Shown: positions 1-46,566 of the stretch, piece after piece
How positions within the stretch are numbered: position 1 is the stretch's first letter
Layout: each line of letters begins with the position of its first letter
Source: an uncultured Bacteroidota bacterium
Lineage (GTDB): Bacteria > Bacteroidota > Bacteroidia > UKL13-3
DNA: 46,566 nt
NCBI GenBank assembly: GCA_903910445.1
Contig: CAIVZR010000070.1
Span: 1-46,566, forward strand
Direction: 5' to 3'
Notes under the pieces: model-generated
Databases searched by the model: none
What the model was told of the DNA's origin: nothing
Seen by the model: only the letters and a program-made list of their open reading frames with translations
Translations under genes and position numbers: made by a program

Positions 1-1
1 C

Positions 2-1999
2 ATCATTACCTTGTTTGCATCATTGGTAGTTGCGTTTATCATTAACCCTGTTTTTGCTGTATCGTTCATGCAACGCGACCATGAGTACAAACAAGAAAGT
101 TTCCGTCGCTATCGCAAGCCAGTAATATTCTTACTTGTAGGCGGTGCCATTATCCATTTGATTGCTTTTGGTGTAGGTTCCTTGGCATGGCATGGATTCG
201 GAAATTTCCTCTTTGTATGTGTGCTTATTCTAGCCATTGTACATTATGTGTTTAATCCAATGATTCACGCATTCCAAGATAATTTGCTTATCAAATTACG
301 TGATGGATATCGTCGCATTGTTACGTTTGCAATTAAACGTGCACACTCACGTTGGGTATTCATAAGCGCAATTTTATTCTTCTTCCTTAGTTTTGCAATC
401 TTCGTTGCATCGAAACCGAAAGTGGAATTTTTCCCATCAGGCGATCCTAACTTCGTTTATGTTTATTGCGAATTACCAATTGGTACGGAATTACACTATA
501 CCGATAGTATCACTAAAATATTGGAAAAGAAAGTGAATGAAGCGATAGTTGATGATAAGGATATCGTAGAGTCGGTGATAGCGAATGTAGCGATTGGTGC
601 AGGTGACCCTCGTAACCCCGACCGTGCAGCACAATCGCATAAAAGCAAGGTGACTGTGGCATTCAAAGAATTTGAAAAACGTGATGGAAAGTCAACATCT
701 AAAATATTAAAGGCAATTCGTAATAATATCAAAAATATCGCGGGTACTTCCATCTCTGTTGAACAAGAACAAAATGGGCCTCCTACCGGTCGTGATATTC
801 AAATAGAAATAGCAGGTGATAATTTTGATTCACTCATCGCAATTTCAGCACGTGTAAAAGGATTAATCGCTTCTTCTGGAATTCAAGGTATTGATCAACT
901 TAAAACAGATTTGATTCTTGATAAACCGGAACTGAAAGTAATCATTGATAATGATAAGGCATTACGTGAAGGCCTATCAATTGGACAAATTGGAAGTGCC
1001 ATGTTTGCCTCCCTAAATGGTAATCGTAATCCTTCCAAATTCCGCGATGGTGAAGATGAGATTCCAATCATCGTGCGCCTGCAAGAACAATATCGTGAGA
1101 AACCAGAAGACTTACTTCGCTTGAATATCACCTTCCGCGATATGAGTACAGGTCAATTGAAAACGGTGCCATTGGCTGCGGTAGCAAGAGTTGAGAATGC
1201 TAAAAACTATAATGGTATCAATCGTAAACAACAACGTCGTGTGGTTACATTATATAGTGGTTTGGTTAAAGGTTATAATGGTAATCTCGTGAATGCCGAC
1301 TTAAAACGAATCATCGATGATGTGCATCTTTCAGATGGTTATGAAATTAAGCAAGGTGGTGCGCAAGAAGATCAAGCAGAGACTGGAGCATTCCTACTCA
1401 AAGCTTTCGGAGCAGCTATCGCCATCATGTTCTTGGTTATCGTAATTCAATTTAACTCAAGTACAAAACCATTGATCATCTTCTCAACTATTGTATTTAG
1501 TTTGTCAGGGGTGTTCTTAGGCTATGCCATCTCGGGTCGCCCATTTGTAATTGCGATGTCAGGTGTAGGGGTACTCGCCCTTGCAGGTATCGTAGTGAAG
1601 AATGGTATCATCCTCATCGAATTTATTGATGAGCTCAAGGCGCGTGGAATGCGTACACGTCAAGCAATTATCGAAGGGGGCGTAACTCGTATGACTCCGG
1701 TATTATTAACGGCTTCAGCAGCGATTCTCGGACTCATTCCTTTAGCCATTGGTGTGAATATGGACTTCGGTAGTTTGTTTACTACGTTCAACCCTCATTT
1801 CTATTTAGGTGGAGAGAGTGTAGTATTCTGGGGCCCATTGGCCTGGACCATCATTTACGGATTGGTTGTAGCTACATTCCTTACTTTGATTGTAGCACCT
1901 AGTATGTATTTGATTCGCTATCGTTTGAAATTAAAACAATTGCGTCGTCGTCAAACCAAACGCATCTTGAAAGAACAAAATGAAATGAACGAGAACTAA
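2..1999 (+). CDS. RND-family efflux transporter permease, 5'-truncated by window edge
   Basis: C-terminal 665 residues of an inner-membrane proton-driven RND pump, which normally works with a periplasmic adaptor and an outer-membrane channel. The reading frame is open to the left edge, so the true start and roughly the first 400 residues lie outside. The visible part starts in TM6 (FASLVVAFIINPVFAV), then has TM7 (about 115-135) leading into VEFFPSGDPNFVYVY, the second periplasmic porter half (about 140-460), and TM8-12 (about 465-640) with the conserved GIVVKNGIILIEF and TPVLLTASAAILGLIPLA stretches. Two extra hydrophobic segments (about 38-56 and 64-82) sit between TM6 and TM7. The tail is very basic. 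Substrate (drug, metal or other) cannot be decided; adaptor and channel genes would be to the left. Confidence 0.93.
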   Translation: MITLFASLVVAFIINPVFAVSFMQRDHEYKQESFRRYRKPVIFLLVGGAIIHLIAFGVGSLAWHGFGNFLFVCVLILAIVHYVFNPMIHAFQDNLLIKLRDGYRRIVTFAIKRAHSRWVFISAILFFFLSFAIFVASKPKVEFFPSGDPNFVYVYCELPIGTELHYTDSITKILEKKVNEAIVDDKDIVESVIANVAIGAGDPRNPDRAAQSHKSKVTVAFKEFEKRDGKSTSKILKAIRNNIKNIAGTSISVEQEQNGPPTGRDIQIEIAGDNFDSLIAISARVKGLIASSGIQGIDQLKTDLILDKPELKVIIDNDKALREGLSIGQIGSAMFASLNGNRNPSKFRDGEDEIPIIVRLQEQYREKPEDLLRLNITFRDMSTGQLKTVPLAAVARVENAKNYNGINRKQQRRVVTLYSGLVKGYNGNLVNADLKRIIDDVHLSDGYEIKQGGAQEDQAETGAFLLKAFGAAIAIMFLVIVIQFNSSTKPLIIFSTIVFSLSGVFLGYAISGRPFVIAMSGVGVLALAGIVVKNGIILIEFIDELKARGMRTRQAIIEGGVTRMTPVLLTASAAILGLIPLAIGVNMDFGSLFTTFNPHFYLGGESVVFWGPLAWTIIYGLVVATFLTLIVAPSMYLIRYRLKLKQLRRRQTKRILKEQNEMNEN

Positions 2000-2041
2000 G
2001 ATTCGTATAATAAGCTAGAAGAATTCATTATAAATTGGTTT

Positions 2042-2077
2042 ATAAGCCCTGTGGAACTTAGTTTCTACAGGGCTTAT
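2042..2077. terminator. Long hairpin between convergent RND and mutL genes
   Basis: ATAAGCCCTGT (2042-2052) pairs perfectly with ACAGGGCTTAT (2067-2077). The stem extends inward by four more pairs (one G-T) to a 6-base loop, giving about 15 bp. No real T-tract follows on either strand, so its strength as an intrinsic terminator is uncertain. Its position 42 bases after the RND stop and 88 bases past the mutL stop suggests a shared bidirectional terminator. A smaller hairpin, AAGCAA-ATCC-TTGCTT, lies at 2111-2126 on the mutL side. Nothing else is seen in 2000-2164. Confidence 0.7.
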
Positions 2078-2164
2078 TGTTTATAGAGAAAATTCAGAGC
2101 ATGATTGAACAAGCAAATCCTTGCTTATGCTAAACCTAATTTGAAATAAAATGATTGATAGAAA

Positions 2165-3991
2165 TTAAAACATCTTCTCCAAGTCATCCATACTAATCAT
2201 CCTTACGATGACGCTCCCATCAGAAGTTTGATAAGGCATGGTGCATCCAAAAAGCTCATCTACTAAATTACGCATCTCATCATTGCTCAACGCCTTGCCA
2301 TAATTGATACTTAATCGTTTCGACAAACTGCGTGCTACGCTCTCTCGCTTGGTGATTCTAACATCCGTCTTATACGTCTTGTATTGTTCCAACATGCCTT
2401 CAAGCACTTGCTGAGGGCCTTTTTCATTGGCTTCTGCAGGAAGGCCGTTAACCACAATTTGATTATTGCCGAAATCATCAAGCACAAACCCGAGTGATTG
2501 AAATTCTTCTTTCAATTCCTGGAAGAGCACCAAGTCGGTAGCACTAAATTGCAATACCACAGGAAACAATAGCTGCTGACTCACCCCTGTATTTTTCTCC
2601 ATTTGTTCCAAGTAACGCTCATACAATATTCGCTCATGTGCTGCTTGCTGATCAATGAGCATCATGCCACTTTTAATCGATGATACAATATATCGACGAT
2701 GAATCTGCATGAATTGCTTTTGAACGGGAGCATCCTCATCAATATTTCCCAAAGAAGGCTGAATGGTTCGCTCTGGCGTTGTTTGATTTGTATTCTGATT
2801 GGGTTGATAGAGTTGTTGCCAATTCAATTTATTTCCTTGCTCTCGATAACTCTCTTGGGTTGGGTGATAATTGCCCTTGTCAAAAGGGTTGTAATTCGTA
2901 TCTACCTTAATTTGTGGGGGCGACGGAATTTCATCCCGATTGAAAAAATCGGGGGTGAAGTTTTGAATGGTGGCCGGAGTTTCAAAATCAAATTGTGGCG
3001 TAATGGTATGCTGCCCCAAGGTTCTTTTTACTACCGCTTTTAAAATAGTATATAGATTTTTTTCATCCCTGAATTTTATTTCAGTCTTGGTTGGATGAAC
3101 ATTGATATCAATGGTCGATGGATCTAAATCAATAAATAAAACATAAAACGGAAAATTATCCGTGGGCATCAAATCCTGATAAGCCCCAACCACCGCATGA
3201 TTGAGATAGGAATTTTTAATGAATCGATTATTCACAAAAAAGAATTGCTCCCCCCGGGTGCGCTTTGCAAAATCGGGCTTGCCCGCAAAGCCATAGATAT
3301 TGGCAATCTGTGTCGACTCATTAACACTTAATATTTGTTCCTTGTACTTCTCTCCAAAAAGCCCAATGATACGCTGCTTTAAAGTGCCTGGCAAAACATG
3401 AAAGACTTCATTATCGTTATTGGTCATCGAGAAACCAATTTGCGGATTGGCTAATGCCACACGCAAAAACTCTTCCATGACATGGTTCGATTCCACGGCA
3501 TCACTCTTCAAAAAAGTACGACGGGCAGGCACGTTAAAGAATAAATTCTTCACCGCAATGGTGGTCCCAACATTAGAAGCAATGACTTCCTGACGCTTCA
3601 CCTGGCTTCCTTCTATAATTAAATGGGTCCCTAGTTCATCTTCAACTCTTCGCGTTTTCATTTCCACCTGAGCCACCGCAGCAATACTTGCCAATGCCTC
3701 ACCTCTAAATCCAAAGGTGTTCAATGCAAACAAATCTTCAATTACGTTGAGCTTACTTGTAGCGTGTCGCTCCCAGCACAATCTGGCATCCACTTCACTC
3801 ATCCCAATCCCATTATCGGAAATTTGAATGAGCATCTTTCCGCCCTCCTTAATATTCAAAATAATCTTGGTAGCCTTCGCATCCACACTGTTCTCCAACA
3901 GCTCCTTCACCACACTCGCAGGGCGTTGCACCACCTCTCCAGCAGCAATCTGATTGGCAGTATGGTCAGGTAGCAAATGTATCACGCTCAT
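2165..3991 (-). CDS. mutL: DNA mismatch repair protein MutL
   Basis: MutL couples mismatch recognition by MutS to downstream strand processing; cytoplasmic. The N-terminal GHKL ATPase carries ELLENSVDA (E30, N34), DNGIGM (59-64) and GFRGEAL (94-100), followed by the transducer domain (about 210-330), a variable Gln/Asn/Pro-rich linker (about 340-415) and the C-terminal dimerisation domain. That domain contains DQQAAHERILYE (447-458), which fits the endonuclease pattern DQHA(x)2E(x)4E except for Gln in place of His. The start chosen gives MSVIHLLPD; a frame 14 residues longer exists, but MutL proteins begin close to this point. 608 residues is normal for the family. It is divergent from the MBOAT gene, with 167 bases between the two starts. 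Confidence 0.97.
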   Translation of the reverse strand: MSVIHLLPDHTANQIAAGEVVQRPASVVKELLENSVDAKATKIILNIKEGGKMLIQISDNGIGMSEVDARLCWERHATSKLNVIEDLFALNTFGFRGEALASIAAVAQVEMKTRRVEDELGTHLIIEGSQVKRQEVIASNVGTTIAVKNLFFNVPARRTFLKSDAVESNHVMEEFLRVALANPQIGFSMTNNDNEVFHVLPGTLKQRIIGLFGEKYKEQILSVNESTQIANIYGFAGKPDFAKRTRGEQFFFVNNRFIKNSYLNHAVVGAYQDLMPTDNFPFYVLFIDLDPSTIDINVHPTKTEIKFRDEKNLYTILKAVVKRTLGQHTITPQFDFETPATIQNFTPDFFNRDEIPSPPQIKVDTNYNPFDKGNYHPTQESYREQGNKLNWQQLYQPNQNTNQTTPERTIQPSLGNIDEDAPVQKQFMQIHRRYIVSSIKSGMMLIDQQAAHERILYERYLEQMEKNTGVSQQLLFPVVLQFSATDLVLFQELKEEFQSLGFVLDDFGNNQIVVNGLPAEANEKGPQQVLEGMLEQYKTYKTDVRITKRESVARSLSKRLSINYGKALSNDEMRNLVDELFGCTMPYQTSDGSVIVRMISMDDLEKMF

Positions 3992-4112
3992 ATTCGCGAA
4001 AATAACGCTTATTCGCCACAATCGTATGCGCATTCCTCAATTTGAAAGGGAAACGAAAGAGGTCTTCTTTTTAAATAGCATACCACCATTTGCTGCAATC
4101 ACTTTTCTTTTT

Positions 4113-4148
4113 TTTGCAAAGATTAAAACGAATAAAAAATTAGATTTG
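4113..4148 (+). promoter_or_regulatory. Candidate promoter of the MBOAT operon
   Basis: TAGATTTG at 4141-4148 is a perfect match to the Bacteroidota -7 element TAnnTTTG. TTTG at 4113-4116 could serve as the -33 element, though the 24-base spacer is longer than the usual 17-23. The motif ends only 10 bases before the ATG at 4159, so the predicted leader would be a few bases long. Confidence 0.55.
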
Positions 4149-4158
4149 CCATACCCTT

Positions 4159-5559
4159 ATGCTATTCAATTCAATCGCTTTCGTGATTTTCTTTCCGGTG
4201 GTAATCGCAGGGTACTTTTTATTGCCATCAAAATACAGAAATGCATTTTTGCTCCTAAGCAGTTGCTATTTCTATATGTATTTCAATCCAGTATATATTC
4301 TAATTCTTGCCTATACCATCGCGGTCGATTTTTATGCGGGAATTCAAATTGAAAAAAATATTGGCCATCGTTCGAAGCAAAAGAAATGGCTGTATGCCTC
4401 CTTGGTAGCCAATTTGGGAGCTCTTGCTTTTTTTAAATATGCGGCATTTATACTGGCTAATTTCTCATTACTCTTTCATTGGAGCATGCCTCCTTCAAAT
4501 TCGATATTTGCCAATATTGTCTTGCCCATCGGTTTGTCATTTCACACGTTCCAAGCCATTAGCTATACTGTAGAGGTTTATCGAGGCAAGCAAAAAGCCG
4601 AACGCAACTGGCTGGTGTATTCCTTATATGTGATGTTTTTCCCTCAGCTGGTAGCAGGCCCCATTGAGCGGCCTCAAAAATTATTGCATCAGTTCAAAGA
4701 ACATCATGTTTTTACTTATGATAATTTCTCAATGGGAATGAAATGGATTTTATGGGGATTATTCAAAAAGATGGTGGTGGCCGATAACCTTTCTACGATT
4801 GTTGATGCCGTATATCAACACCCTCAAAACTATCAGGGATATACATTGATTATCGCAACGATTTTATTTGCATTTCAAATCTATGGCGACTTCAGCGGCT
4901 ATAGCGATATTGCCCGAGGCACCGCCAGGGTGTTAGGTTTCGACCTGATAATCAATTTCAATATGCCCTATTTTTCGAAGAGCTTTTCCGAATTCTGGCG
5001 ACGCTGGCATATCTCCCTTTCAAGCTGGTTTAAAGAGTATGTATATATTCCATTGGGAGGTAATCAGAAATGGTTTTTTAGAAATGTGTTTGTCACCTTT
5101 GCGCTAAGTGGATTATGGCATGGTGCCAATCATACTTTTTTGGTATGGGGAATTTTGAACGGGCTCCTTGTTTTTGCAAACAAATATATGAATCCATGGT
5201 TTGCAAAACTTCCAGCTATTTTAGCCATCATCATTACCTTCATCGGTATCGATTTTTGTTGGATCTTTTTCCGTGCTGCTACTATGCATGATGCATTTTA
5301 TATTATTGGAAATTTATTTAACAACCTACAACTTAGTTCACTGCTGCAAATCCCCGTAGAACGCCACCTATGGTTGATTTCAGGTGCCATGCTATTGCTA
5401 ATGCTCGGAATAGAATGGTTTGTGAAAGATTCAAATCTCTCGGATAGATGGCATGAAGCGAAGCCCGTTCAGCGAATTGTATTTCTTAATTTCTTGCTCT
5501 TTATCATTTTGTTTTTTGGGGTTTTTGAGCATCGTACTTTTATTTATTTTCAGTTCTAA
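4159..5559 (+). CDS. MBOAT family membrane-bound O-acyltransferase (AlgI-like)
   Basis: A 466-residue multi-pass inner-membrane protein of the MBOAT family, the group that includes AlgI and DltB and moves acyl groups across the membrane onto exported polymers. Visible hallmarks are FPQLVAGPIERP (about 170), FQIYGDFSGYSDIARG, SFSEFWRRWHISLSSWFKEY with His284, YIPLGGN, and LSGLWHGANHTFLVWG with the presumed catalytic His321. The next gene starts 5 bases after the stop and encodes an SGNH-like protein, the usual pairing for extracytoplasmic acetylation (compare AlgI/AlgJ/AlgX). No alginate or teichoic acid genes are present here, so the acceptor is unknown. Confidence is high for family and low for substrate. 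Confidence 0.92.
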   Translation: MLFNSIAFVIFFPVVIAGYFLLPSKYRNAFLLLSSCYFYMYFNPVYILILAYTIAVDFYAGIQIEKNIGHRSKQKKWLYASLVANLGALAFFKYAAFILANFSLLFHWSMPPSNSIFANIVLPIGLSFHTFQAISYTVEVYRGKQKAERNWLVYSLYVMFFPQLVAGPIERPQKLLHQFKEHHVFTYDNFSMGMKWILWGLFKKMVVADNLSTIVDAVYQHPQNYQGYTLIIATILFAFQIYGDFSGYSDIARGTARVLGFDLIINFNMPYFSKSFSEFWRRWHISLSSWFKEYVYIPLGGNQKWFFRNVFVTFALSGLWHGANHTFLVWGILNGLLVFANKYMNPWFAKLPAILAIIITFIGIDFCWIFFRAATMHDAFYIIGNLFNNLQLSSLLQIPVERHLWLISGAMLLLMLGIEWFVKDSNLSDRWHEAKPVQRIVFLNFLLFIILFFGVFEHRTFIYFQF

Positions 5560-5564
5560 TATCA

Positions 5565-6509
5565 ATGGCAGCTATTAAAAAAATACTTATTCGACTTCTG
5601 CTGGTAACCTCGCCATTTTGGGCCTTTTGCTGCTATCTTGAATACAAGTTGAATGGTATCGAGAATTCCTATTCCTACAAAATGAAGGAGTTTGTAGCCA
5701 ATGAGAAAGCATCGGAGATACTGGTATTAGGAAACTCAGAAATGCTCAAGGGATTGAATCCATCGTATCTCACTTCCAAAGGCTTTAATATGGCGCATGT
5801 GAGTCAAACCTATTCCATCGACGAAAAAATCTTAGAATCATACCTTGATTCAATGCCCAATTTACATACTATCATTCTTGGATTATCTTATTTGTCTTTC
5901 GGAGAAAATCTCGAAACAGGGGAGGAGGCATGGAGAACAGCCTTCTATGAAAAGCACTATAAATTAAATTTGAATCAAGGCTTTGAACTGAAAAATTATG
6001 CTGCCATCTTTCGCTATACGCCTTACGAGTCGCTCAAAATATTCCTCTCAGGCTTTAAAACAAATCTCACCAATGGATTTCAACCCAATGGATATTTGCT
6101 AGTTCCTGCCAATGAGAAAGGAGCCTTAGCAGATACAAATGCTGAGGAGCGAGCCACTGCGCACACCCTCGGATTGAAGGAAAAAAACATAAAGAATAGC
6201 ACTGAAGCATTAGGACAAATAATTCAAATGCTTGCGCAAAAAAACATTTCGCTTTGGCTCGTTACTCCACCGTTAATGAAAAATTACGAAGGGTATTTAG
6301 ATAGAAAATGGGTGGTTGAAAACCAACATTTATTGGATTCAATCGTCAAAAATACAATGCCCCGTGCTTTTGTTGTTACCCCTGAAACAGTTAACTATCC
6401 ATCCTTTTCCGCAAACGATTTCAGCGATGTGAATCATCTAAATGAATCAGGCGCGCAAAAATTCACGCGCTACATCGATTCGCTAATAGAAATTCAAGTA
6501 ACTCAATAA
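5565..6509 (+). CDS. SGNH-hydrolase-like protein, partner of the MBOAT acyltransferase
   Basis: A 314-residue protein with one N-terminal membrane anchor (about 5-24) and an extracytoplasmic domain. ILVLGNSEMLKGLNP resembles SGNH block I, with Ser58 as candidate nucleophile. DFSDVNHLNESGAQKF near the C-terminus resembles block V, with Asp288 and His291. By analogy with DltD and AlgJ/AlgX it would accept or transfer the acyl group delivered by the MBOAT protein; this is inference from the pairing and motifs. It is tightly coupled to the upstream gene and ends only 12 bases from the oppositely oriented giant surface gene. I do not recognise a named subfamily. Confidence 0.75.
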   Translation: MAAIKKILIRLLLVTSPFWAFCCYLEYKLNGIENSYSYKMKEFVANEKASEILVLGNSEMLKGLNPSYLTSKGFNMAHVSQTYSIDEKILESYLDSMPNLHTIILGLSYLSFGENLETGEEAWRTAFYEKHYKLNLNQGFELKNYAAIFRYTPYESLKIFLSGFKTNLTNGFQPNGYLLVPANEKGALADTNAEERATAHTLGLKEKNIKNSTEALGQIIQMLAQKNISLWLVTPPLMKNYEGYLDRKWVVENQHLLDSIVKNTMPRAFVVTPETVNYPSFSANDFSDVNHLNESGAQKFTRYIDSLIEIQVTQ

Positions 6510-6521
6510 ATAATTTGATTG

Positions 6522-9500
6522 TTATCTTACTAAGATAAAGGTGCCTTTCTCGTAATGCTCGTTGAAGTCCTTATCGAGAATATATATCTGATAAATATAA
6601 ACGGCCTCGGGAGCAGGTTCTCCTCTGAACATTCCATCCCATCCACAAGTTTGTTTTGCATCACAATGTTGATCAGGCGATTTGTAAACCAAGGTGCCCC
6701 AGCGATCGTAAACCTTCATGGTATAATGATCAACAAATGTTAAAGATGGTTTTAAAATCTCATTCTTTTCATCATTATTAGGAGAGAAAATATTCGGCAT
6801 GAAATAATTATAATCTTCCTCCACAACAATCGTATCAAACGCAGAAGCAGTACAATTAAATTTATTCTTTACAGTAAGTTGCGCTATATAAACTCCCGTG
6901 TCGGTGTACTTATGGAACCATTGGTTCTTGGCGGTCCAGCTAAGCTGTTGCCCATCACCATACTGCATTTGCAACGAATCGGAATAACTGCTTTGATTGG
7001 TGAAGTAAACAGAACCATCAGATGCTTTTACTTTTACAGGGTTCGAATTAAACTTCGCAATCGGTGTAATATTACTTACAATATAATCGGGCTTAGAAAT
7101 AATATTAGTACAACCCGTTGGGGAGGTTAATCGTAATTCAACTTTATACTTACCTACTTTATTATAAGTGTGCGTTGGATTCGGAATGGTGTCTTGTGAT
7201 CCATCGCCAAAATACCATAAGTATCGATTGTTGGTATTATTTGAACTTGCATCAAGGAAATTCACGGTAAATGGATTACAACCGATACTATCTGCTACCG
7301 TAAATTGAGGTTGTGGTAATTGCTCTACATTAATTAGTATTGAATCACTCACAGGTAAGCTACAACCATCACTCAAGGTCACTTTATAATAACGAGTACT
7401 ATCGGGTGCAAAATTGATATTGGCTTTATTACCTAAATTCTGACTCCATTTGTATTGGAACAAGGTTGCATCATAACCACCACTACCTTGCGATTGCAAG
7501 CTGATATTGGTTCCTCTGCATACAGTTACTGAAGGTGAAATGATTTTCACTTTGAGTGTTGGTTGTACCACTACCACCACTTCGTCGCTGTCTTTAGCAA
7601 CCGTACAATTGTCGGTAAATACTACACGATAGGTTGTTGTGGCTAATGGATTTACGGTGAGACTCTTTGTAGTTCCTACAATGGTATTTGTAGTTAAGTT
7701 GTACCAAGCGTAACCATACCCCGTTGGTTTTCCACCATTAGTAAGTGGTGGTGTAATGGTGGTAAACTGCCCATAACAGATGTTCTTGTCGGCACCAGCA
7801 TTTATTTTTAGTGGATCTAATACCGTCACTTTAATAATGGCAGAATCCGATTTCAAGGTACAGAAATCCGTAAGTACTACTTTATATGATGAGGTAACTA
7901 GTGGAGTAACCTTTGTTGATTTACCACTTCCGGCTCCATTATTCCATTTGAATTCATAACTGGTACTGTCGCCACCACTGCCATCTACAAATAAATCAAC
8001 ACTATTACCTCTACAGATGGTAGTATCATTCGGGAATTTTATTACCAAAGCCGGGCGATGTTTAATCTTAACATAATCGGTATCCGTTTTAGGAGTACAA
8101 TTATCGCTAAGCACTACTTTGTATGTTGTAGTTGCCGATGGAACTACCGATAAGTAATTTCCATATCCAACCAAAGCATTGGTGGTTGAATCGAGCCATT
8201 TATAAGTATAATGTAAACTGTCACCTCCTTGGGCTTTTCCATATAAATAAACAGCTTGCCCAATACAAATAACGCTGTCAATTCGAGCCGTGATTTTCAA
8301 CGGCGAATGATGAAATATTTCCACTTCATCGGTATCTGTTACTGATGTGCAATTATCGCGAAGCAGTACATAGTATTTACTTGGTGAATTGATTATTGGT
8401 GATAGCGTTTGAGCACCCGTTCCAACCAGGTTGAAAGATGCATCATACCATGAGTAAGTATAGTTAAGAGCATAACCACCAATGGCAGATTTTACTTTTA
8501 ATAAAGTAGCTGTTCCTTTACAAATGGTGGTATCGGCCATTGCGGTTACATCTAATTTATTTCTTACAAAAACAGTAACATAATCAGTATCGGTTTTACT
8601 GGTGCAATTATCAGTTACCACGACGTAATAATTAGAAGTGATTGCTGGTGATACATTACAAATGGCATTATTACTTATTAATAAATTCGAAGAATTATAC
8701 CAATCGTAATGATAATTTAAATTGTCGCCACCTGAAGTATTTATAATATGAAGGGCCGCACTTTGTCCAATACAAATACTAGTATCATTAGAAGCAGTTA
8801 CATCCAAATCACCGCGCACAAAAACAGTTACATTGGCACTATCATTCGATGCTGTGCAATTATCACGTAATAATACTTTGTAGGTTGTTGTTGTTTGAGG
8901 AGAAACCATCACCTGCTTGCCATTACCCGCATTATTACTCCACGAGAAGGAATAATTAGGTGAATAGCCCCCAATTCCATTGGCATAAAGCAATACACTC
9001 TGGCCTTTGCAAATGGTGGTATCTAAACGCGGAGTAACAGTTAGTTTAGGTCGAACAGTTACGGTAATAAATTGTGTGTCATTTAATATTGTACATCCAT
9101 CACTTAATACAACACGATAGGTTGTAGTTGTTGATGGTGTAACTACTAAATAGTTTCCAGTACCTACTCCATTATTCCAAGAAAGCGTATACCCACGTGA
9201 ATATCCACCCGTTGGGTTTGCATGAAGTACAGTGCTCTGTCCTTTGCAAATAGTCGTGTCTGTATATCCAGTAATTTGAAGTGGAGTTCGTCCAGTTAAT
9301 ATTACCGAATCTTCTTCAACACAAAATCCATTTCCAACAATCACATGATACGTGCGACTGGTTGCATTTAATAATACTTTTGGATTGGCTTTAGTGCTGT
9401 CGCTTAAACCAATGACTGGGTACCAACGATAATATGTTCCTCCTGTTGCAAGCAATTGTAAACTGTCACCAATACAAACGCTGGTATCTCGACCTGCATT

Positions 9501-11546
9501 TGGAATTGGACGCGCAATCACAACAATTCGAATACTATCATAGTTTTCACAGCCAGCTAGATTAAGCGTTCTTAAATAGATTTTTGTAGTTGCTGGTGGG
9601 CTAATATAGGGTTTCCTCACCGTTGAATCACGAATACTAAAATTGCTATACCATTTATATTTATAGGCAGGGTCACAATTCAATTGCAGGCTATCTCCCA
9701 AGCAAAGCGTATCATCTGGATTAATGATATTTGCTACGGGGCGCTCTATTGCGGCATCATTCAGGCTCTTATTACTTCGAACCAAAGGAGCCGAGGCTTC
9801 CACGCGGAATCGATAGCCTAACCCATTGGGAAGGTTCTTTGGTATTTTAACCAGGATACTATCATGATTAGAACCCACCTTTTGACCTACGTATTGATAT
9901 GCTTGCCACCCTCCATTGCCATCACTAATCATCGCTCTGTAAATATTCGAGTCGGCATACACACCATAGGCATCATATTTTAAATAGAATGAATCACCAG
10001 GGCAATACGTCGCTTTTGTTTTATCAATTAGAATAAAGTTATCGTCTTCAAAATGGGCAAGATAAGTACCCCAACTGGTCCCATTCACATTTCCATAACT
10101 GGTAGCAGTATCGGCATTTAGATAGAACTTGAGATTGGGCTGATTAAATCCAGTCATGTAGATACTTCCAAAATCATTAACACTGATGCCATATCCATAA
10201 GCCCAGGAATTGGAGCCATTATTTGAGCTTCCTCTCACACTCCAAGAACAATCACCGTTCGCCTTAAATTTTACACCATACGTATGATAGCCCCAGGATT
10301 GATTATTGGCTGGAAACGGGGTGCTACAAATATAACCAGTGGTAGAAGCATTTGTATAGGTATAACCAGTAACAAAACAGGCACCTGAAGCATTCGCACA
10401 TACATCATACCCCCACGCCCAAGTATTGGAATTGTTTTGGATATTGCGCGCCCACAAGAAGTCTCCATTGGTATTTAATTTTGCAACAAAGGTTCCATAG
10501 CCAGTGGTGGATGCAGATAGTGAGATAGATCCAAAGGTACCAGTGCCACTATAATATCCCGTGACGTATAAATTTCCAAATCCATCTCCGCCAATTGAAT
10601 AGGCATAGCCATAGGTGCTGCCTCCCGGACAATTGATAGCCCATTGGGGTACTCCAGTGGAGGAATATTTTGCAATAAATCCATGATAAGTATTGGTGCC
10701 TGAACTTAAGGCTATTGAAACAGTAGGCGATATAGCACCGATTCCACAAAGCGATCCCTGCCAAATCTTATTATCAAAGGTCACCGTACCATAATAATAT
10801 CCAGTAATATAGGCGTTGGATGAATCGTCAACGGAAACATCCCAACTATAGGCCCATTGTCCAGTTCCAGCCGATCTTACCCAAATTAAAACGCCACTGG
10901 CGTTGTACTTGGCAAGAAATATATCATAATTCGATCCACTAGCTTGAACACAGGTATTACTCAAGGGGCTCGTCTGACTTAAGAACTGGCATTGATTGGT
11001 GAAAGTTCCTGTTACGTATACAGTCCCATTGGGAGAACAATCAACCCCATTGGCATATTCGTAACTGCCACTTCCAAAACGATTTACCCATAAACAGGCT
11101 CCATTCTTATTGTATTTCGCCAAAAAGCCATCTGTATTACCCCAGGCGGTCATTGTTTTTCCGTTCCCATAATTACAAGTTCCAGAAAATGTTCCTACCA
11201 AATAACAATTATCTGCTGTATCAACTGCACACGAATAACCATAGTCATTGCCAGTACTTCCAGCAGTGGTTAGCCATACTAAGGTACCTGTGGTATCATA
11301 TTTTGCAAGAAAAATATCTTGTCCTCCATAACTAGATACACTGCCGCTGGCTCCACCCCCAAAATTGGCAGTGCCTGAAAAATAACCAGTGACATAAACA
11401 TTTCCATGTTTATCAGTAGCACTTCGGTAATAAGCCATGCCATTCCCACCTCCACCATTATAGCTGGCACCTTGAGCCCAACGGAATCGTTGCGCAGCAG
11501 TTGAAAGGGATAGAATACAAAGTAAGAAGAGTAAAAAATGTCTCAT
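6522..11546 (-). CDS. Giant T9SS surface protein: SBBP repeats, ten Ig-like repeats, PKD, type B sorting domain
   Basis: A secreted 1674-residue protein. A signal peptide (MRHFLLFLLCILSLSTAAQ) is followed by about seven SBBP beta-propeller-like repeats with cores such as GNVYVTGYFSGTANF (about 20-490), and a transition domain (about 495-600). Next come ten tandem Ig-like repeats of 80-90 residues (about 605-1420), each opening with a C-x-G core such as DTTICKGQS, carrying a GGY/GGD-x-Y-x-W/Y strand and ending with a YRVVLSDGCT-like strand. One clear PKD domain (YLWYFGDGS) and one weaker one follow. The last about 90 residues (FMPNIFSPNNDEKNE, KVYDRWGTLVYKS, GWDGMFRGE, YIYQI) match the gliding-motility-associated type B T9SS sorting domain. 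Likely exported by T9SS and surface-bound; adhesin or matrix role is inference only. Confidence 0.9.
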   Translation of the reverse strand: MRHFLLFLLCILSLSTAAQRFRWAQGASYNGGGGNGMAYYRSATDKHGNVYVTGYFSGTANFGGGASGSVSSYGGQDIFLAKYDTTGTLVWLTTAGSTGNDYGYSCAVDTADNCYLVGTFSGTCNYGNGKTMTAWGNTDGFLAKYNKNGACLWVNRFGSGSYEYANGVDCSPNGTVYVTGTFTNQCQFLSQTSPLSNTCVQASGSNYDIFLAKYNASGVLIWVRSAGTGQWAYSWDVSVDDSSNAYITGYYYGTVTFDNKIWQGSLCGIGAISPTVSIALSSGTNTYHGFIAKYSSTGVPQWAINCPGGSTYGYAYSIGGDGFGNLYVTGYYSGTGTFGSISLSASTTGYGTFVAKLNTNGDFLWARNIQNNSNTWAWGYDVCANASGACFVTGYTYTNASTTGYICSTPFPANNQSWGYHTYGVKFKANGDCSWSVRGSSNNGSNSWAYGYGISVNDFGSIYMTGFNQPNLKFYLNADTATSYGNVNGTSWGTYLAHFEDDNFILIDKTKATYCPGDSFYLKYDAYGVYADSNIYRAMISDGNGGWQAYQYVGQKVGSNHDSILVKIPKNLPNGLGYRFRVEASAPLVRSNKSLNDAAIERPVANIINPDDTLCLGDSLQLNCDPAYKYKWYSNFSIRDSTVRKPYISPPATTKIYLRTLNLAGCENYDSIRIVVIARPIPNAGRDTSVCIGDSLQLLATGGTYYRWYPVIGLSDSTKANPKVLLNATSRTYHVIVGNGFCVEEDSVILTGRTPLQITGYTDTTICKGQSTVLHANPTGGYSRGYTLSWNNGVGTGNYLVVTPSTTTTYRVVLSDGCTILNDTQFITVTVRPKLTVTPRLDTTICKGQSVLLYANGIGGYSPNYSFSWSNNAGNGKQVMVSPQTTTTYKVLLRDNCTASNDSANVTVFVRGDLDVTASNDTSICIGQSAALHIINTSGGDNLNYHYDWYNSSNLLISNNAICNVSPAITSNYYVVVTDNCTSKTDTDYVTVFVRNKLDVTAMADTTICKGTATLLKVKSAIGGYALNYTYSWYDASFNLVGTGAQTLSPIINSPSKYYVLLRDNCTSVTDTDEVEIFHHSPLKITARIDSVICIGQAVYLYGKAQGGDSLHYTYKWLDSTTNALVGYGNYLSVVPSATTTYKVVLSDNCTPKTDTDYVKIKHRPALVIKFPNDTTICRGNSVDLFVDGSGGDSTSYEFKWNNGAGSGKSTKVTPLVTSSYKVVLTDFCTLKSDSAIIKVTVLDPLKINAGADKNICYGQFTTITPPLTNGGKPTGYGYAWYNLTTNTIVGTTKSLTVNPLATTTYRVVFTDNCTVAKDSDEVVVVVQPTLKVKIISPSVTVCRGTNISLQSQGSGGYDATLFQYKWSQNLGNKANINFAPDSTRYYKVTLSDGCSLPVSDSILINVEQLPQPQFTVADSIGCNPFTVNFLDASSNNTNNRYLWYFGDGSQDTIPNPTHTYNKVGKYKVELRLTSPTGCTNIISKPDYIVSNITPIAKFNSNPVKVKASDGSVYFTNQSSYSDSLQMQYGDGQQLSWTAKNQWFHKYTDTGVYIAQLTVKNKFNCTASAFDTIVVEEDYNYFMPNIFSPNNDEKNEILKPSLTFVDHYTMKVYDRWGTLVYKSPDQHCDAKQTCGWDGMFRGEPAPEAVYIYQIYILDKDFNEHYEKGTFILVR

Positions 11547-11566
11547 TCAAAAATATGGCAAAAAAG

Positions 11567-11574
11567 CAAAGTTA
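11567..11574 (-). promoter_or_regulatory. Candidate -7 element of the giant surface protein gene
   Basis: On the minus strand this reads TAACTTTG, a perfect TAnnTTTG match, 20 bases upstream of the ATG at 11546. No convincing -33 TTTG is found at the expected distance. The remaining bases 11575-11724 hold no gene that I can see. Confidence 0.5.
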
Positions 11575-11724
11575 AAAATTATCTTAAATAAATCTAAATA
11601 GTTTTGTCATAAAATAGCAATTCATTCAAATGGGTAAAACCTAGAGAAGAACTCATTTAAATTTTGACGAATAAAAGTAACGAGGTTGCGTGTCATAAAC
11701 ACAGTTTTCGATTAATTTATGCAT

Positions 11725-11755
11725 AAAAAAAGCATCCATTTTATTGGATGCTTTT
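11725..11755 (-). terminator. Intrinsic terminator of the Omp28-like gene
   Basis: GCATCCA (11732-11738) pairs with TGGATGC (11745-11751), extended by four A-T pairs, with a 6-base loop. Read on the minus strand, the stem is followed by an uninterrupted run of Ts. It lies 21 bases past the stop codon of the Omp28-like lipoprotein gene. Confidence 0.88.
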
Positions 11756-11776
11756 ATAATTTGTAAACTAAAATTA

Positions 11777-12640
11777 CTATTTAATTTCAGTGCAATTCTC
11801 AAATTTGTAAATGCCACTTGCATCTTTATTCCAAATAACAACAGCATAACGAAGGTTCGCTACTTTCCAAGCACTGTTTAAAGTAGTAGTTAAAGTTTTT
11901 GAAACTATTTTTCCTGTTTCTGCTGCACCTGTTGAAAGCGACTCACCAAAAGTAACGCCAAAAGCGCCACGCAATACATGATCATGTACTTGGGTTGCAT
12001 TACTTCCACCAGTAGCAAGGGCTTGTGAGGCAACGATTCCATCTTCTAATACATAGGCAGCAACATAATAGTCGCCATTGGCCCCGGAAAAGAATTTAGC
12101 TTTAACATCCAATGTTACCGTGGTTCCATTAACAGTTTTACCAACATAACAATTTACCACAGCAGCCTGTGAAGTTGTTTTGTCTGATTCTCCTTTAATT
12201 TTAATGGCAGTTTGATTAATATCACTGTATACTCCAGCCGGGAAAATTAAAGTCGACCCTCCAGCAACACGTGGTACCGAGGTGGTTTTATATTGTGTGT
12301 AGTTTTGCAACTCGTTTCCAGCTGCACACGACAAAGCGTCAGATGCATGAACACTCATGGCAACCAAGTTGTTTTCACCAATAAGTTCAATGGCTTTAGC
12401 AAATCCCGGGATTCCATAGGAACCGCATGGTGGGCACCAAGTACCGGTAATATCCATGATGAAAAAACGTTGTTTTGAATCAGCCGATTGACAAGAGCCA
12501 TCGCTTTCGGTAGCTGCCTTGTTAAAATTTACTGAATTGGGGTCAGTACAGCCTTTCACTGCGTTGCTTTTTTTGCCGCAGGATTGTGTTAATGTAGTAA
12601 GCGTAAATGCTACAACAAAAAATGTGAAAATTTGTTTCAT
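11777..12640 (-). CDS. Omp28-related lipoprotein with a thioredoxin-like CPPC motif
   Basis: A 287-residue exported lipoprotein. The start is set at MKQIFTFFVVAF, giving a short lipoprotein signal peptide with lipobox LTQSC (lipid-modified Cys21). A longer frame upstream would add 27 basic residues and spoil the signal. A Cys-bracketed module, GCTDPNSVNFN...DGSC (30-50), common in Bacteroidota surface proteins, precedes a thioredoxin-like segment, MDITGTWCPPCG, with C69-P-P-C72. The rest (about 75-287) is beta-rich and resembles Omp28-family proteins. Localisation should be the outer or inner membrane facing the periplasm or surface. Redox activity is possible from the CxxC but not proven; Omp28 proteins have no settled function. 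Followed by a strong terminator. Confidence 0.82.
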   Translation of the reverse strand: MKQIFTFFVVAFTLTTLTQSCGKKSNAVKGCTDPNSVNFNKAATESDGSCQSADSKQRFFIMDITGTWCPPCGSYGIPGFAKAIELIGENNLVAMSVHASDALSCAAGNELQNYTQYKTTSVPRVAGGSTLIFPAGVYSDINQTAIKIKGESDKTTSQAAVVNCYVGKTVNGTTVTLDVKAKFFSGANGDYYVAAYVLEDGIVASQALATGGSNATQVHDHVLRGAFGVTFGESLSTGAAETGKIVSKTLTTTLNSAWKVANLRYAVVIWNKDASGIYKFENCTEIK

Positions 12641-12893
12641 GATGTATGATTTGATTTTTTTTTGAATTTCTCTTTTTGCAAGTAAAATTAAAAAAACCAC
12701 TTTTGGAAATTTATCATACATTTTTTTTAAAATATGACTTTAGGGTCTTAGATATCAAGAGTATAGTAAATGCCCGCAAAATCGTAATCATAATATTAGA
12801 GAAATGAATCATTTGGGGTATTACCAGAGTATTCTTATAAACAAATAACAAAGCATTTGCAAAAATTACTTTCTATTGGCGTAAAATTGCAAT

Positions 12894-13478
12894 ATGAAAG
12901 GTCTCAGAGTCATTCTTCTTTTCGCATTTATTTATTTCTGCTTGCCATCTCAATCGCAAGTTGTTGATTCCAGCGAAGATGAACCAATTGCCAAGGCACC
13001 CCCAGCAGATACTGCTGTTCATGCCCTCGACTGGGATAAGGTGAAGGACAATCTCGTTTTTGGAGGTAGTCTTGGTTTGCAATTTTATTCTCCATATACC
13101 CTTTTTATTATTTCTCCTCAGGTAGGATATAAGGTGCGTGAAAACACCATCGTGGGTGCGGGTTTGCAAATGTTTGGAGTTACAAGTAAGTATAATAGCT
13201 ACTTTCAATATGGCCCCGACATATTTATTCGTCAACATATTGCCGAAACTTTTTTTGCACAGGCTCAATTTGAATATATTAATTTTGAAAATTATATCTT
13301 GCCGGGCAAAAGAATCTGGAATCCTGGAATGTTATTAGGTATTGGTTATGGTACCTATGGATATAGTCTAGGACTTTTCACCGATTTGGTGCAGTCAAAG
13401 AATAGTGAATATGTTTACCCAGGTCAGATATATATTGGTAGGTTGCCTTTGTTTTTCAGGGCACAGATATTTTTTTAA
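12894..13478 (+). CDS. Small outer-membrane beta-barrel protein of unknown function
   Basis: 194 residues, with a signal peptide (MKGLRVILLFAFIYFCLPSQSQ) and a short acidic/proline linker. Alternating hydrophobic strands rich in Gly and aromatics follow (LVFGGSLGLQFYSPYTLFI, TIVGAGLQMFGV, LLGIGYGTYGYSLGLF), and the chain ends in Phe-Phe, as barrel proteins often do. An 8-10 strand outer-membrane barrel is the best reading; no family name can be given. It lies 15 bases before the methionine aminotransferase start, so the two are probably co-transcribed, without an obvious functional link. TAAAATTG upstream (about 12881) is an imperfect -7 match. Confidence 0.75.
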   Translation: MKGLRVILLFAFIYFCLPSQSQVVDSSEDEPIAKAPPADTAVHALDWDKVKDNLVFGGSLGLQFYSPYTLFIISPQVGYKVRENTIVGAGLQMFGVTSKYNSYFQYGPDIFIRQHIAETFFAQAQFEYINFENYILPGKRIWNPGMLLGIGYGTYGYSLGLFTDLVQSKNSEYVYPGQIYIGRLPLFFRAQIFF

Positions 13479-13493
13479 TAAACAAATGAACTA

Positions 13494-14651
13494 ATGCAAT
13501 TTAATGGTCTCCTAAAATCAAAACTTTCCGGGGTTGGTACAAGTATTTTCTCTGTGATGTCGCAACTTGCCACCGAAAACCAAGCGATTAATTTAGCTCA
13601 AGGTTTTCCTAATTTCATGTGTAGTAAAGAATTGATTTCTTTGGTGAACAAATTCATGAATAAAGGATTCAATCAATACGCCCCAATGCCAGGACTGCTT
13701 GCACTGCGTGAGCAAATTGCAATAAAAACAGAAAAGCAATATTCGGCAGTATATAATCCAGAAACCGAAGTAACCATTACTCCCGGAGGAACGCTTGCCA
13801 TCTATGCTGCCATTGAAGCGCTGGTAACTCCTGGTGATGAGGTAATCATTATTGAACCCTGTTACGACTCCTATACACCATCTGTTCGGTTGGCTGGTGG
13901 CGTAGCCAAATACGCAAGGTTACAATACCCAAAATACACTATCGACTGGAATGATGTAAAGAAACTGGTGTCATTCAAAACGCGTCTTATCATCATCAAT
14001 ACCCCTCATAACCCAACAGGTAGCGTGCTCTCCGCTTCCGATATGCAAAAGCTGGAAAAGATTGTTGAGAATACAGATATCATCGTGATTAGTGATGAGG
14101 TATACGAACATATTATTTTCGATGGGCTCGAACATCAAAGTGTTTGCCGCTTTCCAAAATTAGCTGAACATAGTGTAGTAATCAGTTCATTTGGCAAAAC
14201 ATATCATACCACTGGCTGGAAACTGGGTTATTTTTTAGCACCCGAAAACATCACTCGGGAAATTAGAAAGGCCTACCAATTCATGGCTTTCGCAGCCAAT
14301 ACGCCCATGCAACACGCCTTGGCCGAATTCTTAAAAAGGGAAAATGAGTATTTGGAATTAGGTGCATTCTATCAAGAAAAACGCGACTTCTTTAGAAAAT
14401 TATTGAAAGGTAGTAAGTTTAAATTGATGAGCTGCAGTGGTAGCTATTTTCAAAGTGTAGGCTATGAAAAAATTACCGACATGAACGATGTTGAATTTGC
14501 GAAAAAGCTTACCATAGAAAATAAAATAGCAAGTATTCCTACTTCAGTATTTTATCATAATAACGCGGATAATAAAGTGCTACGACTCTGCTTTGCCAAA
14601 GATCAAGATACCTTGGAGAAAGCAGCAGAGGCCTTGATGAAGATAGAATAA
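13494..14651 (+). CDS. Methionine aminotransferase (YbdL-like, PLP class I/II)
   Basis: A cytoplasmic PLP enzyme of 385 residues, close to E. coli YbdL. It transfers the amino group from methionine or aromatic amino acids to 2-oxo acids and can act in the methionine salvage pathway. Evidence: INLAQGFPNF near the N-terminus, TPGGTLAIYAAIEALVTPGDEVIIIEPCYDSY, NTPHNPTG, VISDEVYEHI, and the PLP-lysine motif SSFGKTYHTTGWKLGY with Lys235 (YbdL uses Lys236). The Cys/Met enzyme gene at 20.1 kb is distant, so substrate choice rests on family resemblance. A kynurenine-oxoglutarate transaminase-like activity is the main alternative. It ends 2 bases from the recO stop codon in tail-to-tail orientation. 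Confidence 0.88.
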   Translation: MQFNGLLKSKLSGVGTSIFSVMSQLATENQAINLAQGFPNFMCSKELISLVNKFMNKGFNQYAPMPGLLALREQIAIKTEKQYSAVYNPETEVTITPGGTLAIYAAIEALVTPGDEVIIIEPCYDSYTPSVRLAGGVAKYARLQYPKYTIDWNDVKKLVSFKTRLIIINTPHNPTGSVLSASDMQKLEKIVENTDIIVISDEVYEHIIFDGLEHQSVCRFPKLAEHSVVISSFGKTYHTTGWKLGYFLAPENITREIRKAYQFMAFAANTPMQHALAEFLKRENEYLELGAFYQEKRDFFRKLLKGSKFKLMSCSGSYFQSVGYEKITDMNDVEFAKKLTIENKIASIPTSVFYHNNADNKVLRLCFAKDQDTLEKAAEALMKIE

Positions 14652-14653
14652 TT

Positions 14654-15382
14654 TTAGCCTCTCAGTACTTCGGAAAGTACAACATGGGATCTGATTTCTC
14701 GGAAATTAAGTAAGTGAATCCTGTAATAATTTAATAGGCCCTGAAGTAACTCGGCTCGTAATGCATTACTCCATTTTAACTCACCAATCTGCGTTGCATC
14801 CGAGTTTAATAAAGTCTTTAATGCGTTGCTCTCCGCTTCCATGAAAAAATCGGAATGTAAATTACGGGTACTCGTAAAAACCCCATCTCGCATATCAAAA
14901 TACAATTCAGAATCTCCATTTTCATTCGGATACAACCCCAAATAACGGCTGTACCTCACCAAGAAAAAATGTGGGAATAAAGATGGCAGTGAAGGCGTAT
15001 CGTTCAAATATTTCAAGGTGCTTTCAATAAATTCATATAAATCTTCATGGGCCGCCTCATCTGCAATCGTTTTATAGAGCACCTCTGCAATAAATAACGC
15101 AGTGGCTTGCTTGCTGAAATTGCTCTGTATTTGATGCATTGGCGACAAGCATTGGGCCTCTTTGATGGAATTAAATGCCGCCGCGGTCTTTCGGCCATCA
15201 ATATCCATGGTTATGATGGTCAATGGAATAAATAAGGATGCCTTGAGGGAACTTTTTCTACTCCTAAATCCTTTAACCATAAAACTTTTCAACCCAAATT
15301 CACGAGTAAAAATTTTTACTATCAACCCATTATCGCCGTATTTCAACGAATGTAGTACAATTCCCTCCGTTTTTTGAAGCAT
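14654..15382 (-). CDS. recO: DNA repair protein RecO
   Basis: 242 residues, normal length. RecO works with RecF and RecR to load RecA on SSB-coated gaps. The N-terminal OB-fold is visible in TEGIVLHSLKYGDNGLIVKIFTRE and continues through GLKSFMVKGFR. The C-terminal helical domain follows, with AEVLYKTIADEAAHEDLYEF and LPSLFPHFFLVRYSRYLGLYP. The zinc-binding cysteines found in some RecO proteins are absent. Convergent with the aminotransferase gene, and divergent from sdhC with 173 bases between the two start codons. Confidence 0.93.
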   Translation of the reverse strand: MLQKTEGIVLHSLKYGDNGLIVKIFTREFGLKSFMVKGFRSRKSSLKASLFIPLTIITMDIDGRKTAAAFNSIKEAQCLSPMHQIQSNFSKQATALFIAEVLYKTIADEAAHEDLYEFIESTLKYLNDTPSLPSLFPHFFLVRYSRYLGLYPNENGDSELYFDMRDGVFTSTRNLHSDFFMEAESNALKTLLNSDATQIGELKWSNALRAELLQGLLNYYRIHLLNFREIRSHVVLSEVLRG

Positions 15383-15508
15383 TATTTAGAGTAGATATAA
15401 TTAGTGTAAAACATTTGAACGGGAATCATAGAATAAGTTTTGAAAATTCAAAAGTACGTATCTATCTTCGCTCAATTTTTTTAAAGTGCTGATTTTTAAA
15501 ATTTGCGC

Positions 15509-15516
15509 TAAGTTTG
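15509..15516 (+). promoter_or_regulatory. Candidate -7 element of the sdhCAB operon
   Basis: TAAGTTTG, a perfect TAnnTTTG match, 39 bases upstream of the sdhC ATG at 15556. It overlaps a possible in-frame TTG codon at 15514, which argues against that upstream start. A second near-match (TAAAATTTG) lies 8 bases earlier. A -33 TTTG at the right spacing is not evident. Confidence 0.55.
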
Positions 15517-15555
15517 AGATCACAAAATAACGAATTTTTAACGGTTAATCTTACA

Positions 15556-16233
15556 ATGAACTGGTTTACACAAACACTTAATTCCACCCTTGGTAAAAAA
15601 TATGTGATGGGGATCACGGGGCTTTTTCTTATGTTGTTTCTAGTTGTTCACTGTGGCATCAATGCCTTAGTGTTTTTTCCCGACGATGGGGAATTATTCA
15701 ACAGAGCAGCGCATTTTATGGCCACTAACTTTTTCATCCGTATGGGTGAGGTAGTGTTATTTCTAGGTATCATTTGGCATGTTATACAATCGGCCATTGT
15801 TACTCGTACCAATGCCAAAGCGCGTCCGCAAGGATATGCCAAATTCGCAAACAGCAGTCCTTGGTACAGCCGTAGCATGGGTTTGTTAGGAACATTAATC
15901 CTAATTTTCTTGGTTATTCACTTGGCGCATTTCTGGGTGAAATCGCGTATCACTGGATTGGAAGAAGTTAACTACGGTTCAGAGAAAATGGAAGATTTGT
16001 ATATTAAAATGGTAGAGACTTTCTCTAATTTATGGGTAGTAATCGTGTATGTAGTAGCGATGATTTCTCTTTCATACCACTTAATGCATGGTTTTCAATC
16101 GGCTTTCCAAACATTTGGTATCAATCATAAAAAATACACCCCACTCATTCAAATGATTGGTATGATTTACAGTATTGTATTGCCACTTCTTTTCGCTGCC
16201 ATGCCAATCGTAATTTATCTTAGAGGTTATTAA
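15556..16233 (+). CDS. sdhC: Succinate dehydrogenase cytochrome b subunit
   Basis: Membrane anchor of complex II, 225 residues with five hydrophobic segments, the single-subunit di-heme type (Wolinella/Bacillus b558-like) that replaces separate SdhC and SdhD. Candidate heme ligands are histidines inside helices: His32 (VVHCG), His75 (IIWHVIQ), His122/His125 (VIHLAHFWVK) and His175/His178 (SYHLMHGFQSAF). The start at MNWFTQTLNSTLGKKY is preferred over a TTG codon 42 bases upstream, which lies within the promoter motif. First gene of sdhCAB; sdhA follows after 48 bases. Passes electrons from SdhB to menaquinone. Confidence 0.95.
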   Translation: MNWFTQTLNSTLGKKYVMGITGLFLMLFLVVHCGINALVFFPDDGELFNRAAHFMATNFFIRMGEVVLFLGIIWHVIQSAIVTRTNAKARPQGYAKFANSSPWYSRSMGLLGTLILIFLVIHLAHFWVKSRITGLEEVNYGSEKMEDLYIKMVETFSNLWVVIVYVVAMISLSYHLMHGFQSAFQTFGINHKKYTPLIQMIGMIYSIVLPLLFAAMPIVIYLRGY

Positions 16234-16281
16234 GTTTTAAAATTCACCACAGTATTCTCTGTGTTATTAATATAAAATATC

Positions 16282-18261
16282 ATGTCTAAATTAGAGTCTA
16301 AAATACCCGAAGGAACTATCGAAACCAAATGGAGTAAGTATAAAAGTTCGGTTCCTTTAGTTAATCCAGCCAACAAACGTAATCTCGAAATCCTCATTGT
16401 AGGTTCCGGATTGGCAGGTGCCTCAGCGGCAGCCTCCTTGGCCGAATTAGGATATAAAGTAAAAGTTTTTTGTTTCCAAGATTCTCCTCGTCGTGCGCAT
16501 AGTATCGCGGCTCAAGGAGGTATCAATGCTGCAAAAAATTATCAAAATGATGGAGATAGCGTTCATCGCCTTTTCTATGACACAATTAAAGGTGGCGACT
16601 ACCGTGCCCGCGAAGGAAATGTTCATCGCTTAGCAGAAGTAAGTACCGCCATCATCGACCAATGTGTGGCGCAAGGGGTGCCATTTGCACGTGAATATGG
16701 GGGTTTATTGAGTAACCGCTCCTTCGGTGGAACTCAAGTGCAACGTACCTTTTATGCTGCAGGTCAAACGGGTCAACAATTATTGCTCGGAGCCTATTCA
16801 GCCCTCGAACGTCAAGTGGGAATGGGTACCGTAGAAATGTATAACCGCCACGAGATGCTTGATGTTGTTACGATTGATGGCAAGGCTCGTGGTTTAATTG
16901 TGAAAAATTTAATCACTGGCGAACTAGAACGTTTCTTCGGTCACGCGGTATTGCTTTGTACTGGTGGATACGGAAATGTATTCTACCTTAGTACCAACGC
17001 GATGGGATCGAATGTTACCGCTGCTTGGCGTGCACATAAGCAAGGTGCCGTAATGGGTAACCCATGCTTCACTCAAATTCACCCTACCTGTATTCCTGTA
17101 AGTGGTGATCATCAGTCGAAATTAACCCTCATGAGCGAATCGCTTCGTAATGACGGACGTATATGGGTTCCAAAAAAGGAAGGCGATAACCGCAGCCCAG
17201 TAGATATTCCAGAAGATGAACGCGATTATTATTTGGAAAGAAGATACCCGGCTTTTGGTAACTTAGTACCTCGCGACGTAGCAAGCCGTGCTGCCAAAGA
17301 ACGCTGTGATGCTGGATTTGGAGTAGGTCCAAGTAAAATGGCAGTATACCTCGATTTCAAATTTAATATGATGCGTTATGGTAAAGTAGAAGCTACCAAA
17401 ATGGGACTTCAAAATGCCAGCGACGACGAAATATTACGTTTAGGAAAAGAAGTAATCAAAGAAAAATATGGTAACCTGTTCGATATGTATAAACAGATTA
17501 CCGGTGAGAATCCATACGAAATGCCAATGAGAATTTACCCTGCGGTACACTATACCATGGGTGGCTTATGGGTCGATTACGAATTGATGACTACGGTACC
17601 CGGAATGTATTGCCTTGGTGAAGCGAACTTTAGCGACCATGGTGCCAATCGTTTAGGTGCTTCGGCGCTAATGCAAGGCTTGGCCGATGGATACTTCGTT
17701 ATCCCTTACACTATCGGTTCGTACCTAAGTAAAGAAATTGCTACCAAAGCTATTGATACCAGCCATCCTGCATTTGTTGAAGCAGAAGGCCGTGTGCAAA
17801 AGGTAATGGATCAGTTGCTCAATATCAAAGGCACTAAAACCGTTGAAAGTTTCCACAAACGATTGGGTAAAATCATGTGGGATAAATGCGGCATGGCTCG
17901 TAACGAAAAAGGATTGAAAGAAGCTATTGTAGAAATACAAGCACTTCGTAAAGAATTTTGGAGCGACCTACGCGTACCTGGAACACAGCATGAATTCAAC
18001 CCCGAACTCGATCGTGCCTTCCGCGTTGCCGACTTCCTCGAACTTGGCGAGTTGATGTGTATCGACGCCCTAAATCGTTCAGAAAGTTGTGGTGGACATT
18101 TCCGTGAAGAATCGCAAACAGAAGAAGGAGAAGCATTACGTGATGATAATAATTACGCCTATGTTGCTGCCTGGGAATACAAAGGAGAGAGCCAATGGGA
18201 ATTGTTTAAGGAAGATTTGAAATTTGAAAACATTAAAATTGCTCAACGTAGCTATAAATAA
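16282..18261 (+). CDS. sdhA: Succinate dehydrogenase/fumarate reductase flavoprotein subunit
   Basis: The 659-residue FAD subunit of complex II, oxidising succinate to fumarate at the cytoplasmic face of the membrane. The dinucleotide fold is at [36 protein letters not shown] carries His73, the expected covalent FAD ligand. Substrate-site motifs include [39 protein letters not shown] and the capping segment [12 protein letters not shown]. The long C-terminal helical domain is typical of the Bacteroidota-type enzyme. Second gene of the operon; sdhB starts 40 bases downstream. The direction (SDH or fumarate reductase) cannot be set by sequence. Confidence 0.97.
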
Positions 18262-18301
18262 TTTAAGGAAATAAAGTTCTAACCAGAGATCAAAATATAC
18301 C

Positions 18302-19051
18302 ATGGAAATTAATCTAAAAGTTTGGAAACAAAAGGATGCTGTCAGCGACGGTAAACTAATCGATTATAAAGTAAGTCACGTTTCTCCAGATATGTCGTTT
18401 CTCGAAATGTTCGATGTATTGAATGAAGAACTCATTGTGAATGATCAAGAACCCATCGCATTCGATCACGATTGCCGCGAAGGTATTTGTGGAATGTGTA
18501 GTATGGTTATCGACGGAAAGCCTCACGGTCCGCTCGAAGGGGTAACCACCTGCCAACTTCACATGCGTAGTTTCAAAGATGGTGATACCATCACCGTGGA
18601 GCCATGGCGCGCCCGTGCTTTTCCAGTGATTAAAGATTTAGTTGTCGATCGCACCGCTTTCGACCGCATCATCGCTGCAGGTGGATATATCAGCGTGAAC
18701 ACCGGTAATGCCCAAGATGCAAACTGCTTGCCTATCAATAAAGATGATGCTGATGATGCCTTCATGAGTGCTTCATGTATCGGTTGTGGCGCTTGTGTTG
18801 CAGCTTGTAAAAATGCCTCAGCCATGCTCTTCGTTTCAGCTAAAGTATCACAGTTAGCCAAATTGCCTCAGGGACAGCCAGAGCGTTATACCCGTGTAGC
18901 CAATATGGTTGCCCAAATGGATAAGGAAGGTTTTGGTGCTTGTACCAATACTGGTGCTTGTAGCGCAGAATGCCCTAAAGAAATTTCATTGACCAATATC
19001 GCACAATTGAATCGCGATTATATGCAAGCTAAATTTTTAGAGAACGCATAA
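18302..19051 (+). CDS. sdhB: Succinate dehydrogenase/fumarate reductase iron-sulfur subunit
   Basis: 249 residues; carries electrons from SdhA flavin to the heme/quinone site in SdhC. Three clusters can be placed. [2Fe-2S] is in [10 protein letters not shown]...C (Cys58, 63, 66, 84). [11 protein letters not shown] (Cys159, 162, 165 with Cys169) and [12 protein letters not shown] (Cys214, 220, 224) supply the ligands of the [4Fe-4S] and [3Fe-4S] clusters. Last gene of sdhCAB. A strong terminator begins 25 bases after the stop codon. Confidence 0.97.
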
Positions 19052-19076
19052 AAGTTATTTGAAAATTATATCAAAT

Positions 19077-19110
19077 AAAAAAGCCAACAGTGATGTTGGC
19101 TTTTTTTATT
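19077..19110. terminator. Bidirectional terminator between sdhB and the zinc peptidase gene
   Basis: GCCAACA (19083-19089) and TGTTGGC (19094-19100) form a perfect stem with a GTGA loop, flanked by an A-run on the left and a T-run on the right. It therefore works as an intrinsic terminator on both strands, closing sdhCAB (+) and the convergent zinc peptidase gene (-). Confidence 0.92.
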
Positions 19111-19125
19111 TATCATCGGCAAGGA

Positions 19126-19806
19126 TTAGTCCCGACTTCGATTCATATATATCATTACATAATACAATAGGGTCGCTAACGATGCAATGGCAGCTACAAC
19201 ATAAGTCATGGCAGCCCACTTCAAGGCATCTTTCGCATTCGAATGCTCTTCGCGTTCCAACATATGGGTATTATCAAGCCAGGCCAATGCCCTGCGACTC
19301 GCATCAAACTCCACTGGTAAGGTGATGAATGAAAATAAAGTGGTGAGTGCAAACAAAGCGATTCCTATCAAAAGTAAATTCGGGAATCGATTGATTAAAA
19401 AGATACCGGCCAATAAAATCCATTGCACATATTGAGATGAAATACTTACTACCGGAACCAATTTACTACGCAAGGTTAACCAAGTATAAGCGTTGGCATG
19501 TTGCACCGCATGACCACATTCGTGGGCCGCTACAGCTGCCGAGGTAATCGAATGCCCTGCATATACATCGGCACTCAGATTCACCGTTTTATCCATGGGA
19601 TTATAATGGTCGGTGAGTTGCCCCTCCACACTAATCACACGCACATCATAAATATTATTATCCTTCAACATTTTTTCGGCGATATCCTTTCCTGTCATTC
19701 CATTGCGTAATGGAATTTGTGAGTACTTCGTAACTTTACTTTTAAATCGCCAGCTTACTAATAAACTCAATACAAATGCTACAATTCCTACAAGAATCAT
19801 TTCCAT
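19126..19806 (-). CDS. Membrane zinc metallopeptidase, YugP-like (Zn_peptidase_2)
   Basis: 226 residues, with an N-terminal membrane helix (about 2-20) and further hydrophobic segments at about 118-160 and 195-218. The zinc site is AAHECGHAVQHANAY (His95, Glu96, His99). SRRALAWLDNTHMLEREEH in the C-terminal half is typical of this family, and may contribute further ligands. Substrates are unknown for the family. It probably has its own promoter (19842-19874), although the 58-residue gene lies upstream on the same strand. It ends at a bidirectional terminator. Confidence 0.9.
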   Translation of the reverse strand: MEMILVGIVAFVLSLLVSWRFKSKVTKYSQIPLRNGMTGKDIAEKMLKDNNIYDVRVISVEGQLTDHYNPMDKTVNLSADVYAGHSITSAAVAAHECGHAVQHANAYTWLTLRSKLVPVVSISSQYVQWILLAGIFLINRFPNLLLIGIALFALTTLFSFITLPVEFDASRRALAWLDNTHMLEREEHSNAKDALKWAAMTYVVAAIASLATLLYYVMIYMNRSRD

Positions 19807-19841
19807 AATAAATCAGATTTTAAAATTTGAATTAGAAGTTG

Positions 19842-19874
19842 CAAAATTAATACAAATTAAACAACTCCGACAAA
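19842..19874 (-). promoter_or_regulatory. Candidate promoter of the zinc peptidase gene
   Basis: On the minus strand TTTG (19874-19871), a 21-base spacer and TAATTTTG (19849-19842) give the full Bacteroidota -33/-7 pattern. The -7 element ends 35 bases before the ATG at 19806. Confidence 0.65.
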
Positions 19875-19960
19875 ATGCCGTATATCCTGACAAATACCAT
19901 GTACTTATTTTTCTAAATCAGTCAAGATTTCGTGAAGTGCATACAGAAAAAGTGCAGTAG

Positions 19961-20137
19961 TTAATTGAATATGAAGAAGCGTAAAACCATAATCACCACA
20001 GCAACCAACATCATCCAAATACTTAATCGATTGGTGCCATGCATAAATCTTAAACTCGCACCTTTCTCTTCTTCAGTTTTTTTATTCAAGAAACCAAAAG
20101 GATTTAAATAACCTAAAAGCTTATTAAGAAAATTCAT
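19961..20137 (-). CDS. Small membrane protein, 58 residues (DUF6728-like)
   Basis: A short gene, ATG at 20137 and TAA at 19961. The product starts MNFLNKLLGYLNPFGF, has a charged stretch NKKTEEEKGAS, then LRFMHGTNRLSIWMML running into a single hydrophobic helix and ending RFFIFN. The MHG-x-NR-x-SI segment before one TM helix is what I recall of the DUF6728 small-protein family of Bacteroidota; that name is from memory and unverified. It starts 12 bases after the stop codon of the cystathionine-synthase type gene on the same strand, so it is likely co-transcribed. Role unknown. The compact charged-then-hydrophobic layout and tight spacing argue that it is a real gene. Confidence 0.75.
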   Translation of the reverse strand: MNFLNKLLGYLNPFGFLNKKTEEEKGASLRFMHGTNRLSIWMMLVAVVIMVLRFFIFN

Positions 20138-20149
20138 GGTTGATATAAA

Positions 20150-21295
20150 TTACAATCCTTTTAAGGCTTGGGTTAAGTCTTCTAATAAGTCATTGATATC
20201 TTCAATTCCAACACTCAGTCGTATTAAAGCATCGGTGAGTCCGTTTTTTAAACGCTCTTCCCTTGGAATACTAGCATGGGTCATACTCGCAGGGTGCCCT
20301 ACCAAACTTTCTACCCCTCCCAAACTTTCGGCAAGCGCAAATAATTCAATGCGCTTTAAAAAGGTAAGGGCTGTTTCCATGGTGTCTTTCTTGAAGGTGA
20401 ATGAAATCATACCTCCAAAATCACGCATCTGCTTTTTAGCAATATCATGATTGGGATGTGTTTCTAATCCACACCAGTAAACTTTATCAATTGATGGATG
20501 CGCTTCTAAGAAACGAGCCACCGCAGCTCCATTCTCACAATGACGCTGCATGCGCACATGCAATGTTTTGATGCCTCTCAATACTAAGAAACAATCTTGT
20601 GGTCCTGGCGTTGCTCCTGTAGCGTTCTGGATGAATTTTAAATCTTCATACAAGGCTTCATTATTCGTAATCAATGCTCCCATCACCACATCGCTATGCC
20701 CGCTGATATATTTGGTAAGTGAATGCATCACCAGATCGGCACCCAAATCGAGTGGGTTTTGCAAATAAGGTGAAGCAAAGGTATTATCAACACATACCGT
20801 AATATGATGCGTCTTTCCAATTTTTGATAATGCTTCTATATCGATGATATTCATCATCGGGTTGGTTGGGGTTTCAATCCAAAGTAATTTGGTTGCTGGA
20901 GTTATAAATTTCACCACATCTTCGGCATGGCTCATATTCACAAATCGGAATTTGATACCATACTTCTCAAACACTTTTACGAATAGGCGATACGTACCAC
21001 CATATAAGTCGTTCGTTGCAATCACCTCATCACCCGGCTTAAGTGTTTTAACCACGGCATCAATGGCGCCCAATCCTGTGCTATAGCATAGGCCATACTT
21101 CCCATTCTCTAGTGCTGCCAAGTTCTTTTGTAAGGCATCGCGGGTTGGATTCTGGGTTCGACCATACTCATAGCCCTTATGATCGCCAGGGGCACTCTGA
21201 ACATAGGTGCTCGTTTGAAAAATGGGAGTCATAATCGCTCCTGTTGATGGATCAGGTGATACACCCGCATGAATGGTTTTGGTATTGAAACGCAT
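20150..21295 (-). CDS. Cystathionine gamma-synthase type PLP enzyme (Cys/Met metabolism)
   Basis: 381 residues, cytoplasmic, of the trans-sulfuration PLP family that joins cysteine with an activated homoserine (gamma-synthase) or cleaves cystathionine (gamma-/beta-lyase). Visible motifs: YEYGRTQNPTRDALQKNLAA, YSTGLGAIDAV, IETPTNPMMNIIDIEAL, VDNTFASPYLQNPLDLGAD, the PLP-lysine site HSLTKYISGHSD (Lys195) and the C-terminal ESLGGVESLVGHPASMTHA. The ATG at 21295 is used; a TTG seven codons earlier is possible but not needed. Gamma-synthase and gamma-lyase cannot be separated with certainty. A 58-residue membrane protein gene follows directly. Confidence 0.9.
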   Translation of the reverse strand: MRFNTKTIHAGVSPDPSTGAIMTPIFQTSTYVQSAPGDHKGYEYGRTQNPTRDALQKNLAALENGKYGLCYSTGLGAIDAVVKTLKPGDEVIATNDLYGGTYRLFVKVFEKYGIKFRFVNMSHAEDVVKFITPATKLLWIETPTNPMMNIIDIEALSKIGKTHHITVCVDNTFASPYLQNPLDLGADLVMHSLTKYISGHSDVVMGALITNNEALYEDLKFIQNATGATPGPQDCFLVLRGIKTLHVRMQRHCENGAAVARFLEAHPSIDKVYWCGLETHPNHDIAKKQMRDFGGMISFTFKKDTMETALTFLKRIELFALAESLGGVESLVGHPASMTHASIPREERLKNGLTDALIRLSVGIEDINDLLEDLTQALKGL

Positions 21296-21361
21296 GGTTA
21301 TTTTATGGATGGGCAAAGGTAATCCCTTCGCAGTTATTTACAATAAGGTGGGAAAGTGAAA

Positions 21362-22558
21362 TTATTCAACGTAATCTTTCAAGTAATTATAGGTTTCGGT
21401 AAGTGCACCGTTTTTTGAAATGGTGGCGCGTTTGATTATAAAACCATCTTCATTATCAATAAGCTCAGGTAATACATGATGAATCAAGAAAGTGCCAAAT
21501 TCAGTGCTTGCATCCAAGGGCAATTCGCAGGGCAGATTTCCAACAGCCATCACATCTACCGTATGCTTTTGAAATGGTGCTACTACTTTTTCACTCAACG
21601 AATGCCATCCAAATACAGGCTCTTCAATGGTTGTCGATTTTACCGTACAAGGAATGGAGCCATCAATATCACAAGTAATATCAGCAATAACATCAATGGC
21701 GAAATTTGGATTCTTCATCTCTTCTTTGGTGAAGAAAACAGGGATTCCTAGCTTCCAGAAGATGGCATTAATCATCATATCTGACACTGAATAATACGGT
21801 TTGAAATCGCAATCATAAAGCTCCGGATTATGATAGAAATCGGCTTTATCCCATGCCATGCCATCTTTCCTACGGTATAAATCATCCACTCTGAGATGCA
21901 CAAAAACGGGCTCTTCAAATTTTGAGTTTAAAAATTCTCTTTTGGTTACCTCTTTTATGTTTAGGTAATGCAACATTTCTAAGGCACCATGAGCTACCCG
22001 CCCGTCGCCTGCCAAACAAATTTTAATGGGTGGTAAAGTAATATTCTTGTACTGAGATTTTAATTCTAAGAAATTACGACTGTCATGCGCCGCTTTTAAA
22101 TTAAAAAGTTCAAACTTTTTTCCATAGGTAAGAAACCCATTATGCGTACCCACGATACCCGCAAAACGGCCAAATCCAAGGATACGACTCCCGTTTTCCC
22201 ATACCAAAGTTTCGTAATCGATAAGTGTTATTTTCTTGGCAAGTATTTCTCGTAATAGCTTCCGGTTGTGTGCCTGCTTTTTAATAGTATGCGAAAAAAA
22301 GAAATAGGTTTTATCAGGAATGAGTTCCTGAATAGGTACTTCTTTGATGCCCATCAATACATCACACCCACTCAAATCTTCTTTTATTTCACAACCATAG
22401 CGCTCGTATTCATCTTCATTAAAGCATCGGTGAGGAGAGGGCTGAACTACAATACTTAAATTGGGGTAATTATTCATCAACTCATAGCATTGATGAGGAA
22501 CCAGCGGGGTTCTTTTATCAGGGGGCTGCTTGCCTTCACGAATGATACCAATTTTCAT
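21362..22558 (-). CDS. Saccharopine/alanine dehydrogenase-type NAD(P)-dependent oxidoreductase
   Basis: 398 residues. The N-terminal MKIGIIREGKQPPDKRTPLVP and the following domain match the alanine dehydrogenase/PNT N-terminal fold. A nucleotide-binding segment, KICLAGDGRVAHGALEML, lies near 180. The C-terminal part (VDVMAVGNLPCELPLDASTE) resembles yeast-type saccharopine dehydrogenase (NAD, lysine-forming). The likely reaction is reversible NAD(P)-linked oxidation of an amino-acid or opine substrate. Whether it is a true lysine-pathway enzyme cannot be told; no lysine genes are nearby. It lies 66 bases upstream of the cystathionine-synthase gene on the same strand. Confidence 0.78.
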   Translation of the reverse strand: MKIGIIREGKQPPDKRTPLVPHQCYELMNNYPNLSIVVQPSPHRCFNEDEYERYGCEIKEDLSGCDVLMGIKEVPIQELIPDKTYFFFSHTIKKQAHNRKLLREILAKKITLIDYETLVWENGSRILGFGRFAGIVGTHNGFLTYGKKFELFNLKAAHDSRNFLELKSQYKNITLPPIKICLAGDGRVAHGALEMLHYLNIKEVTKREFLNSKFEEPVFVHLRVDDLYRRKDGMAWDKADFYHNPELYDCDFKPYYSVSDMMINAIFWKLGIPVFFTKEEMKNPNFAIDVIADITCDIDGSIPCTVKSTTIEEPVFGWHSLSEKVVAPFQKHTVDVMAVGNLPCELPLDASTEFGTFLIHHVLPELIDNEDGFIIKRATISKNGALTETYNYLKDYVE

Positions 22559-22704
22559 GATGCAAAGTTACTCAGGAACAACGGCATTTGAGCGCTCCCT
22601 GATTTATCTCATTAATTGACAAATTAAGTATTCAAAGAAAAATATTCCAGAGCTGAATTGAAACTCTTGAGATTTCGAATGAGAATAAATTCTTATTTTG
22701 CTGC

Positions 22705-24315
22705 ATGAATTTTTTGGAAGGATTCACAGCTAAAAAGCCGCTAGTTTGGTTGTTCTTATTACTGATAACTGTTTTGGCATACAGCCCAGTTTTGCGGGGT
22801 AATTATGTATTTGATGATGATATTTTTATAGTGAACAATCAATACGTTCACGATTTGAACCATGTAAAACAAATATACACCCATAGCACTACCGATGGGG
22901 CTGGAGTGGGAGAGGGCAATTTTTATCGGCCCAATCAATCGCTTTGCCATGCAATTATTTATTCGCTGGTGGGCAATGGCCCCTCGGCACAACATGTTTT
23001 TTCTGTACTAGTTCATGCGCTGAATGCCTGTTTGCTTTTTACATTCCTTGCTTTACTTGGTTTTACCGGAATTCCTGCCTTGGTTGCTGCATTAATATTC
23101 ACCATTCATCCAATTCAAACCGAAGCGGTAGCCTATATCTCGGGGCTCTCCGATCCATTGAGCATGATGTTCATTTTGGTAACATGTATCTGCTTTGTGC
23201 TCTATCAAAAGGAATCGCGAATTTATTGGGCCATATTTTCGATAGTTAGTTTAGTATTAGCCCTATTCAGCAAAGAAAGCAGCATAATGACGATTGGAGT
23301 TTTGATTTTACTGGCACTTTATCTTAACGCCTCAATTAAGAAATTTTCAAATGCAACGAAGTACTTTTTAGGAATTGCTTTCATCCTCTGTATCGGTTTT
23401 CTATACTTGAAATTCACCACATTTAATTTTACAGGGAACATTGCATTAACGAGTGCCGATAATGAATACACCCAAAGTATCTGGGTGCGTTTCGTGACTT
23501 TTTGTTCCATCTTCCCAAGATATATTGGAATGCTCATTTTCCCTATCGATCAGTATATTGAAAAGCCTTATTTGGCTTATGTTTCTTTAGAAGCATTGGG
23601 TCTCGGTGGACTCATGCTATTGGGTGCCCTCGGTTATATATTTTACACTTCTTATAAAAGTACCAAAGTATGGATGCTCGCCATTGGTATCTTTCTTTTG
23701 TTTCTACTTCCCGTGTCGGGAATTATCCCTACCAATGCCATCTATCTAGAACATTGGCTCTATCTTCCTTTCCTAGGCGTTGCTATTGCCATTGCACAAG
23801 GTGTAAAATCGATTGAAAAAATCAAATACAAATCCATGATTCTTGGATTGATTGCCTTGATTTCGGTAGCCTATATCTCGAAGACGGCCTTTAGAAGTTA
23901 CCAATGGGCCGATGCCATTCGCTTCTATAAAAATGAAATTCATTACAATAAAAAATCAGCCCGTATTTATAATAATCTGGCGATGGTTTTAAATAGCAAA
24001 AAAGAATATCAAAGCGCTGCCAATTATTATTTGCAGGCGATTTCAATTTATGATGTATACCCACAAACCCATCATAACTTAGCGCAAACATATATCGCCC
24101 TCAATCAGGTGAGTAACGCCATTGTTGAAGAGTACAAGGCGCTGCAAATGAACCCAGGATTTATTTACAGTTTGAAAGGGTTGTTTGATATTTATACCAC
24201 CCTCAAAGATACCAAGCGTGCTGTAGCTTTTGAAGGGTATATACAGCAGGTGCAACAAGGCCAACAACCCAGCTGGAACGAAATTAAAGATAATCTTCAC
24301 GCCGATAAACCATGA
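22705..24315 (+). CDS. GT-C-fold membrane glycosyltransferase-like protein with TPR tail (TMTC-like)
   Basis: A 536-residue inner-membrane protein with about ten hydrophobic segments. After TM1 comes FDDD (36-39) in the first extracytoplasmic loop, the place of the catalytic acid in GT-C enzymes. YRPNQSL and IHPIQTEAVAYISGLSDPL follow, a segment also seen in eukaryotic TMTC O-mannosyltransferases and their bacterial relatives. The C-terminus (about 410-520) has TPR-like repeats (YNNLAMVLNSKKEYQSAANYY, THHNLAQTYIALNQVSNA). Protein or glycan glycosylation at the periplasmic face is a fair inference; the acceptor is unknown. TATTTTG ends 5 bases before the ATG, a possible weak -7 element. Its stop overlaps the aat start by 4 bases (ATGA). 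Confidence 0.8.
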   Translation: MNFLEGFTAKKPLVWLFLLLITVLAYSPVLRGNYVFDDDIFIVNNQYVHDLNHVKQIYTHSTTDGAGVGEGNFYRPNQSLCHAIIYSLVGNGPSAQHVFSVLVHALNACLLFTFLALLGFTGIPALVAALIFTIHPIQTEAVAYISGLSDPLSMMFILVTCICFVLYQKESRIYWAIFSIVSLVLALFSKESSIMTIGVLILLALYLNASIKKFSNATKYFLGIAFILCIGFLYLKFTTFNFTGNIALTSADNEYTQSIWVRFVTFCSIFPRYIGMLIFPIDQYIEKPYLAYVSLEALGLGGLMLLGALGYIFYTSYKSTKVWMLAIGIFLLFLLPVSGIIPTNAIYLEHWLYLPFLGVAIAIAQGVKSIEKIKYKSMILGLIALISVAYISKTAFRSYQWADAIRFYKNEIHYNKKSARIYNNLAMVLNSKKEYQSAANYYLQAISIYDVYPQTHHNLAQTYIALNQVSNAIVEEYKALQMNPGFIYSLKGLFDIYTTLKDTKRAVAFEGYIQQVQQGQQPSWNEIKDNLHADKP

Positions 24316-24950
24316 TTTTGGAATTGCCTCCCGACCGAAATTGGTTTCCTGATACTGCCCTCGCCGATGAAGATGGATTATTAGCTTTTGGTGGTGACCT
24401 TAGTGTTGAGCGACTAGTCAAAGCATATTCAAAAGGTATCTTTCCCTGGTATAGCGACGATACTCCAATACTCTGGTATAGCCCTCACGAACGTTTTGTT
24501 TTATTTCCTCACGAAATTCGCATCACCAAAAGCATGAAACAAGTAATGCAATCGGGTAAATTTGAAATGCGAAAAAACACTGCCTTTGAGCAGGTAATTA
24601 AAAATTGTGCAGCAACCTATCGTGAAGGGCAGGATGGAACTTGGATTACCAACGAGATGCAAGACGCTTATATCAATTTACATAAACTGGGAATTGCACA
24701 TAGCTATGAAACATGGTATAATAATGAGTTGGTAGGTGGTTTATATGGTGTAGAAACAGGCAATATATTTTGCGGTGAAAGTATGTTTAGCCATGCGAGC
24801 AATGCCTCAAAGGCCGCACTAATATGGCTCACTCAAAACTTCAATTATCAACTCATCGATTGCCAGGTACCCACCGAACACCTCGAAAGTATGGGCGCAA
24901 AACTCATACCAAGAGAAGATTATGAGGCTTTCTTACAAATTCCCTCTTAA
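24312..24950 (+). CDS. aat: Leucyl/phenylalanyl-tRNA-protein transferase
   Basis: A 212-residue cytoplasmic enzyme that adds Leu or Phe from charged tRNA to proteins with N-terminal Arg or Lys, marking them for ClpAP (N-end rule). Motifs: FPDTALADEDGLLAFGGDLS, LVKAYSKGIFPWYSDDTPILWYSPHERFVL, GGLYGVETGNIFCGESMFS and LIDCQVPTEHLESMGA. Length is normal. Its start overlaps the stop of the GT-C/TPR gene (ATGA), implying translational coupling. Its 3' end overlaps the end of the opposite hpd gene by 18 bases. Confidence 0.95.
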   Translation: MILELPPDRNWFPDTALADEDGLLAFGGDLSVERLVKAYSKGIFPWYSDDTPILWYSPHERFVLFPHEIRITKSMKQVMQSGKFEMRKNTAFEQVIKNCAATYREGQDGTWITNEMQDAYINLHKLGIAHSYETWYNNELVGGLYGVETGNIFCGESMFSHASNASKAALIWLTQNFNYQLIDCQVPTEHLESMGAKLIPREDYEAFLQIPS

Positions 24951-26054
24951 TTCCTGCTCTCTCTCAATCGACTCGAAGAGGGCCTTGAAATTACCGGCGC
25001 CAAAGGATTTTGCACCTTTTCTTTGAATGATTTCAAAAAATACGGTGGGGCGATCTTCTAATGGTTTGGTGAAGATTTGTAATAAGTAACCTTCGTCATC
25101 ACGATCTACCAAAATTCCAAGTTCTTGAAGGGGGGTAATATCTTCGTCGATTTTTCCAACTCGCTCCAGCAAATCTGAATAATAGGTGGCAGGGGTTCTC
25201 AAAAATTCAACACCACGGCTTTTTAAATCGCGCACTGTTTTAATGATATCATGCGTTGCAATGGCTACATGTTGTACCCCTTCTCCTTCATAAAAATCAA
25301 TATATTCCTCAATCTGTGATTTTTTCTTTCCTTCAGCAGGTTCGTTTATTGGAAACTTCACATATCCATTTCCGTTACTCATTACCTTACTCATCAATGC
25401 AGAGTATTCGGTATTGATTTGCTTATCGTCGAAGCTTAAAATGTTTTTGAAACCCATCACTTCTTCATACCATTTTACAACATCATTCATACGGTTCCAA
25501 CCCACATTGCCTACGCAATGATCAACGTATAACAATCCTGTTGATGCAGGATTGAAATCTGTTTCCCATTTCTTGAAACCTGGCATAAATGGTCCATTAT
25601 AATCTTTACGTTCAACAAAAAGATGAACCGTTTCACCATAGGTATAAATTCCACTGGTTTTTACTGTGCCATTTTCATCTTGAAGTGTTCTTGGCTCTTG
25701 ATATGACTTTGCACCACGTTTGATAGTTTGCTCGTAAGCATCATAGGCATCATCTACGATGAGTGCTAAAATCTTTACGCCATCTCCATGTTTTAAAATA
25801 TGATCGCTAATCTCACTCTTCGAATTAAGCGGTGTAGTCAATACAAATCGAATTTTATCTTGCTGTAAAACATAACTTACACGATCCCGAACTCCGGTTT
25901 CTGGTCCACAATAGGCAGCACTTTGGAAACCAAATGCTGTTTTATAAAAATGAGCCGCTTGTTTGGCATTACCTACATAAAATTCAATATGGTCGGTGCC
26001 ATTCAATGGCAAAAAATCGTGATTCGAAGGGGTGGTTTGGGTCGTAGCTGACAT
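24933..26054 (-). CDS. hpd: 4-hydroxyphenylpyruvate dioxygenase
   Basis: A 373-residue Fe(II) oxygenase turning 4-hydroxyphenylpyruvate into homogentisate in tyrosine degradation. It has two VOC (glyoxalase-like) modules: an N-terminal one (about 20-165) and a catalytic one (about 175-345). The iron ligands fit His179 (YVDHCVGN), His262 (GVQHVAIATHDI) and Glu341 (VFFEIIQRKG). The C-terminal helix segment AKSFGAGNFKALFESIEREQ is typical. No homogentisate dioxygenase or other tyrosine genes are in the window. TAACTTTG (26071-26078, minus strand) lies 16 bases upstream of the start. Confidence 0.97.
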   Translation of the reverse strand: MSATTQTTPSNHDFLPLNGTDHIEFYVGNAKQAAHFYKTAFGFQSAAYCGPETGVRDRVSYVLQQDKIRFVLTTPLNSKSEISDHILKHGDGVKILALIVDDAYDAYEQTIKRGAKSYQEPRTLQDENGTVKTSGIYTYGETVHLFVERKDYNGPFMPGFKKWETDFNPASTGLLYVDHCVGNVGWNRMNDVVKWYEEVMGFKNILSFDDKQINTEYSALMSKVMSNGNGYVKFPINEPAEGKKKSQIEEYIDFYEGEGVQHVAIATHDIIKTVRDLKSRGVEFLRTPATYYSDLLERVGKIDEDITPLQELGILVDRDDEGYLLQIFTKPLEDRPTVFFEIIQRKGAKSFGAGNFKALFESIEREQELRGNL

Positions 26055-26070
26055 AAAATATAATTTGACG

Positions 26071-26078
26071 CAAAGTTA
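26071..26078 (-). promoter_or_regulatory. Candidate -7 element of hpd
   Basis: The minus strand reads TAACTTTG, a perfect TAnnTTTG match, 16 bases upstream of the hpd ATG. TTTG at 26092-26089 is only 10 bases further, too close for a normal -33 element. Confidence 0.5.
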
Positions 26079-26112
26079 GTTTTTTTTTCAAATTGGTGGA
26101 ACGATTCTAAAT

Positions 26113-26149
26113 AAAAAAGCTCCCTTCTAGTTATAGAAGAGAGCTTTTT
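26113..26149 (-). terminator. Terminator of the exbB-exbD-exbD-tonB operon
   Basis: A hairpin with about a 15-bp stem including the A-T ends and one mismatch (GCTCCCTTCT against AGAAGAGAGC) and a 6-base loop. On the minus strand it is followed by a T-run. It lies just after the tonB stop codon and before the hpd promoter. Confidence 0.88.
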
Positions 26150-26166
26150 ATAATTTAAATTATCGT

Positions 26167-26964
26167 TTAGCGAGTTGAGAATTTAATCGGCAACTTATAG
26201 CTAACATTTACATTACGTCCATTTTGGCGTCCTGGGGTCCATGCTGGCATGCTTTTCACTACACGAATCGCTTCCTCATCGCAACCAAAGCCAAGGGTCT
26301 TCACAACTTTCACCTGACTAATTTTACCGTCTTTACCTACCACAAAATCCACTACTACTTTTCCTTGAATATCATTTTCCAAAGCAATGGCAGGATATAC
26401 AGTGTACTTTTTTACATAGGCCATCAATGCACCTTCACCACCTGGAAACTCAGGCATGATTTCAACATAAGTTTGAACAGTATTGTCTTCCACTTCAACA
26501 GGGCCTTTGTTCGAATCATCTAAACTACGATCCACACCATTAGGGTCACCTACAACATCTGAAGGTCCTGCATCAATATGGTCGAGGTCATCGGCAGTTA
26601 CTACACGATTATCTTTAACTTGTTCATCTTCTACAGGAACAGGAGGGGTAAATTGAACCGTGCTGTTTAATGGTGGAGGTGGCTCTACAATTGGCGGAGG
26701 TGGTTCATTCTTATCTTGTGGTGGTGCCTGATCCAATACAACTTCTGAGTAGTCAATATCTTTATCTTTGGTATTTACTTCAGAAAATGCTTTGATAAGG
26801 TATGGAGTTGCAATGAAAATAGCAAATAGAGAAGAGGCAACTATGGTACTTACGGTTACATTTTTATTGTAAATTTTCCGAAGTATATAAGCGCCGTAAC
26901 TCTTATTACGGTTTTCAAATACCATATCGTCCATGCTGGCATTTTGAATATCTTTGGGTTCCAT
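26167..26964 (-). CDS. tonB: TonB-family energy transducer
   Basis: 265 residues, spanning the inner membrane and periplasm to pass proton-motive energy to outer-membrane TonB-dependent receptors. It has the Bacteroidota layout. A short cytoplasmic N-terminus (DDMVFENRNKSYGAYILRK) comes first, then one TM helix (about 36-58) and a Pro/acidic region (about 75-165, with PPPPIVEPPPPL). The TonB C-terminal fold is at about 170-265 (AYVKKYTVYPAIALENDIQGKV, DFVVGKDGKISQVKVVKTLG, SMPAWTPGRQNGRNV). Last gene of exbB-exbD-exbD-tonB, 49 bases after the second exbD, followed by a terminator. Confidence 0.95.
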   Translation of the reverse strand: MEPKDIQNASMDDMVFENRNKSYGAYILRKIYNKNVTVSTIVASSLFAIFIATPYLIKAFSEVNTKDKDIDYSEVVLDQAPPQDKNEPPPPIVEPPPPLNSTVQFTPPVPVEDEQVKDNRVVTADDLDHIDAGPSDVVGDPNGVDRSLDDSNKGPVEVEDNTVQTYVEIMPEFPGGEGALMAYVKKYTVYPAIALENDIQGKVVVDFVVGKDGKISQVKVVKTLGFGCDEEAIRVVKSMPAWTPGRQNGRNVNVSYKLPIKFSTR

Positions 26965-27013
26965 TGTGTGATTTATTTTTTGGTGTATACCTTCTAATTT
27001 TAAAAGGTAAATA

Positions 27014-27613
27014 TTATTGATTTAATCCGCTTTTTTCCAATAAGGTTTTGTCTACAGGTGCAATATCTGCCCATGAAAATGATTTAATACTCGTCACTTT
27101 CATTTCGTCTAATACATCTACTACATTCTTGTAATTGGAATTATCACAGGGTCTAATAATAACAATCAGACCGTTTTTAGAGTAAGTAGTATCTTTAGGA
27201 TTGCGAGCTGCAGGATTCGGGTTATCGGTACGTGCTTTTTTATCACCTTCTAATAACGCTTTACGAAGTCCATATTCAGAGTAATCTGTAATATTGATTT
27301 GAGGTATTTTTTTATGGTCAGGGTCGTTAATACCCATATACCAAAACACTTTATCATCCTTACCCATCATTACCGTCATTGTACGAGATTCAGGTACCTG
27401 AATATCTTTATCTGGTGGATGCACGGTATCGGGTTTATTTACCTCCATAGAAGCAGGCTTGCTCATGGTGGTTGTGAAAATAAAGAAGGTAATCAATAAG
27501 AATCCCAAGTCAACCATGGGAGTCATATCAATACGAGTACTCATTTTCTTACTGCGTCGTCCGCCTTTGTGCTTTTTATGACCCTCGCCGGAGTCGGTAT
27601 TCATTTCTGCCAT
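27014..27613 (-). CDS. exbD: ExbD/TolR-family biopolymer transporter, second copy
   Basis: A 199-residue subunit of the ExbB-ExbD proton channel that powers TonB. A basic cytoplasmic N-terminus (HKKHKGGRRSKKMSTR) leads into the single TM helix, RIDMTPMVDLGFLLITFFIF, with Asp35 as proton carrier. The periplasmic part (about 50-199) is longer than the roughly 140-residue classic ExbD. It carries DKVFWYMGINDPDH, a middle insert, then NGLIVIIRPCDNSNYKNVVDVLDEMKV in the conserved fold. It lies 20 bases after the first exbD and 49 bases before tonB. Confidence 0.93.
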   Translation of the reverse strand: MAEMNTDSGEGHKKHKGGRRSKKMSTRIDMTPMVDLGFLLITFFIFTTTMSKPASMEVNKPDTVHPPDKDIQVPESRTMTVMMGKDDKVFWYMGINDPDHKKIPQINITDYSEYGLRKALLEGDKKARTDNPNPAARNPKDTTYSKNGLIVIIRPCDNSNYKNVVDVLDEMKVTSIKSFSWADIAPVDKTLLEKSGLNQ

Positions 27614-27633
27614 GATGCGAAATTTATTAGATA

Positions 27634-28266
27634 TTATTTAGCTGCGGTTTCTTCTTTCCCTTCCAATGAAGTAACGAAGTTGAATCGCAAAATGTTTTTA
27701 AGTTCGAAGGTCTTAATAACGGCTTTTACCGAAGGATAATCTGTAGTTTTATCTCCCTTTACGGCAATGATGGCATTTTTATTTAGCTCCGCTTTATATG
27801 CCTTTTTAGAGCAGATAAGCCAATCACCTAATTCATTGCCTACCAAGGTAGTGTCTTTTGGAATCCCTTTAAGAACACCAGGGGCAAATCGGCTTTCCGG
27901 ATTCATCGCTAACCAAGCTTTTAAATCTTTCATTGGAACGCCAATAGCTCCAGCATTAGCAAATTTATTGAACTCATCGGTAGAGAAGGTGATGCTATAA
28001 CGCTCTCCCATTTGCTCTAAGGTGCTTCTGCGAATTTTAGGATTGTCGATATCCCAGAAGGTACGACCATCAGGTGCCATCGAAATTAAAACGATATCCT
28101 TGTCCTTAATCTGCTTTCCATGGGAGGTAGGAATATCAATAACTACCGGTTCTTTGGGTTTGAACTTGGTAGTAAGAATGAAGAAGGTGAGCAACAAAAA
28201 CGCTACGTCACACATGGCCGTCATATCAATTGCGGTGCTTTTTCGGGCTACTTTTGCTTTGGGCAT
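27634..28266 (-). CDS. exbD: ExbD/TolR-family biopolymer transporter, first copy
   Basis: 210 residues. The N-terminal helix AIDMTAMCDVAFLLLTFFIL carries the proton-carrying Asp20. The periplasmic domain includes a middle segment of about 80 residues (GERYSITFSTDEFNKFANAG to NELGDWLICSKKAYKAELN), longer than in classic ExbD, before NAIIAVKGDKTTDYPSVKAVIKTFEL. It follows exbB by 83 bases and precedes the second exbD by 20. The two ExbD proteins share only the TM region and fold, so they are old paralogues and may form a heteromer with ExbB. Confidence 0.93.
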   Translation of the reverse strand: MPKAKVARKSTAIDMTAMCDVAFLLLTFFILTTKFKPKEPVVIDIPTSHGKQIKDKDIVLISMAPDGRTFWDIDNPKIRRSTLEQMGERYSITFSTDEFNKFANAGAIGVPMKDLKAWLAMNPESRFAPGVLKGIPKDTTLVGNELGDWLICSKKAYKAELNKNAIIAVKGDKTTDYPSVKAVIKTFELKNILRFNFVTSLEGKEETAAK

Positions 28267-28349
28267 GGTAATTTATTTAATTACTTACTTTATTAATAAC
28301 GTGAAATTATGAAAGGTAAATGCCTTTCGTATAAATAAACAACGTTTTT

Positions 28350-29186
28350 TTAGTTATGCTCCTTAAAAGAAGAAACGATGCTGTAACCTACTTCGTCGAT
28401 TCCGTAAGTAAGCTTGTCGATTTGAGTTGTGAATACATTGTACATCACAATAGCCAAAGCCGAAGTACCGATACCTAATGCAGTATTGATCAAGGCCTCA
28501 GAGATACCTGTTGCCAATGCTTCTGCTCCGTTTCCTCCTTCTTCCGACAAGGCCGCGAATGAACGAATCATACCCAATACCGTTCCTAACAAACCAAAGA
28601 GGGTTGCTACCGAAGCAATGGTTGCTAAGATTACTAGATTACGCTCTAGCATAGGAAGCTCAAGTGCTGATGCTTCTTCGATTTCTTTTTGTATAGATTC
28701 TAATTTTTGATCCTTATCCATATCGTGAGTTGCTGATACCGCTTTGTAACGAGTTAATCCAGCACGAACAATATTTGCAACAGATCCTCTTTGTGCATCA
28801 CAATCACGGATAGCACCATCAAGGTTATTAGCAGCTAAAGATAATTTAATTTTACGTACGAAGTTTACTGTTGAACCTTTTCCTTTTGCTTTGGTAATGG
28901 TTAATAAACGCTCAATTACGAAAGTAATAACGGTTAAAAACATGGTCATCAAAATAGGTACAATGAGACCTCCTTTATATACCTGACCGAAATAATCTCC
29001 AGGAAGTGGTTTGCCTGTATTCGTATGACCTTCAAAGTGAGAGCCATTACCAAATACATACATATATATCAAGATACTGATAACGAATAATAATGGAATC
29101 ACAATGATTGCCATTGATACGTTTACGCTAGAAGAGGGTGTGCCAGCACTTGGTTTAGGTGCAGCTGGGTTAGGAGTGTTTGCCAT
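28350..29186 (-). CDS. exbB: ExbB/TolQ/MotA-family proton channel protein
   Basis: 278 residues, inner membrane. An extra N-terminal hydrophobic helix (about 24-45) and a periplasmic stretch precede the conserved helices: GGLIVPILMTMFLTVITFVIERLL, then ILATIASVATLFGLLGTVLGMIRSF and ATGISEALINTALGIGTSALAIV. Those last two contain the LLGTVLGM and EALINTALG signatures of the family. It forms the stator with the two downstream ExbD proteins and drives TonB. The N-terminal Ala/Pro/Ser tail is typical of Bacteroidota. First gene of the operon. Confidence 0.95.
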   Translation of the reverse strand: MANTPNPAAPKPSAGTPSSSVNVSMAIIVIPLLFVISILIYMYVFGNGSHFEGHTNTGKPLPGDYFGQVYKGGLIVPILMTMFLTVITFVIERLLTITKAKGKGSTVNFVRKIKLSLAANNLDGAIRDCDAQRGSVANIVRAGLTRYKAVSATHDMDKDQKLESIQKEIEEASALELPMLERNLVILATIASVATLFGLLGTVLGMIRSFAALSEEGGNGAEALATGISEALINTALGIGTSALAIVMYNVFTTQIDKLTYGIDEVGYSIVSSFKEHN

Positions 29187-29245
29187 AATGCGATAATGAA
29201 AATTGAATTATAATAAAATAAATATGATTGATTTTTACTTTTGTG

Positions 29246-29275
29246 CAAATATAAAACCTTTTAGTAGCTATGCAA
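29246..29275 (-). promoter_or_regulatory. Candidate promoter of the exbB-exbD-exbD-tonB operon
   Basis: Minus strand: TTG (29275-29273), a 19-base spacer, then TATATTTG (29253-29246), a perfect -7 match. The leader before the exbB ATG at 29186 would be about 55 bases. Confidence 0.65.
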
Positions 29276-29708
29276 CTTTTTCAAAAAAAGGATTTTATTG
29301 TTTAATACCCCTCTTTTTCTTGAACTGAAACGAGTAGGGAATTACCCTGTTTTTCTTTAAAGAAACCAATGAAAAGGGGTTTTAGCTATAGAAATATTCG
29401 ATAAGCAACTAATTTATATTTGAGATTAATTTGACGAAATGCTCGTTTCAAAATGTTCCAATTAAAAAGGATAACAATTTAATAACCAATCGAAGACTCT
29501 CTATAAAGGGTTGCATTAACGCCATCGATTTTTAACATTTATTCCGATTTTAGGACCCAAAAGTAGCATATCTGAAGTATCATGACGACGCTCATGAATC
29601 ATAAATTGACAGCTACTCAACCACGCTTCAACTGTTCATAAATAAGCCCTTCTGAACAAAAGTGAAAAAGCCAAAAACGCACATTTTTTTTCTTTTTCGC
29701 ATGATTTT

Positions 29709-29738
29709 TTTGCTATTAGCTTTATTTTTCTACTTTTG
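29709..29738 (+). promoter_or_regulatory. Candidate promoter of accBC
   Basis: TTTG (29709-29712), an 18-base spacer, and TACTTTTG (29731-29738) form a full Bacteroidota -33/-7 promoter. It ends 24 bases before the accB ATG at 29763. The in-frame TTG at 29736 lies inside the motif and is therefore not the start codon. Confidence 0.75.
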
Positions 29739-29762
29739 AACTGTTTTAAAACACATTTTACA

Positions 29763-30227
29763 ATGGAATTCAAAGAAATTCAAACCTTAATAAAACTGGT
29801 ATCAGATGCCGGTGTGGATGAAGTTAGTATCGAAAAACCTGATTTCAAGTTATCTATCAAAAAGAACGAAAAACAGGTAACCTATGCAAGCGCTCCTGTG
29901 GTTCATACCCAAGTTGCTGCTGCTCCTGCAGTTCAAGCATCAGCTCCCGCAGCACTTTCAGCCCCTGCAGCGGAAGAAAAATCAAATACAATCACGATAA
30001 AAGCTCCGATGATTGGTACTTTCTATCGTGCTTCTAGCCCTGATAAACCATCATTTTCTAATGTTGGAGATGAGATAGTACCAGGTAAAGTATTGTGTAT
30101 TATCGAAGCCATGAAACTATTCAATGAAATTGAAAGTGAAGTGTCGGGTAAAATTGTTAAAATATTGGTTGAAAATGGCACTCCGGTGGAATTCGACCAA
30201 CCTTTGTTTTTAGTTCAACCTAATTAA
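29763..30227 (+). CDS. accB: Biotin carboxyl carrier protein of acetyl-CoA carboxylase
   Basis: 154 residues. It carries biotin between biotin carboxylase and the carboxyltransferase to make malonyl-CoA for fatty acid synthesis. It has an N-terminal helical segment (MEFKEIQTLIKLVSDAGVDE), a flexible Ala/Pro-rich linker (about 42-75), and the biotinyl domain with CIIEAMKLFNEIESEVSGKI, where Lys118 is the biotin site (Lys122 in E. coli). The start is set at ATG 29763 because an upstream TTG falls within the promoter. accC follows after 95 bases. Confidence 0.96.
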   Translation: MEFKEIQTLIKLVSDAGVDEVSIEKPDFKLSIKKNEKQVTYASAPVVHTQVAAAPAVQASAPAALSAPAAEEKSNTITIKAPMIGTFYRASSPDKPSFSNVGDEIVPGKVLCIIEAMKLFNEIESEVSGKIVKILVENGTPVEFDQPLFLVQPN

Positions 30228-30322
30228 TACCGTGTTTTATTGAATAAATCTTGCAGTAATTAAAGGCTGCAGGTTCGTTCGATGGATTATTCTGAAATTA
30301 AAACACCTAATTATCTATTTCC

Positions 30323-31657
30323 ATGTTTAAAAAAATTCTCATCGCCAATCGGGGCGAAATAGCATTACGAATCATCAGGACCTGTAAAGAGATGGGCATT
30401 AAAACCGTAGCTGTTTATAGCACGGCTGATAAAGAAAGTTTGCATGTGCGCTTCGCCGACGAAGCCGTGTGTATCGGCCCGCCTCCCTCAATGCAATCGT
30501 ATTTAAATATTCCTAGTATCATCGCTGCCGCCGAAATTACCAATGCCGATGCCATCCATCCAGGCTATGGTTTCTTAAGTGAAAATGCGAAATTCAGTGG
30601 TATTTGTGCCAAGCATGGTATCAAGTTTATTGGCGCTACCCCCGATCAAATCAATCAGATGGGTGATAAAAGCAATGCCAAGGATACCATGAAAAAGGCA
30701 GGTGTACCATGTATTCCCGGTAGCGAAGGCTTACTGGAGAATGTGGAAGAAGCCAAAACTGTTGCCAAGAAAATTGGATACCCAGTAATTATCAAAGCTA
30801 CCGCAGGTGGCGGTGGAAAGGGTATGCGAATTGTTTGGAAAGATGAAGAATTAATTCCGGCATGGGAAAGTGCTACTACCGAAGCTACAGCTGCTTTTGG
30901 TAATGGTGCCATGTATATGGAGAAATATATCGAAGAACCACGCCATATTGAAATTCAGTTGGCAGGTGATCAGTACGGAAAAGTATGCCACTTGAGCGAA
31001 CGCGATTGTAGTATTCAACGCCGTCACCAAAAGCTTGTGGAGGAAAGTCCTTCTCCTTTTGTTGATCAAGCTCTTCGTGAGAAAATGGGTGAAGCCGCTG
31101 TGAAAGGCGCTGAAGCTATTAAGTATGAAGGGGTGGGTACGATCGAGTTTTTGGTAGATAAGCACAAGAACTTCTACTTCATGGAAATGAATACCCGAAT
31201 TCAAGTGGAACATCCAGTTACTGAAGAAGTAATAAACTACGATTTGATTAAAGAGCAAATATTAATTGCCGCTGGGGTGCCTATATCAGGAAAAAATTAC
31301 TTCCCATTGAAGCATGCCATCGAATGTCGTATCAATGCCGAAGACCCAAAGAATAACTTCCGCCCATCACCTGGGAAAATCACACAACTGAATCGCCCTG
31401 GTGGTCATGGAGTACGCGTTGATACACACGTATACGCGGGTTACACCATTCCACCTAATTACGACAGTATGATTGCTAAGTTAATTGTGAGTGCACAAAC
31501 TCGTGATGAAGCAATCGTGAAAATGGAACGTGCCTTAGGTGAATTCATTATCGAAGGGGTGGCAACCACGGTTGCTTTACAACAAAAAATAATGCAGCAC
31601 CCTGAATTCCGTAAAGGGAATTTCACTACCGCATTTATGAATTCATTCGAAATTTAA
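30323..31657 (+). CDS. accC: Acetyl-CoA carboxylase, biotin carboxylase subunit
   Basis: A 444-residue ATP-grasp enzyme that carboxylates the biotin on AccB using bicarbonate and ATP. Clear motifs are [20 protein letters not shown] at the N-terminus, [29 protein letters not shown] (ATP lid), [35 protein letters not shown] and [16 protein letters not shown] (catalytic Glu and Arg region). Length is normal for a stand-alone biotin carboxylase. A 14-base gap separates it from the short asparaginase gene, suggesting read-through. Confidence 0.97.
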
Positions 31658-31671
31658 TTCAGACGAAGCGC

Positions 31672-32157
31672 ATGGCTATTCGGATTTTTGTTACTGGAGG
31701 TACTTTCGATAAAGAGTATAACGAACTCACAGGCGAACTTTTCTTTAAAGATACACATATTCAGGATTTACTGCTATTAGGTCGCAGCCGCCTCGATTTA
31801 AGCATACGTACCCTCATGCTTATTGATAGTTTAGAGATGACCGACTCCGATAGAAATGTAATCGTAGAAAGTTGCAAGCGTTGCATCGAAGATAAAATTG
31901 TGATTACACACGGTACCGATACCATGACAACTACTGCAAGTGTATTGGCTCATGAAATAAAAGACAAAACAATTATACTAACAGGGGCCATGATTCCATT
32001 TAAATTTGGCAGTAGCGATGGTTTATTCAATTTAGGTAGTGCATTGGCCTTCGCTCAGAGTTTACCCCATGGTGTTTATGTTGCTATGAATGGGCGCTAT
32101 TTCAACTGGGATAGCGTTCGTAAGAATAAACAAACAGGCTTCTTCGACGAAATTTAA
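31672..32157 (+). CDS. Short (single-domain) asparaginase-like protein
   Basis: 161 residues, matching only the N-terminal catalytic domain of L-asparaginases (full enzymes have about 330). Active-site segments are present: VTGGTFDK with Thr11, and ITHGTDTMTTTASVLA with Thr82-Asp83; TGAMIPFKFGSSDG follows. The chain ends cleanly at GFFDEI, and single-domain members of this length are known in several bacteria. It is therefore more likely a complete short protein than a broken gene. Hydrolysis of asparagine or a related amide is inferred. It follows accC by 14 bases. Confidence 0.85.
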   Translation: MAIRIFVTGGTFDKEYNELTGELFFKDTHIQDLLLLGRSRLDLSIRTLMLIDSLEMTDSDRNVIVESCKRCIEDKIVITHGTDTMTTTASVLAHEIKDKTIILTGAMIPFKFGSSDGLFNLGSALAFAQSLPHGVYVAMNGRYFNWDSVRKNKQTGFFDEI

Positions 32158-32195
32158 CGTCAAGAGCTACGCTATTTATAAAAATTTATTTGCTT

Positions 32196-33185
32196 ATGAC
32201 CGCTACGACTTCCGAAAATTTTCGATTGCAAAAAATATTGACCGCTGTTACGGTGGTGCTGTTTATTGTAAAAATAATGGCTTGGTATTATACCAATTCG
32301 GTAGCCATTTTAACCGATGCTCTGGAATACACAATCAATGTAATTAGCGGATTTATCGGGTTGTATAGCCTGTATCTTTCTTCTAAACCTCGCGATTACA
32401 ATCATCCTTACGGACATGGGAAAGCGGAATTCTTATCGGCTGCGGTAGAAGGAACATTGATGCTTGTTTCGGGTCTCATTATTATTTACGAAGCGATGAA
32501 TAACTTGCGTAACCCGCACGCCATCGACAAACTCGATTTTGGTATTCTGTTGGTTGCGGCAACTGCAGCAGTTAATTATTTCACAGGTTTCCTAGCTGTT
32601 AAAACAGGTAAGCGAAATAATTCTCTTGCATTGATTGCTACTGGTAAACATATGCAGTCGGATACCTATGCCACCATTGGAATTGTCGTAGGATTGGGTA
32701 TCATTTATTTTACACATATGCTATGGGTCGATAGTATTGTTTCGCTTGTATTTGCACTGATAATTATGATTTCTGGTTATAAAATCATGCGAACTTCTAT
32801 CGCGGGTATCATGGATGAAGCTGATGATAAATTGCTCACGCAAGTTGTAGAAACAATCAATAGTGCACGTCATACCAACTGGATGGATATGCACAATATG
32901 CGTATCATTAAATATGGAAGTATTCTGCATCTCGATTGCCACTTAACTGTTCCTTGGTACCTTACTGTAAATGAAGCACACAAGGAAATGGATACCGTTG
33001 AAACCATTGTGAAAAAAGGATTTGGTGAAAGTGTTGAGCTATTTATTCATACCGATGGATGCATGGATTTTTCTTGTGCCATATGCACCAAAACCGATTG
33101 TAATGTGAGAAAGGAAGCCTTTCGTGAGAAAATTCATTGGACGGTAGCAAATATCTCAACCAATCAAAAGCATCGGTTGAATTAA
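32196..33185 (+). CDS. Cation diffusion facilitator (CDF) metal transporter
   Basis: A 329-residue inner-membrane exporter of divalent metals (Zn/Fe/Mn/Co type) driven by proton exchange. Six TM helices are visible. Site-A ligands in helix 2 read TDALEYTINV (Asp41), then DYNHPYGHGKAEF in the loop and KHMQSDTYATIG in helix 5 (His152, Asp156). The C-terminal cytoplasmic domain has GIMDEADDKLL. It ends with a Cys-rich tail, CMDFSCAICTKTDC (Cys289, 294, 297, 302), then a basic stretch. ATG 32196 is preferred to a TTG two codons earlier. The metal cannot be fixed by sequence. Confidence 0.92.
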   Translation: MTATTSENFRLQKILTAVTVVLFIVKIMAWYYTNSVAILTDALEYTINVISGFIGLYSLYLSSKPRDYNHPYGHGKAEFLSAAVEGTLMLVSGLIIIYEAMNNLRNPHAIDKLDFGILLVAATAAVNYFTGFLAVKTGKRNNSLALIATGKHMQSDTYATIGIVVGLGIIYFTHMLWVDSIVSLVFALIIMISGYKIMRTSIAGIMDEADDKLLTQVVETINSARHTNWMDMHNMRIIKYGSILHLDCHLTVPWYLTVNEAHKEMDTVETIVKKGFGESVELFIHTDGCMDFSCAICTKTDCNVRKEAFREKIHWTVANISTNQKHRLN

Positions 33186-33223
33186 TTTTTTTTAAGTATC
33201 TTCGATTACAAATTCTTAATATC

Positions 33224-33619
33224 ATGAAAAGCCTTCGAAATTATTTTATCATAACGTTGTTAGCATTCACTATTTTTAGTTCATGTTCTAAAAAACCCAA
33301 TAAGGTCATCGAAAAGGGTACCTGGTATGTGAGCGTATACATGGATAAAAATATTGTTGAAACATCCGACTTCGATGGTTATTTATTTGATTTCGGCAAA
33401 GACGGAACCTTAACCGTAACACTCAATACAGGGAACATAGTTAAAGGCACCTGGACTTATACCAAAAGCTCTTCAAAGTTTAAAATTTCAATTTCAGGAA
33501 CCGATAAACTGGATAAGATTAGCCGTGAATGGCTTGTTTTTACGACTACATCTAGCATCATTGAATTGAAAGAAGGTAACTCACCTGATGAAGATTATCT
33601 GCACTTTTCGAAGAAATAA
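33224..33619 (+). CDS. Small lipoprotein, lipocalin-like beta-rich domain
   Basis: A 131-residue predicted lipoprotein. The signal MKSLRNYFIITLLAFTIF ends in lipobox FSSC, followed by SKKPNK. The mature part has GTWYVSVYMDKN, FDFGKDGTLTVTL, GTWTYTKSSSKFKI and the run to DYLHFSKK, the spacing seen in lipocalin-like or META-like small beta-barrel lipoproteins of Bacteroidota. An upstream extension of the frame overlaps the CDF gene and would put the hydrophobic core inside, so ATG 33224 is used. TATCTTCG (33197-33204) is a one-mismatch -7 element. Function unknown. Confidence 0.72.
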   Translation: MKSLRNYFIITLLAFTIFSSCSKKPNKVIEKGTWYVSVYMDKNIVETSDFDGYLFDFGKDGTLTVTLNTGNIVKGTWTYTKSSSKFKISISGTDKLDKISREWLVFTTTSSIIELKEGNSPDEDYLHFSKK

Positions 33620-33632
33620 AAACACCTCATTA

Positions 33633-34166
33633 ATGCGTTTTCTACAGAATTGCCTCGCGCTTATTTGCATTTTATTGGCCTTTAATGGAATTGCCCAAAA
33701 GGTAACTCCTGTAAAATTTGACTATGCCATCTCCGACACAAGTTTTAAAGTGGGTGATACGCTAGAAATTATTGTCAATATTAAAATAGAAAATGGATGG
33801 TCTGTGTACAGCTCCGAATTCGCTGCCGATGGTCCATTGAAATTTGAATTTAAGGCAGAGAAAAGCAAAAATTTCACAGTCGCTGGCCCCCTCAAGCCCT
33901 ACAAGCCATTCATGCACTACGATGAGGTATGGGAAGCAGAGGTTAAAATATTTGAAGAGCGTGCACAATTCAGAATTCCAATTGTAATTAAAAAGAAGGG
34001 TCCTGCCTTATTTACAGCATCGTTTAGCGGACAAGCATGTAAAGAAGTCTGTGTCCCAATTTCCGATGCAGTTGCAGTAGATATTAATACACTTCCATTG
34101 GGCAGCTATCAATCGGCCGACCCGGAAGTATACAGCCATTATATTAGTATAGCGGCTCCTAAGTAG
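33633..34166 (+). CDS. Stand-alone DsbD N-terminal (DsbD-alpha-like) domain protein
   Basis: 177 residues: signal peptide (MRFLQNCLALICILLAFNGIAQ) and one periplasmic domain. The domain is clearly paralogous to the N-terminal domain of the next gene: both contain a W-[SY]-[VL]-YSSEF-x-ADGP core, PYKPF and EVKIF. The redox pair of DsbD-alpha appears as SGQACKEVCVP (Cys136, Cys140), beside Cys136 and Cys143 in the full DsbD. It could pass electrons from the DsbD membrane domain to a separate client or act as an exchange partner of DsbD-alpha; that is inference. It lies 13 bases after the lipoprotein gene and 105 bases before dsbD. Confidence 0.85.
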   Translation: MRFLQNCLALICILLAFNGIAQKVTPVKFDYAISDTSFKVGDTLEIIVNIKIENGWSVYSSEFAADGPLKFEFKAEKSKNFTVAGPLKPYKPFMHYDEVWEAEVKIFEERAQFRIPIVIKKKGPALFTASFSGQACKEVCVPISDAVAVDINTLPLGSYQSADPEVYSHYISIAAPK

Positions 34167-34235
34167 TCAAAACGATACTGCCTTAGCATTTTCATTCCAT
34201 TCTTCTTCGTTAAAGTGTGTTGTGATACCGATGTT

Positions 34236-34268
34236 ACAGATAAGTTTTCTATTTATCTGTTATATTTG
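34236..34268 (+). promoter_or_regulatory. dsbD promoter with inverted repeat
   Basis: TATATTTG (34261-34268) is a perfect -7 element whose last base is 3 bases before the dsbD ATG at 34272. Directly upstream, ACAGATAA (34236-34243) and TTATCTGT (34253-34260) form a perfect 8-bp inverted repeat with a 9-base spacer, abutting the -7 element. It could be an operator or a hairpin ending the upstream transcript. Confidence 0.55.
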
Positions 34269-34271
34269 CAC

Positions 34272-36299
34272 ATGAAATTCCATAAAATTTTATTTCTATG
34301 TAGTTTATTATTGGCTACATTTATTTCTTCAGCTCAGGTAGATCACCCAGTAGAATATAGCTATGCAATATCTAAAGCCGATTATAAGGCTGGCGATTCA
34401 GTAGATTTTATTATCAATGCTAAAATTTTAGATGGATGGTATTTGTATAGCTCCGAATTCGTTGCCGATGGTCCAATTAAGTTTACTTGCACCATTCAAA
34501 ATAGTAAAGATTTCAGTGCCGGAACCGTTCAGCCCTATAAACCTTTTGCTCATCTCGATCCTGATTGGGATAATACAGAAGTTAAAATATTTCAAAGTGT
34601 CGGACAGTTTCGAGTTCCACTTTTGGTTAACAAGGAAGGAAAAATAATCCTAAATGGAAAAATTGCATCACAATCGTGTAGTTCTGTTGAAGGCCGCTGT
34701 GTGCCAGTTGATGTGAAATTGTCTGATATAGATTTAAGTTCATTGCCTATTAGCGATTATCAGGTTGCCGATCCTGCTGTTTATGATCATTACAAGACCG
34801 GTGAAGCTCCCAAAACAGAAACCGTAACTCCTGCCGAAACCCCTGAGGATACGGATACAAAAGATGAATCGATGTGGTCATTGCTTATTACCGCCTTCTT
34901 AGCTGGACTTACGGCATTAATTACTCCTTGCGTTTTTCCAATGATACCAATGACTGTTTCCTTTTTTACAAAACAGGATAAAGGTAAAGGAGTGAAACAA
35001 GCCATGCTATTTGGACTTTCTATCATCGTTATTTATACGTTGATAGGAGTTGTATTTTCAGTAGCATTTGGTAAGAACTTCGCACAAGCATTGAGCACCC
35101 ATTGGATTCCCAATGTATTGTTCTTTGTGGTGTTTATTATTTTCGGGGTTTCATTTTTAGGAATGTTCGAAATTGTACTTCCTTCTTCTTGGGGGACTAA
35201 AATGGATCAATTAAGTGAAAAAGGTGGGGTAATCGGCATTTTCTTTATGGCCATGACTTTAGTTATTGTATCCTTCTCGTGTACAGCCCCCGTAGCAAGT
35301 TCCGTGCTCATTCTGGCATCCCAGGGTAATTTTGCACGAGCCATTCCGGCCATGCTGGCTTTCTCCTCCGCTATTGCCATACCGTTTATGCTCTTCGCTA
35401 TTTTTCCTCAATGGATGCAGAATCTTCCTAAAAGTGGGGGATGGCTTAATACCGTGAAAGTTGTACTAGGATTTATAGAAATTGCATTTGCTTTTAAATT
35501 TTTATCGGTTGCCGACCGCGTATATCACTGGCATATTCTCGATCGTGAAATTTATTTAATCATCTGGATCGTGCTTTCATTCTTGCTTGGTGTTTATTTA
35601 CTGGGCAAACTTCGATTCTCGCATGATTCACCTTCTGATACTGTTCCCGTTTCGAGATTCCTACTCTCTGTAGTTTTTTTCTGTTTCTCAATCTATATGG
35701 TTCCAGGTCTTTGGGGTGCACCATTGAAATTCCTTTCAGGATATGTTCCTCCTCAAACATCACTCGATTTCGATTTGTATTCAAGCTCAAAAATATTATT
35801 AAGTAGTATTCCAGATGATAGAGGTACAGTGAAGTATAGTGGCAAATACAAGCAGCCTTATGGAATCAAAGGATTCTTCGACTTTCAGCAAGGATTGGAT
35901 TATGCGAAGAAACATAACAAGCCATTATTTGTTGATTTCACAGGAGAAAGCTGCACCAACTGCCGTAAGATGGAAGATGGAGTTTGGATTGATGAGGATG
36001 TGATAAGCTTACTTAAGAATGAATTTGTGGTGGTATCACTATACTACGACGACAAATCATCGCTTCCTAGTGAAGAACAATATATCAGTGCTTTAGACAA
36101 AGAGTTAAAAGCAACAGTAGGTGATAAAAATCTGGATTTCCAAGTAAGTAATTTCAATAGCAATGCTGCTCCTTATTACGTGATTTTGGGCCACGATGGA
36201 ATGAAGCCATTAAATAAACCACGTGGGTTTAATGCAGATATTCCTGCATTCAAAAAGTTCCTTGAAGATGGCTTGAAAAAGTTTAAAGGGGAGAAGTAA
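34272..36299 (+). CDS. dsbD: Thiol:disulfide interchange protein DsbD
   Basis: 675 residues, moving electrons from cytoplasmic thioredoxin to periplasmic thiols (protein reduction, cytochrome c maturation). A signal peptide (MKFHKILFLCSLLLATFISSAQ) is followed by the DsbD-alpha domain (about 25-165; Cys136, Cys143) and a linker. The CcdA-like membrane domain (about 195-500) has Cys220 in LITPCVFPMIP and Cys337 in SFSCTAPVASS. The C-terminal thioredoxin-like domain has CTNC (Cys561, Cys564) in DFTGESCTNCRKMEDGVW. All three redox pairs are intact. The ATG at 34272 starts the signal peptide; a GTG 19 codons earlier would overlap the promoter and inverted repeat. Confidence 0.95.
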   Translation: MKFHKILFLCSLLLATFISSAQVDHPVEYSYAISKADYKAGDSVDFIINAKILDGWYLYSSEFVADGPIKFTCTIQNSKDFSAGTVQPYKPFAHLDPDWDNTEVKIFQSVGQFRVPLLVNKEGKIILNGKIASQSCSSVEGRCVPVDVKLSDIDLSSLPISDYQVADPAVYDHYKTGEAPKTETVTPAETPEDTDTKDESMWSLLITAFLAGLTALITPCVFPMIPMTVSFFTKQDKGKGVKQAMLFGLSIIVIYTLIGVVFSVAFGKNFAQALSTHWIPNVLFFVVFIIFGVSFLGMFEIVLPSSWGTKMDQLSEKGGVIGIFFMAMTLVIVSFSCTAPVASSVLILASQGNFARAIPAMLAFSSAIAIPFMLFAIFPQWMQNLPKSGGWLNTVKVVLGFIEIAFAFKFLSVADRVYHWHILDREIYLIIWIVLSFLLGVYLLGKLRFSHDSPSDTVPVSRFLLSVVFFCFSIYMVPGLWGAPLKFLSGYVPPQTSLDFDLYSSSKILLSSIPDDRGTVKYSGKYKQPYGIKGFFDFQQGLDYAKKHNKPLFVDFTGESCTNCRKMEDGVWIDEDVISLLKNEFVVVSLYYDDKSSLPSEEQYISALDKELKATVGDKNLDFQVSNFNSNAAPYYVILGHDGMKPLNKPRGFNADIPAFKKFLEDGLKKFKGEK

Positions 36300-36346
36300 T
36301 TATTCATCTTGTTGAAAAGTAGCCCAAGAAACTCAGTATCGTTTTT

Positions 36347-36354
36347 TAATTTTG
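36347..36354 (+). promoter_or_regulatory. Candidate -7 element of enolase
   Basis: TAATTTTG, a perfect TAnnTTTG match, 34 bases upstream of the enolase ATG at 36389. No -33 TTTG at standard spacing. Confidence 0.5.
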
Positions 36355-36376
36355 CAAACAAAAATTTTATATATAA

Positions 36377-37681
<1,305 letters not shown>

Positions 37682-37807
37682 GTACCCAATATTACGCGAG
37701 TATACTGCTCTATTTCAAGGGTTTTATTTGTATGAATTAAAGGGCATTCTTCCAATAATCAACACGAATTGTCTTGGATACTTACAATCTGACGATAGGT
37801 TTCATAT

Positions 37808-37815
37808 TATCTTTG
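37808..37815 (+). promoter_or_regulatory. Candidate -7 element of the DivIC-like gene
   Basis: TATCTTTG, a perfect TAnnTTTG match, ending 9 bases before the ATG at 37825, which predicts a leader of only a few bases. Confidence 0.5.
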
Positions 37816-37824
37816 CCTTAGCTC

Positions 37825-38139
37825 ATGCAAAAAATTCTCACTAAAATATTACCCATACTTCGCAATAAGTATTATGTAACGCTTATTGCATTTGTTATTT
37901 GGATAGTGTTTTTTGATAGCAATAATATTTTTGAAATAAGCCGTTACCGCCGCGATCTGGTGCGTTTGCAGCATGAGAAGCAATTCTTTCTTGATGAAAC
38001 ACAAAAGGTGAATTTTCAAAAACAAGAATTATTTAGCAGCGAAAAATCTCTGGAGAAATTTGCCAGAGAGCGTTATTTCATGAAGCGCGATGATGAAGAT
38101 ATTTTTATTTTCGAACCTGCAGCTAAGGAAAAGGAATAA
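37825..38139 (+). CDS. Septum formation initiator (DivIC/FtsB-like)
   Basis: A 104-residue bitopic membrane protein of the divisome. Short cytoplasmic N-terminus, one TM helix (about 18-32, YVTLIAFVIWIVFFD), then a periplasmic coiled coil (ISRYRRDLVRLQHEKQFFLD, KVNFQKQELFSSEKSLEKFA) and the conserved RERYFMKRDDEDIFIF end. FtsB/DivIC proteins bridge FtsL and FtsQ and help switch on septal wall synthesis. The position after enolase is the same as for ftsB in many bacteria, which supports the call. The next gene begins at the very next base after its stop codon. Confidence 0.9.
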   Translation: MQKILTKILPILRNKYYVTLIAFVIWIVFFDSNNIFEISRYRRDLVRLQHEKQFFLDETQKVNFQKQELFSSEKSLEKFARERYFMKRDDEDIFIFEPAAKEKE

Positions 38140-38514
38140 ATGAAATTCACTGTAATATTTCTCCTCTTCTCTCTCTTTCCTTTGTTGATGCCAGCCCAAA
38201 CCAGCAACAAGCTCATCCAACGCAATACAAAAGCACCCATAGAAATTTCCGGGGTTATCATTCGGCAAGACCGACATAATATAGGGTATGTTAAATTGCT
38301 TGAGCAATACAATGCAGGCAAGCCAGCAACGGTTTATCAAGTATTTCTCCCCAATGGTATTCAGGTTGCTACTGCCTTCTCCTTTGGTCGGGGCAAGCAC
38401 GACTGGATGGTTACCCCACTAGAACACCCTGAAATTACTTATTCCATTGATTCAAAGGCAGGATATGATGTCAAAGACATCGCCACCATCCTCATTAAAA
38501 ACGGATATCTGTAG
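38140..38514 (+). CDS. Secreted protein of unknown function
   Basis: 124 residues: signal peptide (MKFTVIFLLFSLFPLLMPAQ), then a beta-rich domain (IEISGVIIRQDRHNIGYVKL, TVYQVFLPNGIQVATAFSF, HDWMVTPLEHPEITYSI). The start codon directly abuts the stop codon of the DivIC-like gene, so the two are surely co-transcribed and probably translationally coupled. That could point to an envelope or division role, but only by position. I do not recognise a family. Confidence 0.7.
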   Translation: MKFTVIFLLFSLFPLLMPAQTSNKLIQRNTKAPIEISGVIIRQDRHNIGYVKLLEQYNAGKPATVYQVFLPNGIQVATAFSFGRGKHDWMVTPLEHPEITYSIDSKAGYDVKDIATILIKNGYL

Positions 38515-38555
38515 CTTTATTTAAAGTTCCGTTTTTCTGTCCTTTTCTATTTCGC

Positions 38556-38563
38556 TATTTTTG
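38556..38563 (+). promoter_or_regulatory. Candidate -7 element of the 268-residue protein gene
   Basis: TATTTTTG, a perfect TAnnTTTG match, ending 8 bases before the ATG at 38572; very short leader predicted. Confidence 0.5.
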
Positions 38564-38571
38564 CAATCGTT

Positions 38572-39378
38572 ATGAACATTGATTTGAATTTGGAAGTGTT
38601 GAGCCATGCCTATGATGATATGGATGTAACCATGGATATTTTATGTCCGGAAGGAGTGGCCTATAGCGAATGGTTTGCCAATGAGGAACGCACCGATGAT
38701 GGTTTGTATCAAGATTATTTGGAATCGGTGAAAAACCGCAATGCCTATATGACTGAGCAAAAGGGCGACGAATACAAACCGTTAACCCCCATGGCTTTGG
38801 AGGATTTCATAAAATCGGAATATTACGAAAAAGAAGATCCAGATTACTATGTAGCCTTTGTTGAGTTGTTTTCAAACTGTATTTGGGATGTATTCTCTGG
38901 TAACAATGCAGTATATTATAAGGAGCATAAAATCGATTTAGGAACCTGGAGAGGCAGCGCTCAAATGATTGCCGATTTTGTGAATCATACCTGCGAAGCA
39001 GATATTACATTTCAAAGCAATGATTTTTATTGCGGCAATATCGATGATGCCTTCCGTGAGGATTATTTGCCTATTTATGAATTAATTTTCACACGACTCA
39101 AAGCCGCATCTTGCACCTGGGTAATCGATGAAGATATTACGATGGCCGTAGATGCTGAGTTTGGAGAGGAAATGGAAAAAGGAGAAGTGATGAAAGTAAA
39201 AGAAAGCACGCTCCTTTCGGCATTGGCAGAGAACATGAATAAGGAGCAATTAAAGCGTGTTGAACAAGAATTAAAAGTGGAACAAGCGAAAGACAATATC
39301 TCTCCAGATAATTTACCAGCCATTGTTCAGGCCTACGTAAATGTTTATGGAGTCATGCCTTTGATACTTAAAAAGTAA
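38572..39378 (+). CDS. Conserved-looking acidic cytoplasmic protein, function unknown
   Basis: 268 residues, no signal peptide or membrane helix, strongly acidic in its first two thirds. Features seen: DDMDVTMDILCPEGVAYSEW, a Tyr/Asp-rich centre (SEYYEKEDPDYYVAFVELF), GTWRGSAQMIADFVN with a few Cys/His residues (HTCEAD, DFYCGN), and a helical, charged C-terminus (NMNKEQLKRVEQELKVEQAK). No catalytic motif I can name. Its own -7 element and a clean separation from neighbours support a real gene. The product may bind a partner or RNA, but there is no evidence. Confidence 0.72.
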   Translation: MNIDLNLEVLSHAYDDMDVTMDILCPEGVAYSEWFANEERTDDGLYQDYLESVKNRNAYMTEQKGDEYKPLTPMALEDFIKSEYYEKEDPDYYVAFVELFSNCIWDVFSGNNAVYYKEHKIDLGTWRGSAQMIADFVNHTCEADITFQSNDFYCGNIDDAFREDYLPIYELIFTRLKAASCTWVIDEDITMAVDAEFGEEMEKGEVMKVKESTLLSALAENMNKEQLKRVEQELKVEQAKDNISPDNLPAIVQAYVNVYGVMPLILKK

Positions 39379-39394
39379 GAGAAATTTATTTCTG

Positions 39395-39425
39395 TTGCAA
39401 AGTGTCACAAAAAAATGTAGGTTTG
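39395..39425 (+). promoter_or_regulatory. Candidate promoter of the coiled-coil protein gene
   Basis: TTG (39395-39397), a 20-base spacer, and TAGGTTTG (39418-39425), a perfect -7 match. The leader to the ATG at 39460 is about 30 bases. Confidence 0.65.
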
Positions 39426-39459
39426 TAAAAGTCAAATCAGAAGTAATCAATTTTAAATT

Positions 39460-40374
39460 ATGGCAGATCAAAATAAAACAAATAAGGTTTTACTATTGGT
39501 AGTGGTGGGTGTTTTGGTAGCACTGAATGCGTTATTCATCAGTAATTACCTGACTACCAAGAGTGAAAAAGCAAAGATTGAATTGCAATTGGTGAGTACC
39601 GAGAAAGCCAATGAGGACTTGAAAAAGCAATATAGTGATGTGCTCGCTCAGCTCGACGAATATAAAGGAACCAACGAAAAACTAAACGCCTTGGTTGATC
39701 AGCAGAAGGAGGAATTGGATTCGAAAGTGAAGCAGATTCAAGCCATGATTAAGGATAAGAAGATTGATAAAGGTCAGCTGGATAAAGCATTGGAGGAGAT
39801 TAAACACCTTACCTTCATGCGTAATAAACTTTTGGAACGTGTGGATTCATTGAATGAAGCAAATGGCATTTTGAAAGACCAGAATGTAAGTTTAATGAAG
39901 GATGTGAAAGATGCAACTGACAAAAATGAAAACCTAACTGTTGAGAATACAGGATTGAAAAATAAAGTGGCTGTTGCCAGTGTTCTAAAATCAGAAAATT
40001 TAACTGCAGTAACTTTTTCTGTAAAAGATAAAGGCAAGGAGAAGGAAACTTCAAAAGTGGCCAATGTAAATCGTATTAAAGTTTCATTTAGCTTAGGCGA
40101 GAATTACGTAGCCGAAAAGAATCAGAAAGTAATCTTTATGAAAATTGTAAACCCTTCTGGTAGCACCATTCCAGCGCCTGATAGAGGATCCTTTACTTTC
40201 CAAGGAAGTGAAACATCTTATACTCAAAAAATTAATTTCCAGTACACCAATACCAAACAACAACTCCAATTGATATGGGACAAAGGAGGAAGTGCCTTGG
40301 TTAAAGGCGATTACAAAATTGAATTGTATTGTGAAGGTTTCATCATTGGTAGCGGAAGTTTCAGTCTTCGCTAG
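39460..40374 (+). CDS. Membrane-anchored coiled-coil protein of unknown function
   Basis: 304 residues. A short polar N-terminus and one TM helix (LLLVVVGVLVALNALFI, about 9-29) lead into a long coiled coil (about 32-170) rich in Lys/Glu/Leu heptads. A beta-rich C-terminal domain (about 175-304) begins ENLTAVTFSVKDKGK and ends YKIELYCEGFIIGSGSFSLR. The shape suggests an envelope protein anchored in the inner membrane with a periplasmic globular head; orientation is inferred. I recognise similar architecture in Bacteroidota but no named family. Its last 4 bases overlap the end of the DUF2461 gene on the other strand. Confidence 0.75.
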   Translation: MADQNKTNKVLLLVVVGVLVALNALFISNYLTTKSEKAKIELQLVSTEKANEDLKKQYSDVLAQLDEYKGTNEKLNALVDQQKEELDSKVKQIQAMIKDKKIDKGQLDKALEEIKHLTFMRNKLLERVDSLNEANGILKDQNVSLMKDVKDATDKNENLTVENTGLKNKVAVASVLKSENLTAVTFSVKDKGKEKETSKVANVNRIKVSFSLGENYVAEKNQKVIFMKIVNPSGSTIPAPDRGSFTFQGSETSYTQKINFQYTNTKQQLQLIWDKGGSALVKGDYKIELYCEGFIIGSGSFSLR

Positions 40375-41030
40375 TCAATAAAGGCTTGACTCAGAAAACG
40401 GTTCAATGGAACCAATGCCTTTAATGCCTCTAATATTTTCTTTTCAAATGCTGGAGTTAAAATGTCGGCATCGGCAATATTGGTGCTAGCATAGAATTGC
40501 TTTTGTTTGATATATTCAATGGCTTCACTCGTTCCATCAAATCCTTTGGGTGGATTCACCAACGATTCACCTTTGATTTCTTTATAGATGCTCTTGAAGG
40601 GTTTCGCAGCAATAATTTTAAAGAAGTCTTTTGTATTATAATCGATTTCCTGCCTTACCTTTTGTAATTCATCAGGCATTAACATATAGGCTCCACCTCC
40701 AACAAATACACTTCCTGGCTCCAAGTGCACATAGTAGCCCGGATACGTGCTCTTACGCCCTTTAAAATTGATTGAGGCCCCGAAATTAGGCTTGTATGGG
40801 TCTTTGTTTTTGCTAAATCGAACATCTCTATTGATTCTAAACAAACAATCTTTTGCTTTTACCTCCGCCATCTCTGGGTCAAAGGTTTTCATCTTTTCAA
40901 TTAGTCCTTCCAGAAATTGAATGAAATCTTTCTTGGCTATTTCGTACTCACCTCTGTGCTCATCAAACCATGACTTATTATTATTCTTTTTCAGTTCTTT
41001 CAAAAACTGTATGGTACTTTTCCGAATCAT
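40371..41030 (-). CDS. DUF2461 family protein
   Basis: 219 residues, cytoplasmic. The family hallmark FRINRDVRFSKNKDPYKPNFG is at about 66-86, preceded by KNNNKSWFDEHRGEYE at the N-terminus and followed by PGYYVHLEPGSVFVGGGAYM. The family (TIGR02453/DUF2461) is widespread but uncharacterised. It lies 6 bases downstream of the DUF2520 gene on the same strand, suggesting an operon, and its end overlaps the coiled-coil gene end by 4 bases. Confidence 0.9.
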   Translation of the reverse strand: MIRKSTIQFLKELKKNNNKSWFDEHRGEYEIAKKDFIQFLEGLIEKMKTFDPEMAEVKAKDCLFRINRDVRFSKNKDPYKPNFGASINFKGRKSTYPGYYVHLEPGSVFVGGGAYMLMPDELQKVRQEIDYNTKDFFKIIAAKPFKSIYKEIKGESLVNPPKGFDGTSEAIEYIKQKQFYASTNIADADILTPAFEKKILEALKALVPLNRFLSQAFID

Positions 41031-41036
41031 ATCGAG

Positions 41037-41849
41037 CTATTCTTGGGTTTCTTCGGTTTCTGTTTCCTCCGGATTGGGTACAAAATTCTTAATGCTCGCA
41101 CTCATATCAGAATAAATTTTAATTAATGCATCGTTACCTTGCAGTAATTCAAGATGACGGGCCATGGTTTGCTCATCGCCTCGAATGGCAGGCCCAGTTT
41201 GGTTTTGAGCAGGCGATTTGATCATCGCGTTTTGTGCTGTTTGCAAAATAATAGGTCTCAGATTTTCAAAATCCAAACCTTGATCTTGCAACATTTTCTC
41301 GGCTAACGCAAATAAATGATTGGTGAAATTATTGGCGAATACCGCTGCAAGATGGTATTGCAAACGCTCGGTATCATTTACTTGCAGGGCATAAGAGGTG
41401 ATCTCGAAGGCGAGTTCTTCAAGCAGCAGGGTGGTATCTTCATTGCTGCCATCAAAGAACATACACATATTGCTTACGTCGATTAGGTCGCCTATGCGCA
41501 AGCTCTGGTAAGGATACAGCACGCCATAATTTCCAGAAGTAGCTTGCAATACATCAATGGGGGTTGCCCCAGACGTATGTACCACAATTTTATTTTCTAT
41601 TTTCAATTGAGCAGCTACGTCCGCAATGGCATCATCACTTACTGCAATAATGTATACATCCATATCGGCCTCATCGCGAATATGTGCAATTTGGTCAATG
41701 GGATCGGCACCTATTTTTGAAGCCAGGGCATTGGCATGCTCGAAATTGCGGCTGTAAACTTGTGTTACCGTATTATTGGCTTTGCGTAAGGCTTTGGCGA
41801 GGAAGGTGGCAACATTGCCCGATCCTAAAATGGCTATTTTTCTTCTCAT
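41037..41849 (-). CDS. Rossmann-fold NAD(P)-binding protein with DUF2520 domain
   Basis: 270 residues. The N-terminal dinucleotide fold (KIAILGSGNVATFLAKALR) resembles F420-dependent NADP oxidoreductases and pyrroline-5-carboxylate reductase. The middle has VYIIAVSDDAIADVA and VVHTSGATPIDVL. The C-terminal helical DUF2520 domain has YHLAAVFANNFTNHLFALAE and GPAIRGDEQTMARHLE. A dehydrogenase activity is likely; the substrate is unknown. First of two genes with DUF2461. Confidence 0.9.
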   Translation of the reverse strand: MRRKIAILGSGNVATFLAKALRKANNTVTQVYSRNFEHANALASKIGADPIDQIAHIRDEADMDVYIIAVSDDAIADVAAQLKIENKIVVHTSGATPIDVLQATSGNYGVLYPYQSLRIGDLIDVSNMCMFFDGSNEDTTLLLEELAFEITSYALQVNDTERLQYHLAAVFANNFTNHLFALAEKMLQDQGLDFENLRPIILQTAQNAMIKSPAQNQTGPAIRGDEQTMARHLELLQGNDALIKIYSDMSASIKNFVPNPEETETEETQE

Positions 41850-41894
41850 GATGGTTGAGCAATATTACTAAATATGATGGAATTGTAGTACAAC

Positions 41895-41924
41895 AAAAAA
41901 CCCCATACTCGGAAGTACAGGGTT
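41895..41924 (-). terminator. Intrinsic terminator of rplS
   Basis: On the minus strand an 11-bp stem (AACCCTGTACT with AGTATGGGGTT, two G-U wobbles) closes a TCCG loop and is followed by a T-run. It starts about 20 bases past the rplS stop codon. The wobble pairs form only in the minus-strand transcript, so it is directional. Confidence 0.88.
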
Positions 41925-41945
41925 CTATATTTTGTATAAAAGAAA

Positions 41946-42293
41946 TTATCTAACTCGTAATTCTTTGATACGGGCAGCCTTACCTTGCAATTTGCGAAGA
42001 TAAAATACACGTGCTCTACGCACCTTACCGCGGCTGTTTACTTCTACTTTTTCAACAAATGGGCTGTTCAACGGAAAAATACGCTCAACTCCAACACCGT
42101 TAGAAATTTTACGAACCGTGAAATTTGCACCCATTCCTGAATTACGACGTTGTAATACAACACCATTAAACAACTGAGTACGCTCTTTGTTTCCTTCTTT
42201 AATTTTGTATGAAACAGTAATAGTATCACCAGCTTTAAATTCAGGAAGTCCAGTTCTGATATATTCTTGTTCGATTAATTTAATATAATTCAT
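41946..42293 (-). CDS. rplS: 50S ribosomal protein L19
   Basis: A 115-residue large-subunit protein at the 30S-50S interface. The typical sequence includes [60 protein letters not shown] and [21 protein letters not shown]. The start [12 protein letters not shown] is the usual L19 start; an 11-residue upstream extension is not. Here it stands alone, away from rpsP-rimM-trmD, as is common in Bacteroidota. It has its own promoter element and terminator. Confidence 0.97.
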
Positions 42294-42314
42294 GTCCGTA
42301 AAAATTTTGGAGTG

Positions 42315-42322
42315 CAAATATA
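42315..42322 (-). promoter_or_regulatory. Candidate -7 element of rplS
   Basis: The minus strand reads TATATTTG, a perfect TAnnTTTG match, 21 bases upstream of the rplS ATG. No standard -33 element is seen. The rest of 42323-42501 holds no gene I can support. Confidence 0.5.
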
Positions 42323-42501
42323 GCAAAATGTTTTAAAGTGTGAAGGGTTCTGTCGAAAATTCCTAAAAACCTCCAAGATCCTTTGTTTTCAGGCGATTTA
42401 ATAAGTTTGAATGGAGAAGAATTTCCATTTTATCCCGAAAAAGACGGTCGGTTTTTCCTGTTTTTACAATTTTGTTAAGGAAAAGTTTTCAAAAATGCCC
42501 C

Positions 42502-43368
42502 TTATTTTAGGATCAAATCCTTCGAACATAATAAATCGGCATGAATGGGCGCCTTGATGGCACCCACTTTTTGCAAGGCATGCATTACATTTTGTAGCAT
42601 TTTGGCCGAGATGCTATGGTCGTAACTCCAATCGGTACTGTAAAACCAAGATGTGGCATCTTCTGGTTTCATCTCAAAGCGTTCAATGAGCCATTGTACA
42701 GCATGTGGTGAGGAAACAAATTCCATCGACACCTTAGAAATAATTTCTAATACGATGGCGATGGCCTCCTTCTTTTCATGAATGGCTTTATTGGATGCTG
42801 CCACCACAAAGCAGGGCCATGGGGTAAGAAATTCTCCAATTCGTTTCAGGGAGCCATGATCAACCCAAGGTTTGGTGGTGAATTTCTCCCAGTAAAAAAG
42901 CTGGGATTCATTTGAATTCAGAGATTTTAGTGCACCATCAATATCGCCAACCACAGTAAAATTCTCTTCTGTTACTTTTCTGCCGTTGGCCTCGGCATCT
43001 ACCATGGCCATCAGGTGTGAGCCACTCCCAAAGCGGGAAATAGCAATCTTGCAATTCTGACAATGCATGGCACTGGTAATTCCAGAGGTAGGTCCGGTAT
43101 GTATACCCCAAATGAGCGGGGAGGTAATAAATTGTTTTACGATTTTAGCTTCCAGCCCGTTTATAATAGCCGAAACAATCCCTTCAGTAAGCACAAGGGC
43201 TAAATCTACTTCATCATTGCGCAAGGCATTCACCATGGAACCTGTTCCTGCCTTATTATACTGCCATTCCACCTTAACACCTGCTTTTAAAAAAGCATCT
43301 TGCTCAAGGGCTAATTGCCAGGGCAAATTAAAATGTTCGGGTACACCTACGATTCTTAAAGTATGCAT
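42502..43368 (-). CDS. Orphan ABC-type substrate-binding-like protein (NMT1/SsuA fold), no signal peptide
   Basis: 288 residues, resembling periplasmic binding proteins of the nitrate/sulfonate/thiamine-precursor group: HTLRIVGVPEHFNLPWQLAL, GVKVEWQYNKAGTGSMVNAL, EVDLALVLTEGIVSAII and IAISRFGSGSHLMAM. It begins straight into the first beta strand, with no signal peptide or lipobox, and no permease or ATPase gene is nearby. A cytoplasmic role is therefore likely, such as a ligand sensor or an enzyme of menaquinone-type (MqnA/MqnD) fold; this is inference. A Cys pair, HCQNC (about 104-107), is unusual. ATG 43368 is used; the codon before it is GTG. Confidence 0.75.
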   Translation of the reverse strand: MHTLRIVGVPEHFNLPWQLALEQDAFLKAGVKVEWQYNKAGTGSMVNALRNDEVDLALVLTEGIVSAIINGLEAKIVKQFITSPLIWGIHTGPTSGITSAMHCQNCKIAISRFGSGSHLMAMVDAEANGRKVTEENFTVVGDIDGALKSLNSNESQLFYWEKFTTKPWVDHGSLKRIGEFLTPWPCFVVAASNKAIHEKKEAIAIVLEIISKVSMEFVSSPHAVQWLIERFEMKPEDATSWFYSTDWSYDHSISAKMLQNVMHALQKVGAIKAPIHADLLCSKDLILK

Positions 43369-43423
43369 CACTAAATAAAAGGCAAATATAAACTAGGGGC
43401 GGGAGTGGTATCGAAAAATGTAA

Positions 43424-43600
43424 TTAACGAATTCTTGTTTTTAAAAGAGAGTCGGCAGGCCGGGCTTGCAACTGCAAGGTGTCGAGTGCTGCAGGTGGAA
43501 CTACGGTAACTGTATCAATTTTTTTGGGTGCAACATCAACCTTACGCGCACAAGAAACGAAGAAGATGACAAGTATAAGAGTAAAAAAAGTGAATTTCAT
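43424..43600 (-). CDS. Very small lipoprotein
   Basis: 58 residues: signal MKFTFFTLILVIFFVSC with lipobox Cys17, then a short polar, Pro/Thr-rich tail (PKKIDTVTVVPPAALDTLQL). A 20-residue upstream extension of the frame has no signal-like character and is discarded. Mature length is about 42 residues, so no folded domain is expected. Function unknown; lies between the orphan binding protein and the divergent giant surface gene. Confidence 0.6.
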   Translation of the reverse strand: MKFTFFTLILVIFFVSCARKVDVAPKKIDTVTVVPPAALDTLQLQARPADSLLKTRIR

Positions 43601-43776
43601 TTTCGTTTCAACGCCTCGCAATATTAGTGCCAAAGGAATTGTGTCAGTTTTGCTTGTCAAAATATGCAGTAATTTTTTCTCGTTTTTGAATCCATCGGTA
43701 TTGATTCATTTTTTAATTACAAAGAATAAAAAGTTATATTTTTCCCTACATTCGTATCCTATTCCCTTTTTTGATA

Positions 43777-46566
43777 ATGAAACATCGTTACCTCGCTTGC
43801 CTTCTGATATTTTTTTCTGTTCAACTCTGGTCACAATCGGCTGCGCTTAAAGCGGTGTACTCGGGATCTACTACCACCACCACCAAAACAGCCGGCGATT
43901 TGGATAATATAGGCGATGGTGCCTCCCGCGGATTTATCAAATTTGATATGAGCTCCTTGCCAAGTAACGCTGTGATAACAAGTGCTTCCTTACAATATTA
44001 TAATTATGCATGCGTTGGATTGTCGGGCGTAATCAATGGAATCTATGCACTTTCCAACGACCCTGTTACAACTTCTGCTGCTACACTATATACCGATTGT
44101 GGCGATGCAGCCCCCATCTCCAATAGTTTGGCAAACTTAGCCTGGGTAAGTAGCTTCCCTGTTAGCTATAATACAAGTATTAGCAATATAGGAATTACTT
44201 ATTTGAACTCACGTATTGGCACCAGCGCTGGTATTGGTATTGCCCGAGGCACCGGAGGATCCAATACCTATGGCTTTAAAGGATATCTGGATACTGTAAA
44301 TCTGCCTAAATTATTATTGAACTATTATGTGCCGGTCCCTTGTGCTGGCATTCCAACAACGGGCTCGGTGCAGGCTACTAAATTATATCCTTGTAATGGC
44401 GATACCGTGAAGTTCTCTTTGCTCGGTAGTTCACTGAATGCCAATTTGGGTTATCAATGGCAACAACTGAGTAGTGGTGGATCGTGGGCCAATATTTCTG
44501 GTGCAAATACGAATATATTTGGAGTGGCCGTGTTCAGTAGCTTTCATATTCGATGTATTGTGAAATGCCTCAATACCAGTGATAGCGCAATATCTGACAG
44601 TATTAATATTCATGCAGGGGGCATCACTAATTTCCCCTATCACGAAAATTTTGAAGCTTCCAATGGAGGATGGAGGGGTATTGACCTTGGCGGTGGCAAC
44701 CAAGAATGGATTTGGGGAACGCCCTCAAAAACCATTACCAATGGAGCGATCAATGGGCAGTATTGCTGGTCGACCAACCTCAATAGCGACTATACCGACC
44801 TCATGGATTATGCCCTCGAATCGCCTTGCTTGAATTTAACCAATGTGGCGGTTCCTCGTATGAGCTTCTCCATGCGTTATTTAACAGAGGTCGACTATGA
44901 TGGATTATTTCTTGAAACAAGCGATAATGGTGGCGCTACCTGGACAAAAGTACCTTCTTCAAATATTATTCTAAATACCTACAATAGCTTTTCTACAGTA
45001 GCGATTTTTAACCCACCAGCTTGGTGTGGAGATAACGGAAGCTGGCTTCGTTATGTGGTATCGCTGCCTAACCTAGGTGGAGTTTCCAATGCTAAAGTTA
45101 GAGTGCGTTTTCAAAGCGATAATTTTGTTACCGATGAAGGGGTGGCTTTCGATAGCGTTACGATTGCCAATACCACCAAAGATTTAACCGTAACTGAGCT
45201 ACTATCACCAGTAAATTCATGCAGCCCTCCAGGGAATGCAACAGTGAAAGCGGTCATCACCAATATTGGTTTGTCTTTGGCCTCTGGAAGCAAAATACCT
45301 GTTTCATTTAAGATGAATAATGGATCCATTCATACGGATACGATTCAAATTGCAAGCAATAAACAAATTGGTGATACCATTCAATTCACTTTTGCATCAA
45401 CAACGCCAATGACCACCTTTGGCAACTACAATTTTAAAGTATGGGTTTCACTTCCGGGCGACTCGGATGCGAGTAATGATACCCTATATAAAATGGTATC
45501 GATTCTCAGCGTGAGCTCATATCCTTACCGTGAGAATTTTGAAATTAATGATGGAGGCTGGACAAGCAAAATAATTACGGGTACTGCCAACGATTTCATG
45601 TGGGCTACACCTGCCAAAACATTTATTTCGGCAGCAGCAAGTGGCACGAAATGCTGGGTTACACGCTATATCAGCGATTACGATAATAGCTCCGATTATG
45701 CACTTGAATCGCCATGCATCAATTTAAGTACGGCCTTTGCTCCAACACTTTCTTTCTCACTTAAGTTTAGCACCGAGCCCGACTATGACGGTTGTATTTT
45801 AGAAGTTACAACAAATGGTGGCACTACATGGACAAAAGTAACTGGCTTTACTGCCGGAGGTTATAACAATACTTCTACATTAGGGATGTTCGCGCCTCCA
45901 CAATGGAGCGGTAATAGCGCAGGATGGCAAAGAGTAAAAGTGCCATTGGCAAGTTTCGCAGGGCAAAGCAATGTGAAATTCCGACTCCATTTTGCAAGCG
46001 ATTTTGTTACCACAGGAGAGGGCGTTGCTATCGATAGTATTGGTATCACCGATATCTTTAGTAAGGATGTAGGAGTAACTGGAATTACAAGTGCGCTGGG
46101 CGGTTGTGGCTTAACAAGCACAACACCACTCACCGTGAAGGTTAAAAACTTTGGAAAAGTATTGACTACCGGAACCAAAATAAAAATGGGATTCCGAATG
46201 GTCGATTTCAACAATATCCTGGTTTCTGCCGGTACCGACTCATTCACGTTAACCAGCAATTTCAATATTAATGATTCACTCAATTTTACTTTTGGTCCCA
46301 CGCTTAATTTAGCAACCCCAGGTTTCTATATTGTAAAAGCATGGACCGTATTGACCAACGACAGTGACCAGTTGAATGATACCCTATTCAATTTTCCAAT
46401 CCTGTCAAGGGTTTCGGTAACCACTTATCCTAATTACGAAGATTTTGAAATAACCGATGGAACCTGGTACAGCGAGCCATTGAATGGTACTAGCATCAAC
46501 GACTGGGGCTGGAATTTCCCAGTGAAGCCTGTAATTAATGCTACGCCTAATGGGCAACAATGCTGG
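43777..46566 (+). CDS. Giant secreted surface protein with choice-of-anchor-J/CARDB-like repeats, 3'-truncated by window edge
   Basis: The frame is open from ATG 43777 to the right edge: 930 residues so far with no stop. It starts with a signal peptide (MKHRYLACLLIFFSVQLWSQ). A DNRLRE-like jelly-roll domain (about 22-185; RGFIKFDMSSLPSNAVITSA) and an Ig-like segment follow (about 190-285, YQWQQLSSGGSWANISGANT). Three copies of a 296-302 residue unit start near 44632, 45520 and 46426. Each opens with YP/FPY-x-E-x-FE and a WG/WA-x-P segment, includes DYALESPC and GGATWTKV-type strands, and continues into a CARDB-like domain (GVTGITSALGGCG). The pattern fits T9SS cargo; the expected sorting domain would be beyond the window. 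Function unknown. Confidence 0.85.
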   Translation, partial: MKHRYLACLLIFFSVQLWSQSAALKAVYSGSTTTTTKTAGDLDNIGDGASRGFIKFDMSSLPSNAVITSASLQYYNYACVGLSGVINGIYALSNDPVTTSAATLYTDCGDAAPISNSLANLAWVSSFPVSYNTSISNIGITYLNSRIGTSAGIGIARGTGGSNTYGFKGYLDTVNLPKLLLNYYVPVPCAGIPTTGSVQATKLYPCNGDTVKFSLLGSSLNANLGYQWQQLSSGGSWANISGANTNIFGVAVFSSFHIRCIVKCLNTSDSAISDSINIHAGGITNFPYHENFEASNGGWRGIDLGGGNQEWIWGTPSKTITNGAINGQYCWSTNLNSDYTDLMDYALESPCLNLTNVAVPRMSFSMRYLTEVDYDGLFLETSDNGGATWTKVPSSNIILNTYNSFSTVAIFNPPAWCGDNGSWLRYVVSLPNLGGVSNAKVRVRFQSDNFVTDEGVAFDSVTIANTTKDLTVTELLSPVNSCSPPGNATVKAVITNIGLSLASGSKIPVSFKMNNGSIHTDTIQIASNKQIGDTIQFTFASTTPMTTFGNYNFKVWVSLPGDSDASNDTLYKMVSILSVSSYPYRENFEINDGGWTSKIITGTANDFMWATPAKTFISAAASGTKCWVTRYISDYDNSSDYALESPCINLSTAFAPTLSFSLKFSTEPDYDGCILEVTTNGGTTWTKVTGFTAGGYNNTSTLGMFAPPQWSGNSAGWQRVKVPLASFAGQSNVKFRLHFASDFVTTGEGVAIDSIGITDIFSKDVGVTGITSALGGCGLTSTTPLTVKVKNFGKVLTTGTKIKMGFRMVDFNNILVSAGTDSFTLTSNFNINDSLNFTFGPTLNLATPGFYIVKAWTVLTNDSDQLNDTLFNFPILSRVSVTTYPNYEDFEITDGTWYSEPLNGTSINDWGWNFPVKPVINATPNGQQCW

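Follow-up and report, generated by a model that had tools for sequence, protein, structure and literature searches.

A stand-alone DsbD alpha domain in front of a complete DsbD

Why does a lake bacterium that encodes a full-length DsbD carry a further copy of the first domain of this protein as a gene of its own, directly in front of it? The question is raised by a locus in the window, i.e. the whole stretch of 46,566 nucleotides that was analysed (Table 1). In the following, alpha designates the DsbD_N or nDsbD domain and SA a stand-alone DsbD alpha domain. DsbD_N (PF11412) was the sole Pfam family above the cut-off in the SA of the window (45.4 bits, cut-off 25, E 1e-11), which is thus not itself a full-length DsbD. 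The DsbD encoded downstream unites alpha, transmembrane and thioredoxin domains in a single chain, with PF11412 (DsbD_N, 38.0 bits, cut-off 25, E 2e-9), PF02683 (DsbD_TM, E 8.5e-28) and PF13899 (Thioredoxin_7, E 5.4e-9) all exceeding their cut-offs. Compared with the NCBIfam model for DsbD it scored 158 bits, which is below the cut-off of 330 for that model. No curated NCBIfam family matched the SA of the window at E <= 1, and the same applies at E <= 0.01 to six other SAs.

The SA and the alpha domain of DsbD share 46% identity over query residues 9-177 (E 1.5e-44), and these two are the DsbD_N matches found at E <= 1 in the genome. The first-pass annotation had described the protein as a copy of the first domain of the downstream DsbD; the common family and the sequence identity confirm this. 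At its N-terminus the SA has a hydrophobic segment, modelled as a helix (residues 2-19), and it probably represents the DsbD alpha domain in a soluble, periplasmic form. On balance, we consider it somewhat probable that the SA is reduced in trans by the gamma domain of DsbD and forms a second periplasmic outlet, which arose by duplication on the lineage of the genus.

Table 1. Features of the SA-DsbD locus and their positions in the window.
Feature	Position	Strand	Remarks
Small predicted lipoprotein	33227..33619	+	directly upstream of the SA; no family above cut-off
SA, 177 aa	33633..34166	+	ATG start; hydrophobic N-terminal segment, DsbD_N domain, C-terminal extension
SA cap-loop segment D97-E98-V99-W100-E101	33921..33935	+	aligned by MAFFT with E. 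coli D68-E69-F70-Y71-G72
SA redox pair C136-K-E-V-C140 (CKEVC, Cx3C)	34038..34052	+	read from the sequence; Cys codons at 34038 and 34050
Full-length DsbD, 675 aa	34272..36299	+	ATG 34272 preferred; GTG 34215 also possible
DsbD alpha redox pair CSSVEGRC (Cx6C)	34677..34700	+	Cys codons at 34677 and 34698
DsbD transmembrane (beta) domain	34875..35504	+	PF02683, residues 202-411
DsbD thioredoxin-like (gamma) domain, C-terminal	35880..36068	+	PF13899, residues 537-599; contains SCTNC

Predicted fold and position of the cysteine pair

The structure of the SA was predicted from 17 aligned sequences with a pLDDT of 87.7. Foldseek searches with this model returned nDsbD or ScsB alpha domains exclusively in the top nine rows. 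In VIA-align the first 11 entries were nDsbD or ScsB (Z 9.1-11.2), and the next one was an unrelated protein (Z 7.3). At the sequence level, solved structures yielded no DsbD when the query was the SA alone; with the SA alignment as query, ScsB (E 0.12) was outranked by two kinase matches due to chance.

According to the model, a strand comprising residues 126-136 ends with C136 and a strand comprising residues 140-150 begins with C140, so that the two cysteines occupy the facing ends of neighbouring strands of a beta-hairpin. This predicted arrangement speaks against a pair that cannot meet, a possibility raised in the first-pass annotation. The model of the full-length DsbD was poor (pLDDT 60.7, 9 rows); its alpha region alone was used, for strand limits. 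Here the strands span residues 126-137 and 143-154; C136 adjoins the last residue of the first strand, and the second begins with C143. As far as these models indicate, the Cx3C of the SA can be read as the same device with a shortened turn.

Cysteine spacing and cap loop

The two cysteine motifs of the window, including the distance of seven residues in DsbD, were described correctly in the first-pass annotation, but the full-length DsbD of another genome of the genus (G020) has CTDQC. All five SAs of the genus show Cx3C, and its DsbD alphas show Cx6C in four cases and Cx3C in one. In 25 genomes from other genera of the family, a subset of the 54 with a match described below, we found Cx6C 23 times and Cx7C twice (31 alignment rows, in which six genomes occur twice; the numbers are corrected for this). 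Elsewhere, 51 rows of DsbD alphas comprise 44 with Cx4C, five with Cx3C and two with Cx6C, and the 22 rows of SAs comprise 17 with Cx4C, four with Cx3C and one without a proper pair (family f37). Cx3C is present in full-length DsbDs of the families f61, f13 and f54, one of which (f54, L093) has the exact motif CKEVC of the window SA, and in ScsB of P. mirabilis (CSNVC). In view of these occurrences in full-length DsbDs and ScsB, the idea that the different spacing indicates a different redox behaviour was rejected.

The segment DEVWE of the SA aligns with DEFYG of E. coli in three MAFFT settings, whereas HMMER shifts the aromatic residue by one; F70 of E. coli thus corresponds either to the V99 column or to the next one. 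The V99 column is occupied by V or I in the SAs of all five genomes of the genus and in 24 of the 25 genomes of other genera. The DsbD alphas of the genus have T, D or N at this position (5/5). Elsewhere in the class, N or T was found in 14/51 DsbD rows and N, T or D in 12/22 SA rows. As the column is often polar there, the change may be neutral. Judged from the aligned sequences, it is possible that the cap loop shows a division of labour between the SA and the DsbD alpha of the genus.

An alternative explanation would be dosage or redundancy, with the SA serving as an extra alpha for the same clients and no branching of the electron flow. The SA and the DsbD alpha are indeed alike in fold and core motifs, DsbD retains its own alpha in 12 of 14 SA-DsbD pairs and the constraint on the SA is lower (see below). 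Against this explanation stands the opposite divergence within the genus of the cap-loop column and the cysteine loop, an argument that is weakened by the frequent polar residues in this column elsewhere in the class. We regard it as fairly unlikely.

Occurrence of SA-DsbD pairs

The order of the window's genome consists of one family with 64 genomes, which were searched with the window SA as query (E <= 0.001). The SA-DsbD pair was found in 5/5 genomes of the genus and in 0/59 others; strongly diverged SAs might escape this search, and not all of the genomes are complete. Of these 59 genomes, 54 gave one alpha match (in G039 the frame has 242 aa and lies where the contig begins) and five gave none. 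A paralogue immediately upstream of DsbD, 46% identical in the window and found in all five genomes of the genus, is not due to chance.

The SA of the window is 96% identical to the nearest relative and just 50-52% to the other three SAs of the genus. The open frame and both cysteines are kept in all five genomes. Both observations are difficult to reconcile with a decaying duplicate that has no function, which we therefore consider very improbable. Such decay would fit the dN/dS values for the two closest genomes, 0.47 for the SA vs. 0.03 for DsbD, which are based on few changes and suggest a weaker constraint on the SA. It would also fit the SA of family f37 (L081, 2872-3378, minus strand), which is below the Pfam cut-off and seems to have lost the second cysteine.

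An evenly drawn sample of 109 Bacteroidia genomes, among them that of the window, included 88 with DsbD_N. SAs were detected in at least 14 genomes (Pfam at E <= 0.001, a lower bound) from eight families, i.e. f1, f9, f13, f19, f36, f37, f40 and f41, the window's family being among them. One further genome (G078) was left out of this count because its short ORF runs up to the end of the contig and the fused form is the one seen in its relatives. In all 14 genomes the SA is followed by an adjoining DsbD-type ORF on the same strand. These neighbours were called by our own alpha profile and a CxNCR motif; for the window, G071, G098 and G141 the DsbD was also examined with Pfam. The pairing therefore extends beyond close strains, and an alpha domain that no longer needs the membrane partner, as had also been suggested, is disfavoured by this constant linkage.

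In 12 of the 14 genomes the adjoining DsbD keeps its own alpha; none was found in the other two, which belong to f40. A split DsbD, consisting of a free alpha beside an alpha-less DsbD-type protein, was seen at all three f40 loci examined (L046, L085, L086), two of them from the 109-genome sample and the third from G355. Furthermore, at least 12 of the 109 genomes encode a DsbD with two fused alphas, ten detected by Pfam and two (G115, G116) by our own alpha profile. Among 26 loci selected for having an SA, it lies upstream of DsbD in 25 and downstream in one (L074); at L049 the neighbour is cut by the contig end. An initial search of the class, covering 395 genomes with the best matches listed, served for the choice of loci and not for counts. 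In a sample of 99 genomes of the phylum, searched with the SA profile of the genus (E <= 1e-10), the matches were full-length frames except for the window SA and one SA of f40 (G141).

Two loci showed unusual arrangements. L074 (839-3738, plus strand), from a Flavobacteriales MAG, encodes a DsbD with an alpha at each end, followed by an overlapping third, free alpha. At L036 (2266-3159, minus strand; f61) a protein of 298 aa unites an alpha and a redoxin/AhpC-TSA-like domain and so connects alpha with a partner of the thioredoxin fold; the same genome (G303) has an SA-DsbD pair.

Origin of the pair

On a tree with 89 rows, the eight rows of the genus, SAs and DsbD alphas together, form one group with a support of 100/100. 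Within it the SAs and the DsbD alphas make up two subgroups (98/86 and 96/75). A first tree with 71 rows agrees, giving 100/100 for the ten rows of the genus. The C-terminal extension motif, the pattern of which was derived from the genus's own sequences, was present in 10/10 alphas of the genus (SA and DsbD) and in 0/106 other distinct alphas compared. The tree grouping and the common extension indicate a duplication on the lineage of the genus itself. The SA-DsbD pairs of f61, f13 and f36 likewise group within their own family on the 89-row tree.

Descent from one ancient SA gene was rejected on the basis of the tree and of an AU test in which all 26 SA rows were constrained to one group (p-AU 1.1e-36). 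At least ten changes between SA and DsbD alpha are required on the 89-row tree. As the SAs are not one clade, the SA-DsbD layout probably arose repeatedly. With 129 columns the alignment is short; there are many open forks and some long branches. Gene conversion could imitate a late duplication, chiefly in f61, where the copies mix. The 89-row tree was calculated without L036, L037, L038, L041, L056, L071 and L073 (redoxin fusion, contig-split pair, near-duplicates) and without L001-L033.

Neighbouring genes and a possible promoter

The sole cysteine of the small predicted lipoprotein upstream of the SA is the lipobox-like one, and the protein is thus probably not involved in a relay between DsbD and the SA. 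It is far more variable than its surroundings: compared with G022, 99/130 aa are identical, and the values are 671/675 for DsbD and 325/327 for a nearby CDF transporter. The synonymous divergence from G022 (L056) along 33227-36299 of the window is 0.04 for the SA, 0.15 for DsbD and 0.53 for the lipoprotein. This uneven pattern might reflect recombination between lineages. Further upstream (31672-32157, plus strand) the window encodes a 161-aa protein that corresponds to the N-terminal domain of L-asparaginase alone (PF00710, E 6e-28), and a similar short ORF was found in G023 (L057, 6222-6824).

A TATATTTG element is located 3 bases before the dsbD ATG in three of the five genomes of the genus, two of these being identical in the intergenic sequence. 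In the window it is part of TATATTTGCAC (34261-34271), which abuts the ATG; the frequency of the TATATTTG motif in the window is about 0.76 per kb. TATATTTG presumably resembles the Bacteroidota -7 box, and TATATTTGCAC with TATATTTG could be the promoter of a nearly leaderless dsbD transcript. Owing to this element, SA and dsbD possibly have no common transcript.

Possibly separate promoters, and the SA being a separate protein, would also suit an SA that is independent of DsbD, either exchanging thiols with the help of another reductant or acting as an oxidant. However, the linkage of the SA to a DsbD-type gene in all sampled SA genomes and the repeated fusion of second alphas into DsbD make this explanation improbable.

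Proposed function of the SA

For the SA as a second outlet of DsbD, the electron path would lead from cytoplasmic thioredoxin to the beta domain and from there to the gamma domain of DsbD. From gamma the electrons would then go to the tethered alpha or, in trans, to the SA, which would pass them on to periplasmic thioredoxin-fold proteins, giving DsbD two outlets; the clients of the SA and of the tethered alpha are expected to be at least partly different. Reportedly, the separate domains of E. coli DsbD cooperate when expressed apart. Isolated nDsbD is contained in the solved structures 1vrs (bound to the C-terminal domain of DsbD), 1jzd (bound to DsbC) and 1z5y, according to the entry titles; a free alpha is thus able to bind partners on both sides. 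In f40, where DsbD has no alpha, the free one would have to act in trans. Taken together, the split DsbD of f40 and the complexes of isolated nDsbD suggest that a free alpha is enough.

Candidate clients in the genome are 15 Thioredoxin_8 matches (12 over the cut-off on their own) and two Cytochrom_C_asm matches. The shuttle to a dedicated client proposed in the first-pass annotation receives indirect support from the occurrence of the pairing in eight families, from the f40 arrangement and from second alphas fused elsewhere, but no dedicated client was identified. The dN/dS of the SA, the possible promoter of dsbD itself, the single alpha in 54 of 59 relatives within the order and the f37 SA count against the relay.

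In a more far-reaching reading, which we consider less likely than not, Bacteroidia would repeatedly make DsbD a branched reductase by means of second, sometimes third alphas, free or fused. The genus of the window would then have split two ancestral traits: the free alpha kept the hydrophobic cap-loop residue and shortened the cysteine hairpin, and the tethered one kept the long hairpin (4/5) and acquired a polar cap residue, each alpha having its own gating and clients. Bacteria related to that of the window seem to have evolved the same alpha doubling several times, which suggests that the DsbD electron pump often gains a second outlet. With natural systems that have multiple or split alphas, seemingly of repeated origin, it would be possible to examine directly if each alpha copy constitutes an outlet of its own.

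Comparison with known systems

In the titles and abstract starts of the open-access papers searched we met no description of a stand-alone or tandem alpha in Bacteroidota, nor one of repeated alpha doubling or a split DsbD. The domain (DsbD_N) and its partner (DsbD) are known.

The SA resembles the alpha domain of DsbD (nDsbD, PF11412) in its fold, in the cysteine pair on a beta-hairpin and, by the MAFFT alignment, in a putative cap-loop segment. It differs from nDsbD of E. coli in being a separate protein beside an intact DsbD and in having Cx3C instead of C103-x5-C109. With the N-terminal region of P. mirabilis ScsB (6c29), which we take to be a tandem Ig-fold, it shares the Cx3C and the structure (Z 11.0 over chain residues 11-140). 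This region is part of a membrane protein, whereas the SA is free.

CcmG/ResA-type proteins have a thioredoxin fold. CcdA with separate partners (ResA/CcsX) is similar to the window in combining a membrane reductase with a detached periplasmic partner; unlike the SA, the partners of CcdA are not Ig-fold alpha domains and belong, according to passages of PMC4460558, to the CcmG/ResA type. The split DsbD of f40 likewise has a free alpha adjoining a membrane reductase, but in the window DsbD keeps its own alpha.
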